DNA of 64,000 nt from Risungbinella massiliensis. Its GTDB lineage: Bacteria; Bacillota; Bacilli; Thermoactinomycetales; Thermoactinomycetaceae. Below the pieces are notes generated by a model, which searched no databases, had not been told where the DNA came from, and worked only from the letters and a program-made list of their open reading frames with translations. Made by a program: the position numbers and the translations under genes. The stretch covers positions 93,358 to 157,357 of the forward strand of contig NZ_LN812102.1 of assembly GCF_000942395.1 (NCBI RefSeq), in the 5' to 3' direction. Within the stretch, counting starts at the first letter, position 1, and each line of letters starts with the position of its first letter. Positions 1-64,000 of the stretch are shown here, one piece after another.

Positions 1-90
1 ATTGCTGCGATGATTCGACAGCTTGGTTATGAAGGAGTTGCGACAGACTATATCTATTATCTCTATGAGAACTCTGTTAAACAAAACTAA
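1..90 (+). CDS. C-terminal end of an unidentified protein (partial)
   Basis: The window opens inside a reading frame that runs in frame 1 to a TAA at 88-90. It gives 29 residues ending in YYLYENSVKQN. This is too little to assign a family. Nothing resembling a terminator is obvious directly behind it; the next gene starts about 120 bases later with its own ribosome binding site. Confidence 0.5.
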   Translation: MAAMIRQLGYEGVATDYIYYLYENSVKQN

Positions 91-213
91 CCAATTCAAT
101 TATTATTTATACAAAGATATTGGACATGGTATCAGAAAGTTCTCAAAAACGGTCACATAGCTATTTAAGTGGCACTTTTTCCGAAAATATATCTGTTCAT
201 GGAGGAGATAACT

Positions 214-684
214 TTGAGTAGAATTGACCTACTATTACACGCGCTAGATTCAACGTTTGATAAGGAGAGTTGGTATGCTCCGCTCCAACATGCAGTGGAA
301 GGAATCACGGCAGAACAAGCTAGCTGGAGACCCACTGGAGAGGCAACGAAAACAATCTGGGAGAACGTTAATCATCTCATTTATTACAAAGAGAGACTTG
401 TTGCAAATTTAGAAGGTCGTGAATGGACGCATAATCTCGACGGTGATGAAACCTTCTATTTCACTGAACAATCAACTGATGATAAGGAATGGAAAAAAGT
501 CGTGGAACGTGCTGAAAACATTCAAAGCAGTTTAAGACAGATTCTGAGTAACATTTCTGTTGAGGACTTTGTTCAAAATTCCCTTGAAGAGAAACTATTG
601 GACATATTTCTTCACGACGCTTACCATACAGGTCAAATTATTCAAATCAGAAAAATGCAAGGGTCATGGCCATCCCATCGCTGA
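214..684 (+). CDS. DinB-like four-helix-bundle protein
   Basis: This is a DinB/DUF664-type putative metal-dependent enzyme of about 156 residues; many family members are thiol transferases or of unknown function. The sequence shows an early NHLIYY histidine and a late HDAYHTGQIIQIR segment, which supply the usual three metal-binding histidines. The frame is open further upstream, but GGAGGAG at 201-207 places the start at TTG 214, giving LSRIDLLLHAL. It is probably cytosolic and monocistronic. A hairpin terminator lies about 150 bases downstream. Substrate and thiol cofactor cannot be told from sequence. Confidence 0.8.
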   Translation: MSRIDLLLHALDSTFDKESWYAPLQHAVEGITAEQASWRPTGEATKTIWENVNHLIYYKERLVANLEGREWTHNLDGDETFYFTEQSTDDKEWKKVVERAENIQSSLRQILSNISVEDFVQNSLEEKLLDIFLHDAYHTGQIIQIRKMQGSWPSHR

Positions 685-832
685 CCAAACAAAAAGTAGT
701 TACTACAACAAGACAGCAGTCATTGACAGGAGAAGGTCCTGTCACCAAAGAACGGATTCAATAAGCTATGGAAAGTATCAGTTCAGAGAAAAAATATATT
801 TGATTTGAGTCAAATATATTTAAACACCATGA

Positions 833-876
833 AAAGCTGTCAATTTCCATAAATGGATTGACGGCTTTTTTTCAAT
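833..876 (+). terminator. Rho-independent terminator
   Basis: AGCTGTCAAT and ATTGACGGCT form a near-perfect stem followed by a run of seven T. It lies between the DinB-like gene and the MerR operon and would insulate the two. Confidence 0.75.
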
Positions 877-920
877 CTTCCGCCTTCCGCACTTAGAGAT
901 TACTTATTTTTATATTCCTC

Positions 921-951
921 TTGCACCTTACGTAGCGTAATGCCTTATAGT
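921..951 (+). promoter_or_regulatory. MerR-type promoter/operator
   Basis: A -35 box TTGCAC (921-926) and a -10 box TATAGT (946-951) are separated by exactly 19 bp. The spacer carries the dyad TTACG-tag-CGTAA. An over-long 19-bp spacer with a central dyad is the classic layout by which MerR proteins twist promoter DNA. The regulator gene starts 50 bp downstream, so autoregulation of the whole operon is likely. Confidence 0.8.
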
Positions 952-1000
952 AAAAGCACATGAGAGAAATACATAAAAAATAAAGCAAAGGATCTGATGT

Positions 1001-1459
1001 ATGGAACCACAATGGAAAGTAGGTGAACTAGCAAAGCTAACAGGCTTAACGATTCGGACATTGCGTTATTACGATCAGATTGGTCTATTTTCACCTTCGG
1101 AATATACGGAAGCTGGACACCGCCTCTATAACCAAGCCGATCTCTCGCGGCTACAACAGATTTTATCGTTAAAAGAATTGGGGTTATCACTTGAAGAAAT
1201 AAGATCAGCGTTGGCAGAAACCTATTACGATCCGTCACGAGTCATTTCCTTGCAAATCGCTCGTCTCAAAAAGAATATTCAATTGCAACAGACTATGTTA
1301 CAAGAACTCGAACATGTTTGGGAAATGATGCAGCAAAACAGACCTTTGACGCTGGATGACTTTACCCGATTATTAGAACTGACGAAAAAGAGAAATGAGA
1401 AATATTTTATCAGCTGGGAACGCAGCTTAGATATGCTAGGTGATTATCTAACCGAATGA
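1001..1459 (+). CDS. MerR-family transcriptional regulator
   Basis: A 152-residue MerR regulator. Residues 6-30 hold the winged helix-turn-helix (VGELAKLTGLTIRTLRYYDQ), followed by the second-wing region and a coiled coil of about residues 80-115 for dimerisation. The C-terminal effector part is short and has no cysteine cluster, so a metal sensor is unlikely; a small organic ligand is more plausible. It is first in an operon with an SRPBCC protein (14 bp gap) and a drug exporter, and a 19-bp-spacer MerR promoter lies directly upstream. Confidence 0.9.
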   Translation: MEPQWKVGELAKLTGLTIRTLRYYDQIGLFSPSEYTEAGHRLYNQADLSRLQQILSLKELGLSLEEIRSALAETYYDPSRVISLQIARLKKNIQLQQTMLQELEHVWEMMQQNRPLTLDDFTRLLELTKKRNEKYFISWERSLDMLGDYLTE

Positions 1460-1472
1460 GGAGGACATTAAA

Positions 1473-1928
1473 ATGACAGAACGTTTTGTCAAACATGATA
1501 CATTTGTGATCGAACGGGAGTACAAAGCTAATTTAAAACGGGTATTTACTGCATGGTCAGATCCAGAACAGAAAGCACAGTGGTTTCCGAAAGCTGAAAA
1601 GTTTGAGTTTGTTGTTGGAGGCCGTGAATGGAATCAAGGGGGACCTTCAGGAGGTCCAACGTTTACATATGATGCTTCCTATCAAGAGATTGTCCAAGAT
1701 CAACGAATTGTCTATACATACACGATGGATATGGATCAAGTGCGTATCTCAGCTTCTATCGTAACTGTTGAATTAAAGCCAGTAAACGCAGGTACCCGGT
1801 TGATTTTTACGGAACAAGTTGCTATGTTTGATGGTCATGATCGCGTCGAACATCGCCAGCATGGAACGGAAGCGTTTTTGGACAAGTTAGAGAGTCTATT
1901 TCAAACAGGTACTCAGGTAAAAAAATGA
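1473..1928 (+). CDS. SRPBCC / AHSA1-type ligand-binding protein
   Basis: A 151-residue START-like (SRPBCC, AHSA1 subgroup) protein. The N-terminal segment ANLKRVFTAWSDPEQKAQWF is the family signature, and the Gly-rich segment near residues 49-62 and the LIFTEQ strand also fit. Such proteins hold hydrophobic ligands in a deep pocket. GAGGAGG lies 8 bases before the ATG. Its stop overlaps the start of the exporter gene (ATGA), so the two are translationally coupled. A role in binding the exported compound is inference. Confidence 0.85.
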   Translation: MTERFVKHDTFVIEREYKANLKRVFTAWSDPEQKAQWFPKAEKFEFVVGGREWNQGGPSGGPTFTYDASYQEIVQDQRIVYTYTMDMDQVRISASIVTVELKPVNAGTRLIFTEQVAMFDGHDRVEHRQHGTEAFLDKLESLFQTGTQVKK

Positions 1929-3484
1929 ATAGGATTCCAACAAAGGCAGGTACGCGAGAATGGTTGGGATTGGCGGTACTCGCCCTTCCCGCCCTGCTCA
2001 CTTCGATCGATGTCTCGGTCATGATACTTGCCCTCCCACGTATCGCGACACAATTAGGTGCCGATAGTGCTGAACAACTCTGGATTATGGATATCTACGG
2101 ATTTCTCATCGCTGGATTTTTGATTACAATGGGAACGCTAAGTGAACGAGTTGGACAGCGCAAACTATTGATTATCGGTGGAACAGTATTTGGTCTTGCT
2201 TCGTTACTGGCGGCCTTTTCACAGAATGTCGAAATGTTAATTGTGGCTCGAGCGATCTTGGGAATTTCGGGTGCTACATTGTTTCCTACAACATTTGCTT
2301 TGGTAAGTCATTTATTCCAAGATCAAAAACAACGCTCCTTTGCACTGGGACTCTATATGACCTTTTGTATGGGGGGAATGGCGTTAGGACCACTTGTTGG
2401 CGGTGCGATGCTTGAATACTTCTGGTGGGGAGCCATTTTCTTGCCTGCAGTTCCTGTCATGATCATCCTGCTAACTGTAGCTCCCTTCTTGCTTCCTGAA
2501 TTCCGTAATCCTGAAGCGAAGCAAATCGATTTATGGAGTGTGTTGTTATCGTTGGGCACTATTTTGCTTGTGATCTATGGAGTAAAGGAAATTGCAAAAG
2601 ATGGATTTCAGCTTGTTTCTATCGTTGTCATGATCATCGGAATTGTACTTGGCATTCTGTTTATCCGACGACAAAAGCAAGTCACCAATCCATTGTTGGA
2701 TTTGCGTCTATTTTCCAACTCAGTTTTTCGTGTTTCTTTAGGGGGAATGTTTAGCATCACGCTTACCGGTGCATTTATGCTATTTGTATCTCAATATTTC
2801 CAGTTTGTACAAGGTTTATCACCGCTTCAAGCTGGGTTATGGACGCTTCCGAGTGTGATCGCTTCGATGCTAGGATCATTTTTCGCACCGTTGATTGCTC
2901 GCCGGATTAGACCTGCTTATCTTATCGCCTTTGGGATGATCATTTCGATGACAGGTATGCTCTTCGTATTCCAATTAACGGTGACATCGGGCCTAGCCAT
3001 AGTTGTCATCGCGCATATCCTCTTTAATGTAGGAGCTTCGCCTTTGACGAGTCTCTCTTCTGGTCTCGTCGCCGAGTCAGTTCCGCAAGAAAAAGTCGGT
3101 TCTGCAGGTTCCATGTTACAAACAAGCGGTGAGTTGGCTTTTGCTGTAGGGATTGCAACAATCGGCAGCTTAGGTACAGCCGTTTATCGTCACCAGATCA
3201 CTGATTATCTGCCAGCTCATCTACCTCCAAAAACGGTCCAGTCTGTTCAAGAGAGCATTGCTGGTGCTGTGGAAGTTGCCAAGCGTCTTTCAAATTCTAT
3301 CGGTTCAGAGCTATTAAGTAATGCTTACCATGCTTTTATCAATGGAATGATCGCTGTCTCTCTTGTCTGTGGACTGATCTATGTGATGATTGCATTTGTT
3401 TTCTTAAAGCAAATGCGTCATATCCTTCCAATTGGAACACCGCAGGATTCAAAGGATTATCAAAAACAGTACCCAGTAACATAG
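1925..3484 (+). CDS. MFS drug exporter, 14-TM DHA2 family
   Basis: A 519-residue integral membrane transporter of the DHA2 (QacA/EmrB-like) drug:proton antiporter family. It shows about 14 hydrophobic segments. In the first helix there is the ALPALLTSIDVSVMILALP motif, and motif A reads GTLSERVGQRK after TM2. Motif C-like Gly-rich residues follow in TM5. It is the last gene of the MerR-SRPBCC-MFS operon, overlapping the previous stop by 4 bp. Function is probably proton-driven efflux of a lipophilic cation or antibiotic; the substrate is unknown. Confidence 0.92.
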   Translation: MNRIPTKAGTREWLGLAVLALPALLTSIDVSVMILALPRIATQLGADSAEQLWIMDIYGFLIAGFLITMGTLSERVGQRKLLIIGGTVFGLASLLAAFSQNVEMLIVARAILGISGATLFPTTFALVSHLFQDQKQRSFALGLYMTFCMGGMALGPLVGGAMLEYFWWGAIFLPAVPVMIILLTVAPFLLPEFRNPEAKQIDLWSVLLSLGTILLVIYGVKEIAKDGFQLVSIVVMIIGIVLGILFIRRQKQVTNPLLDLRLFSNSVFRVSLGGMFSITLTGAFMLFVSQYFQFVQGLSPLQAGLWTLPSVIASMLGSFFAPLIARRIRPAYLIAFGMIISMTGMLFVFQLTVTSGLAIVVIAHILFNVGASPLTSLSSGLVAESVPQEKVGSAGSMLQTSGELAFAVGIATIGSLGTAVYRHQITDYLPAHLPPKTVQSVQESIAGAVEVAKRLSNSIGSELLSNAYHAFINGMIAVSLVCGLIYVMIAFVFLKQMRHILPIGTPQDSKDYQKQYPVT

Positions 3485-3511
3485 AAAATGACAGTTTTGA
3501 TAGAGAACTCA

Positions 3512-3556
3512 GTTTGTAGACCTTTGCTTAAGCAGGCTTGTCTACAAGTTTTTTTG
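3512..3556 (+). terminator. Rho-independent terminator of the exporter operon
   Basis: TTGTAGAC pairs with GTCTACAA across a short loop and is followed by TTTTTTT. It lies 28 bp behind the exporter stop codon. Confidence 0.8.
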
Positions 3557-3752
3557 TCGAAGAACTGTAGGGTACGGCAACGATTTATGAGTCATTCATG
3601 TTTTGCCCCCTTTGATGTTTCGCCTGTTATGATTGACGAGGTTTACCAACCGTTCGCTTTAAAGCTCAACGTGTCTGTCTAACCTAGCCTACTTACCTCG
3701 TTCATTTTCGAAGAGGCAGTACATTATTAAAAATGAGAGGGAGTTGAAGAGA

Positions 3753-4685
3753 ATGACAAAACAAACACGAATTGGTAAAACAGATTTAGTTGTCAATCCA
3801 ATCGGACTTGGAACAAGTGCTGTAGGTGGGCACAATATTTATCCTAATTTAAATGAAGGAGTAGGAAAAGATTTGGTGCGGGCTGCGATCAACCATGGAG
3901 TGAATTTTTTAGATACAGCGTTTTTTTATGGAACAGGACGTTCAGAGGAGCTAGTAGGTGAAGTGATAAAAGAAGCAGGAAAGCGTCATGAACTCATTCT
4001 TGCAACAAAAGGCGGCCTTACACTTGTCGACAATGATGTTGCCATGGATAATTCGCCTGCTTTTTTAAAACAAACCGTTGAAGATAGTCTGAAAAGGCTG
4101 CAAACTGATTACATCGATTTATTTTATATTCATTTTCCAGATCAGGATACACCGAAAGATGAGGCGGTTGGAGTCTTAAAACAGCTAAAGGACGAAGGTA
4201 AAATTAGAGCAATTGGCGTTTCTAACTTCTCACTTGAACAATTAAAAGAAGCAAATAAGGATGGCTATGTCGATGTATTACAGGGGAACTACCATTTGCT
4301 GCAGCGTGAAGCGGAACAAGAATTCTTTCCATATACGTCAGAGAATAATATCTCGTTTATTCCATTCTTTCCACTAGCATCAGGCTTGCTGGCCGGTAAA
4401 TACAGTAAGGATATGACATTCAATGATCTGCGCAAAGATATGCCCCACTTCCAGGGCGATAAATTTAAAAAAAATCTAGAAAAGGTAGAGCAGCTCCGTA
4501 AAATTGCAAATGAAAAAAATGCCGAAGTTGCTCATGTAGTTCTTGCTTGGTATTTAACACATGATCCAATTGATGTTGTCATTCCTGGAGCAAAAAGAGT
4601 AGAGCAAGTGCTGGATAATTTAAAAACGTTAGACGTCCACCTGACAGAAGAAGAAATCGACGAAATTGCCCGTATTTTTGAATAG
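3753..4685 (+). CDS. Aldo/keto reductase
   Basis: A 310-residue NADPH-dependent oxidoreductase with an (alpha/beta)8 barrel. It carries the family signature [21 protein letters not shown] with the catalytic Asp and Tyr, the Lys in LATKGG, and the His in YIHFPD. The C-terminal [13 protein letters not shown] segment binds the cofactor phosphate. GAGGGAG 9 bases upstream supports ATG 3753 over an in-frame TTG at 3744. It looks monocistronic. The natural carbonyl substrate is unknown. Confidence 0.92.
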
Positions 4686-4791
4686 GTTCTCTGTAGCGAA
4701 CATATTCAGGCCGATCCCGAAACTTCTTAGGGTCACTGTTCAATTTGGGGAAATTGTATGCTAAGGGGAAAAGCTCTTGATTCTTTTTTAT

Positions 4792-4840
4792 AACTCGTCA
4801 GGTTCTCTTTCAGAATGTCACGAGTTTATTTATTATTATT
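4792..4840 (+). terminator. Probable terminator behind the aldo/keto reductase
   Basis: AACTCGT and ACGAGTT form a stem with a loop of about 20 bases, followed by a T/A-rich tract. It is weaker than most terminators in this window. Confidence 0.45.
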
Positions 4841-4899
4841 GTATATAACACCGTTTTTTGGAATATTAATAGCCTAAAAAATCGTCATGTTCTACACAT

Positions 4900-5274
4900 T
4901 TGTACCGTTTAGGTTCTAAACAAAAGGAAGGGGAGATCCTTGGTTATATTAATGGCCCTATCATTAATCAACCTTATATAACCGATGCCCTTTTTGAGAA
5001 AATCAAAGAGAACCCAAAAAGTGGCGGATATCAGAGTATTTTAGGTTTAGCAGTGTCCAAACAAGCTAGAAATCAAGGGATTGCAAAAATTTTGATTGAG
5101 AAAATGGGAGAGCTTGTAGAAGAAAATAGAAGAGAAGGAATTACGTTAACATGCAAACGGGAATTAGTTACTTTTTATGAAAAATTTGGATTCGTTAACC
5201 ATGGCATGTCTGAATCAAAACATGGAGGAGTACGCTGGTATAACATGGTCAAATTAAGAGAGGGTATGAATTGA
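4900..5274 (+). pseudogene. N-terminally truncated GNAT acetyltransferase
   Basis: The 124 residues match the acetyl-CoA-binding half of a GNAT protein: the motif LGLAVSKQARNQGIAKILIEKM and the late FYEKFGFVNHG strand. GNAT proteins usually have 140-170 residues, and the first strands and helices are missing. The only start is TTG at 4900 without a convincing ribosome binding site. It is followed closely by another decayed gene. A shortened but functional enzyme cannot be excluded. Confidence 0.65.
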
Positions 5275-5748
5275 TTCTTTGCCCTTGTAGAAGCAATTTG
5301 ACCATTCGGGAATAACAATCCGAAATAATAAAATATCAATTTTATATGGGGTATTTTTGTAATGGTTTTTTTCCGGAGTGATGAAGGAAGCAGAGAGATT
5401 TCAATTTCATCTAAGTTTTCCCATTCAAGCAAGCTATAATATTGCTCCTACACAAAATGTTTTAGTAGTGAAAGAAGAGGAAGGGGAGAGGGTTCCTGAT
5501 ATGTTTCGTTAGGGTTTAATCCCCTTTTGGGCAAAAGACAAGAAAATTGGGAGTAAGATGATCAACGCCCGTGCTGAAACTGTAAACGAGAAGCCTTCGT
5601 TTAAGCGTTTGTTATCAAGAAAACGTTGTCTCATCCCATCAAGTGGCTTTTTTGAATGGGCTGTGGTGGAAGATAAGAAACAGCCTTATTTCATTCGATT
5701 GAAGACAAAAGTGCTCTTTTTCCTTTGCGGGATTATATCTTTACGAGT

Positions 5749-7121
5749 AGGAAAACCCCTAGCTTTAGCCATGGGGATGAAAGCGAGCGTCAGACGAGGG
5801 AGGGGTGTTTTTCCCCTCTCGCAAGTCGGACCATTTTTTTAAAAATCAGTATTGCGAACATATATTCTTTTGTTAATATATCATTAGTTACTTGAGAAGC
5901 AACCAAGGAGGTGAAGTACATGCATAAGGCATATAAGTTTCGTTTGTATCCAACAAAAGAACAGGCAATTTTAATCAACAAATCCATTGGTTGTAGTCGG
6001 TTCACTTTCAATCACTTTTTAGCCAAATGGAACCAGCAATATGAGCAAACAGGGAAAGGACTCACTTACAACGCTTGTTCCATCCTCCTTACGGGACTCA
6101 AAAAAGAGCTGAAATGGCTAAAAGAAGTAGATTCTACTTCTCTGCAAAACTCATTGAAAAATCTAGCAGATGCCTTTTCTCGCTTCTTCAAAAAGCAGAA
6201 TGATCGCCCGAAATTTAAGAGTAGAAAGAATCTAGTTCAATCATATACCAGTCAATGCAACCATCCAAAGCAAGGAAAACCAACAATGGAAGTAGTAGGA
6301 AACAAAATCAAGCTACCGAAGCTTGGTTGGGTGAAATTCGCTAAATCTCGTGAAGTGAAAGGGCGGATTCTTTCTGCTGCCATTCGTCGGAATCCATCCG
6401 GTAAATACTTTGTTTCCATTCTTTGTGAACTAAATTACTGTTTCTATATTCCAGTAGACAAAGAAAAAGTGGTCGGGATCGACTTGGGATTAAAAGATTT
6501 CGCTATTCTTTCCAATGGTGAGAAAGAAAACGCACCTAAATTTTTCCGAAAATACGAAAAACGGTTAACCGAAGCTCAGCGAATCATGAGCAGACGTACC
6601 AAAGGTGGGTCCAATTGGGATAAGGCACGTATCAAAGTAGCTAAGATCCACGAAAAGATCACAAACGCTCGTCATGACTTCCTTCACAAACTGTCTACGA
6701 AGCTGATTCACGAAAACCAAGTCATCAGCATCGAAGATTTACAAGTGAAGAACATGGTCCAAAATCACAACTTAGCAAAGTCTATCATCGATGCGTCATG
6801 GTCTGAATTTGTTGCCATGCTAGAATATAAAGGGGAGTGGTTCGGGAGAACCATTGTGAAGGTTGGAAAACAGTTCCCATCCAGCCAACTTTGTTCTTGT
6901 TGTGGTTACCGAAACAAAGATGTGAAAGAACTTAAGTTAAGAGAATGGACATGTCCTGCATGTAAGGTACATCATGATCGAGACATCAACGCTGCCAAAA
7001 ACATTTTGCAAGAAGGGATGAGATTAATCGCCGTGGGGCTCACGGTTTGAGCTTGGTCAACTTCCTTGGGATACCGAGGATTATCCAAGAATCCCCTGCG
7101 TTTACGCATGGGGAGGGTCAA
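5749..7121 (+). mobile_element. TnpB-only IS200/IS605-family element (IS1341-like)
   Basis: The left end carries a hairpin (CCCCTAGCTTTAGCCATGGGG) and a second one in GAGGGAGGGGTG...CCCCTCTCGC. The right end behind tnpB folds as a GC-rich hairpin (CCCCTGCGTTTACGCATGGGG) and ends GGTCAA, as does the second copy at 24762. No tnpA transposase is present, so mobilisation would need TnpA in trans. The insertion separates the two halves of an SRAP gene. Boundaries are estimated to within about 10 bases. Confidence 0.75.
5920..7050 (+). CDS. tnpB: TnpB RNA-guided nuclease
   Basis: An apparently intact 376-residue TnpB. The N-terminus [13 protein letters not shown] is the OrfB helix-turn-helix domain. 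The split RuvC site is complete: the Asp in [12 protein letters not shown], the Glu in [11 protein letters not shown] and the Asp in [13 protein letters not shown] zinc finger with CSCCG and CPAC lies between the last two. AAGGAGG 8 bases upstream supports ATG 5920. TnpB proteins use a right-end RNA (omegaRNA) as guide, and such a region follows the gene. Confidence 0.93.
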
Positions 7122-7140
7122 GGGATACTTGGGATAAAGA
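7000..7140 (+). ncRNA. Predicted omegaRNA (reRNA) of the TnpB element
   Basis: By analogy with characterised TnpB systems, the guide RNA overlaps the tnpB 3' end and runs through the right end. Here the region from about 7000 to 7121 folds into hairpins (CTTGG...CCGAG-type and CCCC...GGGG). It is conserved in sequence and position behind the second TnpB copy at 24650-24762. The bases after 7121, beginning GGGATACTTGGG, would be the guide and derive from the disrupted SRAP gene. Transcript ends are not visible from sequence. Confidence 0.5.
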
Positions 7141-7252
7141 AGGCGATGTTCTACATACTTGTACCATCATTACTACCAATGCGAATGATTTGATGAAACC
7201 CATCCATAATCGGATGCCTGTTATTCTGGATCCAGAAAGAGAAGCGATCTAG

Positions 7253-7692
7253 TTAGATTCGAACATAGAGGATTCAGTTTATCTGAAAAATCTCCTAACC
7301 TCTTATGGAAACTTATCCTGTGTCAAATGTGGTAGGTAGCCCACGGAATAACACCGATAAAAATATAAGATCATTAAATTATCTATAAAAAAAACCTGAA
7401 TATAGCAGGCTTTTTCATACGAATTGTCAAACAATTGAAAGAAAGTCCTAACTCTATGTTTAAAGAGTAAGGGACTTTTTTTATTCACAAAGAAGGAGTA
7501 GGAGAATTGACTGGTTCGGGACCTCGCTTGATGAGTAGTTTCTTCCCTTGAACGACATAGAAACTACTCGGCGATAAACAACTGCTCATAAAAAGAGATT
7601 AGAAAAGCTTGCTCTAATCAGTAACAAAAGATAGAGGGGATATTATCGATTGGGACAGAACTTATATAAAAGAGTATTTAGAAAAAGGAGCT
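7253..7692. other. Gene-free stretch with two hairpin terminators
   Basis: No convincing gene is seen. A hairpin with AGCCTGC-type pairing lies near 7392-7420. A better terminator at 7441-7482 has AAGTCC and GGACTT arms, an inner ACTCT/AGAGT pairing and a run of seven T. A frame in phase with the following ABC gene is open from about 7618 but has no start codon. Confidence 0.6.
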
Positions 7693-7704
7693 ATGGAAAG
7701 AATC

Positions 7705-9960
7705 ATGAGTGAATTGAATCAGGATCATATCGTAATCACAGGTGCGAGAGAAAACAACCTCAAGAACGTATCCTTGCGCATTCCCAAGCGGAAGATCACG
7801 ATCTTCACGGGGGTATCTGGATCAGGTAAGTCATCGATCGTCTTCGATACGATCGCCGCAGAATCCACGCGATTGCTAAATGAGAACTTCAGTATGTTCG
7901 TGCGAAATTTCCTGCCCCGCGTTCCACAGCCGGATACAGACTCGATCGAAAATCTTAGCATGGCTGTTATTGTAGATCAGAAGCGGCTGGGCGGCGGTTC
8001 CCATTCTACAATGGGCACGATTACCGATATTTCTCCCATTCTCCGTCTTCTCTTTTCCCGAGTGGGACAGCCCTATGTTGGACCAGTGAACATGTTTTCG
8101 TTTAACGATCCGCAAGGCATGTGTCCCGAGTGCAACGGGATCGGTCGCAAGCTGGGCGTCGACATGGGCAAGGCGGTGGACATGTCAAAGTCGTTGAATG
8201 AAGGGGCTATTATGCTGCCGGACTATTCGGTGGGCGGCTGGGAGTGGAACATGATCGTGCAGTCGGGGGACTTCGATCTCGACAAGAAGCTAAGCAATTA
8301 TTCGGATGAGGAACTGGAGCAACTGCTGTACGCCAAGGCAAGGAAAGTTAAGATGGATTTCGCCGGTAAGGCAACGAATATTACAGTGGAAGGCGTTATA
8401 GAGAAGTTCACCAACAAATATATCAAGCAGGATGTGAAGATGAAGTCCGAGCGCACGCAAAAAGCGGTTGCGCCATTCATCTCTGAAGGTCCGTGCTCCA
8501 GTTGCCACGGCGCAAGACTCAGTCAAGCAGCGCTCAGCTGCAGGATTAATGGACTCAACATTGCAGAAATGTCCTCCATGGAGGTTGGTCAGCTTATCCG
8601 TGTCATTCAGGAGATAGTTGATCCCGTAGCCGCGCCGATCGTTAAGTCGCTGTCGGAGCGCTTGCGGCATCTGGTGGATATCGGACTTGACTACTTGACG
8701 TTGGACCGCGAGACGGATACATTGTCCGGTGGCGAATCGCAACGCGTTAAGATGGTGAAGCATCTGAGCGGTAGTCTGGTAGATGTTACTTACATTTTCG
8801 ATGAGCCCAGCGTTGGTCTGCACCCCCGTGATGTTCACCGGTTAAATGAATTGCTTCAGAAGCTAAGCAACAAGGGCAATACCGTGATCGTCGTCGAGCA
8901 TGATCCCGATGTGATCAAAGTGGCGGACCATATCGTAGACGTCGGGCCTCATGCCGGTAGTCGTGGCGGTACCATCGTATATGAAGGTAGCTTTCAAGGC
9001 TTGTTGGAGGCAGATACGCTGACGGGCAACCATATGAATCGGCCACTCCAGCTAAAGAACGATTGGAGACAGCCATCTGGTAAGTTATCTATCAAGGATG
9101 CCACACTGCATAACCTGCGGAACGTAAGTGTAGATATTCCAACTGGAGTGATGACAGTCGTTTCGGGTGTCGCCGGCTCGGGCAAGAGTACGCTGATTAA
9201 CGAAGTATTCCTAAGCCAGCATCCGGATGCGATCGTTATCGACCAATCGGCGGTAGGAGTGTCAACACGCTCGAATCCCGCGACCTACACGGGAATTATG
9301 GATGATGTACGAAAGGCATTTGCTTCCACGAACAAGGTCAGCCAAAGCTTGTTCAGCTTCAACTCCAAGGGGGCTTGCGAGAATTGTCAAGGGCTGGGTG
9401 TTGTGTATACAGACCTTGGATTCCTTGACAGTGTGAAGCTACCATGCGAAGTATGTGGAGGTAAACGGTTCAAGGAAGAGGTACTTGCGTATAAACTGAA
9501 CGGCAAGTCCATTGCAGAAGTGCTGGAGATGACGGTGGAGCAGGCATTGGACTTTTTTCAGCTAAAAAAGGTTGTACCTAAGCTCCAGGCGATGAGTGAT
9601 GTGGGGCTGAACTATATTACACTCGGCCAGCCCCTCAGTACGCTCTCGGGTGGGGAATGCCAGCGCATCAAGCTGGCAAGCGAGCTGCATAAGAAGGGCA
9701 GTATCTACGTGATGGACGAACCGACAACCGGCCTACATATGTCTGATATCGGTCATCTTCTGGGGATCATGAACCGGCTCGTAGATGCCGGCAATACGGT
9801 GATCGTCATCGAGCACAACCTCGATGTGATCAGCCAAGCGGATTGGATCATCGATATGGGACCAGACGGAGGCAGTAAGGGCGGCCAAGTGGTATTCGAG
9901 GGCACACCTTCGCAGATCATTGATGCGAAGCAGTCGATTACGGGAAGATACTTGAAGTAG
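7705..9960 (+). CDS. UvrA-like ABC protein, drug-resistance type (UvrA paralogue)
   Basis: A protein of about 751 residues with two ABC ATPase halves. It shows Walker A motifs GVSGSGKSS and GVAGSGKST, signatures LSGGESQRVK and LSGGECQRIK, and zinc-finger pairs CPECNG/CSSCHG and CENCQG/CEVCGG. Housekeeping UvrA has about 940 residues and a UvrB-binding insert, which is missing here. Short paralogues of this class include DrrC-like antibiotic-protection proteins. The gene is visibly GC-richer than its neighbours (a sampled 60-base line is 55% GC), suggesting transfer. The start is uncertain: ATG 7693 has AGGAG only 2 bases away, while 7705 matches the usual MSEL-like start. Confidence 0.88.
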   Translation: MSELNQDHIVITGARENNLKNVSLRIPKRKITIFTGVSGSGKSSIVFDTIAAESTRLLNENFSMFVRNFLPRVPQPDTDSIENLSMAVIVDQKRLGGGSHSTMGTITDISPILRLLFSRVGQPYVGPVNMFSFNDPQGMCPECNGIGRKLGVDMGKAVDMSKSLNEGAIMLPDYSVGGWEWNMIVQSGDFDLDKKLSNYSDEELEQLLYAKARKVKMDFAGKATNITVEGVIEKFTNKYIKQDVKMKSERTQKAVAPFISEGPCSSCHGARLSQAALSCRINGLNIAEMSSMEVGQLIRVIQEIVDPVAAPIVKSLSERLRHLVDIGLDYLTLDRETDTLSGGESQRVKMVKHLSGSLVDVTYIFDEPSVGLHPRDVHRLNELLQKLSNKGNTVIVVEHDPDVIKVADHIVDVGPHAGSRGGTIVYEGSFQGLLEADTLTGNHMNRPLQLKNDWRQPSGKLSIKDATLHNLRNVSVDIPTGVMTVVSGVAGSGKSTLINEVFLSQHPDAIVIDQSAVGVSTRSNPATYTGIMDDVRKAFASTNKVSQSLFSFNSKGACENCQGLGVVYTDLGFLDSVKLPCEVCGGKRFKEEVLAYKLNGKSIAEVLEMTVEQALDFFQLKKVVPKLQAMSDVGLNYITLGQPLSTLSGGECQRIKLASELHKKGSIYVMDEPTTGLHMSDIGHLLGIMNRLVDAGNTVIVIEHNLDVISQADWIIDMGPDGGSKGGQVVFEGTPSQIIDAKQSITGRYLK

Positions 9961-10045
9961 TCATCAAATTTACTTTCGTATAAAGAGATTAAGCGTAAAA
10001 CCACTGTTACAAAATCAACGTTATATAGAGAGATTGAGAAGAGAG

Positions 10046-10080
10046 GATTGACTAGGAATTAATCTAGTCGCTTTTTTTGT
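10046..10080 (+). terminator. Rho-independent terminator
   Basis: GACTAG and CTAGTC arms close a short loop and are followed by GCTTTTTTTG. Just before it, an in-frame stretch without start codon (about 9974-10045) ends KSTLYREIEKRGLTRN, possibly a relic of an HTH-type protein. Confidence 0.7.
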
Positions 10081-10234
10081 CTAGAAAATTTTCTTGTTTA
10101 GAGCATCTGAGGCACGTTTTGCGGGATTTTTTTATATGATTCGTGTTAAGGATGGATAAAAGTTGTGATAGTATCACAGATCTTTAGGTAAGATTATTTC
10201 ACTAAAACTGTGATGGCTTTGCTATTTTCGCTGT

Positions 10235-10432
10235 GTGCTATTTTTTACTTTTCCTAAGTTTGTGATGCTTGTCACTGCAGATCAAGGAGCTCATGAGTTT
10301 GTAGCATATCTTGTGATAATAGTGGGTTACGGAATGCTAATTGCCTGGGCTATTCTGTTGTCTTCTGCTTTGCGGATTATTAGTTGCTCATTAAAAAAAG
10401 TATTTGAGATAATTAAGAGTAAATCCAGATGA
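10235..10432 (+). CDS. Small hydrophobic protein, possibly decayed
   Basis: A 65-residue frame from GTG 10235 with two hydrophobic stretches and a basic tail (KKVFEIIKSKSR), suggesting a small membrane protein. A second hydrophobic frame begins just upstream (GTGATGGCTTTGCTATTTTC at 10209) and stops at 10254, so the gene may be one frameshifted protein with its N-terminus in another frame. No good ribosome binding site is seen. No family is recognised. Confidence 0.3.
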   Translation: MLFFTFPKFVMLVTADQGAHEFVAYLVIIVGYGMLIAWAILLSSALRIISCSLKKVFEIIKSKSR

Positions 10433-10448
10433 TTAAAGGTGTGGTTTT

Positions 10449-10562
10449 ATGGGTTTTGATGTTGTTTTGTATGACCACAAGGGTCAAAAACTTGAGTTTT
10501 TTGAACTCTCCCAAAGTCTAAATAACGCAAATAAAGGTAATAGGTTTTGTCCAATCATTTGA
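10449..10562 (+). pseudogene. Truncated N-terminal fragment of a hypothetical protein
   Basis: ATG 10449, preceded by AAAGGTG, opens a frame reading MGFDVVLYDHKGQKLEFFEL and then SQSLNNA. After that the reading runs antisense into the 3' end of another broken gene. The start looks like a real protein N-terminus. The join near 10518-10535, where two truncated genes meet tail to tail, looks like a deletion or rearrangement scar. Confidence 0.4.
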
Positions 10563-10841
10563 TAGTTCGTTTCTTCTGATGATCAGAGCATTATTTTCAT
10601 AGTCAGCATCAAAATCTTCAAAACAACCGAAAATATATAAGAAAAAATCCCTATTACCAAGATTTAACTGGTTATAATCATGTTTCAACTGAGCAATAGA
10701 ACTCTTTGGTTTTTTACACCACTTACAAATTGGCCACTTATCTATTGGAAATCCTCAAGGGTAGCCTCCAAATTTTTCATAAAATCTATTGAAAGTATGA
10801 GTCACTGGATAGAGCTTACAATACGGCCTATAATAAAACAT
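10518..10841 (-). pseudogene. Minus-strand gene interrupted by one in-frame TGA
   Basis: On the minus strand, GAGGAG sits 9 bases before ATG 10841. The frame runs 107 codons to TAG 10520-10518 with a single internal TGA at codon 29 (10757-10755). The product has FYEKFGGYP before the stop, then GFPIDKWPICKWCKKP (a CxxC pair) and FLYIFGCFEDFDADYEN. The composition and good ribosome binding site argue for a real gene disrupted by a point mutation, probably also truncated at its 3' end. The family is not identified; it recalls DUF1963-like proteins only vaguely. Confidence 0.55.
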
Positions 10842-11092
10842 TGCCAATTAGCTCCTCTATATAGACAAATATTTTTAGTCCTTGTTTCTCTTAAGCTACT
10901 GCATGATCCGAACGGAACGGTAAGCTCATCGAAAAGAAAGACACCAGTTTCTGGAGCGCTTTTTGATACGTATCAAACAACATATAATACGTTAAACCAA
11001 GTCGCACAACTAGATTTACTGGTGAGTGGACAAGTCACATACTTTAATATTCATGGCAATCATTTACAACAAGTATACTCAAAGATCCATGG

Positions 11093-11800
11093 TTAACGAT
11101 TGGTGTCTGTTAATCGAATCAATTTGTATAAATAGTAGAGGCCTCTCATCTGAGACTTGTTGGTATTATTTAAGTAAATTAAGATTTTTTCTGCGAGCTT
11201 CATCACATGCTCTATATTATGATCATCTATCGAAGCAATCGATTTTTTTAGACTCACTGTGTCCTTGGAATATACAGAGCTTTGAAGCGCCTGAATCAAC
11301 CTAATTTTAAACAAATGTGCTTCGCTATATTGACGGTAATCGTTTGCAGGGTCCCGTTCTGCAGTAATTAGGCTTACTTTCTCCCAATAGCGGATTGCCG
11401 ATTTAGGCACACCTGTCCGTAGAGAGGTCTCATTGATGTTGAAGCGTTTCGTTAGGTCGTGAGCTTGACTTCCATCAGCGTATACTTCCAACTCCTTAAT
11501 TAATTTCTCCACCCTCGCTTTTTCCCGATACAAAGAAACTTCCCTCTCCTTAACGATCCAAAGAGCTTTATCCAACTCTCCTCTCTGGAGACAATGTAGC
11601 ACTTCGGTTGTCATTTCCATCCCAAACGCAGGAGCCATTGCTTGAATACATGCCAAATAGGTCTCATGTTGCTCTGTATAAATGCGGTAGCCATTTGCCG
11701 ATCGATCTGCAGGAGGAATCAACCCCTTTGCTTCATAGTTTCTTATCGTGCTAGCGCTCATCTTGAATTTCTCTGACATTTTTTTTGGCCGTAAGACCAT
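11093..11800 (-). CDS. MerR-family regulator with two HTH domains in tandem
   Basis: A 235-residue protein with two MerR-like winged HTH units in one chain: the first at about residues 8-35 (MSASTIRNYEAKGLIPP), the second at about 120-150 (INETSLRTGVPKSAIRYWEK). Helical linkers follow each unit. A single chain could therefore act as a pseudo-dimer. It is transcribed divergently from the streptogramin-resistance operon, about 155 bp away. The gap has an AACATT...AATGTT dyad at 11829-11852 overlapping a TATAAT-like -10 for this gene. Control of the vat-vgb operon is a reasonable inference. Confidence 0.85.
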   Translation of the reverse strand: MVLRPKKMSEKFKMSASTIRNYEAKGLIPPADRSANGYRIYTEQHETYLACIQAMAPAFGMEMTTEVLHCLQRGELDKALWIVKEREVSLYREKARVEKLIKELEVYADGSQAHDLTKRFNINETSLRTGVPKSAIRYWEKVSLITAERDPANDYRQYSEAHLFKIRLIQALQSSVYSKDTVSLKKSIASIDDHNIEHVMKLAEKILIYLNNTNKSQMRGLYYLYKLIRLTDTNR

Positions 11801-11955
11801 ACTATCTCTCCTCGAAGAAAATACATCAAAACATTAAAACCATTATAATGTTTTTTCTGAGTTTCTCGTTTTTCCCTTCAATATTTTCCTGAAACCTTCC
11901 AATTAGCTTACATGTTATACAATGAATTTAGAACTAATCAAGGAGGCTTATTATT

Positions 11956-12444
11956 TTGGAAAAACACCCCCTTGTCTTCCGACAGGATATGACGATCGAA
12001 GAAATTGGCAAAGAAGGTAACCGGTATATTACATCAGTATGGAAGTCTTTGCATGATTCAATGCATGAGCAATTAACGGCCGCTTTTCGTGAAATCGAGG
12101 ATGCTGCTTACGGTCTGTATTTGGATCAGTTGATGCCGAAACTATTTGATTACTTAGCGGACGTTGGGTTCGAAGCAATGGAACCCCTTGAGGAAAATGA
12201 TTTTGTAATTGGAAAATGCTTAATTTTCCGAAACTCGCTTGAAAAATGGGGATCCGAAGAGAACAGATCAAGAATATTTTGGAACGTTATTCGTCATAAG
12301 CATGGCCAGCCTGTTGGAACATTATTGACAGAAATTCCTCACTCTCATTTGAAGTTTGATATCCCCTCGGCACCGGTCCTATATACATTAAGGGAGACCG
12401 TCAAGGAGCAGATCGTACAAGGAATTCGAAAAATTAAGGAATAG
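11956..12444 (+). CDS. Hypothetical protein, first gene of the vat-vgb operon
   Basis: A 162-residue soluble protein not assigned to a family. No signal peptide, membrane segment or cysteine motif is visible. It is helical in its first half (REIEDAAYGLYLDQLMPKLF) with a strand-rich centre. AAGGAGG at 11940-11946 fixes the start at TTG 11956. It precedes vat by 13 bases and lies divergent from the tandem MerR gene, so it is probably co-regulated. A role in resistance cannot be claimed. Confidence 0.7.
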   Translation: MEKHPLVFRQDMTIEEIGKEGNRYITSVWKSLHDSMHEQLTAAFREIEDAAYGLYLDQLMPKLFDYLADVGFEAMEPLEENDFVIGKCLIFRNSLEKWGSEENRSRIFWNVIRHKHGQPVGTLLTEIPHSHLKFDIPSAPVLYTLRETVKEQIVQGIRKIKE

Positions 12445-12457
12445 AGAGGAGCAGATC

Positions 12458-13093
12458 ATGATAGGTCCTGACCCAAATGACAAGTATCCTATACCTGGAA
12501 ACTCCAATTTACAGTTTATTAAAAATATGATTACAAAGCCGAACATTATTGTTGGAGATTACTCCTATTACGATGCATTAAATGGAGAATCGTTCGAAGA
12601 TCAAGTATTGTACCATTATGAGATCATTGGAACAAAATTGATTATCGGCAAGTTTTGTTCCATCGCTCCCGAAGTCAGATTTCTCATGGATGGCGGAAAT
12701 CATAGGATGGACGGGTCAACCTTTCCGTTCAACATTTTCGGCAACGGTTGGGAAGTACACACACCATCTTTGAAAGATTTGCCGATCAAGGGGGATTCGA
12801 TCGTCGGTAATGATGTCTGGATTGGCAGACGTGCGACCATCATGCCCGGTGTACGGATTGGTGATGGAGCAATCATAGGCGCTGAAGCAGTAGTCGTAAA
12901 AGATGTTGAACCGTATACGATCGTCGGTGGGAATCCTGCGAGGGAAATACAAAAACGCTTTTCACCAGAAATCATCCAAGAGTTGCTGGACATCCAATGG
13001 TGGGATGCCGAAATTGAGCTTATTAATTTGTATATCGGTGCCATTGTCAGCGGAGACATAAATACGCTGAGAAAGATGAAACAAAATCCCTAA
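12458..13093 (+). CDS. vat: Streptogramin A O-acetyltransferase (Vat family)
   Basis: A 211-residue xenobiotic acetyltransferase with a left-handed beta-helix made of hexapeptide repeats ([47 protein letters not shown]). It transfers acetyl from acetyl-CoA to the hydroxyl of group A streptogramins. The catalytic His is present at residue 82 (GGNHRMDG), at the same number as in VatD. GGAGCAG precedes ATG 12458. It is flanked by vgb 23 bases downstream, which would deal with group B streptogramins. Confidence 0.92.
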
Positions 13094-13116
13094 TACAAAT
13101 CGGAGAGGGCCATGGT

Positions 13117-14010
13117 ATGAAGATCAGTATTCAAGAATACGCGGTACCTAGAGCAGAGTCAGGACCCTATGGAATTACAGCTGGGAAAGACGGTGCGATG
13201 TGGTTTACGGAACAAAAAGGAAACCGAATCGGGCGAATCGATATGAATGGTGAAGTCTTGTCTTATTCCATCCCAACCCCCAATGCAGGGGTTATGTCTA
13301 TCATTTCGGACCAGGAAGGCTTCTTATGGTTCACCGAATATCACGCCAATAAGATTGCGAGAATGTCGATGGACGGTCTATGCACAGAATACGAGCTTCC
13401 GACAGAAAACGCTTCGCCTTTTGGCATTACAGAGGGAGCGGACGGCGCAATATGGTTTACTGAAATGAGTAGCGGGAAGATCGGCAGGATAAGCAAATCA
13501 GGGGAGATCGCGGAGTTTGAGCTACCTAATCCGAAGTCGTTTCCTTCTTTTATTACTCAAGGTTCAGATGATGCATTATGGTTTACGCTCAATCAAAACA
13601 ATTCAATTGGAAGAATCACCATAAGAGGAGAAATACAGGAATACCCCATTCCGACTCCCAATTCCGGGCCGGTCGGTATTACAAGCGGACCCGATGGTGC
13701 CTTGTGGTTTGTTCAAATTCTAGGGAATAAGATCGGAAGAATGACAATCTTCGGTGAGGTTTGTGAATTTGTGATTCCAACGCCGAACGCTAGACCTCAT
13801 GCCATTGTTAGCGGAACTCATGATGATCTATGGTTCACGGAATGGGGTGGCAACCGAATCGGAAGAATTTCAACACAAGGCGAAATGTTGGAATATGAAA
13901 TCCCAACCCAGAATGCAGAGCCTCATGGTATCGCAGTTAGCCTGAGTGGTGACATTTGGTTCGTTGAAGAGTGTGATCAAGTTGGACGACTCGAATTGAA
14001 CGATGCATGA
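13117..14010 (+). CDS. vgb: Streptogramin B (virginiamycin B) lyase
   Basis: A 297-residue seven-bladed beta-propeller, with repeats such as [10 protein letters not shown] and [10 protein letters not shown]. Vgb linearises type B streptogramins by an elimination at the ester bond and needs Mg2+. The residues known to be catalytic in staphylococcal Vgb occur at identical numbers: His228 (RPHAI), Glu268 and His270 (AEPHG) and Glu284 (FVEEC). GGAGAGG lies 11 bases before the ATG. Together with vat this gives resistance to both synergistic components. Confidence 0.94.
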
Positions 14011-14051
14011 TTCTGATTTATAACCTTTATTTTAGTGGGAGATGAGGGAGT

Positions 14052-14486
14052 TTGGCGCCATTTATAGCCCTTGTGGCATCCTTTTTATTGTTTCGAACAA
14101 TGGGCTTTCTCGGTTTGCCTATTTTTGATAATTGGCATTCATCATTAAAAGGGGCAGTGGTTGTCATGCTGCTGCTTACCGCTTCCGCTCATTGGGGGAA
14201 GAATCGTTCGGACCTAATCCGAATGGTTCCAAGACGCGACTGGATCGTGACGGCAACTGGACTTTTGGAAATCGCGGGTGCAATTGGCATTATGATTCCT
14301 GCTACTTCTTACACTGCTTGCGTGTGCTTAGTTGTGCTACTTATCGCCATGTTTCCAGCAAATGTCTATGCAGCTAAGCAGAAATTAACAATTGGGGGTA
14401 GGCCAGTGCCGAAGCTGTTTGTCCGCAGTTTGCTGCAGGTCGTATTTATAGCGGCGATCATATTCTCATTACCAATGTTCGGATAA
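14052..14486 (+). CDS. DoxX-like membrane protein
   Basis: A 144-residue protein with four hydrophobic segments, of the DoxX/DUF4870-like small membrane group. Features include HWGKNRSDLIRMVPRRDW between TM2 and TM3 and GLLEIAGAIGIMIP in TM3, typical of DoxX proteins. TTG 14052 is preceded by GAGGGAG. It is 41 bases behind vgb and is probably the last gene of that operon. Function is unknown; relatives are linked to redox or membrane stress. Confidence 0.75.
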   Translation: MAPFIALVASFLLFRTMGFLGLPIFDNWHSSLKGAVVVMLLLTASAHWGKNRSDLIRMVPRRDWIVTATGLLEIAGAIGIMIPATSYTACVCLVVLLIAMFPANVYAAKQKLTIGGRPVPKLFVRSLLQVVFIAAIIFSLPMFG

Positions 14487-14787
14487 TGAAATTAACAACA
14501 GCGGGAGAGCGTTTCACTGGCAGTGTAGAGGTCAGCTGTTCGGTCCCGTTCTACTCCACCAAAAATGATTACGTCTATGTAGTATTACGGTCATACTAAG
14601 AAGTCAAAAGACCTTCTGGTGAACTCTAAACAGTTCATTGGGAACTCTTTTTTTCGTGTTGATTGAGACATTGCAAATCGCTCGTATGTTAACTATTTTT
14701 ATCTACTGTTTACTCATTTTCTGTCTTATTTCTAATTATTTAAACTCTATAATTGATTCATAAATAAAAGAAAAAGGTAGGCAAATT
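14487..14787. other. Intergenic stretch without recognised gene
   Basis: It holds a short GAACT...AGTTC hairpin near 14625-14640 followed by a run of seven T (14648-14654), a possible weak terminator for the vgb operon. A TTGATTCATAAATAAA region precedes the next gene. Nothing else is seen. Confidence 0.5.
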
Positions 14788-14994
14788 ATGAATCATCCAG
14801 TAATGATAGCATCATTGGGGGCAGGGATTTTTACGTTAGGTTTTGGCCTCCTTATACAAAAAGTCCAGGTTGCAAGAGAATCAAAAAAGCCTGTGAAATC
14901 TTACCTAACCTATTACCTCAGCTCATTGTTACTTATGGCTATTGGAGCATTCCTGTTTTTGACTGGACTTGAGCTTGAAGCACAGTTCAATTAA
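14788..14994 (+). CDS. Small two-TM membrane protein
   Basis: A 68-residue protein with two hydrophobic helices (about residues 5-25 and 42-62) and a basic cytoplasmic loop QKVQVARESKKPVKS. ATG 14788 is preceded by AAGGTAGG. No family is recognised; it may be a small envelope protein. It stands alone. Confidence 0.55.
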   Translation: MNHPVMIASLGAGIFTLGFGLLIQKVQVARESKKPVKSYLTYYLSSLLLMAIGAFLFLTGLELEAQFN

Positions 14995-15239
14995 TTGGAT
15001 GGACATCTTCTGACAGTGTTTCAACAGTGCGTAAAACAATGATATCCAACAATATTTGACCAAGTTCCAGTATTTGCCTGAATGAATGACCAATCAACAC
15101 TTGAGGATTGAACTGTTTAACAATCACTCCCAAGAATAGTCATATACATGCTCCTAAAATGGAGTAGGTCTGGGTTGAGTGCTCTTATCTCGAATGTACG
15201 GTAGATTGGATCAGCCTCGGTTGAATCCCGTACACAAAG

Positions 15240-15280
15240 GAGACCGAAGACGATAGCGAATCGCAGGTCTTCTTTTTATT
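15240..15280 (+). terminator. Hairpin with T-run upstream of a 45-aa ORF
   Basis: AGACC and GGTCT arms with an inner CGAT/ATCG pairing are followed by TCTTTTTAT. It sits 20-55 bases before a strong ribosome binding site rather than behind a gene, so it may be an attenuator. The preceding 240 bases (14995-15239) hold no recognised gene. Confidence 0.55.
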
Positions 15281-15297
15281 GTCAAGGAGGTTAATTT

Positions 15298-15435
15298 ATG
15301 ACCGATGCTCGTAAGATATATACGATTTTCCCACAGCCTAAAAAGGCAAAGATGCTAGGCTATATTCAACGTGGGGTAACGCTGATACACTGGCTTGTAT
15401 TTCTTCTAACTATACAAATTGTATATATTTTCTGA
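15298..15435 (+). CDS. 45-residue peptide with one hydrophobic segment
   Basis: ATG 15298 is preceded by AAGGAGG at 15285-15291 with ideal spacing. The product has a basic N-terminal half (KIYTIFPQPKKAKMLGY) and a hydrophobic C-terminal half (LIHWLVFLLTIQIVYIF). It could be a small membrane peptide or the start of a larger membrane protein cut off by rearrangement; a paaX-like fragment lies directly downstream. No family is recognised. Confidence 0.4.
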   Translation: MTDARKIYTIFPQPKKAKMLGYIQRGVTLIHWLVFLLTIQIVYIF

Positions 15436-15448
15436 TAATATTTGAATA

Positions 15449-15510
15449 GGGTGAGACTATTGAGATCAAAATTCATGCTGGTATGGAGAGTATGTTGCAG
15501 GTAATAAAAT
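15449..15510 (+). pseudogene. Duplicated fragment of the paaX 5' end
   Basis: The bases from GGGTGAGACTATTGAGATC to TATGGAGAGTATGT copy the translation start region of paaX at 16162-16230 (GGGTGGGACTATTGAGACC ... TATGGAGAGTATGT), with a deletion of about 12 bases. The frame from TTG 15460 closes after 14 codons. It looks like the relic of a partial duplication. Confidence 0.6.
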
Positions 15511-15556
15511 ATTCATCTTATTACTAACAAACAGGATGATTTAAAAGGAGGAAAAA

Positions 15557-16093
15557 ATGTTAAGCCGACCAGAAAAAAGCGAATATGCCCCGTTTTATTC
15601 AACGTATATCGATCTAGTACCTGATGGTGATCTATTCCCAATTTTACAACAACAAATAGAAGAAACTATTTCTCTACTTCAAGACACAACTGAAATTCAA
15701 AGTCAATTCCGTTATGCCCCAGATAAATGGAGTTTAAAAGAAGTGATTGGCCATATAGCAGATGGGGAGAGGGTCATGAGTTATAGAGCACTCTGCATAG
15801 CGAGAGGAGAGACCCAAACTCTTCCAGGATTTGATGAGAAAATCTATAACCAAAATGCTACTTTTCATCATCAGTCAATGGAAGATCTCTTGGCAAACAT
15901 GAATATTGTTCGTCAGTCCACTATCCATTTGCTGAAAGGTTTGAGCCCTGAGGTTTGGTTGCGTCGTGGAATGGTAATTGGGTTTGAAATAACGGTTCGT
16001 GCGCTTGTCAGTATTATTGCTGGTCATGAACTTCATCATCGTCAAATTATAAAAGAACGTTATATGAGCTCGGATTCCTACCCGTCCAAGTGA
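15557..16093 (+). CDS. DinB_2-family protein
   Basis: A 178-residue DinB/DUF664-like protein. Its likely metal-binding histidines are in IGHIADGERVM (about residue 67) and in AGHELHHRQIIKERY (about residues 155-160). APDKWSLKEVIGHI is the family's conserved entry helix. GGAGGAAAAA precedes ATG 15557. It sits between the paaX fragment and paaX itself; no functional link is evident. The family includes thiol-dependent transferases, but the activity here is unknown. Confidence 0.85.
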   Translation: MLSRPEKSEYAPFYSTYIDLVPDGDLFPILQQQIEETISLLQDTTEIQSQFRYAPDKWSLKEVIGHIADGERVMSYRALCIARGETQTLPGFDEKIYNQNATFHHQSMEDLLANMNIVRQSTIHLLKGLSPEVWLRRGMVIGFEITVRALVSIIAGHELHHRQIIKERYMSSDSYPSK

Positions 16094-16172
16094 GGGATTA
16101 ATTGACAATCCTTTTCTCCTAACCCTATAATCGTAGATATTTTCAGGCAACGTCCGTACAGGGGTGGGACTA

Positions 16173-17000
16173 TTGAGACCGCAATCGATGCTTTTTACTA
16201 TTTATGGAGAGTATGTCCGACATGTAGGTGGAGAGATCTGGGTGGGGAGTCTAACCAAGCTATTAGGTGAGTTTGGTTTATCAGAACCTGCTGTTCGTGC
16301 TGCGATCTCCCGTATGCAAAAACAAGGTTGGCTTATATCGCGAAAAGTAGGCAACCGCAGCTATTATTCGATGTCAGAGCGTGGACAAAAACGCTTGGAT
16401 GAAGCAGCGATGCGTATCTATCCTAGTGAGCGAATGGAACGATGGAGTGGGAATTGGTGTATCGTTAGTTACCATATCCCAGAGACTCAGCGCAATTTAC
16501 GAGATCAGTTACGCAAGGAGTTAGGCTTTCTCGGCTTTGGGATGCTAACGAATAGTACTTGGATTAGCCCTAATGATTTACAAGAACAAGTGACTGAATT
16601 AGCCCAGAATTACGAGTTACAAGATCATATGGAGATTTTCCAAGCGACTCATGTAGGATTTCGAGAGCCAAGAGCATTAGTAGAAAAGTGCTGGAATCTA
16701 GGTGAGATCCAAAGTGCCTATGAGGTATTTATAGAAAAATATGAGCTTCAATATCAACGAGATCAAGCGATCGCCCAAAAAGATGGACTGTCCGATAATG
16801 ATTGTTTTGTGCAGAAGACAAAGCTTGTCCATGATTATCGGAAGTTCCTCTTTATTGATCCTGATTTACCAGATGAATTACTCCCTAGCCCTTGGCTAGG
16901 AAAAGAAGCAGATCAACTCTTTAGTCATTATTATCAGTTACTCCATCCAGGTGCTGTTCGATTTTTCGAAGAAGTATATCAGCCAGTCCCCAAGAAGTGA
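16173..17000 (+). CDS. paaX: Phenylacetate catabolism repressor PaaX
   Basis: A 275-residue PaaX regulator (E. coli PaaX has 316). The N-terminal winged HTH includes LGEFGLSEPAVRAAISRMQKQ, followed by the central PaaX domain (RWSGNWCIVSYHIPE) and a C-terminal domain ending near FIDPDLPDELLPSPW. PaaX proteins repress paa genes and are released by phenylacetyl-CoA. GGGGTGGG just upstream points to TTG 16173 rather than GTG 16164. The target is probably the paaABCD promoter at about 18.55 kb. Confidence 0.9.
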   Translation: MRPQSMLFTIYGEYVRHVGGEIWVGSLTKLLGEFGLSEPAVRAAISRMQKQGWLISRKVGNRSYYSMSERGQKRLDEAAMRIYPSERMERWSGNWCIVSYHIPETQRNLRDQLRKELGFLGFGMLTNSTWISPNDLQEQVTELAQNYELQDHMEIFQATHVGFREPRALVEKCWNLGEIQSAYEVFIEKYELQYQRDQAIAQKDGLSDNDCFVQKTKLVHDYRKFLFIDPDLPDELLPSPWLGKEADQLFSHYYQLLHPGAVRFFEEVYQPVPKK

Positions 17001-17042
17001 GTGGGAACTGGCTTTTTGTATGTTATTGATGTGATCGCAAAA

Positions 17043-17492
17043 CTAGAATAGTTGTCGAACTCTATCGTTTTGGATGGATAGGTTTCTTTTTAGGATGAAT
17101 CTTGGAGGAGGACCTTGTACTTGTTCAGCTTGAAAATAAGCGAGTTTATCTGGAATGCAGGAAACTATGGATGCCAATCCGAAAAAAACGGTTTCTTCTA
17201 ATGCAATATTAAGAGGTAAGTACTCACCATCTATGTCTGTATTTAGGGACATAACATAGCAAAGATCATCAGCACCATTTTTCTTCAATACTGCAAGTAT
17301 TTGCTCAGGATAAGTTATAGGCTGATCAATCGGTACCATATACTTTTCGTTCAGATTTTCGTAGTACATATGGCATAAACGCCATAAAGCATCTCTACGT
17401 CTTTTGGGAGAAGATAATTCAAATAGTATTCTACTCTGCGATCTTTTGGAGAAGAAGCTCCTAACTAACGCTTCTTCATATTGGTTATCCAT
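17043..17492 (-). CDS. Conserved-looking hypothetical protein
   Basis: A 149-residue soluble protein, start ATG 17492 with AAGGAG 8 bases upstream. The N-terminus is basic (RRRDALWRLCHMYYENLNEKY) and the middle has the acidic VMSLNTDIDGEYLPL segment. No domain is recognised. It lies 30 bp behind the DMT transporter on the same strand and could share its transcript. Confidence 0.65.
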   Translation of the reverse strand: MDNQYEEALVRSFFSKRSQSRILFELSSPKRRRDALWRLCHMYYENLNEKYMVPIDQPITYPEQILAVLKKNGADDLCYVMSLNTDIDGEYLPLNIALEETVFFGLASIVSCIPDKLAYFQAEQVQGPPPRFILKRNLSIQNDRVRQLF

Positions 17493-17521
17493 ATAAATCT
17501 CCTTAATTGAAATGAGCTCTA

Positions 17522-18457
17522 CTACTCTATTTTAGTAGAAGTTTCTTTCTCCTTTTGTATGGCCAATATCAAAATTGTCCCCATGATGAATGTAGCTCCA
17601 ATCCATTCCATGATACCAAAAGGAACGTGTAGCCAGATGACCGCTACAATGGCAGCGGAGAGTGGCTCTGCACAAGAGATTAAGCTAGTCTCAGAGGCTT
17701 GAATATGATTTAAACTCTCTAGATAGAGGAGGAATGGGATCAGAGTGCCAAAAAGTATGACAAATAGATAAAAAAAGATCGATTTTCCCGTCCAAATACC
17801 AACTACGTTCCATGGTGGTTGAAGAATTGCGAGTCCGATTCCACCGATCAACATACCCCAACCTACAATGGTGATAGACCCCCAACACCGTAGTAGCGAA
17901 ACAGGCTGTACCGTATAAAAGGCGAGTCCAAATGCGGAAGCAATTCCCCAAAAAAGGGCTTTTGGCGTAATAGAGAGTTGGTTCCAGTTTCCTCCCGTAA
18001 TCAGGAAAAAGGAGCCAATCAAAGCAAAGGCAATGGCAATCCACTCGAGATGAGTAGGTAACTTACGATGGAGAAAGGAGAAATAAAATACGATCAGTAC
18101 GGGTCCTAGATATTGCAATAAGGTAGCTGTGGCGGCATTGCTATGGGCGATCGCAGCAAAAAAGGTGTACTGAACACCCAATAGTCCCACTATGCCAAAA
18201 ATGATGAGTGCAATGCGGTCTTTCGTCGTCCAGATCGCCCATGTTTCCTTTGCTTTTGTACATATACCATAGACTATTAAGATGACTCCTGAGATCAGCA
18301 ATCTAGTGACCACGAGCCATTCTGCGGTAAAGGAGTAGCTAGCAAATAATTTCTGTACAACGGTTCCCGAGACACCCCAAAAGGTAGCCGCTGTTAATAC
18401 CAATAGATAGCCATAGATTTTTCCAGTCCACCTAGGGACTCGAACGACCCGTTCCAT
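17522..18457 (-). CDS. EamA/DMT-family transporter
   Basis: A 311-residue membrane protein with ten predicted TM helices formed by two EamA repeats (VLTAATFWGVSGTVVQKLF at the start; ASAFGLAFYTVQP in repeat 2). Such proteins export or exchange amino acids or other metabolites. GGGAGGT is 7 bases before ATG 18457. It is divergent from paaA, sharing an intergenic region of 170 bp. The substrate is unknown. Confidence 0.88.
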   Translation of the reverse strand: MERVVRVPRWTGKIYGYLLVLTAATFWGVSGTVVQKLFASYSFTAEWLVVTRLLISGVILIVYGICTKAKETWAIWTTKDRIALIIFGIVGLLGVQYTFFAAIAHSNAATATLLQYLGPVLIVFYFSFLHRKLPTHLEWIAIAFALIGSFFLITGGNWNQLSITPKALFWGIASAFGLAFYTVQPVSLLRCWGSITIVGWGMLIGGIGLAILQPPWNVVGIWTGKSIFFYLFVILFGTLIPFLLYLESLNHIQASETSLISCAEPLSAAIVAVIWLHVPFGIMEWIGATFIMGTILILAIQKEKETSTKIE

Positions 18458-18540
18458 GCGTTGTACCTCCCGAAGAATTTTCCTTTCATTATCGCATATA
18501 AACAGGGAAAAAACAGAACATTATTGTTTGATCAAATATA

Positions 18541-18564
18541 TAACGTTATGTTAATATTACGTTA
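18541..18564 (+). promoter_or_regulatory. Candidate operator upstream of paaA
   Basis: TAACGT (18541-18546) and ACGTTA (18559-18564) form an inverted repeat with a 12-bp spacer, and a further AACGTTTT follows. The site lies about 65 bp before paaA in the divergent region. PaaX or a TetR-type PaaR is the obvious candidate to bind, but that is inference. Confidence 0.45.
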
Positions 18565-18627
18565 GAAAAACGTTTTATAAATAATTCGTATTACAATATA
18601 CAAAGACGATTTGGGAGGAGGAATTAG

Positions 18628-19569
18628 ATGATTTCGGAGGAGCACCGTTACCAAGACTTTTTGGAACGAATTGATCGAGGGGAAAAGATCGAAGCAGATG
18701 ATTGGATGCCAATGGATTATCGTATGCAACTAATTAAATTAATTTCAATGCATGCTGTCAGCGAAATTATGGGAGCGCTTCCGGAAAAGGAATGGGTTCC
18801 AAAAGCCCCAACTTTACGTCGGAAATTAGCGATTATGGCAAAGGTGCAAGATGAGATGGGGCATGGGCAATTGCTATTGCGAGTAGCTGAAGATCTGATG
18901 GCGCCACTTGGTAAGACTCGGGATGATCTGCTAGAAGACCTCTTTACAGGACGTTTAAAGTTTCATAATGTGTTTCATCTTGAAGCTCCTACTTGGGCTG
19001 ACGCAGGGGTGATTGGTTGGTTAGTGGATGGCGCTGCGATCATTACGCAGACGATGTCATTAGATACCTCTTATGCTCCTTATGCCCGTGCTCTATATCG
19101 GATCTGTGCTGAGGAGAAGTTTCACGCCCAACATGGGGAGAGTATTGTTCTCGCACTTGCGGAGGGTACACCTGATCAACGGGCCATGCTTCAAGATGCT
19201 GTAAGTAGATGGTGGCCAGCTTTGCTAATGTTTTTTGGTCCTCCAGAAAATGGTGGAATTACAAGCAATCAACAGCTAAATATGCGATACAAAATTCGCT
19301 CTCAGACCAATGAGGAGCTGCGACAAGCATTTTTGACTAAGTATGTACCAAAAATTTGGCACCTAGGTCTTCAGATCCCAGATGAAACGATCACATATGA
19401 TAAAGCGACTAGATCGTGGTCATATCAACAACCGGATTGGGATGAATTCAAGAAGATTGTCACAGGTCATGGACCGAAATCCCGACAACGTCTACAGTTG
19501 CGCACTCTTTCTTATCAAGAAAGCAAGTGGGTTCGTGATGCGCTAGCAATAGGAAATCGAGTAAGTTAG
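18628..19569 (+). CDS. paaA: Phenylacetyl-CoA epoxidase catalytic subunit PaaA
   Basis: A 313-residue diiron catalytic subunit (E. coli PaaA has 309) of the ring-1,2-phenylacetyl-CoA epoxidase PaaABC(E). The ferritin-like iron ligands are visible in VQDEMGHGQLL (Glu-x2-His) and AEEKFHAQHGES. GGGAGGAGG precedes ATG 18628. It is the first gene of a tight operon, with paaB 11 bases downstream. The enzyme adds one oxygen to the aromatic ring of phenylacetyl-CoA. Confidence 0.96.
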   Translation: MISEEHRYQDFLERIDRGEKIEADDWMPMDYRMQLIKLISMHAVSEIMGALPEKEWVPKAPTLRRKLAIMAKVQDEMGHGQLLLRVAEDLMAPLGKTRDDLLEDLFTGRLKFHNVFHLEAPTWADAGVIGWLVDGAAIITQTMSLDTSYAPYARALYRICAEEKFHAQHGESIVLALAEGTPDQRAMLQDAVSRWWPALLMFFGPPENGGITSNQQLNMRYKIRSQTNEELRQAFLTKYVPKIWHLGLQIPDETITYDKATRSWSYQQPDWDEFKKIVTGHGPKSRQRLQLRTLSYQESKWVRDALAIGNRVS

Positions 19570-19580
19570 GAGGCTACGAG

Positions 19581-19928
19581 ATGGAAAACAACCAAGAGAC
19601 ATCCTCGTTGCCAATCTTTGAGGTCTTTAGTCAAAAAACACCAACGACTGGGTTTGTCCATCAATTTAGTCTGTTAGCTCCCAATCATGAAGTAGCAATG
19701 AGTATGGCGCGAGATAACTTTCTCCGACGTGATCCATGTGTCAACATTTGGGTAGTTCGACGAGAAGATATTTATGTGCTTCCACCAGAGGAGCGACGTC
19801 ATTTACCTCGTCTAGATAATAAATCGTATCGGGAAACAAAAGGTTATGGAGAGCTACCATCCAAATGGAGACGGCATCGAGAGATGTTTGAGCGGAAGTC
19901 AGAAGAAAGGGGGCAGCAGGAAGGATGA
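19581..19928 (+). CDS. paaB: Phenylacetyl-CoA epoxidase subunit PaaB
   Basis: A 115-residue PaaB (E. coli: 95 residues), recognised by FEVFSQKTPTTGFVHQFSL, MARDNFLRRDPCVNIWVV and REDIYVLPPEE. PaaB bridges PaaAC heterodimers in the larger complex. The last four bases overlap the paaC start (ATGA), implying coupled translation. Confidence 0.95.
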   Translation: MENNQETSSLPIFEVFSQKTPTTGFVHQFSLLAPNHEVAMSMARDNFLRRDPCVNIWVVRREDIYVLPPEERRHLPRLDNKSYRETKGYGELPSKWRRHREMFERKSEERGQQEG

Positions 19929-20752
19929 ATCCACAATACTATCAAGCACAAGAAGCCTTGCAGAATTCTGATTACTCGCAGTCGTTAAAAGAATTACTTT
20001 ACCAATTGGCAGATGATGATTTTCTACTGGCTTATCGCGGCTCCGAATGGCTAGGACTTGCCCCACATATTGAGGAGGATGTTGCTTTTTCTTCTATATC
20101 CCAAGATACGATGGGACATGCAGTTTTATTTTACGAGATGCTAGAGGAGCTAGGGGAAGGCAAAGCAGATGACCTAGCGCAGTTACGATCTAGTGAAGAA
20201 TTTCGAAATGCTATTTTACTAGAACGACCAAATGGTCCAGGAGATTATATCAAAAATCCAAGTTATGATTGGAGCTTCTGTTTTATTCGTACCTATTTTT
20301 ATGAATTATATAAGCTAGTTCGACTTCAATCTTTAGAAAGCTGCTCCTATCAGCCGTTAGCTTTTGCAGCGACTAAAATTCAGAACGAGTTACTCTATCA
20401 TCTCTATCACTGGCAAGTATGGATGAGGCAGTTATTAGATGGAGGAGCGGAGAGTCGGGAACGCATTCTGCAAGCGATCGAGCGTGTTTGGGTCGATTCG
20501 GGTGATCTAATTCATTATGGAAACTGGGAAAAGGAGTTTCTAAATTATGAATTAATCGAACCTGCTGATGTACTAGCTGACCGATGGAAAGTCAAAATTC
20601 AAGAGGTGTTAGTAGAGCCAAGACTAGTTACACTAGCCCCTATTCCAGAACCAAAGCGATCTGGGCGTAGAGGAGAGCATACGGAGGATTTAAAGAAGGC
20701 TTTAGCTATTCTCTCAGAAGTCTATCGTTTGGATCCAGCCGCTTCTTGGTAA
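19925..20752 (+). CDS. paaC: Phenylacetyl-CoA epoxidase structural subunit PaaC
   Basis: A 275-residue PaaC (E. coli: 248). It has the ferritin-like fold of PaaA but serves a structural, non-catalytic role. Family features include LLYQLADDDFLLAYRGSEWL at the N-terminus and ISQDTMGHAVLFYEML where PaaA has iron ligands. It overlaps paaB by 4 bases and is followed by paaD after 15 bases. Confidence 0.94.
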   Translation: MNPQYYQAQEALQNSDYSQSLKELLYQLADDDFLLAYRGSEWLGLAPHIEEDVAFSSISQDTMGHAVLFYEMLEELGEGKADDLAQLRSSEEFRNAILLERPNGPGDYIKNPSYDWSFCFIRTYFYELYKLVRLQSLESCSYQPLAFAATKIQNELLYHLYHWQVWMRQLLDGGAESRERILQAIERVWVDSGDLIHYGNWEKEFLNYELIEPADVLADRWKVKIQEVLVEPRLVTLAPIPEPKRSGRRGEHTEDLKKALAILSEVYRLDPAASW

Positions 20753-20767
20753 AGGGAAGTGATGTAG

Positions 20768-21253
20768 ATGCAACAGGAAAAAAACGACTCAGCTATCATC
20801 TGGACTACATTGCAAGAGGTGATGGATCCGGAAATTCCCGTTGTCAGTATGGTAGAGATGGGGATGATCTATCAGGTTTTTTGGGAACGAGAAGTTGTCA
20901 CTATTGAGGTTCTTCCCACTTTTGTTGGATGTCCTGCTTTGGAAATAATGCAAAAGGCGATTGAACAAAAAGTAAGCGCTATCAATAGGGTGGACAAGGT
21001 AATTGTTCGATTCCTCCATACCCCAGCATGGTCTTCCGATCGAATCAACCCTGATGCTCGCAGAAAACTCCGCCAATTTGGGATCGCACCACCACCATTG
21101 GGTGTAAAAGTAGGAGACAAGTGGGAGATAGAATGTCCTTTTTGTGATTCTCCATATACTGAATTAGAGAATCTATTTGGTCCTGCTGCTTGCCGGAGTA
21201 TTTTGTATTGTCGTCACTGCAAAAATCCATTTGAGGCATTAAAACCAATCTGA
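20768..21253 (+). CDS. paaD: PaaD, Fe-S/diiron maturation factor
   Basis: A 161-residue PaaD. It has an N-terminal MIP18/DUF59 domain with the hallmark MDPEIPVVSMVEMGMIY and the central FVGCPALEIM. The C-terminus has a cysteine cluster (ECPFCDS ... AACRSILYCRHCKNPFE). PaaD is needed for maturation of the epoxidase. GGGAAGTGATGTAG precedes ATG 20768. The usual next gene, the reductase PaaE, is absent here. Confidence 0.94.
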   Translation: MQQEKNDSAIIWTTLQEVMDPEIPVVSMVEMGMIYQVFWEREVVTIEVLPTFVGCPALEIMQKAIEQKVSAINRVDKVIVRFLHTPAWSSDRINPDARRKLRQFGIAPPPLGVKVGDKWEIECPFCDSPYTELENLFGPAACRSILYCRHCKNPFEALKPI

Positions 21254-21263
21254 TGAGGGAGAG

Positions 21264-22712
21264 ATGGAGATGAATGAATTGAAAAAGATGTATATCCATG
21301 GAGAATGGACAGAAGCAACAAAATCAAGAACTTTGGAAGTAACCAATCCGGCTACAGGTGAACAGGTTGGAATAGTCTCATTTGGAGATGGTGCAGATGC
21401 TGCTCGTGCAATTCAAGCAGCAGATATGGCGTTTTCTAGCTGGAGTAAAATGACCGCAGCAAAGCGATCGAAGTTTCTATATACTCTCTCTGAACTGGTA
21501 CGCAACAATAAGAAAGAGTTAGCTGGTATTGTATCAGCTGAGATGGGGAAACCATTTGGTGAAGCACTAGGAGAGGTAATGGGAGCAGCTGACAATTTTT
21601 TGTGGTATGCGGAAGAAGCAAAACGGGTTTATGGAGAGACAATACCTTCCACTTTCCCGAATAAACGTATTATGGTTTTGAAACAGCCAGTAGGGGTGGT
21701 AGCAGCGATCACCCCTTGGAATTTTCCAGTTAATATGGTAGCTCGTAAGATTGCTCCAGCACTTGCCGCAGGTTGTACCGTTGTTTTAAAACCTGCCGAG
21801 AGCACCCCGCTTAGTGCGATCCATCTATTTGAGCTGATTGAAGAGGCTGGATTCCCAGCGGGTGTCGCTAACTTAGTTATTGGTGATCCTGAATCAATCG
21901 GACAAGAGTTTCTCCAAAATCGCAGAGTTCGCAAGATTGGATTTACAGGCTCTACTCGGGTAGGGAAGCTGCTGATGGAAGGGGCAGCTCAATCGGTTAA
22001 AAGGATCAGTTTAGAGTTAGGAGGACATGCTCCTTTTATCATATTTGAGGATGCAGATCTTGATGAAGCAGTTCAAGGACTCTTTGATAGTAAATTCCGA
22101 AACTCTGGTCAGATGTGTATCTGTACCAATCGCCTATATATACATGAACAAGTAGCAGAAGCATTTACTGCCAAGCTAGTGGAGCGTGTTCACCAAGTGA
22201 AGGTAGGAGATGGACGAGAAAGAGGCGTCGAGGTTGGGCCACTGGTTAATGAGGCAGCTCTTACAAAAGTACTAGGACATATTGAAGACGCTAAGGCAAA
22301 AGGAGCTAAGGTGGCGGTAGGAGGGAATCGTCTTACTGAATCTGAGTATGCCAAAGGATTTTTCTGTGCTCCTACAGTGTTAACCAACGTGACTACCGAG
22401 ATGAAGATCTGGCAAGAAGAGACGTTTGGTCCTGTCGTACCGATTACGACATTCACGAGTGAAGATGAAGTAATTTCGCTTGCAAATAATTCCCAGTATG
22501 GATTGGCTGCTTATGTATATACACAAAATAATGGACGATGTTTTCGAATGGCGGAATCTCTTGAGTATGGGATTGTGGGGATCAATGATGGTTCTCCTAC
22601 TCAGACACAGGCTCCATTTGGTGGGGTAAAAGAGAGTGGTATTGGGCGAGAAGGCGGACATTATGCGATGGAGGAGTTTTTGGAAACGAAGTTTGTCTCG
22701 TTTGGAATTTAA
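21264..22712 (+). CDS. NAD(P)-dependent aldehyde dehydrogenase (succinate-semialdehyde type)
   Basis: A 482-residue ALDH. Cofactor and active-site features are TPWNFPVNM, FTGSTRVGK, the general base in LELGGHAPF and the catalytic Cys in NSGQMCICTNR. It most resembles succinate-semialdehyde dehydrogenases (GabD). It follows paaD after 10 bases, so it is co-transcribed. In a paa operon it might oxidise an aldehyde intermediate, as the ALDH half of PaaZ does, but no hydratase domain is present. ATG 21270 with GGGAGAGATGG upstream is an equally possible start. Confidence 0.9.
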   Translation: MEMNELKKMYIHGEWTEATKSRTLEVTNPATGEQVGIVSFGDGADAARAIQAADMAFSSWSKMTAAKRSKFLYTLSELVRNNKKELAGIVSAEMGKPFGEALGEVMGAADNFLWYAEEAKRVYGETIPSTFPNKRIMVLKQPVGVVAAITPWNFPVNMVARKIAPALAAGCTVVLKPAESTPLSAIHLFELIEEAGFPAGVANLVIGDPESIGQEFLQNRRVRKIGFTGSTRVGKLLMEGAAQSVKRISLELGGHAPFIIFEDADLDEAVQGLFDSKFRNSGQMCICTNRLYIHEQVAEAFTAKLVERVHQVKVGDGRERGVEVGPLVNEAALTKVLGHIEDAKAKGAKVAVGGNRLTESEYAKGFFCAPTVLTNVTTEMKIWQEETFGPVVPITTFTSEDEVISLANNSQYGLAAYVYTQNNGRCFRMAESLEYGIVGINDGSPTQTQAPFGGVKESGIGREGGHYAMEEFLETKFVSFGI

Positions 22713-22757
22713 ATAGAAAAGTCAAAAAGTGATGCTCGAATTTATCTCGCTCTAAAC

Positions 22758-22821
22758 GGGCAGTAATCTCCCATCTCAAAGCTCGTGGAAAGCAAAGAGA
22801 CTTCGTGGAAGATTACTGCCC
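22758..22821. repeat. Perfect 12-bp inverted repeat closing a 40-base loop
   Basis: GGGCAGTAATCT (22758-22769) is mirrored by AGATTACTGCCC (22810-22821). The loop contains two near-identical pieces, CTCGTGGAAAGCA and CTTCGTGGAAGA. It lies between the ALDH stop and the operon terminator. It could be the end of a lost IS200/IS605-type element or a small structured RNA; neither is shown. Confidence 0.55.
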
Positions 22822-22841
22822 ATAAGAACCTGATAAGATTA

Positions 22842-22892
22842 ACTAACATTCAGTGGAAGTTTTCCTTCACCCCACTGAATGTTAGTTTTATT
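22842..22892 (+). terminator. Terminator of the paa operon
   Basis: ACTAACATTCAGTGG pairs with CCACTGAATGTTAGT over 15 bp, followed by TTTATTT. It may also serve the desaturase gene arriving on the opposite strand. Confidence 0.85.
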
Positions 22893-22955
22893 TAATGGTG
22901 AGGCGTTTTTTGTATATATGATTTAATGTATATTGATATAGGTATACGATTCTCC

Positions 22956-23849
22956 TTATCTCGACCGTTTATGATAACGATCACGGATTCTTTTCAGCCT
23001 TTCATGATATTCCAAAATCTGAACTCGTGCCTTTTCCGCTAGTGGCGCGATGGGGCGTAAATCACGTATTCCCCAATATTCTACTACCACATCGAGCACT
23101 TGATCAAAATATTGAAGCGGTCCGTAATTGGCTTCTTTGGCAATTATGCCCATCCGATTTTCAAAATCAGGCATTACAGCACCAGGCATTTTAAAATTCA
23201 TGATGACATTGGCAATGTGGTAGCAATAGTTCGGTTCCAGTTCCAGATGTGAACGAATGACATCCCGATAAAAGGCATAATGAAGAGTTTCATCCTTGGC
23301 AAGACGACGCAATAATGCAGCAAGATCTCGATCGTGTTTCCCAGCTATTTTTGCAACATTATTATAAAAGACCATTGTTGCAAGTTCCTGTAAAGTCGTA
23401 TACGCCATTGCTTCGATTGGAGTATGAAAATCGGGATTAAATCCGCCTTCGACCACTTGTTTTCTTAATTCGTGCAATCGATTAGGGTTTACATTACGAG
23501 TGAGTAACAGATAGGTCTCTAGTAAATTAGAGTGTTGATCTTCTTCAGATGTCCATGTATGAATAAAATCGGTAATAACAGAGAGTGAACCTTTAAAGGT
23601 TTCGGAAAGATACGTAGTAAACCAAGGTAGATTCACTTCAGTTAACAACGCAGTTTCGACAGCTGTAATAATTCCAGAAGGTAAGGTAACTTGACTTTCA
23701 TCCCACGGTACCCGTTTGAAATCAGCTCCTTTATCCCAAGGCAAAAACTCGTGATAACCCCAATCGATCTTTTGGGCTCGTACTTTATGTTGCTCATACA
23801 ATTCTTTCAAACGTGATTCTAAACGAAAGTCTAGATCATTAGTTAGCAT
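22956..23849 (-). CDS. Soluble acyl-ACP desaturase (stearoyl-ACP desaturase family)
   Basis: A 297-residue diiron desaturase of the plant-plastid/mycobacterial DesA type. Iron-binding helices show TALLTEVNLPW, TSEEDQHSNLLETY, ATMVFYNNVAKIAGKHD and AKDETLHYAFYRD, i.e. two Glu-x2-His pairs. It inserts a double bond in acyl-ACP using O2 and ferredoxin-type electrons. This family is uncommon in Bacillota, which usually use membrane desaturases (Des). The gene is monocistronic and convergent with the paa operon. Confidence 0.88.
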   Translation of the reverse strand: MLTNDLDFRLESRLKELYEQHKVRAQKIDWGYHEFLPWDKGADFKRVPWDESQVTLPSGIITAVETALLTEVNLPWFTTYLSETFKGSLSVITDFIHTWTSEEDQHSNLLETYLLLTRNVNPNRLHELRKQVVEGGFNPDFHTPIEAMAYTTLQELATMVFYNNVAKIAGKHDRDLAALLRRLAKDETLHYAFYRDVIRSHLELEPNYCYHIANVIMNFKMPGAVMPDFENRMGIIAKEANYGPLQYFDQVLDVVVEYWGIRDLRPIAPLAEKARVQILEYHERLKRIRDRYHKRSR

Positions 23850-23944
23850 AGTTTCCTCTTTTCTTATTGAAAAATTAGTATTTGGTACTAGTATAACGTA
23901 CTAATTTATCTGTTAGACATTTATCTATTATAGCGTGGGAGATA

Positions 23945-24762
23945 AATCTGAGTCGGATGAGGGAGGGTTTCTACCCTCTCACAAGTCCAGAAGTAGAAGG
24001 GAAAATCCTTTCTGCTACCATTCGTAAACCCTACTGGCAAAGATTTTGTTTCCATTCTTTGTGAGTTACACCAATGCCATTACCATCCAGTAGACCCTAA
24101 CCAAGCGATTGGGATTGATTTGGGACTGAAAGATTTTGCAGTTTGTTCCAACGGAACAAAAGATCCGGCTCCTCGGTATTTTCGACAATATGAACAGAAG
24201 CTAGCGAAAGCCCAACGAACCATGTCGAGACGTACTAAAGGGGGTTCTAACTGGAACAAAGCACGAATCCGAGTCGCCAAAATCCATGAAAAGATCGTGC
24301 ATGCGAGACATGATTTTCTCCATCCACTTTCTACTAAGCTCATCCGTGAAAACCAAACGATTTGCTTGGAAGATCTACAAGTAACAAACATGGTGAAAAA
24401 TCATTCTCTAGCAAAGTCCATTACGGATGCTTCTTGGTCGGAGTTTGTCACCATGCTGACCTATAAGGCAAAGTGGTTCGGAAGAACCATCGTGAAAATA
24501 GGTAAAACGTTTCCATTTAGTCAGCTTTGTTCGGCTTGTGGCTATCAAAATAAAGAGGTGAAAAACCTGAACCTTCGAAGTTGGATATGCCCTGAGTGTC
24601 GGACAGAACATGATCGTGACATGAATGCCGCTCAGAATATAGTAAAAGAAGGTCTGAGACTTCTTGCCGTAGGAACTACGGTTTGAGCTTGGTGGATTTC
24701 CTATTGGTAGATGGGATTACCCAAGAATCCTCTACCTCTTAGCGTAGGTGGGGGAGGTTCAA
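23945..24762 (+). mobile_element. Internally deleted TnpB element (second copy)
   Basis: The left end (GGATGAGGGAGGGTTTCTACCCTCTCACAAGTCC) and the right end (ending GGAGGTTCAA at 24762) are homologous to those of the copy at 5.7-7.1 kb. About 500 bases covering the tnpB start and first third are missing, with the left end joined directly to a point equivalent to 6352. The element can encode no complete TnpB but keeps its right-end RNA region. Confidence 0.75.
23992..24686 (+). pseudogene. tnpB remnant
   Basis: It starts at the fusion point with an N-terminal deletion. A short deletion near 24030 shifts the frame. From 24120 an open C-terminal half remains: [11 protein letters not shown], the Glu in [12 protein letters not shown], the CSACG/CPEC zinc finger and the Asp in [12 protein letters not shown]. 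The first RuvC Asp (IGIDLG) lies just upstream in the same frame. It is not expected to be an active nuclease. Confidence 0.85.
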
Positions 24763-24862
24763 AGAACGAGAATCTGATGCAAAGTGGGTACAAACTGTAT
24801 AATCTTACAATGAGAAGTCGGTATTTTTATTTTATTCTTTCTTTTAGTTGGGGAGTGACTAA

Positions 24863-25909
24863 TTGTCAATTATCCGATACCCTAAACCACTACAAATAGG
24901 TGATCAGATTGCGGTAACAGCACCATCTAGTGGAGTAGAAAAGGAGATTCATCATTTTTTGTTAGAGTCTAGAATTCGTCTTACACAGGCGGGCTATAAC
25001 ATTCATGAAGGAAAAACGATTTGGAATCAGTACAAGTCGGCAAGTGCGCCTAAAGAGGTTCGTGCAAATGAATTGATGGACTATCTGACTGATCCATCGG
25101 TCTCGGCAATTATTCCACCATGGGGTGGGGAATTTACAATTGACATCCTTCCACTTTTAGATTGGGATAAATTGCGAAATCTGCCACCTAAATGGATCTT
25201 AGGATATTCCGATATTAGCACGCTCTGTTTTGTTTATACACTGCTCACCGGATCTGCTACTGCACATGGTGTAAATTATGTAGATTTACGAGCTCCAAAA
25301 TGGGATACGCTTACGGGACGTTGGGCAGAAGTGCTGGCAATTCCATTCGGAAGCACGATAAAGCAAGTTTCATCGGAGTACTACCAATCTTCTTGGGAAA
25401 AAGCATTCCAAGATAAGCATTCGGGTTATCATCTTGATACACCTACAGTCTGGAAAACACTCGATTCTTTCGCTCAGAGAGAGAAGATCACTATGTCAGG
25501 TCGTCTACTAGGTGGATGTGTTGAAACATTGGTCTCTCTTGCGGGCACCCGTTTCGCCCCAATTCCATCCTTTATTAGGGAATATGCTCCAGAAGGTGTA
25601 CTTTGGTATCTAGAGTGTTGCGAGTCCTCTGCTGCTCAACTTTATCGAGCTCTTTGGACGATGAGGGAAAATGGATGGTTTGAGCATGCGAATGGAGTTT
25701 TGTTTGGGCGTATGACTAGTTCCTATCGGGATACAGAGGATTTCACTTATATAGATGCGCTTAACGAGATCTTTACATCCAATCAAATTCCTGTTGTGTA
25801 TGACACGGACATCGGTCATGTTCCACCTCAGCTAATTATGGTAAATGGAGCACAAGCAGAAGTTACTGTCCAAGATGGTAAAGCTATATGTGAGATGACA
25901 TTTAGATAG
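24863..25909 (+). CDS. S66-family peptidase (LD-carboxypeptidase / MccF-like)
   Basis: A 348-residue serine peptidase of family S66. It shows the N-terminal IGDQIAVTAPSSG, the nucleophile loop ILGYSDIST, GGCVETLVSLAGT and the C-terminal GHVPPQL carrying the likely catalytic His. The family contains muropeptide LD-carboxypeptidases and MccF, which cleaves microcin C-type nucleotide-peptide antibiotics; the sequence alone does not decide. GGGGAG precedes TTG 24863. It is followed by a strong terminator. Confidence 0.88.
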   Translation: MSIIRYPKPLQIGDQIAVTAPSSGVEKEIHHFLLESRIRLTQAGYNIHEGKTIWNQYKSASAPKEVRANELMDYLTDPSVSAIIPPWGGEFTIDILPLLDWDKLRNLPPKWILGYSDISTLCFVYTLLTGSATAHGVNYVDLRAPKWDTLTGRWAEVLAIPFGSTIKQVSSEYYQSSWEKAFQDKHSGYHLDTPTVWKTLDSFAQREKITMSGRLLGGCVETLVSLAGTRFAPIPSFIREYAPEGVLWYLECCESSAAQLYRALWTMRENGWFEHANGVLFGRMTSSYRDTEDFTYIDALNEIFTSNQIPVVYDTDIGHVPPQLIMVNGAQAEVTVQDGKAICEMTFR

Positions 25910-25996
25910 CGTATTTGTTTTGTACGATGAGAAAAAAACAAATGGCTCTTGCTGATAATAAGTCGAAAACACACGATCATACATTATTTGGAAGTT

Positions 25997-26045
25997 AAAA
26001 CCCTGATTTTTCTACACTAAGCAGAAAAATCAGGGTTTTTTATAT
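25997..26045 (+). terminator. Strong rho-independent terminator
   Basis: AAAACCCTGATTTTTCT and AGAAAAATCAGGGTTTT form a long stem followed by further T. It ends the S66 peptidase transcript. Confidence 0.85.
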
Positions 26046-26184
26046 GAAGTTCGAAATTCACCTTGTGCTTTATTTTTGGCATCTGTGTATAAACACCACT
26101 GCGATACTATGGGAATAATCAGCATCTTAGAAATACGGATTGTTCTTGGAACAAAATATGATAATGTTTTCTGATTTGATCAAG

Positions 26185-26212
26185 GTATAATTTTCTATCG
26201 ATGGGAAAAATA
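26185..26212 (+). promoter_or_regulatory. Candidate forespore-type (SigF/SigG-like) promoter of the catalase gene
   Basis: GTATA (26185-26189) fits the SigF -35 and GGGAAAAATA (26203-26212) fits the -10 consensus GGnRAnAnTw at every position. The 13-base spacing is about two short of the usual distance, which lowers confidence. Bacillus subtilis katX is SigF-controlled, which makes the match worth noting. Confidence 0.4.
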
Positions 26213-26243
26213 CCTAGTAAGTAACTAGGAAAGTAGAGATGAA

Positions 26244-27863
26244 ATGGATACAAATAACAAAAATCCACAAACGAATATTGAAAACGATGACACATTAACC
26301 AATCGACAGGGCCATCCGATCACAAACAACCAAAATATTCGAACGGTAGGCAATCGAGGACCAGCTACATTAGAGAATTATGACTTTATTGAAAAAATCA
26401 GTCACTTTGATCGAGAAAAAGTACCAGAGAGGATTGTCCATGCTCGTGGGGCTGGTGCTCATGGCTATTTTGAATCATATGGAATGGTCGGTGATGAGCC
26501 TGTATCCAAGTATACCCGTGCGAAACTTTTTCAAGAAAAAGGGAAAAAAACCCCTGTCTTTGTCCGGTTTTCAACGGTTGTTCACGGCCTGCATTCCCCA
26601 GAAACGGTTCGTGACCCTCGTGGATTTGCGGTGAAATTTTATACAGAAGATGGCAACTGGGATTTAGTCGGAAACAATTTAAAAATCTTCTTTATCCGAG
26701 ATGCGATGAAATTTCCGGATATGATTCACGCCTTCCGTCCAGATCCAGTGACAAATATTCAGGACCCACGCCGTTTTTTTGATTTCTGTGCAAATTCACC
26801 TGAGTCCTTTCATATGGTGACTTTTGTTTATTCTCCATGGGGCATTCCGTCCAATTACCGCATGATGCAAGGATCAGGAGTTAACACCTATAAATGGGTG
26901 AATAGCGAAGGAAAAGCAGTTCTTGTAAAGTACCACTGGGAACCGAAACAAGGCATTAAGAATCTCACAATGAAGGAAGCGGAAGAAATTCAGGGGAAAA
27001 ATTTCAGCCATGCAACACAGGATTTGTACGAAGCGATTGAGCGTGGTGACTATCCAGAATGGGAAATGTTTGTGCAGATTATGGAGGACAGTCCCCATCC
27101 TGAGCTTGATTTTGACCCGTTGGATGATACGAAGCTTTGGCCAGAGGATCAGTTCCCATGGCGACCAGTTGGACGTATGATCCTGAATAAAAATCCTGAG
27201 AACTATTTTAATGAAGTGGAACAAGTGGCTTTTGGAACAGGGGTTTTAGTGGATGGACTTGATTTCTCAGATGATAAAATGCTACAAGGAAGAACGTTTT
27301 CCTATTCCGATACCCAGCGTTATCGTGTTGGAGCCAACTATTTGCAACTTCCGATCAATGCGGCCAAAAAACGAGTCGCAACCAATCAGGAAGGCGGCCA
27401 ATTGCGCTATTATAATGACAAAGCACCTGGGCAAAACCTGCATGTGAACTATGAACCATCAAGTATGGGTGGTTTAAAAGAGGCAGAACAAACGGGCAAA
27501 GAGCATACACCGTATGTGGAAGGGAATCTTGTTCGCGAATCGATCGAGCGAAATGATAATACAAAACAAGCTGGTGATACTTATCGGCATTTTGAAGAGT
27601 GGGAAAAAGATGAGTTAATCAGCAATCTCGTGAATGATCTCGCTATTTGTCCTAAGGATATTCAGGATAAAATGATTACCCTCGCCGAGGAAGCGGATGA
27701 AGAGTATGGCCGTCGTTTGAGGGAAGGTTTATCTGAGAAGAGCAAGGTGATGAACGAAATGAAGATGGAAATCGGTGAAGAAATGCATCCGCTCGGGGCA
27801 AAGGATGCACATCAGGCGGTAAAAGATGCAATTGAAAAAGGACATGAACAAGATCCTTATTAA
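26244..27863 (+). CDS. katX: Haem catalase, KatX-like
   Basis: A 539-residue monofunctional catalase that splits H2O2. The distal His is in [12 protein letters not shown], the Asn in [11 protein letters not shown] and the proximal haem Tyr in [13 protein letters not shown]. The N-terminus [18 protein letters not shown] and the charged C-terminal tail resemble the spore catalase KatX of Bacillus. The ribosome binding site is modest. A SigF-like promoter lies just upstream. The symbol is assigned from overall resemblance; another clade-3 catalase is possible. Confidence 0.88.
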
Positions 27864-27891
27864 AGATCATAAATTCACCAACACAAAAATA

Positions 27892-27916
27892 AAACTAGTT
27901 TGTACTACAAACAAAT
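27892..27916. repeat. 25-bp repeat, copy 1 (partly palindromic)
   Basis: AAACTAGTTTGTACTACAAACAAAT, whose core TTTGTA-c-TACAAA is palindromic. The other copy (29181-29205) differs at two adjacent bases. It lies 29 bp behind the catalase stop codon. Confidence 0.7.
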
Positions 27917-28053
27917 ATCGTTAGTAAAGTACAAAATGGTTAGAGTGTAAAGTCGATATCGGTATCAGATTTCCAAAAAATAGTGTAATGACTTAGGCTA
28001 CACATATAGCCTAAGTCATTACGTATAATTGGTCATATTTCTGTATTAGAACT

Positions 28054-28968
28054 CTAGTATTTGTCCTCAGCTTTTATTGCGTCAGCTTTTGTTTTATGAA
28101 CAGTACCGAAAGGATGCTCAGGTGGCGCATAAATAGTGTAAAGCTTCAGAGGTTTATCTCCTGTATTGGTTAGATTATGCCATTTACCAGCTGGCACCAT
28201 GATGGCATAATCATCATAAACTTTCGCTTTAAAATCCAATCGATCTTTCCGATCCCCCATTTGAACTAAACCTTGCCCCTCTTCAATACGTAAGAATTGA
28301 TCAACGTTAGGATGAACCTCTAAACCGATGTCATCTCCAACATTGATACTCATCAAGGTTACTTGCAGATGATCTCCTGTCCATAAGGCAGTACGAAACG
28401 TGTTATTTTGCTTAGTTGCTTCATCGATATTTACAACAAACGGTTTTTTTCCATAATCTTTTAATTCAATACGGCTTACTTGGTATGACGATAAAGAACT
28501 AAAACGGTTTGCATGATTTGCCTCATCATTGCAAGCTTCCCAAAATACATCTCGAAATGGTAAATATTGAGCAAGGTAAAAACTATTACGATACTCTTCG
28601 TAATCGGCCACTGCTAGTTCATATGCTTTTTGTAATCCTTCTTTATAAGTATTAAATGTAACTCTCTCGATATCATAAGTAGGCTTTCTTCCAGTAAGCG
28701 TATTATACAGTTCAGTTAATCGATACAAATGGACTTTTTCATCTTCTAGTGCTTGAAGAATATGTTGTTTATCCTTTTCATTCGGCGCATACTTGGCTAA
28801 CCGATTATAGAAGTCGATAGCAGTAGCTTCTCTTTTTATTCCAGTCAGTATGGCTTCCAATACTTGAGGATTTTTTTCTTGAGGTTTTTTTACCATAACG
28901 TTTGAGTAATACATTGGTGCGTAATGAGGATATGGATACATATAGGGAGGATAGTACAATCTGCTCAT
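28054..28968 (-). CDS. Ferritin-like domain fused to a cupin domain
   Basis: About 304 residues. The N-terminus is Tyr/Pro-rich (YYPPYMYPYPHYAPMYY), like many spore-coat proteins. Residues about 35-165 form a ferritin-like bundle with iron-ligand patterns IKREATAIDFYNRL, LEDEKVHLYRL and ACNDEANHANRF. The C-terminal third is a cupin with GLEVHPNVDQFLRIEEGQG and VPAGKWHNL. Role is probably metal-dependent oxidative-stress protection. The start is unsure: GTG 28977 and ATG 28968 both lack a well-spaced ribosome binding site. Confidence 0.8.
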   Translation of the reverse strand: MSRLYYPPYMYPYPHYAPMYYSNVMVKKPQEKNPQVLEAILTGIKREATAIDFYNRLAKYAPNEKDKQHILQALEDEKVHLYRLTELYNTLTGRKPTYDIERVTFNTYKEGLQKAYELAVADYEEYRNSFYLAQYLPFRDVFWEACNDEANHANRFSSLSSYQVSRIELKDYGKKPFVVNIDEATKQNNTFRTALWTGDHLQVTLMSINVGDDIGLEVHPNVDQFLRIEEGQGLVQMGDRKDRLDFKAKVYDDYAIMVPAGKWHNLTNTGDKPLKLYTIYAPPEHPFGTVHKTKADAIKAEDKY

Positions 28969-28977
28969 TCCCTTCAC

Positions 28978-29445
28978 ATTTTTAGGATACCAGTGCCTAA
29001 TTATGGATGATATATACTTATGAAGGGATACGAAAAATGTACCAATTGGAGAGGAGCATTTTTATGGGGGTATGCGAACGATTCCACTAATAAGGGTTAT
29101 ATCAATAAATCCAGACATAAATAAGCGCAATAAATAGCCGATTATTTTGCTGCTTCTTGGACGGATGACAACAAAAATCTAAACTAGTTTGTATCACAAA
29201 CAAATTAAAAATTGAAAACTCTTCAAAAGAGTATACATGTGCCTATTCCCTTAGTAACTGATATAATGGGAATTGCGTTATTATTAACTTTTATCCGTAA
29301 AGGAGTGTTGTTCAATGTCGATGATTGTAATCAAAAGAGGGTTCGATCTTTCGTAATTTTCAGGGACCATTCCTTTACTAGAAAGCATCATTCGTGTAAA
29401 TGTAGTGGATTCCCTGTGAGAAGAAATCACTAGGAGGAATCTGCT
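28978..29445. other. Intergenic stretch with a repeat copy and a 13-codon ORF
   Basis: It contains the second 25-bp repeat (29181-29205). A TATAAT-like box at 29262 is followed by AAAGGAG and ATG 29315 opening a 13-codon frame (MSMIVIKRGFDLS, stop at 29354). This may be a leader peptide or the relic of a gene start ahead of the RsgA-like gene. No other gene is seen. Confidence 0.45.
29181..29205. repeat. 25-bp repeat, copy 2 (partly palindromic)
   Basis: AAACTAGTTTGTATCACAAACAAAT, matching copy 1 at 27892 except for two central bases. The two copies bracket the ferritin-cupin gene. The palindromic core suggests a regulator binding site, for example of a MarR/HxlR-type protein, but this is inference. 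Confidence 0.7.
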
Positions 29446-30507
29446 TTGTTTCCATTAGAACAGTATGGTTTTGGTGATAGAGAAAACAAATGGCTACAGG
29501 TATGTGAGAATGTTGGAATGAAGTTAGGAAGAGTCGTGTTGGAGCACAAGCGACTCTACCGAGTGATGACCGAAATGGGCGAGCTTATAGGTGCAGTTTC
29601 AGGAAAATTCCGATATGAAACAATGCAAACAGTTCAATTTCCGTCAGTGGGGGATTGGGTTCGAGTTTCTATATCAGAAGACCATAAAGTAACGATCCAT
29701 GAAGTCTTCCCCCGCTTTAGCCAGTTTACGAGAAAATCGGTTGATTCCTATCAGGAAGATGCACTTGTTACAAATGTGGATACGGTTTGGATTGTGCAGG
29801 CGCTCAATCAGGACTTTAATGTGCGTAGGTTAGAACGTTATTTGGTGATGGCGTGGGAAAGCTGCGCCCATCCAGTTGTGATACTAAATAAATGTGATCT
29901 TTGTACGGACATTGAACAAAAGGTTCAAGAGGCAGAGAGTGTGGCAGTAGGGGTTCCGATCCATGTAATCAGTGCAGAACAAGAAATTGGATTAAACGTT
30001 TTACAGAGCTACCTCGGTAGTGGGCAGACAGTTGGGATTTTAGGGTCATCTGGAGCTGGCAAGTCTACTTTAACTAACAAGATGGCAGGTAGAGAAGTTC
30101 AACTAACCCAAGCGATTCGTGATGATGATGGAAAAGGGCGACATACGACAACAGAGCGACATCTTATCTCGGTTCCAGCAGGAGGGTGTCTTGTAGACAC
30201 TCCTGGCATGCGAAGTCTTCAACTCTGGTCAGCATCGACCGGGTTGAGTGATACGTATGAGGATATTCTCGAATTAGCAAAGAGCTGTAAATTTAGCAAT
30301 TGTCAGCATAAGGAAGAGCCTGATTGTGCTATTCAGGAAGCATTAGAAGAGGGGATACTTCCTACGGAACGCTTTCAAAGCTATCTAAAGTTACAACGGG
30401 AACTAGCTCATTTGGAACGAAAAGTAGATAAGCAGGCTGCACACGAAGCACAACAGAAATGGAAGAAGATCAATAAAATGTATCGTAAACATCCCAAGCG
30501 TCGATAA
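29446..30507 (+). CDS. rsgA: RsgA-like circularly permuted GTPase
   Basis: A 353-residue GTPase with an N-terminal OB fold (VGDWVRVSISEDHKVTIHEV). The G motifs are in permuted order: ILNKCDL (G4), GSSGAGKST (G1), HTTTERHL (G2) and VDTPGMR (G3). A C-terminal zinc-binding segment CKFSNCQHKEEPDCAI follows. RsgA helps late 30S assembly. AGGAGG 8 bases before TTG 29446 fixes the start. The canonical rsgA normally sits near pknB/rpe, so this isolated gene could be a second paralogue. Confidence 0.9.
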   Translation: MFPLEQYGFGDRENKWLQVCENVGMKLGRVVLEHKRLYRVMTEMGELIGAVSGKFRYETMQTVQFPSVGDWVRVSISEDHKVTIHEVFPRFSQFTRKSVDSYQEDALVTNVDTVWIVQALNQDFNVRRLERYLVMAWESCAHPVVILNKCDLCTDIEQKVQEAESVAVGVPIHVISAEQEIGLNVLQSYLGSGQTVGILGSSGAGKSTLTNKMAGREVQLTQAIRDDDGKGRHTTTERHLISVPAGGCLVDTPGMRSLQLWSASTGLSDTYEDILELAKSCKFSNCQHKEEPDCAIQEALEEGILPTERFQSYLKLQRELAHLERKVDKQAAHEAQQKWKKINKMYRKHPKRR

Positions 30508-30511
30508 AAAC

Positions 30512-30550
30512 AAACAAACACCGTCCTTGAATTGGACGGTGTTTGTTTAT
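30512..30550 (+). terminator. Terminator of the RsgA-like gene
   Basis: ACAAACACCGTCC and GGACGGTGTTTGT form a stem around TTGAATT, ending in TTTAT. The group II intron begins at the next base. Confidence 0.88.
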
Positions 30551-31191
30551 GTGCGCCCGGCATGTGTTCATTCTATAGGGTGAAAGTCCCGAGTAGCGAA
30601 GGTAGCAGTAGCTATTAGCTTAAGGCAAGGGTGTCCACCATGAGGTGGAATCTGAAGGAAGCCAGCGGCAAACTTCCGGCCTGAGGAACACGAACTTCAT
30701 AGGAGGCTAACACTTATTGGATGAGCTTGCATAACAAAGCAAAGTCCTTGCTACCGAAGGTGAGTGGGAGTAAATGAAGCAGGTACATGGAAGGAAAGAA
30801 TGTGCTCTTACCCAGGGAGATCTGCACGGCACGCCGTGCACACACGGTAACCTTTCCCGTGAGGGAAAGCTGAGCATGCAGAAGTCAGCAGATGTCATAG
30901 TACTGATCAGTCAGATCAGGAAGGACTGAACTGTAAGAGAGTGTGAAATAAACTCGAATCTCACCGAGCTGTTGATGCAGACAATCCGAGAGGACTTACT
31001 TAGCAAAATAGTAGTGAATCCTACGAAATGACTAAGAGGGCAGAGGTTCCGGTGGCGTGAAGAGACAGAAAAGCATAACGGACTATACAAGAAGAGATGT
31101 GTGTCCGTCTGATCTTACGGAACCGCCGTATACCGAACGGTACGTACGGTGGTGTGAGAAGACGGGGGCTAATCGCCCCCTCTTACTCTAT
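30551..31191 (+). ncRNA. ORF-less group IIC intron
   Basis: The 5' end GTGCGCCCGGCATG and the following TATAGGGTGAAAGTCCCGA and GAGGAACACGAACTTCATA segments match domain I of bacterial group IIC introns such as that of Oceanobacillus iheyensis. Domain V is at about 31117-31155 (GAACCGCCGTATACCGAACGG then TACGTACGGTGG). Domain VI is GACGGGGGCTAATCGCCCCC with its bulged A, and the 3' end is CTCTAT. It is only 641 bases long: domain IV holds no reverse transcriptase, just an abortive frame (MQTIREDLLSKIVV). It sits directly behind a terminator stem-loop, the preferred IIC target. Confidence 0.9.
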
Positions 31192-31350
31192 TTGAACTGC
31201 AAAATAGCATTAGAGTACAATTTGTTCCAGAACGCCAAATGGATATCAAAATCATAATCGCTTATTAATACAAATACTAAATCGAACAGGTCTCAGAGCT
31301 TCTTTTGTTCCAGCTATTAATATTAAATGACCACAATTAAGAATAACCAA

Positions 31351-31388
31351 CTGACTCCTAATGTATAGGGAGTCGGTTGTATTGTATC
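31351..31388 (+). terminator. Hairpin, probable terminator
   Basis: CAACTGACTCC and GGGAGTCGGTTG pair around TAATGTATA, followed by TATTGT. No intact gene precedes it after the intron, so it may have belonged to a lost gene. Confidence 0.5.
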
Positions 31389-31440
31389 TAAACGTATAAT
31401 TTTTCCGAAATGATACAATCACCTATTCATAACCCATACA

Positions 31441-31557
31441 ATAAACTTTTTAACGAATAGATTAGTTAAAAAATGTAGTTGTGGTAGTAAGAACAAATGT
31501 GACCCTTGTGACCGTTGTAAAAAATGTAGTTGTTCTTGTAACCGAACAAACAAGTGA
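31441..31557 (+). pseudogene. Cys-rich peptide frame without start codon
   Basis: An open frame ends KKCSCGSKNKCDPCDRC followed by KKCSCSCNRTNK and TGA at 31555. It has eight Cys in about 23 residues with CxC and CxxC spacing, like a metallothionein or spore Cys-rich protein. No ATG, GTG or TTG occurs between the upstream in-frame stop (31411) and the Cys region. It is thus either a 5'-truncated gene or coincidence favoured by the repeat AAAAAATGTAGTTGT. Confidence 0.35.
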
Positions 31558-31883
31558 AGCAAGTTTAGTAAATGAAATATTCTAAAGTGAATACATGGGA
31601 TCTTGCGCTTACCAGAGTTACTCGAGAAGGAAATATGGTTCTCTATCACCAGTTCTTTAGCCTATGAAACGTAGATAGAAGTACAAGAACCTAGTAGTCT
31701 AATATGTCGGAATAGCCTTGTTTTCACTTTTCCTGTAGTAGCATAAACAAACCAACATCCTGAACTTTTTAGAGGATTGGTTGCATATCTATTACTGGGC
31801 AACATGAGCAACACATATCAAATGCCCTTCACTTACTATTATCAAAAGAGTCGCTCAATTACAAATGGATACTTTCAGTAGAA
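31558..31883. other. Intergenic stretch with a possible rlmA-like relic
   Basis: About 36 bases near 31682-31718 (AGAACCTAGTAGTCTAATATG...) resemble bases 34461-34497 inside the RlmA-like gene, where they encode the zinc-binding segment. Otherwise no gene is seen. Confidence 0.35.
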
Positions 31884-31920
31884 CAAAAAAGCCCCAGTCT
31901 ATAGATCGATTGGGGCTGTG
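31884..31920 (-). terminator. Terminator of brnQ
   Basis: Read on the minus strand, AGCCCCAATCGATC and the matching CTGGGGCT arm are followed by TTTTTTG. It lies about 30 bp behind the transporter stop. Confidence 0.8.
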
Positions 31921-31946
31921 GCTATCCATCTCTTCATTTTAATAAA

Positions 31947-33278
31947 CTAGGAAGTTTGTACTTTAACCTCATCTGTAGATTTTCTAAACAACTTATCTAT
32001 TAGAATCCCGATGAAAATACCAACAATTGCAGGAACGACCCATCCAAGACCATAAGAAGCCAAAGGGAGGGTATCTGCGAGAGTTTGTACTACTCCTAAA
32101 TCAAATCCAAAAGATTTTAGCCCATCGATCAGTGCAACAATTCCTGTGATGAGTATTGAACTACCATAAACTTTCTTTGAACCATGAAAGAATTTATGGA
32201 AAAAGGTGAGTGTGACTAATACGATCGTAATCGGATAGGCAGTTACAAGAAATGGCACAGATACTTTCAAAATTTGATTTAATCCTAAATTAGAAAGCAT
32301 GAAACCTACTAGACTTACCGTTGTTACAACAAAACGATAGGTTACTTTGGGAATAAGCTTAGAAAAATATTGTCCACAAGCTGTTGTTAGCCCAACCACA
32401 GTCGTAAAACAAGCTAGGGTAAAAATAAAGCCGAGTAACACATTTCCACTGGTACCTAACAAGAAGTTAGCAGTAGCAGTTAGTATCTCTGTTCCGTTTT
32501 CAAAAGAGCCATGAGAAGTCATCTTAACTCCGATCACACCAAGTGCAATATAAACAAGAGCGAGTGCTGATCCAGCGATCACACCAGCTTTTAAAGTATA
32601 TGCCACTAATTTTTTGCGATCTTGAACTCCTTTTTGTTGTAAAGCAGTTAGAATGACAATCCCAAAGGCAAGAGAGGCAAGGGCGTCTAAGGTAGCATAT
32701 CCTTCGATAAAACCTTTAAAGAATGCACCAGATTGATAGTCAACTGTTGGAGGATGAGCAGAAGAATCTAACTCCATAAACCCGGTTACACATAGAACAA
32801 CAATCGCCAACAGCAGGATAGGAGTAATGAAACGCCCCATATAGTTAGACATTTTGGATGGGTTTAAACTTACTAGAAATGTCAGAAGAAAGAATACAGC
32901 CGTAAATATCACTAACGAGATAGCGGAATTTCCAGCAGATTCCCCAAGAAATGGTTTCAAGCCCATTTCGTATGCAACAGTAGCGTTGCGCGGGATCGCT
33001 AGGAATGGTCCGATACATAAATAAACAATTACCATAAAAATAGTACTAAATGTAGGGTTTACTCGATTTCCAATTTCTTGTGCTCCACCATTTACAAGAG
33101 ATACAGCTACTAACACGATTAGAGGCAATCCAACACCCGTCACGATAAATCCACTGATAGCTACCCAATAGGAAGTTCCTGATTCCATTCCTAGGAAAGG
33201 GGGGAACATTAAATTTCCTGCACCGAAAAACATGGAAAATAGCATAAGTCCGATAAAAAATGTGTCTGATTTCTTCAT
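31947..33278 (-). CDS. brnQ: Branched-chain amino acid:cation symporter BrnQ
   Basis: A 443-residue membrane protein with about 12 TM helices of the LIVCS family. The N-terminus DTFFIGLMLFSMFFGAGNLM with FPPFLG is the family hallmark. It imports Leu, Ile and Val with Na+ or H+. A T-box leader on the same strand, with an apparent Ile specifier, precedes it, so uptake would rise when charged tRNA is short. The gene is monocistronic and ends in its own terminator. Confidence 0.94.
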   Translation of the reverse strand: MKKSDTFFIGLMLFSMFFGAGNLMFPPFLGMESGTSYWVAISGFIVTGVGLPLIVLVAVSLVNGGAQEIGNRVNPTFSTIFMVIVYLCIGPFLAIPRNATVAYEMGLKPFLGESAGNSAISLVIFTAVFFLLTFLVSLNPSKMSNYMGRFITPILLLAIVVLCVTGFMELDSSAHPPTVDYQSGAFFKGFIEGYATLDALASLAFGIVILTALQQKGVQDRKKLVAYTLKAGVIAGSALALVYIALGVIGVKMTSHGSFENGTEILTATANFLLGTSGNVLLGFIFTLACFTTVVGLTTACGQYFSKLIPKVTYRFVVTTVSLVGFMLSNLGLNQILKVSVPFLVTAYPITIVLVTLTFFHKFFHGSKKVYGSSILITGIVALIDGLKSFGFDLGVVQTLADTLPLASYGLGWVVPAIVGIFIGILIDKLFRKSTDEVKVQTS

Positions 33279-33308
33279 CTTTGTTCTCTCCCTCTGTTTT
33301 TTGAAAAT

Positions 33309-33570
33309 AAAAAAACTCGCCCCTAAATTTAGGGACGAGTGTGACTCGCGTTACCACCCTAGTTCCGCAACTAATAAAAAGATTGCGGCTCTCGATCAAC
33401 GTACGTGTTCATACGTGTTCCATGGTAACGGTGGACAACCCGACAAAACTTACTAGAGTTCAGCTTTGCATCTCGGAGATGATTTTCAGACAGTTCCTAA
33501 ACATCGACTTTCACCAATTGTCGACTCTCTGGAGATCAGGGATTCTATCTTACTCTTTCTCGTCATGGAT
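33309..33570 (-). promoter_or_regulatory. T-box riboswitch controlling brnQ
   Basis: On the minus strand the T-box sequence AGGGTGGTAACGCG (33347-33360) is followed by the terminator ACTCGTCCCT-aaattt-AGGGGCGAGT with seven T. Stem I is visible: lower helix GAGA/TCTC, then a specifier loop with AAGAGTA on one side and GAAAATCA on the other, then the upper helix AGATAG/CTGTCT. The candidate specifier codon is ATC (isoleucine), which fits a branched-chain amino acid transporter. Uncharged tRNA-Ile should stabilise the antiterminator. Confidence 0.92.
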
Positions 33571-33658
33571 GTTGATAAATAATATTGAAAATAAGAATAA
33601 CAGGATGTATTCGATATATCAACATTTTAATCCGAATGGTTAATATTTCTATTTCGGA

Positions 33659-34189
33659 TTATATCCAATTTTCTACTGTGATTGCATACAATACATGATC
33701 CTCCCATACTCCATTAATTTGAAGATATTTGGGAGAGAATCCTTCTTTTTGAAATCCTACTTTTTCTAATACTCGGTGGGAAGCAAGATTATGTGGCATT
33801 ACAGCTGCCTGTACACGATGAAGTTTTAAATTGTGAAAAGCATAATTGACCGCAAGGCGTACTGCCTCTGTCATATAGCCTCTTCCATGATACTCTTGAT
33901 CGAGATGATATCCGATGGTGCAGTTTTGCCAAGCCCCACGAGATACATTATCTAAGTTGACTCTACCGATTAGCTGTTCACTATCTTTCAAGAAGATCCC
34001 AAAACCATACGCTCGGTCCGCTTGCCAATTACGCTCTAAATTTTGAATCATCGTATAGTGTGCATCAAGCGTATTAGAAGACTCAGAGCGAATTGGCTGA
34101 AATGGACGTAGCATCTCACGATTTCTTAGTAGTAATTGATGAGAGGAAGTTGCGTCTTGTTTTGTTAGTTTGCGGATATATACGGACAT
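33659..34189 (-). CDS. GNAT acetyltransferase, RimJ/RimL-like
   Basis: A 176-residue GNAT enzyme of the acetyl-CoA-dependent RimJ group. It shows IGYHLDQEYHGRGYMTEAV with the pyrophosphate-binding loop, then LHRVQAAVMPHNLASHRVLE and KVGFQKEG. Substrate could be a ribosomal protein N-terminus or a small amine. It is monocistronic on the minus strand. Confidence 0.9.
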   Translation of the reverse strand: MSVYIRKLTKQDATSSHQLLLRNREMLRPFQPIRSESSNTLDAHYTMIQNLERNWQADRAYGFGIFLKDSEQLIGRVNLDNVSRGAWQNCTIGYHLDQEYHGRGYMTEAVRLAVNYAFHNLKLHRVQAAVMPHNLASHRVLEKVGFQKEGFSPKYLQINGVWEDHVLYAITVENWI

Positions 34190-34365
34190 GTGATCCCCCT
34201 ATTTCTAGTCTTTATCTATTATAGCGGAGAATACTCCCACTTATATACATATTCTAGTTAAGTGTGCCCTTCAAGACCTACTTTCTTGTTTTTCCACAGC
34301 TAGAGTAGTAACATGATAGCTACCAATTATTACAAATGTTGAATTAAAGAAAGGGTATATGGGCG

Positions 34366-35253
34366 ATGAAACTAAAAAAGAAGATAGAGATAGCAATGGA
34401 TTTGATGAGGGATCATCATGATATTTTTCAATGTCCGATTTGCAAAACAAAGATCCATATACTAGAACCTAGCAGCTTAATATGTTCGAATAATCATTGT
34501 TTTAATTTATCTAAACGGGGTTCTGTCCATTTTTTGCTTGACACGCCGCAATCTGATTACGACAAAACGATGTTAGAGTCCAGACAGATTATTTGCCAGA
34601 GAGGTTTTTTTTCCCCACTTATAGACAAGATGATTCAATTGATTCAAGAGGAATTGCCTATTAAATCAAAAGAGCTTCGTATGTTAGATCTCGGTACTGG
34701 GGAAGGGTCTCATTTAGCAGAGATTATGGAGCGTTTATCAAAAGAAAATACTACTAGAAATATTGGAGTAGGAATGGATATCTCCAAAGCAGGAATTGAT
34801 TTAGCAGCGAGAGAGTATCCTAGATTGATTTGGTGTGTAGGAGATCTAGCAAAAAGCCCTTTCCAATCAGATAGTTTTGATCTGATTCTAAATATTTTAT
34901 CCCCATCGAACTATGAAGAGTTTTTGCGCATCGTTCGTGACAATGGATGGCTACTAAAAGTGATTCCAACAAGCCAATATCTGAAAGAATTACGAGAGTT
35001 TTTCTTTAAAGGGAAAAAGAGTCAAGAGTACTCCAATGAGAAGGTACGAGAGCTTTTTACAGAGAATTTGAAGATAATTCGTCAAGAAAAAGTTGAGTAT
35101 CGTATGACGCTCTCCTCAGAAGATTGGCAGCACTTGATCCGGATGACTCCCTTATCTTGGGGAGCAAGTTCAGAAAAAATAGAAGAAGCATTTCAATTAG
35201 ATTCTCATCAAGTTACAATCGGTTTTGAAATATTGTTAGGGAAGCGCAAATAA
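34366..35253 (+). CDS. RlmA-like 23S rRNA (guanine-N1) methyltransferase
   Basis: A 295-residue SAM methyltransferase with an N-terminal zinc finger (FQCPICKTKIH ... LICSNNHCFNLS) and a Rossmann domain (LDLGTGEGSHLAEI; GVGMDISKAG; WCVGDLAKSPF). This layout is that of RlmA(I)/RlmA(II), which methylate G745 or G748 in the peptide tunnel. RlmA(II)/TlrB methylation contributes to tylosin resistance, so a macrolide link is conceivable. ATG 34366 is preceded by AAAGGGTATATGGGCG. Confidence 0.88.
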   Translation: MKLKKKIEIAMDLMRDHHDIFQCPICKTKIHILEPSSLICSNNHCFNLSKRGSVHFLLDTPQSDYDKTMLESRQIICQRGFFSPLIDKMIQLIQEELPIKSKELRMLDLGTGEGSHLAEIMERLSKENTTRNIGVGMDISKAGIDLAAREYPRLIWCVGDLAKSPFQSDSFDLILNILSPSNYEEFLRIVRDNGWLLKVIPTSQYLKELREFFFKGKKSQEYSNEKVRELFTENLKIIRQEKVEYRMTLSSEDWQHLIRMTPLSWGASSEKIEEAFQLDSHQVTIGFEILLGKRK

Positions 35254-35386
35254 AGAAAGTCAAAGAACCCCATTTTTCTAGTGGTTTTGATCAACAAAGC
35301 GATCTAGAAAAGATCCCAATTGGCTTTCATGGAGGAATTCGGACGAATCGAATTGATCGAATTGCTTCTGGGAATCAAAATAAATA

Positions 35387-35432
35387 AAACAAATAGAGGC
35401 TGCTGAACTATATGTCAGCAGCCTCTATTTTA
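35387..35432. terminator. Bidirectional terminator
   Basis: AATAGAGGCTGCTGA and TCAGCAGCCTCTATT form a 15-bp stem with A/T tracts on both sides. It serves the RlmA-like gene from the left and the beta-helix gene from the right. Confidence 0.85.
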
Positions 35433-36968
35433 GTGTATATAATCGATTTGGTTAGACTTATCAGACAAGTCTACGGTTTTGGAAACATATTTTTTCGTTC
35501 CCGTTTTCATCCACATATAGTTACGCAACAGGGTGGTATTCTGTAACTTGATATTGGAACCACTTCGAATGACATACATAGGGTTCAAATCCGTATACAC
35601 ATTTGCACGATTATCAACTAAACGAAGGGTTTGCAAATCTGTACCTGCAACACGAACAAAATCTTTGGTGAGGTATTCTACTTTGTTTTGTTCAGCGGTC
35701 ACTTTGCCTTTATATGAAGCAAAGATCAATGCAAAATGTTCTAGAGAGTTTCCTTCTAACGAGGATCGTTGGAAATGGTTACGCAGTAAAGTAACGTTGT
35801 TACCATAACTGATCGCTGCGAAGGTAACGGAATTACCTGTCATCGTATTATCTTTGATGGTAATTCGATTCCCACGACTGTTAAATCCATAGTTGAATCC
35901 GATTATGGTATTGTTATGGAACGTAATATCTTCTGCGGTAGAGTGTGTACCAAATCCGCTATTCCCAACAGCCAATGTATGCTTTGGTGGTCCATATGCT
36001 TTGGAATACTTTACGACACCAAAACGAGAAGGAGTATCACCAGAAAAATCGACGCCACGTCGAACACTTGCAAACGTGCTGTACGAAATCGTATTGTGAC
36101 GACCTCCATAATCTTGTACGCCATATCCTGAAGAAATGTCAGGTGTTGTTCCTAAGCTAAAAAAGCTTTTGGTCACATGACTATGTAACGTTTTGTCTAA
36201 CATAAGTCCAATCTTCTTCGAATTACGAATGATGATATCTTGGAACAGAGCATTCTCTGTGAAACCTACTTTTACCATGACGGTGGACATTGGCTGAGGA
36301 TGCTTAAACTCAATGTGTTCTATTTTTAGGTTTTTAGGAGTATAAGCGTTAACAGTTAATGTTTCTCCGCTTATATAATATGATTCCCGAGCAGAAAGGT
36401 CTAAGTATACATTATTTCCTTCTACTTTGGTTACTTTAGATAACTCTCCTTTTGTTAGATATCCTCGATTATCCCAATACCACAATTTACTAGACTTGAT
36501 ATGAAGTAAGTCTCCTATTTTGATTTTGGAGGCGTCTTTTACGGTAATGTAATTTTGATTTACACGGACCGTTTTGGTTACGGTAGTGGTTGCTTTTGGT
36601 TTGTTATCAAAGATAAAAGCGGATTGAGCGCTTTTTTGTACAATCGTTGCTTTTTTACCATCAGTGGTAGTAATAATGAGGTTCTTATTTGCTACTAAAG
36701 GCTGATCAATATAATAGGTAGCACCGCCTTTTAGTACTACTTTATCCCCTTTGTGAATTGCTTGTTGCAATGCTAGGGTATCTAGTTTGGAATCTTGTCC
36801 ATTTGCACCAAAAGATTCAGGCGTAGTGACAACTGAATTGTGAGTGGTGACTTTTATTGATCCAACATTATAAGAGCCTGACTGGTATGCAGCAAAGGAT
36901 GATGGTGCTACTAATCCCATCAGAATGGAAGCAGATAGTAAAGCAATCAAGGATCTATTCAATCTCAT
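35430..36968 (-). CDS. Secreted right-handed beta-helix (pectate-lyase-like) protein
   Basis: A 512-residue protein with a signal peptide (MRLNRSLIALLSASILMGLV, cleavage after SSFA). PESFGANGQDSKLDTLALQQ is the start of the pectate-lyase superfamily fold, and repeats such as NTIIGFNYGFN and NTMTGNSVTF follow. It probably binds or cleaves a polysaccharide outside the cell, but no catalytic set can be assigned. AAGGGGGA is 6 bases before ATG 36968, ruling out the longer open frame. Confidence 0.8.
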   Translation of the reverse strand: MRLNRSLIALLSASILMGLVAPSSFAAYQSGSYNVGSIKVTTHNSVVTTPESFGANGQDSKLDTLALQQAIHKGDKVVLKGGATYYIDQPLVANKNLIITTTDGKKATIVQKSAQSAFIFDNKPKATTTVTKTVRVNQNYITVKDASKIKIGDLLHIKSSKLWYWDNRGYLTKGELSKVTKVEGNNVYLDLSARESYYISGETLTVNAYTPKNLKIEHIEFKHPQPMSTVMVKVGFTENALFQDIIIRNSKKIGLMLDKTLHSHVTKSFFSLGTTPDISSGYGVQDYGGRHNTISYSTFASVRRGVDFSGDTPSRFGVVKYSKAYGPPKHTLAVGNSGFGTHSTAEDITFHNNTIIGFNYGFNSRGNRITIKDNTMTGNSVTFAAISYGNNVTLLRNHFQRSSLEGNSLEHFALIFASYKGKVTAEQNKVEYLTKDFVRVAGTDLQTLRLVDNRANVYTDLNPMYVIRSGSNIKLQNTTLLRNYMWMKTGTKKYVSKTVDLSDKSNQIDYIH

Positions 36969-37288
36969 TCTATTCCCCCTTATATTGGCATGACTATAAG
37001 TATAAACGGTCAATTCCCCCTTTTCTGTGTATATTTTTATACGATTTTGCTAATTCAAGATAAGAACTGAAGGTTTATGCAGTTGTTTTGGTGTTGATTC
37101 ATATATTTATCTAAATTTGACAACTAAATTTAGGGGAAATAGTACTGATAGAGGTTTATTAACATGATGTATGAGAAGTGAAATGTGCATCTATTTGGTA
37201 TGAAGGAAGAATATTTTCGAACTATATAAACATGATGGACTCTATTACTTGCTAATTTACGATACAACGAAAGAAGAGAGGGAAAATC
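36969..37288. other. Divergent intergenic region
   Basis: It contains TTGACA near 37115 and A/T-rich promoter-like sequence serving the beta-helix gene leftwards and the azoreductase rightwards. No gene or clear operator is recognised. Confidence 0.5.
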
Positions 37289-37933
37289 ATGGCACAAGTA
37301 TTAGTGATCAATTCCAATCCCAAAAAAGGCTCTGAATCAGTAAGTTTAACTATTGCCAATGAGTTTTTCTTTGCTTATCAAGATGAGGCACCCGATGATG
37401 AGATCATTATCTTAAATTTATACGATATGGATGTTCCAGAGATTGATCAGGTTGCATTTGCTGGATGGGGAAAGCTCCAAAAAGGGACTCCTTTCCAGGA
37501 ACTAACCAAGGAAGAGCAGAAAAAAATTGTCGCAATCAATCGCTCAACCGAACAGTTTGTCCAAGCGGACAAGTATGTGTTTATTACGCCGATGTGGAAC
37601 TTTGGTATGCCACCTAGAATGAAAGCTTATATCGATACCATCTGTATAGCAGGTAAGACGTTCCGTTATACAAGTGATGGTGGATCGGAAGGTTTGCTGA
37701 CGGATCGTAAAGCAGTACATATTCAAGCTCGTGGTGGTATTTATTCAGAGGGGCCGATGCAAGAATGGGAATTTGGTGATCGGTATATGAGGGCGATTTT
37801 TGCGTTTATGGGAATTAAAGAGGTTTATTCGGTGATTGCAGAAGGAGTAGCTCATCCCAATAAAGCGGAAAGTGCCAAGAACGCTGCGTATAAGCAAGCA
37901 GAGTTGGTTGCTCAGCAATTTGCACGCCCTTAG
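37289..37933 (+). CDS. azoR: FMN-dependent NADH:azo/quinone oxidoreductase
   Basis: A 214-residue flavodoxin-fold enzyme of the AzoR family. It binds FMN through NSNPKKGSESVSLTI and the TPMWNFGMPPRMKAYID loop; IQARGGIYSEG is a further family signature. It reduces azo dyes and quinones by two-electron transfer. GAGAGGG precedes the ATG. In Bacillus such genes respond to quinone stress, but no known operator is visible here. Confidence 0.93.
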   Translation: MAQVLVINSNPKKGSESVSLTIANEFFFAYQDEAPDDEIIILNLYDMDVPEIDQVAFAGWGKLQKGTPFQELTKEEQKKIVAINRSTEQFVQADKYVFITPMWNFGMPPRMKAYIDTICIAGKTFRYTSDGGSEGLLTDRKAVHIQARGGIYSEGPMQEWEFGDRYMRAIFAFMGIKEVYSVIAEGVAHPNKAESAKNAAYKQAELVAQQFARP

Positions 37934-38019
37934 GGAAGATAGTTCGTGTCTTGTTCGAATTCATTTGATCGAATGTAGCCGATCACTCTGAAGTTAACGA
38001 TGTGTAGTTTTATCAAAAA

Positions 38020-38060
38020 ATAAACCTCCTTATTTAAATAAGGAGGTTTATTTTTTGGTG
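38020..38060. terminator. Terminator behind azoR
   Basis: AAATAAACCTCCTTATTTAAATAAGGAGGTTTATTT is a perfect inverted repeat of about 36 bp with T-runs, able to act in both directions. Confidence 0.82.
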
Positions 38061-38206
38061 ATATAGGAAATGAAACTAGCTGGACATAAAAAAGGGGATT
38101 CATTGTCTTATAACGAAGAAGCAAAAACGGTTTTTTCTCTACCATTTAAGAAAATAGTACGTTAATCAGTTACTAAGTTTATATTGAATACTGGAGGTTA
38201 AAGGGT

Positions 38207-38590
38207 TTGAAAAAAACAGGAATTCTAAACAGTTTGATCTCTCAACATATTGCGAGTATGGGACAAGGAGATTATCTTATAATTTGTGATTGTGGGTTCC
38301 CGATCCCAGCAGGAGTGCCGAAAGTCGTTCTATTACTTCGCCTTGGCTCCCCTGGTCTGTTAGAGACGGTAGAGGTGGTATCAGAAGAGCTAGAAGTAGA
38401 AACGATAGCCTACGCAATCGATACAGAACGGCACTGTTTGGATTTGATGGAAGAAGTACAACGTTTATTTCCGCAAGCTGGAATCAAACGACTCTCACAT
38501 ATAGAATTAAAAGAGTATGCTAAACAAGCAAAAGCAGTTATTCGAACCGGGGAAAGTACTCCTTATGCAAATAGTAAAAATATTTTATAA
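38207..38590 (+). CDS. RbsD/FucU-family protein lacking the catalytic His
   Basis: A 127-residue homologue of D-ribose pyranase RbsD (131 residues in B. subtilis), aligning without gaps at the N-terminus (GILNS at residues 5-9). Conserved parts are CGFPIPAG, LSHIELKEYAKQAKAVIRTGE and TPYAN. The catalytic His20 of RbsD is Gln20 here (SMGQGD). The C-terminus after TPYAN differs. No ribose transport genes are nearby. Mutarotase activity is therefore doubtful. GGAGG 11 bases upstream supports TTG 38207. Confidence 0.85.
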   Translation: MKKTGILNSLISQHIASMGQGDYLIICDCGFPIPAGVPKVVLLLRLGSPGLLETVEVVSEELEVETIAYAIDTERHCLDLMEEVQRLFPQAGIKRLSHIELKEYAKQAKAVIRTGESTPYANSKNIL

Positions 38591-38702
38591 TTTTCGTAAA
38601 TGTTCGTTAATAGGAAAAAAGAAGCCCGCTATGTAAGCGGGGGCCTTTGATACTTAATATAACGAACATTTAAATTTGTCATCGATTATAGAACTTTAGT
38701 AA

Positions 38703-38900
38703 ATAACACCCGAATACAAAATTGCTAATGCCCTTTTAACGAAACTTCGCAAAGCTGGCTTCACTGATGCATTTGTAAAAGTAAAAAAACAGAAGTTATC
38801 ATATATAGTACAAGTAGGAGCATTCGGAAACAAAACAAATGCAACAGCGTTAGTACAACAACTGAAAAATGCCGGATTCTCGAATGCCAGAATCATCTAG
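38703..38900 (+). pseudogene. 3' relic of a SPOR-domain protein
   Basis: Sixty-five codons in frame end in YIVQVGAFGNKTNATALVQQ and LKNAGFSNARII before TAG 38898. This is a full SPOR peptidoglycan-binding repeat. The preceding NALLTKLRKAGFTDAFVKV is the end of another. Stops lie directly before it and no start codon exists, so only the C-terminal part of a cell-wall hydrolase gene survives. The hairpin GCCCGC...GCGGG at 38623-38645 precedes it. Confidence 0.75.
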
Positions 38901-38956
38901 CAGTTACAGGAGTGAAACGTGTATCGTTTTACTCCTGTTTTATTTAATCTTGAAGA

Positions 38957-40111
38957 TTATATCTCTTTGACTTTTAGTACACCACTATTTACCCAAAGAA
39001 GGATGGAAAGAATATAACATACCGAGGTGAACAGGCAAACTGATTGAAATCCATAATTGGTATAAAGAATACCAGCTAGATAGGAGCCTAGTGTTGTTGC
39101 TCCATACATAACTGAATTACTTAGAGCAGCGATTGTACCGCGCGCTGTAGTAGAAAGTTCTTGTAACAGTGCCATCATAACAGGAAAGATGATTCCAGAA
39201 AGCAAAAAGATTGCGAAATATGCAGCCTTCACATAGTGAACAGATGGTGAGTATGAAATAAAAAAATAGATCAAAATCATCAGAGTAATCCCCAAAGATA
39301 GAGATACTTTTCTACCTATTTTTTTCACTGCTCTACTACCTGAAAAACTTCCAATTAAATTACCGAGCCCTATAAAGACTAAAACAGCACCAATTTGCTC
39401 TACACTCAGCATAAATTGGTCAGCGAGCCAAGTCCCTAAAAAAGCAAATGTTGCGAAATTCCCAGTTTGAAAAACAAAGTATGCTAGAAATAATTTCTGT
39501 GATGCGCTTTCTTTTAGAATCTCACTATAACGGGTGAGTATCGAAGGTTGTTTCCCCTTAGAGACAGGAGGGATGTCAGGAACGAATACATAGATAGGTA
39601 TTACGAGCACTAGAGAAAGGGTCCCGATCAAAAAGAACGGCATTGACCAAGAAACAAGAGCTAGGTATGTACCAACGGGAACTCCTAATGTCTGTGAAAC
39701 GGCTAGTCCTGCTGTAGCAATCCCCATTGATTTCAGTACTTTAGACGGAGGAACGATAGCAGGGATCGTTGCCCAAACTTGAGGTGTAACAAAAGCAGCA
39801 AAAATCCCCGCTAATGTTCGATAAATAATCATGGACCAAAATCCTGTAGCAACACCGCATAGAATAGTGGAAAATCCAAAACCTATCATACCGTAAATCA
39901 TTACATTCTTCCGATTGAGACCATCGGAAAGAGGACCAGCAATAAGAGCAAAAAGTGCATAGCCAAGTGCGTAAGCACCAATCATCCAACCAGAAATTTC
40001 GGTGTTCACTCCAAATTTTTCTCGCAATGTAGGTAACAAAGGGGAGATTAAAAATGTATCTGTCCCAATGAAAAACATGATCAAAAAGAACAAGCATAGT
40101 ATTTTTTTCAT
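38957..40111 (-). CDS. MFS transporter, 12-TM DHA1 family (AraJ-like)
   Basis: A 384-residue membrane protein with about 12 TM helices. TDTFLISPLLPTLREKFGV is the DHA1 entry motif and AGPLSDGLNRKNVM is motif A. It is probably a proton-driven exporter of drugs or sugars. GAAGGT 8 bases before ATG 40111 favours that start over the upstream ATG. It lies 80 bp behind an ArsR regulator on the same strand, which suggests joint control. Confidence 0.9.
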   Translation of the reverse strand: MKKILCLFFLIMFFIGTDTFLISPLLPTLREKFGVNTEISGWMIGAYALGYALFALIAGPLSDGLNRKNVMIYGMIGFGFSTILCGVATGFWSMIIYRTLAGIFAAFVTPQVWATIPAIVPPSKVLKSMGIATAGLAVSQTLGVPVGTYLALVSWSMPFFLIGTLSLVLVIPIYVFVPDIPPVSKGKQPSILTRYSEILKESASQKLFLAYFVFQTGNFATFAFLGTWLADQFMLSVEQIGAVLVFIGLGNLIGSFSGSRAVKKIGRKVSLSLGITLMILIYFFISYSPSVHYVKAAYFAIFLLSGIIFPVMMALLQELSTTARGTIAALSNSVMYGATTLGSYLAGILYTNYGFQSVCLFTSVCYILSILLWVNSGVLKVKEI

Positions 40112-40191
40112 AATAAAGACCTTCTTTTTCACTTTGTATTGTAGTTGTATGATTATTGAACTACTGGCTAAGAAAAAAGGTTCCAGATTAA

Positions 40192-40482
40192 TTACAATGT
40201 TTCTAGGAACCCTGGCAAGTAATTTTGAAATGTAACTTTGTCTAGCTTAGTATACTTGGTCTGTGCCTCCTTTCGGACTATAATCAACCCTGCCTCACGT
40301 AAAGTCCGGAAATGATAAGAAGCGTTGGACTTTGAAACAGAACAGATCTCGCCAACCTCCCCGCATGCCATCTCTTTGTTGGCATTGTAGAGTGTGCGAA
40401 TAATTTCAATACGTGTAGGGTCAGATAGAGCTTTAAAAATCTTAACTCGGTGGTCATCACTCAATTTAAGTTCAATAGTCAT
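40192..40482 (-). CDS. ArsR-family transcriptional regulator
   Basis: A 96-residue winged HTH protein: HRVKIFKALSDPTRIEIIRTLY, then SVSKSNASYHFRTLREAGLI as recognition helix. The metal-binding ELCVC motif of true ArsR is absent (MACGEVGEICSVS has scattered Cys). It precedes the DHA1 exporter and probably represses it. The assigned start ATG 40482 lacks a strong ribosome binding site. Confidence 0.85.
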   Translation of the reverse strand: MTIELKLSDDHRVKIFKALSDPTRIEIIRTLYNANKEMACGEVGEICSVSKSNASYHFRTLREAGLIIVRKEAQTKYTKLDKVTFQNYLPGFLETL

Positions 40483-40523
40483 AAAACTAAAATACAATGA
40501 TTTTGAATAAAAGGCAAGCATAA

Positions 40524-40573
40524 ATAACAGAAACCTCTCATCTAGGAATTCCTAGATGAGAGGTTTCTGTTAT
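40524..40573. terminator. 50-bp perfect palindrome between convergent/tandem genes
   Basis: The bases 40524-40573 read the same on both strands without any spacer, centred on GAATTC. It follows the first CysC-like gene stop region (overlapping its last codons) on the minus strand and ends in an A/T tract, so a terminator is likely. The zero-length loop is unusual. Confidence 0.7.
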
Positions 40574-41112
40574 ATTTGACCGGTTCCAATCAGATTTTGG
40601 TCCTCTACACCGATATAACCATGAGTCATGAGATAATCGACCACCTTTTGAGCAGCTGCTTCAGGGGGGCATTGATTCGTCTCGATCATAATTTCAGGAG
40701 ATACTGGATCTTCATAGTAGTAAATCGTATCAGCATGTCTTGTATATTTGGCTTTGTCATCTCTGTCTAGTCGAACATCTTGGGGACACTTCAGATAGAC
40801 TTCTACAAAATCTTTTAACTCTGCCCGTGAATTGGCACGAACATCCTCGAATCTTCCAACAGACGCGATCAACACCACTACATTGCGTTTTAGTAATAGT
40901 TTCGCGATGTAGGTAAGATTGGTGCATTTTTGAAACTGTCTTGTTTTCCAATCTGGACTTAAATCTTTCGTAAGAGTACGTGGCACTTCATCGCTGTCAA
41001 GTAATTCTACATCGGTGCCCAATTTCTCTAACTCTCTTTTCACTAACTTGCTGGTGGTAGATTTTCCTGCATTCGGTAAACCAGTGAACCAAACAACGAC
41101 CCCTTTTTGCAT
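40570..41112 (-). CDS. CysC-like (APS kinase-related) kinase, copy A
   Basis: A 180-residue P-loop kinase resembling adenylylsulfate kinase. It has Walker A GLPNAGKSTTS, VELLDSDEVPRTL in place of the usual LDGDNVR, and LIASVGRFEDVRANSR near the APS-binding part. The altered Asp-Gly-Asp-Asn motif and absence of sulfate-assimilation genes make true APS kinase activity uncertain. AGGAGG precedes ATG 41112. It follows copy B after 23 bases. Confidence 0.8.
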   Translation of the reverse strand: MQKGVVVWFTGLPNAGKSTTSKLVKRELEKLGTDVELLDSDEVPRTLTKDLSPDWKTRQFQKCTNLTYIAKLLLKRNVVVLIASVGRFEDVRANSRAELKDFVEVYLKCPQDVRLDRDDKAKYTRHADTIYYYEDPVSPEIMIETNQCPPEAAAQKVVDYLMTHGYIGVEDQNLIGTGQI

Positions 41113-41135
41113 CTTCTGTCCTCCTAGTACATCCT

Positions 41136-41639
41136 TTAAATAAATTGTTTCTTTTTCATTTCTCGTAAGATCATACGAATACTCTCACCAGGAGTTACCT
41201 GATCTGTTTGAATGGTGAGTTCAGGTTCGGATGGCTCTTCGTAAAAATGGAAGTACTCTTTGTTCTTTTCATATTTGGAATCTACATCTCGTTCTAAACG
41301 AGTTGTTAGTGGGCAGTCTAGATAGATTTCCATAAAGTTTGGTACCTGTTGGCGAAGGAGATTTCTCCACTTTTGAAAACGGCCAACAGAAGCGATTAAC
41401 ACGATCGTTTCGTATTGAGTCAATAAACTTGATAAAAATACTAAATTTTCATGTTTATACTCTTGTCTTTGTTCCCAAGTATCAGCTTGAGGTTTGATGA
41501 TCGAAACAGGGAGTGTGTCACTATCTAAACGTACTACCTGATGTCCTAATTCTTGTAATTGGTCTGTTAGCATCCTGGTTAAGGTGGTTTTTCCAGCTTT
41601 GGAATGACCCGTAAACCAGAGAACTGCTCGTTTGCTCAA
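41136..41639 (-). CDS. CysC-like (APS kinase-related) kinase, copy B
   Basis: A 167-residue paralogue of the next gene, with Walker A GHSKAGKTTLT, VVRLDSDTLPVSI and VLIASVGRFQKWRN. The two proteins share organisation throughout but are well diverged, indicating an old tandem duplication. AGGAGG 7 bases upstream supports TTG 41639. The substrate is unknown. Confidence 0.8.
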   Translation of the reverse strand: MSKRAVLWFTGHSKAGKTTLTRMLTDQLQELGHQVVRLDSDTLPVSIIKPQADTWEQRQEYKHENLVFLSSLLTQYETIVLIASVGRFQKWRNLLRQQVPNFMEIYLDCPLTTRLERDVDSKYEKNKEYFHFYEEPSEPELTIQTDQVTPGESIRMILREMKKKQFI

Positions 41640-41735
41640 TCCTGTTCCTCCTAGAATTCTAATCTGAAGTTCATAAATAGAACTCTATCTTCTCACACTT
41701 CCGATTTTCGTTCATCTTATTTTTCTGTAAACATA

Positions 41736-41785
41736 AAAGAAGCTGACTTCTCTTGTTTAATAATAAGATAGTCGGCTTCTATGTT
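41736..41785 (-). terminator. Terminator of the ABC exporter operon
   Basis: On the minus strand AGAAGCCGACTATC and the imperfect partner GAAGTCAGCTTCT are followed by TTTT. It separates the ABC genes from the CysC-like pair. Confidence 0.65.
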
Positions 41786-41789
41786 CTAA

Positions 41790-42599
41790 TTACAAAGGCA
41801 AATCTTTTCTTTGAAAAATCGCTATGGTCAGAAAGTATCCGATTATCCCTAAGCTAAATAATATGAGAGAGGCAGAGTAGAGCTCGACATCACCAGTTAT
41901 GATCTCAGTTGGTTGGAATAAAGTAAAAATAGATCCATAGCGCAAATCTTCCCACTGTTGGTTTACTTTCCCGATCATGTCAAGAATATAAAAGATCAAT
42001 GTCAAACCACCTGCCCAAGCAAGAACTCGATGTCCATTTAAAAAGAGGGCAGAGAAGAAAAAGCTATAGCCACCAATCGCAAAGAACAAGAGAAATCCTA
42101 GTAGGTTCAACTGAAAGAGCGACTTCCAATCCAGTTCCACATTGTTTAAGTAGGATCCTACATAAGGAAATAGGAAATTACAGACCATGATCACTAAGAG
42201 TCCTGTAAAAAAGACAGAGATCATGGTAAAGGTGATTTGTTTGCGATTGACTGGTATTGATAGCAGGTAAGCCATGCTTCCTTGTTCGACAAAATGACTA
42301 AGAAGCTGATTCGCCATCGAGACAGTAAATAAGGATAAGAGAACTAAGAATATCAAGCTATAATACTGTACTGAAAAAAGATCCAGAACAGACGAGATCG
42401 CAAACCCTTTATCCAAACCAAAAGCTGCTAACATACCGTCTGGAAGGGTTTCAAAGATATCCATTTTCGCTTTCATCGCTTCTTCTATAGAGGGATATAA
42501 AAATGTCTCCATAAGTAGGAAGGTAGAAGAACCTAAAGCAAATCCAAGTATTTTTTTACTTTGCTGCTTTAGCATTGCTCGGTATAAAGCGAAGTTCAT
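41790..42599 (-). CDS. ABC-2 type exporter permease
   Basis: A 269-residue membrane protein with six TM segments: an N-terminal helix LGFALGSSTFLLMETFLYP, then a large outside loop and five more. It overlaps the start of its ATPase partner's stop by 4 bases, so the two form a pair. Fits ABC-2 permeases that export drugs or peptides. The substrate is unknown. Confidence 0.85.
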   Translation of the reverse strand: MNFALYRAMLKQQSKKILGFALGSSTFLLMETFLYPSIEEAMKAKMDIFETLPDGMLAAFGLDKGFAISSVLDLFSVQYYSLIFLVLLSLFTVSMANQLLSHFVEQGSMAYLLSIPVNRKQITFTMISVFFTGLLVIMVCNFLFPYVGSYLNNVELDWKSLFQLNLLGFLLFFAIGGYSFFFSALFLNGHRVLAWAGGLTLIFYILDMIGKVNQQWEDLRYGSIFTLFQPTEIITGDVELYSASLILFSLGIIGYFLTIAIFQRKDLPL

Positions 42600-43477
42600 T
42601 TTGAATCCTCCTTTTGGTAATAATGGAGAAAGAGGTTTTCTAGATCTTCTTCCACACTTCGTAGGTTGACTACATCTACTTCGTGTAAGATTGCAATCAT
42701 CTTGTTTACTTGTTGGTCTACTTGAAACTCTACTGTATCTTCATTTACTAATCGTACAAATGGATGTTCAAGTAGCTTTTGCACGTCTTCTTTTGTTCGG
42801 ACAGTTACTTGAAATTGTTGTTTCTTTTCGCGCTGAAAGGTCTCCATATCATTTTCGGCAATGATTCTCCCATCCTTCATCATTGCAGCACGATCGCATG
42901 TTTTTTCCATCTCACGGAACATGTGAGAAGACATAAAGATCGTTTTGCCTCGTTGTTTTTCTTCTAAGATCAACTCAATAAAACGTTGTTGTATTAAAGG
43001 ATCCAGACCAGATGTAGGCTCGTCTAAAATATAGATTTCTGGATCATGCATAAAGGCTGCAACTAATCCAAGCTTTTGTTTCATCCCTTTGGACATCATC
43101 CGTATGGGGGAGGTAGGATCTAATTCCAAGTGTTCCAATAGACGATTCTTCCGAGCGAGATCTTTTTGACCCCGCATTCCTTCTAGTAAATCCAAGAAAT
43201 TTTTTCCGGTCATTCCTTCTATAAAGGCAATTTCACCAGGTAAGTAACCAACATATTTCTTCACCTCAGTCGAATCTTTCCAACTATCCAATCCACGGAT
43301 AGAAGAGGTACCAGAATCTGGCTTCATAAATCCCATCAAGTGACGAATGGTAGTGGACTTACCAGCACCATTTGGACCAATAAATCCAAAAACTTCTCCT
43401 TGTTGTACCTCTAAGGAAACTTCGAAAATCCCTTTCCCATTGGGGAATTTCCGTGTAACGTTTTGAAGTTGTATCAT
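42596..43477 (-). CDS. ABC transporter ATP-binding protein
   Basis: A 293-residue ATPase with Walker A GPNGAGKSTTI, signature MSKGMKQKLG and Walker B IYILDEPTSGLDP. It has a C-terminal extension typical of DrrA/CcmA-type drug exporter ATPases. It is first in the operon with the permease. A divergent TetR gene lies 138 bp away with paired palindromic sites between, suggesting TetR repression of the exporter. Confidence 0.93.
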   Translation of the reverse strand: MIQLQNVTRKFPNGKGIFEVSLEVQQGEVFGFIGPNGAGKSTTIRHLMGFMKPDSGTSSIRGLDSWKDSTEVKKYVGYLPGEIAFIEGMTGKNFLDLLEGMRGQKDLARKNRLLEHLELDPTSPIRMMSKGMKQKLGLVAAFMHDPEIYILDEPTSGLDPLIQQRFIELILEEKQRGKTIFMSSHMFREMEKTCDRAAMMKDGRIIAENDMETFQREKKQQFQVTVRTKEDVQKLLEHPFVRLVNEDTVEFQVDQQVNKMIAILHEVDVVNLRSVEEDLENLFLHYYQKEDSK

Positions 43478-43490
43478 CTGTTCACCTCAT

Positions 43491-43593
43491 TTTTTGAAAC
43501 GAAAATCAAATTTGATTTCAAATTCATCTTATTCCTTTCCTTCTCTTTTGTAAATTGGTTTTGAAACGATTTTTATGATTGATTTCAAAATGT
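43491..43593. promoter_or_regulatory. Two candidate TetR operators in a divergent promoter region
   Basis: Two sites share the arms TTTGAAA and TTTCAAA: at 43493-43522 with 16 bases between arms, and at 43561-43590 with about 16. The first also contains the inner palindrome TCAAATTTGA. One lies near the ABC operon start and the other near the tetR start, fitting control of both directions. Confidence 0.6.
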
Positions 43594-43615
43594 GTTAAGA
43601 TAGCGATGGAGGTGG

Positions 43616-44218
43616 ATGTGGTTGGACGGATTTTTGAAGCGGACGCAGGAAAAAAGGAGAAAGATCGAGGAGACAACGATCTCTTTGTTGCACCTAGAGT
43701 TGAATGATATCAAAATTGCGGACATTGCCAAAAAGGCACAGGTATCGCAAGTAACTATATATAATTACTACGGAAGTAAAGAGAGGCTTCTCCAAGTTGC
43801 TATTATACGGTTCATCGAACGAGAAACAGAAAGATTTAAACAGATTTTAGATATGAATATAACGTTTGAAGAAAAAATAAAGCAGCTTATTTCTATCAAG
43901 AAACAAGCTGCAAGTCAGTTTAATCTCTCCCTTTATACACAGTTGTTCGCTCAGGATCATGAGTTTCAGGAGTATATTGCAAGATTATCTAGTGAGCAGT
44001 CCATACCGCTCTTTTTAAAGTTATTGAAAAACGGACGGGAGACGGGACATATTAGAGAATCGGTAAAAGACGAAACATTATTATTCTACTTAAACTTTTT
44101 AGGACAAGCTTTTTTACATCTTGATGGAAATGTTGTTTTCCCACCAGAATATGAACATTTAGCTGAAGAGATGCTGGACCTATTTTTATATGGGATCTTA
44201 AATAAGACGGAACATTAG
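43616..44218 (+). CDS. TetR-family regulator
   Basis: A 200-residue TetR protein. The N-terminal HTH is IKIADIAKKAQVSQVTIYNYYGSKERLLQ. GGAGGTGG precedes ATG 43616. It is divergent from the ABC exporter operon with shared palindromes between, so local repression relieved by an exported compound is likely. Its 3' end overlaps a convergent GNAT gene by 4 bp. A decayed copy of its 3' part lies at about 45.0 kb. Confidence 0.92.
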   Translation: MWLDGFLKRTQEKRRKIEETTISLLHLELNDIKIADIAKKAQVSQVTIYNYYGSKERLLQVAIIRFIERETERFKQILDMNITFEEKIKQLISIKKQAASQFNLSLYTQLFAQDHEFQEYIARLSSEQSIPLFLKLLKNGRETGHIRESVKDETLLFYLNFLGQAFLHLDGNVVFPPEYEHLAEEMLDLFLYGILNKTEH

Positions 44219-44799
44219 GAAGTTTTCTTTGTAGAGATGGAGTGGGTCTTGCGAAATTCATCTTCTAGGATACTCATTAGAATAGAATCATGATACTCAT
44301 GATGATAAAAAAGCGCTTCGCGTTGAACGCCTTCTATTTGAAAACCAAGTTGCTTGTATACATGGAGGGCACGTTTGTTATATGAGAATACATTTAACTC
44401 GATTCGATGGAGATTGAGAATCCCAAAGCCGTGATTTAGCATAAGTGTCATGGCTTCTTTGCCATATCCTTTTCCTTGATGATTTTCATTACTAATAGCA
44501 ATCCGAATATTGGCATTTCGATTATAGGAATCGATATCTTGAATTGCAATATCTCCGATTACTTCATCATTTTCCTGCAACGCGATCAACAAAAGGAGAG
44601 AGGAGGAGTCCTTCCACTTTTCTTCGATATATTGATGGATTTGCTCTTTGGTAAAGCATTTTTGGGTGCCTGTCCACCTCCTCACTTCGTGGTCAAACAA
44701 CTGATGGAAATACTGGTCTGTGTCCGCTAAGCTGAGTGGACGTAAGTACACTTTTTCACCTTGCAAGAATTTTACAGGCATTGTTAGTGGGGATTGCAT
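44215..44799 (-). CDS. GNAT acetyltransferase, RimJ/RimL-like
   Basis: A 194-residue GNAT enzyme: VYLRPLSLADTDQYF at the start, IRIAISNENHQGKGYGKEAM at the acetyl-CoA loop and LHRIELNVFSYNKRALHVYK near the end. It acetylates an unknown amine, possibly a protein N-terminus. It is convergent with tetR, overlapping by 4 bases. Confidence 0.88.
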   Translation of the reverse strand: MQSPLTMPVKFLQGEKVYLRPLSLADTDQYFHQLFDHEVRRWTGTQKCFTKEQIHQYIEEKWKDSSSLLLLIALQENDEVIGDIAIQDIDSYNRNANIRIAISNENHQGKGYGKEAMTLMLNHGFGILNLHRIELNVFSYNKRALHVYKQLGFQIEGVQREALFYHHEYHDSILMSILEDEFRKTHSISTKKTS

Positions 44800-44959
44800 T
44801 ATATGTACCTCCTACATATAAAAAGATTGTGGAGTCTGGTGCACATTAAATGGTAATGTGTCTTTTTTCATTTTCTCTGTCATTGATTTTCCTTCTAATA
44901 ATATTTCATGGGTGTCTTATAAAAAATGCAGAAAACAATTAGGAAATAAATTATACATA

Positions 44960-44998
44960 TAAAGAAGCACCGATTCGACAAAATCAGTGCTTCTTGAA
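44960..44998 (-). terminator. Hairpin, probable terminator for the cupin gene
   Basis: AAGAAGCAC and GTGCTTCTT arms with an inner GATT/AATC pairing, followed on the minus strand by TTTATATG. It lies 110 bases behind the cupin stop. Confidence 0.5.
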
Positions 44999-45011
44999 AT
45001 TCACTTGGAAT

Positions 45012-45095
45012 AAACGGACACATTGGAGAATCAATAACAGACGAAACCTTATTATTTTTACTTAAATTTTTCGAGACAAGTTTCTTTACTCTCGC
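45012..45095 (+). pseudogene. Decayed duplicate of the tetR 3' region
   Basis: These bases align with 44041-44120 in tetR at roughly 80% identity, for example GAGAATCAATAACAGACGAA against GAGAATCGGTAAAAGACGAA. Small indels and stops break the frame. It is a relic of a partial duplication, separated from the source by the GNAT gene. Confidence 0.7.
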
Positions 45096-45111
45096 ATTGA
45101 ATTGATGCCTT

Positions 45112-45453
45112 TTAGACGAAGATGGTGTTGGCATGCGTGTGTTCTAGACATAAATTAACCGTTCTCATATTGGATCTGGTTCGATGAATTTCATTGGCTG
45201 GGATGGTGATCATTTCATGAGGTTGAAGGGAGATAGAAGGCTTATCTTGAAAGTCAATCCAAAGTTCTCCCTCCAAAACAATAAAAAGCTCATCTGAATC
45301 GGGATGATAGTGCCACTCATATTCTCCATCTAGAACTGCTAGACGGAGACAACTTTCATTTACTGTGTTGACGATAAAGTTCTGATGGCGTTCTGTAATC
45401 GCTTCGCTGAGTCGGTCTAGATGTTGTTTGACTCCTTTAGAGTACATTTCCAT
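45112..45453 (-). CDS. Small cupin-domain protein
   Basis: A 113-residue single-domain cupin. Cupin motif 1 is YEWHYHPDSDELFIVLEGE with metal-binding His and Glu residues; motif 2 is ITIPANEIHRTRS. GGAGGG 7 bases before ATG 45453 supports that start. Possible roles are metal-dependent oxygenase, isomerase or sugar binding; no specific one can be assigned. Confidence 0.85.
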   Translation of the reverse strand: MEMYSKGVKQHLDRLSEAITERHQNFIVNTVNESCLRLAVLDGEYEWHYHPDSDELFIVLEGELWIDFQDKPSISLQPHEMITIPANEIHRTRSNMRTVNLCLEHTHANTIFV

Positions 45454-45592
45454 TACCAAACCCTCCTGTTCCTATTTTTCTACTATATATAAATAATTTA
45501 ATTTCGAAAAGTGTAATAGATTTGTGATTTGCTATGAACAGTTTCTTGTTAAACTTAATAGGTGGGAAAGAACGTAACAAGGAGAATTATAA

Positions 45593-46435
45593 GTGTTGAG
45601 TAATCTCAGAAATCATAGACACCAAAGGAGCCAATCGAATATGAGAGAAGAAGTAGTGAGAAACGGAAAACAAACGATCTTGGTGGATTTAAGTGATAAA
45701 TTAAAAAATAGCACCTCCCATTTTGAACCCAATCCACACTCTATTCAGTATTCTCCTCATCAAGATGCAGTAGCCCTAACTGATAAGCTACTAGGCCTTG
45801 GTGAAGAGTACTGGCCAGAAGGAGAAGGATGGGCAGTAGAGCAAGTAACACTATCTACCCATGCTGGAACCCATGTCGATGCACCATATCATTATGGTTC
45901 TACTATGTCAGATGGAGACCCAGCACGCACCATTGATCATGTGCCTTTGTCTTGGTGTTATGGGGATGGAGTCGTCTTAAATATGACTCATAAACAAGCA
46001 GGGGAAGCGATCACCGTTTCAGATTTACAGGAAGAACTAGAACGTATCCAATATCAGCTCAAACCGTATGACATTGTTTTAATACATACAGGCGCTTCTG
46101 CCTATTTCCAAGAACCAGGCTATGAATATCGTCACGCTGGCTTAGTTCGCGAGTCTACTGAGTGGCTTATTGATCAAGGAATCAAGATGATCGGGATTGA
46201 TGCTTGGGGATTAGACCGACCATTTGATGTGACCGCTAAAGAAGCAAAAGAAGGGAAAACCCAGTTCTGGGAGGCTCATCTAGTAGGTAGAGAGAAAGAG
46301 TATCTACAAATCGAAAAGTTATGTAATTTAGATCAAATCCCATATGCACATGGATTTAAGGTATCTGCTTTCCCTATTAAGATCGAAAATGCAAGTGCTG
46401 GATGGGCACGGGTTGTCGCAATCATAGAAGATTAA
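45593..46435 (+). CDS. Cyclase family protein (KynB-like metal hydrolase)
   Basis: A 280-residue protein of the cyclase/kynurenine formamidase KynB family. The metal-binding hallmark HAGTHVDAPYHYGS is present, and DIVLIHTGASAYF and GIDAWGLDRPF are further conserved segments. It probably hydrolyses an amide or lactone; the substrate is unknown and no kynurenine genes are nearby. AAGGAG 8 bases upstream supports GTG 45593. Confidence 0.88.
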   Translation: MLSNLRNHRHQRSQSNMREEVVRNGKQTILVDLSDKLKNSTSHFEPNPHSIQYSPHQDAVALTDKLLGLGEEYWPEGEGWAVEQVTLSTHAGTHVDAPYHYGSTMSDGDPARTIDHVPLSWCYGDGVVLNMTHKQAGEAITVSDLQEELERIQYQLKPYDIVLIHTGASAYFQEPGYEYRHAGLVRESTEWLIDQGIKMIGIDAWGLDRPFDVTAKEAKEGKTQFWEAHLVGREKEYLQIEKLCNLDQIPYAHGFKVSAFPIKIENASAGWARVVAIIED

Positions 46436-46449
46436 AAATAGAACCAAAG

Positions 46450-46490
46450 AGCTTGAGAGGAATGGTAAATCTCTCAAGCTCTTTTCTGAT
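46450..46490 (+). terminator. Terminator of the cyclase-family gene
   Basis: AAAGAGCTTGAGAG and CTCTCAAGCTCTTT form a 14-bp stem followed by TC-rich bases. The remaining stretch to 46680 contains no recognised gene. Confidence 0.82.
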
Positions 46491-46679
46491 TAACGCAGTT
46501 TTATAGAATCAAGAAAATAAAGGATTTAGCTGACTATGATCCTCAACTATTAATCGACGCCCTTACTTTGCAACTCGCCGTTTGATCAAACGAATGTAAT
46601 AGAAAGAATCCTATTATCGGGATAAAGATAATTAAAGCAGACTGCTATAAGATAGAGCCGGGCTGCTTTTGGGAGTGAT

Positions 46680-47408
46680 TTATTTTTTGATTGTTTTCTT
46701 TGTGAGTTTTTTTAATTGCACTGATACATTCTCTTTACATATCCCACCGTGATAACAGATGACAGAATCGATCTCGAAGTCCAAAAGTTTCGTCAATGAT
46801 TGCCGGGCTGTTTCTATATCTAGTGCGGTTGGTTCATGTGGACCTCCTAGCATTCCATCAACACAATACATCGCATCAGCAGCAACTAATGTTTTACTCT
46901 GTTGTAAGTAGAGGCAAACATGACCATCTGTATGACCAGGTGTTTCTATTACTTGGATGCCACCAACAAAAGGGAGGACTTGCCCGTTGGATAAAGTATG
47001 AGTCACCTTGGCTTTTGGAGGATGGGCATATAGTTTTCGCATTTCTTCGGGGAGAGCATCGATTTCTTCTTTGGTCATGCGGCTTAAATCTGTCTTAATA
47101 AGTGGATAGGTTCCTTCTATATAAGGCTTTTCTAGTTCATGTGCATAGACTAGTAGCTCTTTTCTAGTATTGGATAGAATTTCTGGCAGACCACCCATAT
47201 GATCAATATCCTGATGAGTGATGATTATTGCGGTAAGTTGCTCAAAGCTTACTCCTACCTTTTCCATCGCTTTTCGAAGCTGTTCCACATGACCTGGCAT
47301 TCCTGTATCGATGAGAATAGCAGATTGCGAATCCCACACTAAAGTTGGATATATCACAAATCCGTTAATATTTAACTCTAAAAATTCCACACGATTTGCA
47401 TCTTTCAT
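46680..47408 (-). CDS. Metallo-beta-lactamase-fold hydrolase
   Basis: A 242-residue MBL-fold protein with the HxHxDH-type motif IITHQDIDHMGGL, then ETPGHTDGH, VAADAMY and a late ICYHGG. It is a Zn- or Fe-dependent hydrolase; lactonase, thioesterase or glyoxalase-like activities are all possible. CAGGGGGATT before ATG 47408 supports this start over an upstream hydrophobic extension. Confidence 0.9.
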   Translation of the reverse strand: MKDANRVEFLELNINGFVIYPTLVWDSQSAILIDTGMPGHVEQLRKAMEKVGVSFEQLTAIIITHQDIDHMGGLPEILSNTRKELLVYAHELEKPYIEGTYPLIKTDLSRMTKEEIDALPEEMRKLYAHPPKAKVTHTLSNGQVLPFVGGIQVIETPGHTDGHVCLYLQQSKTLVAADAMYCVDGMLGGPHEPTALDIETARQSLTKLLDFEIDSVICYHGGICKENVSVQLKKLTKKTIKK

Positions 47409-47535
47409 GTTGAATCCCCCTGAGTAGTTACTTGCTTTTGGAAGAGCTATGTTTATTATACAAAAGCAGAGGGAGTATATCAATAAATTATTTATTATAT
47501 CATAAATTATAGTTTTTGTCAATATAAAAATTAAT

Positions 47536-49266
47536 CTAGTTAATCAATGTCGAATCTATCCCTCGTTTTATTAAGGAAACCACTTCTTCTTGTAAAACTG
47601 CGAGTTTCCTTTGGCAATCCTCTTTTGTTTGTCCTTGAGTTGAGAAGTAGATCTTCATTTTAGGTTCTGTTCCTGACGGACGGACACAGAACCACGAATC
47701 GTCTTGTAAGATAAACTGGAGACTGTTCTCTTTGGGATAGGGGAGGGAACTTATTTTCCCTATGAAGGTTTCAATCTGTCTCTCGTAATCCACCATTTTA
47801 CAGATCGGAATAGACCCGATCGTATGAGGAGGTTTCTCGCGCAGAGATGCCATAATCGTTTGCATCTTTTCTCGTCCGATCTCGCCCTTCAAGGTAAATG
47901 TCTGTAGGCTTTCGGCAAAAAAACCGTATTGGTTGTAAATCTCTTCTAATACATCGATCAGCGTCTTCTGTTGCTCATGATAATAGGCAGCCATTTCGGT
48001 GAGGAGTAGGGTAGCCATTACTCCATCTTTATCCCGAACAAAGGTTCCTGCAAGATAACCGAAGCTTTCCTCATAGCCGAATACAAACTTTTTTTCTCCA
48101 CGTTGCTCTATTAGTTCAATTTGTTCTCCAATGTATTTGAACCCTGTTAATGTTTTTCTCACTTCCAGTCCATGTGAGAGGGCTATCTTTTCACCTAAAG
48201 GACTAGATACAACAGTTTGAATCATAACTCCTTTTTGGAGGAGGTGATGCTGTTTATTGGTTGTGAGCAAGTAATGGAGAAGTAGTGCCCCAGTCTGATT
48301 TCCTGTTAGAAATCCGTAGTCACCATTTGATTGTTTTACTGCTATTCCAGCACGATCACAGTCAGGGTCGGTTGCGATCAGTAGGTCTGCATTCTCTTTT
48401 TTTCCTAAGGAGATTGCAAGCGTAAATGCGGTAGGGTCTTCTGGATTTGGAGAGGACACGGTTCGAAATTCAGGATCTGGTTCCGCCTGTTCCGGTACGA
48501 TCAGATAGTTAGAATAGCCAGCAGCTATATACGTTTTTTGGACTAATTCTCCTCCTACGCCATGGAGAGGGGTGTAAATTACACGCAGGGAGGATCGAGA
48601 TAATACGTCGGGATGAAGAAGGAGTTCTTGTAGTTGTGCGATGTATTGATCTTCAATCGTGTTATCAAGCCACTGGATGTCTGAGTGGGGACAATTTGGA
48701 GGCTCTAGATGATCAGGAATCTCCGAGATATTATCTAAGTAATAAGATATTTTTTGGGCTCGTTGAGGTGTGATCTGACCTCCGTCTGATCCGTATATTT
48801 TGTAACCGTTATAATCTGGTGGGTTGTGACTAGCTGTAATGACCACTCCCGCTAAAGTTTTCAGCTCTCGAATTGCAAAAGACAGAAGAGGTGTGGGGCA
48901 TTCAGATGGAAATAGATAGGCCACTATCCCATGTGATAGTAGTGTATTTGCTGTTTCAATTGCGAGCTCATGTGATTGGTGTCGATTATCATATGCGATC
49001 ACAACACCTCTCTTTTTCTCCACACTTGAAGGCGGTTCTAAACTGGCGATTAATCCTCGTGTGATACGTCGTATCGTATACCGGTTGATGCGATTTCGTC
49101 CAGCTCCGAGGATTCCTCTCACACCACCTGTCCCGAATTCAAGATGTCGACAGAAGCGATCGCTTATCTCATTAGAATCTCCTTGTATCAAGAGAAGTTC
49201 TTGTTTTGTCTGTTCATCTAAATAGGAAGCACGAAGCCACTCTTGATAAACAACGTTTGGATTCAT
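47536..49266 (-). CDS. Phosphoglucomutase/phosphomannomutase
   Basis: A 576-residue alpha-D-phosphohexomutase. It carries the phosphoserine loop GVVITASHNPPDYNGYK, the Mg-binding ATDPDCDRAG, the sugar-binding GYEESFGYLAG and the phosphate-binding RPSGTEPK. It interconverts 6-phospho and 1-phospho hexoses. Next to manC and gmd it most likely supplies mannose-1-phosphate. AGGAGG favours the second of two adjacent ATG codons (49266). Confidence 0.92.
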   Translation of the reverse strand: MNPNVVYQEWLRASYLDEQTKQELLLIQGDSNEISDRFCRHLEFGTGGVRGILGAGRNRINRYTIRRITRGLIASLEPPSSVEKKRGVVIAYDNRHQSHELAIETANTLLSHGIVAYLFPSECPTPLLSFAIRELKTLAGVVITASHNPPDYNGYKIYGSDGGQITPQRAQKISYYLDNISEIPDHLEPPNCPHSDIQWLDNTIEDQYIAQLQELLLHPDVLSRSSLRVIYTPLHGVGGELVQKTYIAAGYSNYLIVPEQAEPDPEFRTVSSPNPEDPTAFTLAISLGKKENADLLIATDPDCDRAGIAVKQSNGDYGFLTGNQTGALLLHYLLTTNKQHHLLQKGVMIQTVVSSPLGEKIALSHGLEVRKTLTGFKYIGEQIELIEQRGEKKFVFGYEESFGYLAGTFVRDKDGVMATLLLTEMAAYYHEQQKTLIDVLEEIYNQYGFFAESLQTFTLKGEIGREKMQTIMASLREKPPHTIGSIPICKMVDYERQIETFIGKISSLPYPKENSLQFILQDDSWFCVRPSGTEPKMKIYFSTQGQTKEDCQRKLAVLQEEVVSLIKRGIDSTLIN

Positions 49267-50097
49267 CATTAAACCTCCTATGAACAAAAAAGTTAGGTGG
49301 GACTCGTACCAGCTATGTTGCATAAGATAAAACATTCATGTTTGCTCTAACAAAGGAGAGATTCTATGCTAAAATCTCAGATTTGTCAGGAAAAAGACTT
49401 TGCAACGATTTGGTTTTTTCGCGCTTGTCAAATGTTGAAAAACCCTCCTGCATTTCATCGGAAATTATGGGAGTATGCTTTTATTTATGAAGCGTTATTG
49501 GAAAGAGGGATGTTACAACTCGGGAAGCATGGAATTGGATTTGGAGTTGGTCAAGAACCGTTGGTATCGATGTTCGCTGCACATGGTTCACAGATTTTGG
49601 CTACAGATCTAGATTTGGATGAAGCAATTAGACGAGGTTGGGTGGATACCAATCAACACAGCCATGATCTTACCAGCCTGAATCGGTGGAATATATGCGA
49701 TGATACTGTGTTTCGTCATCTGGTTTCGTTTCAGAGCGTGGATATGAATGCGATTCCCAACACATTAAACAATAAGTTTGATTTTTCATGGTCTTCCTCT
49801 TCATTAGAACACTTGGGATCACTAAAAAATAGCAAACAATTTCTTCTAAAACAGATGGAGACGTTACGTCCTGGTGGAGTGGCAGTTCATACAACAGAAT
49901 ACAATCTATTTTCTAATGATGCTACTTACGACAATATTGCAACGGTTGTTTTCCGTAAACGGGATATTGAAGATCTGGTAGAGGAATTCCATGCAAAAGG
50001 TTATGAGATTGAGGTAGACTTTACAATTGGAGAGGGACCGATTGAGTCTATTGTAGATATGCCCCCATTTGAAGGTCCCATCCAATTGCGGATTCAG

Positions 50098-52199
<2,102 letters not shown>

Positions 52200-52985
52200 C
52201 TAAATCCTACTTAAAAATAGGTCAAAGTGAGTGAACTGCGTTGTCATTTGCAATAGCTTCTTGACTGATGTTTGTTTTAACGATGCATCATATTGTATGA
52301 CAGAGATAGAAAAACCCTCATTTACGAAGCGATTCAATATTTCTTCGCTGTTATGACCATCCGACTCCCAAGAATAACGGTTAAACTCCATAATAATTTT
52401 GACATCTGGACTTCGACGAATGACGGAGAAAAGGCTATCCATAATAAGCGGTTCTGCCCCTTCAATATCGATTTTAATGATGTCAGCTGTTAGATCAGGG
52501 AGATAAGAGTCTAAGTTGACACCACGAACTTGTATTTTTTCGATATGGTCGTATTCGTCATCTACTTTTTCATGGATTGTAGCGGAGGCTGTTAGATTAT
52601 TCGGAATGTAGAGCATGACATCGGAGTCTTCATTGGCTAGTGCTACTTTGTGAAGTTCTAGTTGACTAAAACCATTCACAATTTTACTTTTCAAAAAGTT
52701 CTCGTGGTGATGGGGATTTGGCTCAAATGCGTGAACTTTCCCTTTGGGACCTACTAGATAAGAAGCTAAGAGAGAGAAATAGCCGCAATGTGCTCCAATA
52801 TCTAAAAAGGTCATTTCTGGCTTAATCATGGTAAGAAGAAGTCTCGAAATCCAATCTTCCCAATAGCCATCTAAAATCAAATGCGGAGAAACACTGAGGT
52901 CTCTTGTGTCCACAAAAATTTTAGGTCCGTAGAGCAATTGGGTGATGACAGTATGATTGCCAATGTATACAAATTTCCGATCCAT
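52200..52985 (-). CDS. FkbM-family methyltransferase
   Basis: A 261-residue SAM methyltransferase. MTFLDIGAHCGYFSLLASYL is the SAM loop, VHAFEPNPHHHENF follows, and ADIIKIDIEGAEPLIM is the FkbM hallmark. FkbM proteins O-methylate sugars or polyketides. The protein is part of the minus-strand glycosylation operon between gmd and the large glycosyltransferase. GAGGTG precedes ATG 52985. Confidence 0.9.
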   Translation of the reverse strand: MDRKFVYIGNHTVITQLLYGPKIFVDTRDLSVSPHLILDGYWEDWISRLLLTMIKPEMTFLDIGAHCGYFSLLASYLVGPKGKVHAFEPNPHHHENFLKSKIVNGFSQLELHKVALANEDSDVMLYIPNNLTASATIHEKVDDEYDHIEKIQVRGVNLDSYLPDLTADIIKIDIEGAEPLIMDSLFSVIRRSPDVKIIMEFNRYSWESDGHNSEEILNRFVNEGFSISVIQYDASLKQTSVKKLLQMTTQFTHFDLFLSRI

Positions 52986-53068
52986 CCCATTTCACCTCTT
53001 TACTTTCGCTATTGACCGTCTGGACCATGTCTTCTATGAAAACATGGTCCAGGGGGTGATTTAATGCG

Positions 53069-56000
53069 CTATTGTTGGAAATAGGAGCGAACCAACTCAT
53101 CCATTCGCCGATACATCCGTTGACCAATTCGCTGCCTAGAAAAAGCAGGGAAAAGAGTCCTTCTTGCATCTATCCCTTTTTTCTTTGCTTCTTTTGGATG
53201 ATCGAAAACATATCTCATTAGCTGCTTCAGATGGTCCACACTTGGATTTGCCCATCTGTGCCCATGAAAATGAGCTGGCATCTGTTCAGGATCTACTGGA
53301 ACTAGGTTTTCTACATCTAAGAGATAACTATTTTGATCGTTCATAAATGCCATCTGCCCACTCCACTTCGTTCCGATCGTCGGGAGTTGCATTGCCATCG
53401 CTTCCATGTAAGGACGTCCCCAACCTTCTCCTCTAGAGGGAAGAACAAAGCAATCTACCGAAGCGTAGAGGCGAATTAATTCTTCTTCTGTTAAGTTCTC
53501 CTGAATAATTTGAACATGTGGAACTTGGGCGAGACCCATTTGTCTCGATAACTCTTTAATCTCCCGATAAGGATTAATTCCCGGTTCATTAATTTTCGTT
53601 ATTTTTAAAATGAGAGATACCTCATTTTTATAATGGAACTCTTCAAAATATGCTTTTAACAGAACGTCCCAACCCTTACGAACACTCCAATCGAAAACCG
53701 ATAGAAACTTAAAAGAATGTTGATTTGGCATAGCGATTGATTGTACTTTTTCTGGGTCATATACCCTTTCATCCAAAGTGCCAGGCATCAGATAGATACG
53801 TTTCGGATCAATTCCAGCATTGGCGAAAGTCTCTCGATTAAATTCGGAAGGAACCCAAACTTCTGTCATCTCATTTAAATTTTTCACCCATTCCGGTGGT
53901 AACGAGTCTGTCTCAAACATCGTTCTTCCAATGGAGATTGGAGCAACCGGATAGGAAATCAGGTTTGCGGGAGCTGCTTGATAATGGATAAGTGGTTGAT
54001 TTATTGATTGATTCTGGAGTGAAGTTAAGTATGTTTGTAATTCACTTGGATACTCATAGGAGTCAGAACCGTAAATTGGTTGGAGCTTAATCCGGACAGG
54101 AAAAGGTCGAATCCCCTCCAAAAAATACTTTTGCTCTTCTGCGTATCCAGTTGGATTAAACAAGGGGGATTGCCATAACATTTCGTAATGGACTTTTTCC
54201 AAAATAAGATAAAAAGATCGTGATGAATCCATTGTGTGCGACTCCTTAACCTTCCAATTGGCTATCTTAGCCATCATCTCTACCATGTTACGAAGGGAGG
54301 AGGGATCTGGGATACTATTGTCATCTTCTAATAGGAAAAGGAGTTTACCCGTTTGAGTGACAAGAGAATACGTTTGTTTCAAAAGCTCCAACAGATCATA
54401 GGTAGAGGAAGGACTCTCTTTTATTTGAATCAGTATCCCTTCCCATAATCCTTTGGTTGAGACGGAGAGATTCCCGTTCGTTTTGCCATTCCATTGTATC
54501 TGTAGTATTCGGTCTCCCTTAACAAAATAAGACTCCCATCGCTGTTGTCTCTGCTTTATTCGTTCCAAATCATCTTGTAGAGGATAGAGGGGCGACACTT
54601 TCCAATAGATAGTAGTTGGTTTGATTCCTATGGAAGCAATCGAGATGGAAGGAGCTTCTTGTATTGATTCAACTTTTTGCTGTATACGTTCCTTATTTTT
54701 TTCCAGATCGTTTTGTAGCAAAGTTGGATTACTTGTATAAGTAACGGCTTTTTCTAACATCTCCTCAGCTTTAATTAAGTTGTTTTGTTCCGAATAACAG
54801 TTTCCTAAACGATGATATAAAGTAGCTAGCTGTTCTTTGGTTTTCGCAATACCCTCTTGAAGAGAAAAAATTTCTTGCATTTGAATAGAGGGGTTCAATT
54901 CACTTGCTTTTTGAAAGGATTGAACAGCTGTCTGGTAAACCTGTATTTGAATATAGCAAGTCCCTAATAAACTCCAAATCTCAGCTTGAAATGATTTGGA
55001 TTCCTGATCCATAGAACGAGAGACATAGACTAAATGTTGGATGGCTTCAACATAGCGCTTGCTACCCATCAGTAGTTTAGCTAGATGGTAATGTGCTGCA
55101 ATGGTTTGAGGGTAAATTTGTAAAACATTCTTCAGGATCTCCTGGGCTTCTTCTAATCTCCCAAATCGCTCTGCTTCATTTGCATTGAGTAGCTCCATAC
55201 AAACAATTTCGTGATCTCCCATCTTGTTTGGAGCCGTCTTAAATAGTAACTCCTTGACAGCAACTGTAATATGCTCTCCTGTCTGTTTCCATGTGAAAGA
55301 AGACAAGATTTTTTTACTGGCGAGCTTGCCTTTCTTATCTAATTCGTTCCGATTTTCATAAACATATCTCATCATCTTTTGTAATTTGGCTTGCTCTATA
55401 TGCAACCACCAAGGATTTTGTATCAATTTGTGTCCATCTATTTCGTCTGTTTCTAATATTTCTTCTTTTGCGGAAAGAAAAAAAGCAGTCTCTTCATCGC
55501 AAAAATCTTGGCTGGGCCCTTTATTCGGTACAATGGCAGGTGTCCCACAAGCCATTGCTTCAATAATAGGAAGACCAAATCCCTCGCCTCGATAAGGATG
55601 TACGAGACAGTCACATGCACGATATAAGCTGGCAAGTTCTTGTTCAGATAAATGGTCATCCATGTACTCGATGCGAGGGATTCCTTCTTGTTTTGTCAGA
55701 GAGTAGATTTTTTCTGCCATGGAAGAATCTTTATAAAAAGAATTACTGCCAGAGTCTTTAATCACCAAACAAACATCTTCATCTGCAGAAAACTCCTCCA
55801 AATAGGCAGCGAGGAGCAGATCGATCCCTTTTCGCGGGATAGTTCCTCCTACAAAAAGAAAATGAAAAAAGGAGGGACGTTGCAAAAGAAAAGGCTCCAC
55901 TTGATTATGATAAATCTTTTCGTCGACTCCAAGCGGTATGACTCGGATCTTATGTTCTGGGATTCCACAGCGGACATAATTTTCCTTGTTGTAATGGCTA

Positions 56001-56323
56001 TAAACCCATATCTCATCCGTCCAAAACTTCATAGGCATCAGCCAAGATTTCGGAACCGCCCCGAACTCCCAGGGTTGCATTGTAACCCAATACTTACTCT
56101 TAGGAGACTTCCAATGTGGAGGCCATTGATGATATATCGAAATATCATGTATCGTTGTTCCTTCTGATAAAGCAGTATGGTTTGTTTGATCTGTGTTAAT
56201 GGAGAGTAGCTCAATCTCAATTTTATTTTGTAGTTGTTTTCGAATATTGCGATTCACTTTACCAAAGCTGTGGTTTTCTGAAAAAGAACCTTTCCAACAA
56301 ATGGAGATTTGCTCGTTAGGCAC
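53069..56323 (-). CDS. Large bifunctional GT4-TPR-GT4 glycosyltransferase
   Basis: A 1084-residue protein. Residues about 1-370 are a GT-B glycosyltransferase of family GT4 (FVGGTIPRKGIDLL; YRGEGFGLPIIEAMACGTP). Residues about 375-560 are helical TPR-like repeats (AAHYHLAKLLMGSKRYVEAI; LYHRLGNCYSEQNNLIKAEE). The C-terminal about 350 residues are a second GT4 domain (SVFDWSVRKGWDVLLKAYF; SRGEGWGRPYMEAMAMQLP). No membrane anchor is visible. TPR-fused transferases often recognise protein acceptors. It is first in the minus-strand operon. Confidence 0.88.
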   Translation of the reverse strand: MPNEQISICWKGSFSENHSFGKVNRNIRKQLQNKIEIELLSINTDQTNHTALSEGTTIHDISIYHQWPPHWKSPKSKYWVTMQPWEFGAVPKSWLMPMKFWTDEIWVYSHYNKENYVRCGIPEHKIRVIPLGVDEKIYHNQVEPFLLQRPSFFHFLFVGGTIPRKGIDLLLAAYLEEFSADEDVCLVIKDSGSNSFYKDSSMAEKIYSLTKQEGIPRIEYMDDHLSEQELASLYRACDCLVHPYRGEGFGLPIIEAMACGTPAIVPNKGPSQDFCDEETAFFLSAKEEILETDEIDGHKLIQNPWWLHIEQAKLQKMMRYVYENRNELDKKGKLASKKILSSFTWKQTGEHITVAVKELLFKTAPNKMGDHEIVCMELLNANEAERFGRLEEAQEILKNVLQIYPQTIAAHYHLAKLLMGSKRYVEAIQHLVYVSRSMDQESKSFQAEIWSLLGTCYIQIQVYQTAVQSFQKASELNPSIQMQEIFSLQEGIAKTKEQLATLYHRLGNCYSEQNNLIKAEEMLEKAVTYTSNPTLLQNDLEKNKERIQQKVESIQEAPSISIASIGIKPTTIYWKVSPLYPLQDDLERIKQRQQRWESYFVKGDRILQIQWNGKTNGNLSVSTKGLWEGILIQIKESPSSTYDLLELLKQTYSLVTQTGKLLFLLEDDNSIPDPSSLRNMVEMMAKIANWKVKESHTMDSSRSFYLILEKVHYEMLWQSPLFNPTGYAEEQKYFLEGIRPFPVRIKLQPIYGSDSYEYPSELQTYLTSLQNQSINQPLIHYQAAPANLISYPVAPISIGRTMFETDSLPPEWVKNLNEMTEVWVPSEFNRETFANAGIDPKRIYLMPGTLDERVYDPEKVQSIAMPNQHSFKFLSVFDWSVRKGWDVLLKAYFEEFHYKNEVSLILKITKINEPGINPYREIKELSRQMGLAQVPHVQIIQENLTEEELIRLYASVDCFVLPSRGEGWGRPYMEAMAMQLPTIGTKWSGQMAFMNDQNSYLLDVENLVPVDPEQMPAHFHGHRWANPSVDHLKQLMRYVFDHPKEAKKKGIDARRTLFPAFSRQRIGQRMYRRMDELVRSYFQQ

Positions 56324-56412
56324 GGCTCACACCTCCCTAGTTATCTGCATCATATTCATGGTGAAAAAAGTCGTGATAAATGACTAGGAAAAATTCTAAG
56401 GAGGAAGATATC

Positions 56413-57630
56413 GTGATTTCTTTTAAGCAATTATCCCTTTGCATGATTGTAAAAGACGAGGAAGAGACACTTGCCTCATGTTTAGAAAGCGTAAAGTACA
56501 TTGTGGATGAAATCATTTTAGTGGATACCGGTTCGACCGATCGAACGAAGGAGATAGCTCAAAATTACGGAGCAAACATTTATGACTTCCCATGGACGGA
56601 TGACTTTTCTGCTGCACGAAACTACGGGATTCAAAAAGCGCAGGGGGATTGGATCTTATGGCTAGATGCAGACGAGAAGGTAGAAGTCAAAGATGCGGCC
56701 ATGTTACGTGATATATTGTATTGTTCGAATTATGATTTATTGGCAGTCAATCTAATCAACTTTATTGGTGAAAAGGAAGACAAAAGTCACTTTTATCAGA
56801 TTGCACATCATCGACTATTTCGTAACCATATGGGGTTTTGCTTTGAGAATAGAATTCATGAAACGCTTAATATAACAAATGTTCTTTCGGAAACAGATCA
56901 GAAAAAAAGGGTAGGGATTGTACCAATTCGTGTGTACCACACTGGATACCTACAAACGTCAGTAGAGAAAAAAGGGAAATTTGAACGAAATCTCACTTTG
57001 TTAAAGCGTGAACTAGGGGAAAAGGAACATAGTCCTTGGATTCACTACCACATTGCATCTGAGTATTACCGCGTCCAAGAGTATGCTAAAGCTTTTCAAC
57101 ACGTTAATCAGTCCATTCGTGACTTTTTAACAGCCAAATCGACACCACCAGCTCTTTTATACAAGCTAAAATACTCTATTATGCTCAGTCTCGGGAGTAT
57201 AGAGGGAGCATGGCCTAGCATTCGCTTAGCAGTATCGTTATATCCTGATTATGTAGATCTGCACTTCTATATGGGATATATCTTGCTAGCTCGTGGAGAA
57301 TATAAAGAAGCACTAGCATCATTCCAAAAATGCCTAGAGATAGGGGAAGGTAACTTAGAATACCTTTGTTTATATGGTTTGGGGAGCTATCAAGCGATGT
57401 ACTACTGTGGTCTTTGTCATCAAAAGTTAGGAGAACCAAGCGAGGCAATTAAATGCTTTCTCCAAACGGTTGTGGTATCACCAAATTTTCAGGATGCGAG
57501 AAAAGCTCTTCGGATCTGCTTAAAAAACCAGGGATTCACTCTAGACTCTTTCTTGGATCAATACTATTCAAACGAGGATGCTCAAAAATATCAAAAGTTA
57601 ATATCTGATACAGACAAAAATAAAAGTTGA
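56413..57630 (+). CDS. GT2 glycosyltransferase with TPR domain (SunS-like)
   Basis: A 405-residue cytosolic protein. The N-terminal GT-A domain shows LSLCMIVKDEEETLASCLES, DEIILVDTGSTDRTKEIA and the metal-binding WILWLDADEKVE. The second half has TPR repeats (LHFYMGYILLARGEYKEALA; YYCGLCHQKLGEPSEAIKCF). The layout is that of SunS/ThuS peptide glycosyltransferases and of spore-surface GT2 enzymes. AAGGAGG 7 bases before GTG 56413 shows the start is internal to the longer frame. It is divergent from the GT4-TPR-GT4 gene. Confidence 0.88.
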   Translation: MISFKQLSLCMIVKDEEETLASCLESVKYIVDEIILVDTGSTDRTKEIAQNYGANIYDFPWTDDFSAARNYGIQKAQGDWILWLDADEKVEVKDAAMLRDILYCSNYDLLAVNLINFIGEKEDKSHFYQIAHHRLFRNHMGFCFENRIHETLNITNVLSETDQKKRVGIVPIRVYHTGYLQTSVEKKGKFERNLTLLKRELGEKEHSPWIHYHIASEYYRVQEYAKAFQHVNQSIRDFLTAKSTPPALLYKLKYSIMLSLGSIEGAWPSIRLAVSLYPDYVDLHFYMGYILLARGEYKEALASFQKCLEIGEGNLEYLCLYGLGSYQAMYYCGLCHQKLGEPSEAIKCFLQTVVVSPNFQDARKALRICLKNQGFTLDSFLDQYYSNEDAQKYQKLISDTDKNKS

Positions 57631-57633
57631 TAA

Positions 57634-57668
57634 AAACAGCTATTCATATTAGCTGTTTTTTTACTTTT
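57634..57668 (+). terminator. Terminator of the GT2-TPR gene
   Basis: AAAAACAGCTA and TAGCTGTTTTT pair around TTCATAT, continuing in T. It separates the glycosyltransferase from the small Ser/Thr-rich gene, which therefore needs its own promoter. Confidence 0.82.
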
Positions 57669-57760
57669 TGCCGTGCCCGTTACATAACTTTCTCCATATG
57701 ATGGAAAGTAACTTCACTTAACTGGAAAACTAAGCTCTTGGAACAAATGGAGGTGAAACG

Positions 57761-58054
57761 ATGGGTCCAGCAAATGTTTCAAAGTTTCGTTCGACTACTA
57801 CATCGGATTTACCTGATACTCATCCACAATCACTTGGCTCGATTGCGATAGAAGAATTATCGTTAGCCAATATTATGAATGCTGAGGAAGAGAAAATTCA
57901 ATTCATACTGGGAACTCTAACACCTACTAATACACCATTAACTCCATCTTCCATTACACTTTCCAATTTATTTTATACATCTTTAACTCCAACCATGGTC
58001 ACTCTTTCTAATATATGTACTATTCCTAGATCGATATATAGTAACTATAAGTAA
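57761..58054 (+). CDS. Small Ser/Thr-rich protein, candidate glycosylation acceptor
   Basis: A 97-residue protein with 18 or more Thr and many Ser. The middle LGSIAIEELSLANIMNAEEE with KIQFILGTL is a short helical module. The C-terminal half is a low-complexity run (TPTNTPLTPSSITLSNLF; LTPTMVTLSN). No signal peptide is visible. TGGAGGTG 8 bases before ATG is an excellent ribosome binding site. The IEEL...NAEEEKIQFILGTL module recalls small proteins I associate with glycosyltransferase loci in Bacillales; no database check was possible. Confidence 0.65.
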   Translation: MGPANVSKFRSTTTSDLPDTHPQSLGSIAIEELSLANIMNAEEEKIQFILGTLTPTNTPLTPSSITLSNLFYTSLTPTMVTLSNICTIPRSIYSNYK

Positions 58055-58170
58055 ACAATCAGCAGATTTAAGTAAAAGATAGCCTCGTTTATTATGGGGC
58101 TTATTATTAATGCCACCGTCTTATAAAACTATACAGTGGCAAATTCATTTTATTATGGTTGATAATTTGA

Positions 58171-58425
58171 TTATTGTATATCTACTGCATTTTGTAGAAC
58201 ATCGGTCGGGATTTGGATCTCATCTGGTAAAGTGTTTGCTTTTTTTTGAGGTGATGCGGTGATGAATTACAAATGACTCTCCATTTTTGACTGGATTTGT
58301 GATAGTTAGATTTTGGATACATTTGGTTGACTTTGAACTACAGGTTCTTCGTTCGCATACAACCAGACAGCAATAGAAAGGGAAGAAACAGTATGCCGAA
58401 GCAATGAATTTGAAATTTCTTCTTG
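58171..58425 (-). pseudogene. Possible decayed lipoprotein gene
   Basis: On the minus strand, KKKFQIHCFGILFLPFLLLS followed by GCMRTKNL reads like a lipoprotein signal peptide with lipobox LLSGC, but it stops at 58341. Other frames continue plausibly (VVQSQPNVSKI; ITNPVKNGESFVIHHRIT; LPDEIQIPTDVLQNAVDIQ, stop at 58171), so two or three frameshifts would restore one protein. No start codon is found. The remaining bases 58055-58170 and 58426-58517 hold nothing recognised. Confidence 0.4.
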
Positions 58426-58517
58426 GGAGCGCTACTTTACTGAATATTTAGATATATAAATACTGATCAATACACAATTATGTCATTGCCAAAAAGTAAG
58501 TTTTAGTTTATTCTTAA

Positions 58518-58537
58518 TTTGGTTAATTAATCGTCTA
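58518..58537 (+). repeat. 20-bp inverted repeat, left arm
   Basis: TTTGGTTAATTAATCGTCTA, exactly complementary to the right arm at 59148-59167. The arms enclose 610 bp containing one minus-strand gene. Confidence 0.9.
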
Positions 58538-58545
58538 ATAACCAA

Positions 58546-58584
58546 AAAAACCAGTCTCTTGGGGAACCGAGGACTGGTTTTTTA
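58546..58584. terminator. Terminator, usable in both directions
   Basis: AAACCAGTC and GACTGGTTT with inner CTTGG/CCGAG-type pairing, flanked by A- and T-runs. It ends the minus-strand 159-aa gene. Confidence 0.8.
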
Positions 58585-58587
58585 TGT

Positions 58588-59067
58588 TTAACCTTGTTTG
58601 CTCCTTTGATAATACTGAACGGACTGCTCACTAATCTGCCAGTTTCCGTCCGACTTTTTTCCTACTAACTCACCCTGGTCTAACAGATCTAATACCACTA
58701 GTTCATCACATGAACATATTTCCATTACCGCTTCCAAAGGGAGGGTATTATCCTCCAAAAAAGGCTCCACTTCATATTCTCCTTCTAATCCAAGAAAATC
58801 TTGTTTTTGTCCCAAACGATACCAAAAGTCCAAGACAGCTCTACCCAATGGACTGTTTTTCAACTCACTTGTGAGTCGGGAACTACCTTTCATCCAAGCG
58901 TTTGTTGGTTGTTGAAAAAATGTTTGAAACGATGTAAATGGTTCATTTTGTTGATATTTATGAAGACACTCCATATAAAATTGAAATTCCGACACCGTCA
59001 ATGACTCTAGATTAATAATTTTCCCTAAAATAGGAATGTGTATTTTTAACATAGTTAGATCGCTCAC
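58588..59067 (-). CDS. Hypothetical protein with a C-terminal HTH-like segment
   Basis: A 159-residue protein of no recognised family. The last 45 residues (VMEICSCDELVVLDLLDQGE, then NWQISEQSVQYYQRS) look like an excisionase/MerR-type winged helix in which a helix pair is followed by a strand and a final helix. The gene lies wholly between perfect 20-bp inverted repeats. GTG 59067 or ATG 59052 could be the start. Confidence 0.65.
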   Translation of the reverse strand: MSDLTMLKIHIPILGKIINLESLTVSEFQFYMECLHKYQQNEPFTSFQTFFQQPTNAWMKGSSRLTSELKNSPLGRAVLDFWYRLGQKQDFLGLEGEYEVEPFLEDNTLPLEAVMEICSCDELVVLDLLDQGELVGKKSDGNWQISEQSVQYYQRSKQG

Positions 59068-59147
59068 TTTCTAAAATATATATCTATTTTATTAATTCTT
59101 CGGTAATTTTGTAGATTTTGATATTAGAAATATCTTATACTCCTTAC

Positions 59148-59167
59148 TAGACGATTAATTAACCAAA
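59148..59167 (-). repeat. 20-bp inverted repeat, right arm
   Basis: TAGACGATTAATTAACCAAA, the exact reverse complement of 58518-58537. Its end overlaps the AAAGGAG ribosome binding site of the next gene. Confidence 0.9.
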
Positions 59168-59180
59168 GGAGTGAGTGAGA

Positions 59181-59792
59181 ATGTATGTAAAGGGCACGAT
59201 TACTTTGTCTGGTAATGGTGGAAAAAAGGTCCTTCCTAGCGAATTGGATAACTTGCTGGAAGTGGCTTGTAGCCATTTTAGCGGCTGCACGATCGAGTTT
59301 CATCAGGACAACATCACGGTTTTTGTTGGCTTGCAAGAGGGGGAAGATCTCATGAAGTTCCAAAAGATGAGAGAACAATTGGGCAACCCTCCAGCCAAGG
59401 TAGGAAAATTCAACGTGGAAACAGCAGACGTATTGGCGAAAGCAAAGAATACACAAACAGCTGGAAACATTGTTATCTTCTTGCCGAAGTATAACAATGT
59501 TGGAGAACTTTTCTCCAATCAAGTCTACCAAGACATCCTAGAATTTATAAAGAAAGAATGCAAGCTTGTTCCATCCATTGGAACTGAAAAAACAATCGGA
59601 GCTTGGATGGATGAGGGTGTTATCTATTATGATGAACACCAAAAAGTGTCGATCTCCAATACTAGCGATTATAGCACAATCGAAAAAATCGCGAAGTATG
59701 CTGGCGAGAAGTTGAATCAACTCGCGATGTTTGTCGATTACGGAGATACTTTCTCCATAATCGACACTGATCCTGTCCCTTACCAGGGATAG
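59181..59792 (+). CDS. Hypothetical protein
   Basis: A 203-residue soluble protein without recognised domain. It has an alternating strand/helix pattern (GCTIEFHQDNITVFVGLQEG; NIVIFLPKYNNVGELFSNQV) and no signal or TM segment. AAAGGAG 9 bases upstream supports ATG 59181. Its leader contains one arm of the 20-bp inverted repeat, so anything that moves or inverts the preceding segment would affect its promoter. Confidence 0.7.
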   Translation: MYVKGTITLSGNGGKKVLPSELDNLLEVACSHFSGCTIEFHQDNITVFVGLQEGEDLMKFQKMREQLGNPPAKVGKFNVETADVLAKAKNTQTAGNIVIFLPKYNNVGELFSNQVYQDILEFIKKECKLVPSIGTEKTIGAWMDEGVIYYDEHQKVSISNTSDYSTIEKIAKYAGEKLNQLAMFVDYGDTFSIIDTDPVPYQG

Positions 59793-59863
59793 ACTCCCTG
59801 GTAAGACAACTTTTATCCACTCACTCCGATCATTTATACATAGAGTCAATCAAATCTTTATGT

Positions 59864-59902
59864 ATAAGGACTCCACTATCATTCGTGGAGTCCTTTTGAT
59901 GT
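59864..59902. terminator. Bidirectional terminator
   Basis: AAGGACTCCAC and GTGGAGTCCTT pair around TATCATTC with T after and A-rich sequence before. It separates two convergent genes. Confidence 0.82.
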
Positions 59903-59918
59903 ATATATGAACATCAAA

Positions 59919-62546
59919 TCAAAGTATCTCAATATATCCTTCTGTTCCATTTACCCGGATCCGTTGTCCATCTTTGATTTGTTTTGTGGCATTTTCCACA
60001 CCTACAACTGCTGGAAGGCCATATTCACGGGCAATGACAGATCCATGTGTCATCAGTCCGCCCACTTCTGTTACAAGGCCTTTTATTGATACAAATAGTG
60101 GCGTCCAACTGGGGTCTGTAAATCTGGTTACCAAAATATCACCATCTTCTATGTCGGCTTCCTCCATCTTTAATACGATCCGCGCCCTTCCTTCCATAAT
60201 ACCAGATGAAACGGGTATACCTACTAAGGCACCTGAAGGGACATTGTCAGTGTTATATTTTCCAAATATAATCTCACCCTCCGATGTCATGATACGTGGT
60301 GGAGCCAATTTTTCATATATGGCATATTCCTCTTGTCTTTCTATTATCATTCTATAATCTAGATGATTAGTACGAACAACTTCCCTGAATTCCTCAAATG
60401 ATAGATAATAAATATCCTCTTCCTGTTGGATAACACCCCTTTGCACCAGTACGGTAGCCTCTTTCATTAAAGCTTGCTTATAAATTTGGTATCGTCTGAT
60501 AAAAGAGTACTTTGGATATTCACGATAACCAATAAAATTACGTAAAACACGGATCATTTTCTTTGTCTTTTTTGCCTTTTGTTTGCCACGGGGCAATTGT
60601 TCCAAGCGACGTAAGAGATCTCGCTCTTTTTGCTTTGCTTCTAATCGTCCTTGTTCAAATTTGACAGTACTCGCATTTGATTCGAAGTTTTTGATATTAC
60701 TGAGAATCATTGGAATGAGAGCTGTTGGCTGTTCACTCCAACGAGGTTTGGTAATATCTATCTCTCCGGGGCAACGCATACCATATTTTTTTAGATACTT
60801 CTGCATAGCACCATGGACCACTTCGCCGCCTTCTATTTTAGTTAGTTCCTCAAAGAAGTTCTCATCTTTGGCTTCATCAAAAAAGGTGATTACATCTGGA
60901 TATTGTCGAACCACATCCGATACATCCAAAAGCGCTAGTCCCATTTCAGATGTAATGTTGTTGGATACTGATTGAGAAAGCGTGTCGGCTACGTTCTTTT
61001 CACCAAGCCATTTCTTCATATTTTTATTGATCCAGTTCATTGCATACATCGCGACCAATATTGTTGCCAAACTCTGTGGATCATAGATATGTTCTTTTAA
61101 TCTCTTTTGATCCTGTAGAATAAATTCAAAAAGTTCATCTCCAGAGACGTTTCTAATGCTTTGTTGTAGATCGAGTATAGAAGACTCGTTAAGGGAGATA
61201 AGTTTTTCTATGATTGTTGGGTTGTTATTTTGATAGATTTTGATCGCTTGAATAGGAAGTCTCCAAGATAACCCCTCTCTACTAAAGCCAATGACTCTCT
61301 TACCGTGCGGCAACGATTTTATAAAATCTTTCCGCTCGATTAAACTGGTGATGGCGTTTTTCATGAGAGGATCGTTCATGCCAATCGTATTGAGTACGAC
61401 CTTGCGACCAATAGAGGAGGCTAGATCGTGTGATATATCAAAAAACAGCCTCCCGCCGGCATGAAAAAGTGGGATATCAGATAAAAAACTAAGAAAGGAC
61501 ATACCTAATGGCTTAATGGCATCTGTCATCATCTGTTGATGCCCAAATGACATATAGACACGTTTCATTTGTTTGGTTCCATTTGGCGTAGGAACAGGGT
61601 ATAGAGTAGTGATAGGTCGACTTTGAACGATATAAAAAGTATTTTGTAAAAGACACCATTCAATATCTTGGGGACTACCAAAGTAATCCTCGATTTTTTT
61701 GCCTATGTGTGCTAGTTGCAAAATCTCTTCATCCATCAACGTCTGGTTATTTTGCTGGTCAGGTTTGATTTCCTGTTCTTTGGTACCACCTTCTTTTAAT
61801 GCATAGACAGCTAATTTCTTGGTAGATACCTTCTTCTCTATAATCTTTTCTTTGCGCACCTTATAGAGATCAGCGTCCACCATACCAGACACCAGTGCCT
61901 CACCAAGTCCAAAGCTTGCATCAATGGAAGATACTTTGCGATTGGAGGTGATTGGATCGGCTGTGAACATAATCCCTGATGCGTATGGGAAGACCATCTG
62001 TTGAATCACGACAGACAACGAAACGTGATGGTGGTCAAATCCGTTTTGAATACGATAAACAACAGCTCGTTCTGTAAACAGAGAAGCCCAACACTTGCTG
62101 ATATGTTGAAAGACCGACTCTTTTCCTATGATGTTTAAATACGTATCTTGCTGTCCTGCGAAAGAGGCCATTGGCAGATCTTCAGCTGTAGCACTAGAAC
62201 GTACAGCATAGGCACATTCCTCACCCAATCTAGTTAGATTTCGAATGACCTCTTCCTTGATATCGCTGGATATTTCCGTTTCTTCGATTACCTTACGAAT
62301 TTCTCTGCTTACATCCCTTATTTGGTCTTTGTTTTCCGCTTTTAGTGAAGATAATTGATTTAGCAATAAATGAATTTCTTTATTGTGATCAAGTATCCTT
62401 TTATAGGCGTCCGTAGTAACACAAAAACCTTCTGGTACCTGAATTCCCTCGATCTGCGATAATTGACCTAAATGTAAGCCTTTCCCCCCTACGAGTAAGA
62501 GATGTGTTTGATCGATTTCCTGAAAATCAAGTACATATGTGCCCAT
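59919..62546 (-). CDS. rph: Rifampicin phosphotransferase-like PEP-synthase-family enzyme
   Basis: An 875-residue protein. The N-terminal 320 residues are a PPDK/PEP-synthase ATP-binding domain (VGGKGLHLGQL; YAVRSSATAEDLPMASFAGQ; DIEWCLLQNTFYIVQSRP). A large helical middle follows. The swivelling phospho-His domain is at the C-terminus (TEVGGLMTHGSVIAREYGLP). True PEP synthase has His in the middle and a C-terminal PEP barrel, absent here; length and order match Rph (about 867 residues), which inactivates rifamycins. TAGGAGGG precedes ATG 62546. Confidence 0.85.
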   Translation of the reverse strand: MGTYVLDFQEIDQTHLLLVGGKGLHLGQLSQIEGIQVPEGFCVTTDAYKRILDHNKEIHLLLNQLSSLKAENKDQIRDVSREIRKVIEETEISSDIKEEVIRNLTRLGEECAYAVRSSATAEDLPMASFAGQQDTYLNIIGKESVFQHISKCWASLFTERAVVYRIQNGFDHHHVSLSVVIQQMVFPYASGIMFTADPITSNRKVSSIDASFGLGEALVSGMVDADLYKVRKEKIIEKKVSTKKLAVYALKEGGTKEQEIKPDQQNNQTLMDEEILQLAHIGKKIEDYFGSPQDIEWCLLQNTFYIVQSRPITTLYPVPTPNGTKQMKRVYMSFGHQQMMTDAIKPLGMSFLSFLSDIPLFHAGGRLFFDISHDLASSIGRKVVLNTIGMNDPLMKNAITSLIERKDFIKSLPHGKRVIGFSREGLSWRLPIQAIKIYQNNNPTIIEKLISLNESSILDLQQSIRNVSGDELFEFILQDQKRLKEHIYDPQSLATILVAMYAMNWINKNMKKWLGEKNVADTLSQSVSNNITSEMGLALLDVSDVVRQYPDVITFFDEAKDENFFEELTKIEGGEVVHGAMQKYLKKYGMRCPGEIDITKPRWSEQPTALIPMILSNIKNFESNASTVKFEQGRLEAKQKERDLLRRLEQLPRGKQKAKKTKKMIRVLRNFIGYREYPKYSFIRRYQIYKQALMKEATVLVQRGVIQQEEDIYYLSFEEFREVVRTNHLDYRMIIERQEEYAIYEKLAPPRIMTSEGEIIFGKYNTDNVPSGALVGIPVSSGIMEGRARIVLKMEEADIEDGDILVTRFTDPSWTPLFVSIKGLVTEVGGLMTHGSVIAREYGLPAVVGVENATKQIKDGQRIRVNGTEGYIEIL

Positions 62547-62934
62547 ATTATCCCTCCTAAGATATTACAAAAGACAGGAAAAATTAATTTTATTTACGAG
62601 GCAATCCATTTATAAATACAGCTATCCATTCTATTGTATATCAAATAACGTATATTCATAATATTCTGTTATAATTTTAATTAAGAAATGGAACACAGGA
62701 TAGCAGACAGTTAAGTTAGGGATAATGTATTAGATAATTAGATTTTGTGTGGCTTCTCTATAATCTATGATACGCAATAGCCATAAAAACACGATAGTAA
62801 GCGTTTTCATATTCGTTTTGTTAGGTTATCGAAGAATATGAGGCAATAGAGTCAATTATCATATTTGAATAAATTCTTTGATTTTGTTTTGATAGACTTG
62901 TGACAAATTTATGACCGTTATAGGAGGCTAAAGA
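62547..62934. other. Divergent intergenic region
   Basis: AT-rich sequence between rph and the PIG-L gene with several TATAAT-like boxes. The 19-bp rifamycin-associated element known upstream of some rph genes was looked for by eye and not found. No gene is seen. Confidence 0.5.
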
Positions 62935-64000
62935 TGAGAACTCTCATACGTGTGGGACTTTCTACTACGCTGATCGTATTACTAGTTGTTAGCTTAGTTG
63001 TGATAAATTTTGCACCAACAGCTAATGCCGCTTCGAAAGACGCAGAGCTTTGGAAAGCAATACAACCACTAGGTACAGTCGTAAGTTTTATGAACACTGG
63101 TGCACACCCTGATGATGAACAAAGTGGATTACTAGCTTATCTGTCACTTGGCAAAGGAGTTCGCTCGATCAGTCTGATCGCCAATCGTGGGGAAGGGGGT
63201 CAAAATGAGATTGGAAAGGAGCTCTTCAATGGATTAGGAATGATCCGCTCGCGAGAACTCCAAGAGGCAGCAGAACTTTTGAATCTCCATTTGATTCATC
63301 TAAGCGAAAAACCTGATGATCCTATCTTTGATTTTGGCTTTTCCAAGTCTCCTGTAGAAACATTAAATAATTGGGGAGAATCCCTTACTTACGAGCGATT
63401 GATCCGTCAGATTCGGCAGACACGGCCAGATATTGTGATGCCTAGTTTCTTGGATGTACCTTCTCAACATGGACATCATCGGGCGATCAATCAGTTGACT
63501 GTAAAAGCATTTGAAGATGCAGCAAATCCCAATGTTTTTCCAGAACATATGAAACAAGGACTCGCTCCTTGGCAGATCAAAAAATTATACCTCCCAGGTA
63601 CGAGCACCACTACTACGTTACGTTTTAATATTGGCGGGAAAGTAGATCCGATTTACGAACTTACCTATCCACAACTTGGGGAAGAATCCCGTAAGTTACA
63701 CAAATCTCAAGGGATGGGACGAGATATCCCGGTAGCAGACCAATTTGTCAATTTACAACTATTCAAATCGAAGGTAGGGGCTACAGGGTCAGAACAAACT
63801 ATTTTTGATAACCTACCATATGATCTGACAGCATTTAGTCAACAAGTGACAGATAAAAAAGTAAAGAAACAGTTAAAGCAGCTTCAAGTAGAATATAACA
63901 CTATCATTCAAAGCTATCCAAACTATGAACAAGTAACTATTGGAGTTCAAAAAGCACTTAAATCAACTCGTCAACTATTAAATGATCTGAACAAAAAACC
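62935..64000 (+). CDS. Secreted PIG-L family deacetylase (partial, 3' end outside window)
   Basis: ATG 62935, with TAGGAGG 8 bases upstream, opens a frame that runs off the window end (at least 355 codons). Residues 1-30 are a signal peptide (LIVLLVVSLVVINFAPTANA). The zinc site begins with TGAHPDDEQSG, the hallmark of LmbE/PIG-L N-acetylglucosamine deacetylases; the later SQHGHHRAIN supplies the third His. IRSRELQEAAELL is also conserved. The protein should deacetylate an N-acetyl-sugar outside the cell. Confidence 0.9.

Follow-up and report, generated by a model that had tools for sequence, protein, structure and literature searches.

The closest described enzymes are VatI and VgbC of the cave bacterium Paenibacillus sp. 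LC231, which were assayed in 2016 and, once purified, were active on flopristin and linopristin (PMC5155152). They are of the same kinds as the two encoded here, the Vat of this locus passing the NCBIfam Vat(I) model and VgbC being likened by kind, and the main text of that paper, which gives four vat contexts among six strains, contains neither 'MerR' nor 'operon' (PMC5155152). Plasmid LR961926 of Enterococcus faecalis (vgb(A)-vat(A)) and the vgb-vat pairs of Priestia also have both genes adjacent, as in the present locus, but in the order vgb to vat, unlike the vat to vgb order found here. Identity to the E. faecalis copies is 54.8% for Vgb and 64.4% for Vat, and the records of the E. faecalis and Priestia pairs held no tandem-MerR match at E 1e-15. 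The enzymes and the vat/vgb pairing are already known, and control is the less ordinary part of this locus. Regulation of chromosomal vat/vgb seems little studied within the open-access PMC literature, where one paper (PMC9332259) was listed for the two genes together with MerR and induction, and where we found no relevant paper on tandem-MerR or TioE proteins, judged by titles and abstract openings.

The nearest relatives of the regulator belong to the TioE family, which we take to be named after the thiocoraline cluster and whose name we met as an annotation in Kitasatospora (locus L209). Like the regulator described here, TioE-family proteins carry two MerR HTHs per chain and lack an effector domain, and the plasmid loci encoding them adjoin genes of the resistance type, 5 of the 9 loci retrieved having an erythromycin esterase gene. 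They come, however, from a different phylum, share 29.8% identity over residues 3-177, and their plasmid loci are devoid of the 31-bp element of the Bacilli described below (0 of 9 in a matrix scan that covered 9 of the 10 plasmid-collection loci, H8 being left out). UvrA-like genes adjoin tandem MerRs in Bacilli, and TioU of the thiocoraline cluster is likewise UvrA-like (PMC4052310, PMC10192343). Compared with the MerR family (CueR, CadR, NmlR, MtaN, BmrR, TipA), the regulator has two HTH-plus-helix units per chain and the C-terminal sensor domain is absent.

Gene content and layout of the locus

In the window (the whole 64-kb stretch of Risungbinella massiliensis DNA that was analysed), checking against the sequence returned the coordinates, strands and lengths of the genes at 11093-14486 as first given, with the tandem-HTH merR gene diverging from a run of four genes in the order DUF6022, vat, vgb and doxX (Table 1). 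We consider that the locus probably forms a self-contained Vat/Vgb-type operon for streptogramin resistance, placed under a TioE-like tandem-HTH MerR protein. The intergenic gaps calculated from the coordinates are 13 bp (DUF6022-vat), 23 bp (vat-vgb, in agreement with the initial annotation) and 41 bp (vgb-doxX), and we infer that the four genes form one transcript. Vat and vgb had been assigned to an operon with an unknown first gene and a DoxX-like protein; the run holds by coordinates and strands, the first gene can now be named as DUF6022 (Pfam, 187.7 bits), and the DoxX-like call is weak (Pfam DoxX_2, 22.4 bits against a cut-off of 26.3). The whole arrangement of regulator and DUF6022-vat-vgb-doxX run recurs in loci L011 and L015, and again in L020 and L022 with vgb ahead of vat. 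Among 40 matching plasmid records, none contained 80% of positions 11000-14600. The terminator scan found 2 candidates versus 3.2 expected in shuffled sequences, which lends weak support to the one past the run.

Table 1 Features of the locus, in window positions, with the evidence for each
Feature	Position	Strand	Evidence
Tandem-HTH MerR (TioE-like) regulator, 235 aa	11093..11800	-	Pfam, AlphaFold2, hhalign
Possible -10 of the MerR gene, TTATAA, partly conserved	11843..11848	-	alignment
Conserved 31-bp element AACCTTCCAATTAGCTTACATGTTATACAAT, proposed tandem-MerR site overlapping the promoter	11893..11923	+	alignment, matrix scans, genome pattern
Likely -10 hexamer TACAAT within the 31-bp element	11918..11923	+	sequence; conserved TAnnAT
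DUF6022 protein, 162 aa, TTG start after AAGGAGG	11956..12444	+	Pfam PF19486, alignment, model
vat, predicted streptogramin A O-acetyltransferase, Vat(I) model	12458..13093	+	NCBIfam, PDB relatives, His82
vgb, predicted streptogramin B lyase of the virginiamycin B lyase family	13117..14010	+	Pfam, PDB relatives, residues
DoxX-like membrane protein, 144 aa, final gene in the run	14052..14486	+	weak Pfam DoxX_2
Possible intrinsic terminator past the run	14614..14643	+	terminator scan, weak

The DUF6022 model (pLDDT 79.4, pTM 0.79) retrieved nothing at E ≤0.001 with Foldseek (best 2.1e-2) and never exceeded a Z of 3.8 with VIA-align, where NTF2-like chains were among the weak rows. No function follows from such weak fold matches, and no paper on DUF6022 was found in the open-access PMC literature. 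Loci of this regulator subgroup usually have DUF6022 as the first partner gene, and its product presumably belongs to the same response, in which the DoxX-like protein would also have a role.

The tandem-HTH regulator and its relatives

Two MerR HTH matches were found in the regulator with Pfam (MerR, 81.4 bits over two stretches; MerR_1, best at residues 121-180), and its AlphaFold2 model (pLDDT 90.0, pTM 0.82) placed winged HTHs at about residues 5-59 and 122-170, with long helices later, at 76-108 and 196-232. Pfam and the model agree on two MerR HTH units in one chain, as had been proposed from the sequence, with no further domain; a separate drug-binding domain is absent. Alignment with a protein annotated as TioE family (hhalign, 99.8%, E 3.9e-29, query residues 2-180 of 235) likewise indicated that the regulator, as judged by sequence and model, is TioE-like, that is, two MerR units devoid of an effector domain, and we take the CDD models HTH_TioE_rpt1 and HTH_TioE_rpt2 to represent the two repeats. 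Half of the regulator model resembled a MerR protomer, with CueR topping the Foldseek list (E 9.2e-4) and CadR, NmlR and CueR leading the VIA list (Z 9.1-9.8 over 107-131 residues); no solved chain among the structure matches listed matched the whole tandem. A defence-system reading of the regulator, for which PADLOC gave a single match (mad1), was set aside.

In a tree including 52 of the 62 tandem-MerR loci, DUF6022 was present in 9 of the 9 loci of the regulator's own clade and vat and/or vgb in 7, indicating that the regulator is not specific to streptogramin resistance. Its relatives adjoin UvrA-like, DUF5701, Hen1-Pnkp, MFS and glyoxalase genes, the 'glyoxalase' label of L196 and L198 having been given by eye (Pfam 16.7 and 16.0, below the cut-off of 20.6); labels based on tblastn are those of DUF6022 in L008, vat in L177 and the regulators of L132, L134 and L178 (opposite-strand frames). 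The regulator family is therefore not special to streptogramins, which, together with the enzymes and their pairing being known already, weakens the initial annotation's view of both streptogramin components being inactivated under one control. A single control region for the run is supported by sequence comparison, through the conserved element, a short leader and the lack of an Rfam match.

Since 6 of the 18 DUF6022-type loci lack both vat and vgb, something other than a streptogramin may be the signal. Slightly less than an even chance, in our estimation, attaches to the reading that the regulator senses general translation or cell stress, with DUF6022 as its true partner, vat, vgb and doxX as passengers and an inducer other than a streptogramin. 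Such a reading is favoured by the two well supported clades holding most vat/vgb loci, in which all 15 rows have DUF6022 (shortened in L142) and four of them (L167, L171, L186 and L187) are without vat and vgb. Other loci keep only a remnant of vgb (L008, L019) or of vat (L170). In a Vat tree of 39 of the Vat loci, moreover, the genes adjoining the regulator were spread over more than one clade, with 5 changes, of which starred branches force 2 or more. Against this, vat and/or vgb recur in both clades, and L142 shows the reverse loss, with DUF6022 shortened and Vgb kept. The DoxX-like gene, which has relatives in 9 other tandem-MerR loci, also counts against this reading: 10 of the 12 DUF6022-type loci that have vat or vgb carry the gene, and the 6 that have neither lack it, a distribution suggesting functional linkage.

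A conserved 31-bp element upstream of DUF6022

Immediately upstream of DUF6022 we found a 31-bp element that was present in all 17 aligned DUF6022-type loci. L199, omitted from the alignment because its regulator and DUF6022 each matched in two frames, nonetheless carries it (matrix score 37.3). With a matrix built from those 17 loci and a threshold score of 15, the element was detected in 28 of the 45 other, held-out tandem-MerR loci and fell below threshold in 17, versus none of 73 Vat loci without a tandem-MerR regulator (best score, 13.3). Control scans of the 45 loci gave 0 to 1 with 20 column-shuffled matrices and 1 with the reversed matrix. Every Hen1-Pnkp locus (3 of 3) and every MFS or c13 locus (9 of 9) was among the 17 below threshold. 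The window holds one site at a score of at least 10, at 11893, and the exact pattern occurs once in the bacterium's own genome. A looser genome-wide pattern (up to 1 mismatch), chosen when earlier matches were already known, matched 19 of the 22 tandem-MerR genomes entered, 10 of these 22 having provided training sites, and none of 10 same-family genomes without a tandem MerR gene (10 of the 14 such genomes entered), compared with 1 of 32 for the reversed pattern. The recurring gene order, the conserved element and its co-occurrence with the regulator are established computationally.

The element was also found upstream of UvrA-like, DUF5701 and glyoxalase genes. In L132 it precedes a UvrA-like gene behind which the regulator lies tail to tail, and G014 has it upstream of a DUF6022 gene while the regulators are on a different contig, arrangements indicating that the element follows the target and not the regulator gene. 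Twelve DUF6022 loci without an adjacent regulator included one with the element (L108), and six further such loci lacked it, though their genomes encode the regulator elsewhere. A link of the UvrA-like gene at 7693-9960 of the window to the regulator was discarded, this gene not being divergent and the only window site lying at 11893.

Based on these comparisons, we propose that the element is a tandem-MerR binding site overlapping the promoter. A -10-like TAnnAT is conserved within it at promoter distance, which would also suit a mere core promoter in place of the regulator's site; we consider this unlikely, since conservation extends far beyond a -10, the element is common to unrelated genes, and it is missing both from the 10 genomes of the family that lack a tandem MerR and from 11 of the 12 DUF6022 loci mentioned above. 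No convincing -35 was seen at the element and the promoter scan called no promoter there. At its ends the element has inverted bases (AACnTT and AAnGTT, with five pairs at 74-100%), but a dyad at that centre scored 0.44, and 0.48 at the best centre, versus 0.52 for the column-permuted 95% level; a palindromic operator, not being significant, was set aside. Relative to the layout of MerR activators, with the operator in a 19-20 bp -35/-10 spacer, the -10 is in the element, the -35 is not clear and the dyad is below significance. Attenuation is unlikely, given that the leader is about 25-30 nt long (counted from the assumed -10) and that 10900-14700 matched nothing in Rfam at E 1 or better, and it was set aside together with riboswitch control.

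We see a roughly even chance that the Bacilli TioE-like tandem MerRs are a single-chain family, many of them with one slightly asymmetric element, that works as a plug-in controller for varied detoxification genes, the unlike HTHs reading the unlike halves of the element. In that case vat-vgb, UvrA-like, glyoxalase and DUF5701 genes would have been attached to it repeatedly, whether close to the regulator gene or distant from it. An element tracking one regulator family is a direct handle that predicts target genes in each genome, and several of its targets resemble genes for resistance or repair. Should binding be borne out, element scans may reveal resistance genes so far unrecognised, DUF6022 and DUF5701 being examples, and the single-chain protein would offer a simple system for studying MerR promoter action without an obligate homodimer.

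The proposed response and its enzymes

In the resistance operon that we favour, the regulator, with both of its MerR-type DNA-binding units in a single chain, would sit on the element at 11893-11923 and, as MerR proteins do, turn on the DUF6022-vat-vgb-doxX promoter under drug stress; binding, activation as opposed to repression and the identity of the inducer are all inferred. Vat would then acetylate streptogramin A and Vgb linearise streptogramin B through elimination, so that both synergistic components would be lost, the DoxX-like membrane protein travelling with vat/vgb.

The gene identities and most catalytic residues could be settled by computation. Vat (211 aa) exceeded the cut-offs of NCBIfam Vat(I) (449.8 bits, cut-off 415) and Vat_ABCDEFH (334.8 bits, cut-off 300) and has 4myo and 1khr as PDB relatives. 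The histidine attributed to position 82, which we take to be the catalytic residue by Vat numbering, is there and faces, ungapped, the His of NHRMDG in 4myo. Vat is expected from this likeness to be a streptogramin A O-acetyltransferase of known kind. That Vat and Vgb act mainly on other substrates, as xenobiotic enzymes of a general kind for which streptogramin resistance is incidental, is very unlikely: Vat relatives are indeed widespread (at least 577 confirmed stretches, the best 80 coming from several phyla), but the Vat of this locus scores above the curated Vat(I) cut-off and adjoins Vgb, as in the plasmid vgb(A)-vat(A) pair.

Vgb (297 aa) matched Pfam Vgb_lyase PF24684 over residues 4-292 (445.4 bits, cut-off 50), remained under the NCBIfam allele cut-off of 600 for Vgb(A) (369.2 bits) and Vgb(B) (367.1 bits), has 2qc5 (Vgb(B)) and 2z2n (Vgb(A)) as PDB relatives, and is likewise expected to be a streptogramin B lyase of known kind. 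His228, Glu268, His270 and Glu284, presumably the functional residues in Vgb(A) numbering, all stand at the numbers claimed for them. The first three face identical residues of 2z2n; the fourth equivalence does not hold, as a one-residue alignment gap puts Glu285 opposite Vgb(A) Glu284, and Glu284 opposite a Met. The local stretch WFVEECD thus retains a Glu at the place aligned to Vgb(A) 284, where the Vgb(B) chain 2qc5 has a Lys.

Gene content of the operon

The operon described in the initial annotation is real and has the five-gene arrangement proposed there. Its enzymes belong to known types, and the assignments of Vat, Vgb and a regulator carrying two MerR HTH units in one chain were all borne out by family models. 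The catalytic residues were likewise all present at the numbers first reported, except that Glu284 of Vgb(A) faces Glu285 of the Vgb encoded here, a shift of one residue; the Vgb(B) chain has a lysine at this position, and our Vgb scored under the cut-off of either allele model, Vgb(A) or Vgb(B).

Genes of the operon and its divergent regulator (window positions)
Gene product	Position	Strand	Model evidence
Tandem-HTH MerR regulator	11093-11800	-	two MerR HTHs
DUF6022	11956-12444	+	
Vat	12458-13093	+	passes the curated models for Vat(I) and for the Vat family
Vgb	13117-14010	+	Pfam virginiamycin B lyase model passed
DoxX-like protein	14052-14486	+	Pfam match under its cut-off

The closest solved structures to Vat were virginiamycin A acetyltransferases (4myo at the top, E 3.5e-90) and the solved relatives of Vgb were 2qc5 (7.7e-111) and 2z2n (6.7e-110); structure searches with DUF6022 gave no informative fold match. 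Both the enzymes and their pairing were known before: enzymes of the two kinds have already been assayed, and vgb-vat pairs are borne on plasmids, one from Enterococcus faecalis and others from Priestia. According to PMC5155152, purified VatI and VgbC from Paenibacillus sp. LC231 were confirmed to act on flopristin and linopristin, the flopristin MIC for E. coli was 256 µg/ml with vatI versus 16 µg/ml with the empty vector, and the vat neighbourhood was variable (four contexts in six strains); the words "MerR" and "operon" are absent from its main text. What the present analysis adds is the family of the regulator and the element that goes with it, through which the control becomes testable.

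A search of genome contigs with Vat gave at least 577 matches, and among the best 80, kept as loci, a relative of the tandem MerR adjoined Vat in seven. The gene order of the window was kept in two of these (L011, L015) and was DUF6022-vgb-vat-doxX in L020 and L022, while in L008 and L019 vat and doxX are kept but vgb is reduced to a remnant, and L009 had vat without vgb or doxX. Vat genes adjoining the regulator do not form one clade, as the Vat tree implied five changes, at least two of them forced. Pairs of vat and vgb for which the DNA examined showed no tandem MerR include L005-L007, L013, L017, L018, L021 and L023-L029, some of these loci being short on one side, and no DoxX-like gene was found in them. 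Elsewhere in the window, we noted by eye a TnpB/OrfB-like transposase frame of 379 aa (5911-7050, + strand), about 4 kb from the operon, and by reading a MerR-type gene, an SRPBCC-like frame and an MFS-like frame, all in the same direction (1001-3484).

The regulator family and its partners

The predicted structure of the 235-aa regulator (pLDDT 90.0, pTM 0.82) shows in each half a winged HTH followed by a long helix, with no separate sensor domain in the chain, and the two HTHs share 38% identity over 42 residues. MerR protomers topped both structure-search lists, about one half being matched at a time, with one Foldseek row at E ≤0.001 and VIA Z values up to 9.8, which long helices can reach by chance. 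Two MerR units are likewise present in a Kitasatospora plasmid protein annotated as "TioE family transcriptional regulator", which matches our regulator across both HTHs (hhalign 99.8%). TioE is named after the thiocoraline cluster. This cluster encodes a UvrA-like protein, TioU, as given in PMC4052310 and PMC10192343. Relatives from the plasmid collection were divergent to an erythromycin esterase in 5 of the 9 loci examined (from 10 matches). Actinobacterial TioE-like genes so arranged were seen in L209, L213, L216, L217 and L218, with a 58-bp gap in the three annotated cases.

With the regulator alignment as query, the order had the regulator in 12 of its 42 genomes (E 1e-30), and the class had it in 49 of the 398 genomes sampled (E 1e-40). 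Its partner, in the 62 loci examined (window included), was DUF6022 in 18, a UvrA-like gene in 13 and, in another 13, a member of one cluster of similar proteins (two scanned, both DUF5701). The remaining 18 include Hen1-Pnkp RNA repair genes (three loci, one scanned), an MFS protein (two, one scanned) and a cluster without Pfam match (seven, one scanned). A glyoxalase is the partner in L138, with matches under the Pfam cut-off in L196 and L198, and a GNAT-like protein, also under its cut-off, in L189. Judging from these partners, streptogramin resistance would be just one cargo among several for the family. In L133 (5728-8275) the UvrA-like gene occupies two overlapping frames, a possible frameshift.

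Whole or partial vat and/or vgb occurred in 12 of the 18 DUF6022 loci. Seven of the 18 entered through the Vat search, and the window itself was picked for Vat. The other ten contained intact vat or vgb in three (L142, L168, L177), an internally deleted vat in one (L170) and neither gene in six (L105, L167, L171, L186, L187, L199). A DoxX-like gene was present in 10 of the 12 that carry vat or vgb and in 0 of the 6 that carry neither. In L142, from the same family as the window, Vgb and the regulator are 88% and 92% identical to ours, vat is lost and DUF6022 is matched over its first 40 residues only. In L199 the regulator and DUF6022 were each matched in two frames, possibly through frameshifts.

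Partners seem to be mostly inherited, with some switching, because the regulator tree (52 sequences) required 11 partner changes versus 31.0 in shuffles and a possible minimum of 7, although near-copies promote clustering of this kind and the tree is weakly rooted. DUF6022 was present throughout both the clade of our regulator (support 100/100; 9/9, cut short in L142), with vat and/or vgb in 7/9, and a Bacillus-type clade (100/97; 6/6), with vat in 4/6, one of them deleted.

A conserved element before the putative target genes

One block was conserved in all 17 aligned regulator-DUF6022 gaps; in the window this element lies at 11893-11923, 32 bp from the DUF6022 start. A matrix built from those 17 loci and scanned over whole loci reached the threshold of 15 in 28 of 45 tandem-MerR loci outside the training set and in none of 73 Vat loci that lack the regulator (highest score 13.3). 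On the 45 held-out loci, 20 column-shuffled matrices gave 0-1 matches each and the reversed matrix gave one. By partner, the element was found with DUF6022 (18/18, 17 being training loci), UvrA-like (11/13), DUF5701 (13/13) and other genes (3/18); MFS loci and those of the Pfam-less cluster have a related yet different, sub-threshold string at the same position. In L191-L193, where the tandem MerR is divergent to Hen1 and Pnkp genes, the element was not found.

Among 32 chosen genomes, a looser pattern (≤1 mismatch), designed after earlier matches were known, occurred in 19 of the 22 that have the regulator (10 of these 22 had given training sites) versus 0 of 10 (from 14) same-family genomes without it; the reversed pattern matched 1 of 32. 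Regulator genomes that gave no training sites matched in 9 of 12 cases. The three without a match were G015, G024 and G026, the matrix scoring 11.8 in L134 (G024) and 20.5 in L135 (G026). In the window's own genome there is one exact site, and a further site with two mismatches (G000:C6:1973092-1973122, L208) is probably due to chance; the latter lies about 1 kb away from a different hexapeptide acetyltransferase match (L003).

The element tracks the target gene rather than the regulator gene. In L132 the element precedes a UvrA-like gene, behind which the regulator is placed tail to tail; in G014 none was found near a regulator (L137), and one precedes a DUF6022 gene on a separate contig (L108, L247). 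It also lies 43 bp upstream of a glyoxalase gene in G012 and G014 (Pfam 39.2 and 36.2 bits, cut-off 20.6), a family that adjoins the regulator in L138, and in G021 50 bp before a frame without Pfam match that resembles the beginning of the GNAT-like gene in L189. Against target tracking, the element was not found at six DUF6022 loci (L106, L107, L111-L114) whose genomes have the regulator elsewhere.

The outer bases of the element are inverted (five pairs at 74-100%) and the middle is not, no dyad centre exceeding the column-permuted control. Such an asymmetric element could be read by two diverged HTHs, and the regulator chain likely binds it as a single-chain pseudo-dimer, an event that would likely alter promoter use under drug stress. 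The promoter scan found no clear -35 at the element. Attenuation is disfavoured by the short leader (about 25-30 nt) and the lack of any Rfam match in the operon region. We regard a Vat/Vgb-type streptogramin resistance operon under a TioE-like tandem-HTH MerR as a fairly probable explanation, our confidence being slightly lowered by the DUF6022 loci lacking the element despite a regulator in the genome.

Further looser-pattern matches were one more in G014 and one in G062. A short UvrA-like protein of 755 aa is encoded at 7693-9960 (+ strand) with no element in front, and its length is near those given for DrrC (764) and AcmrC (756) in PMC10192343.
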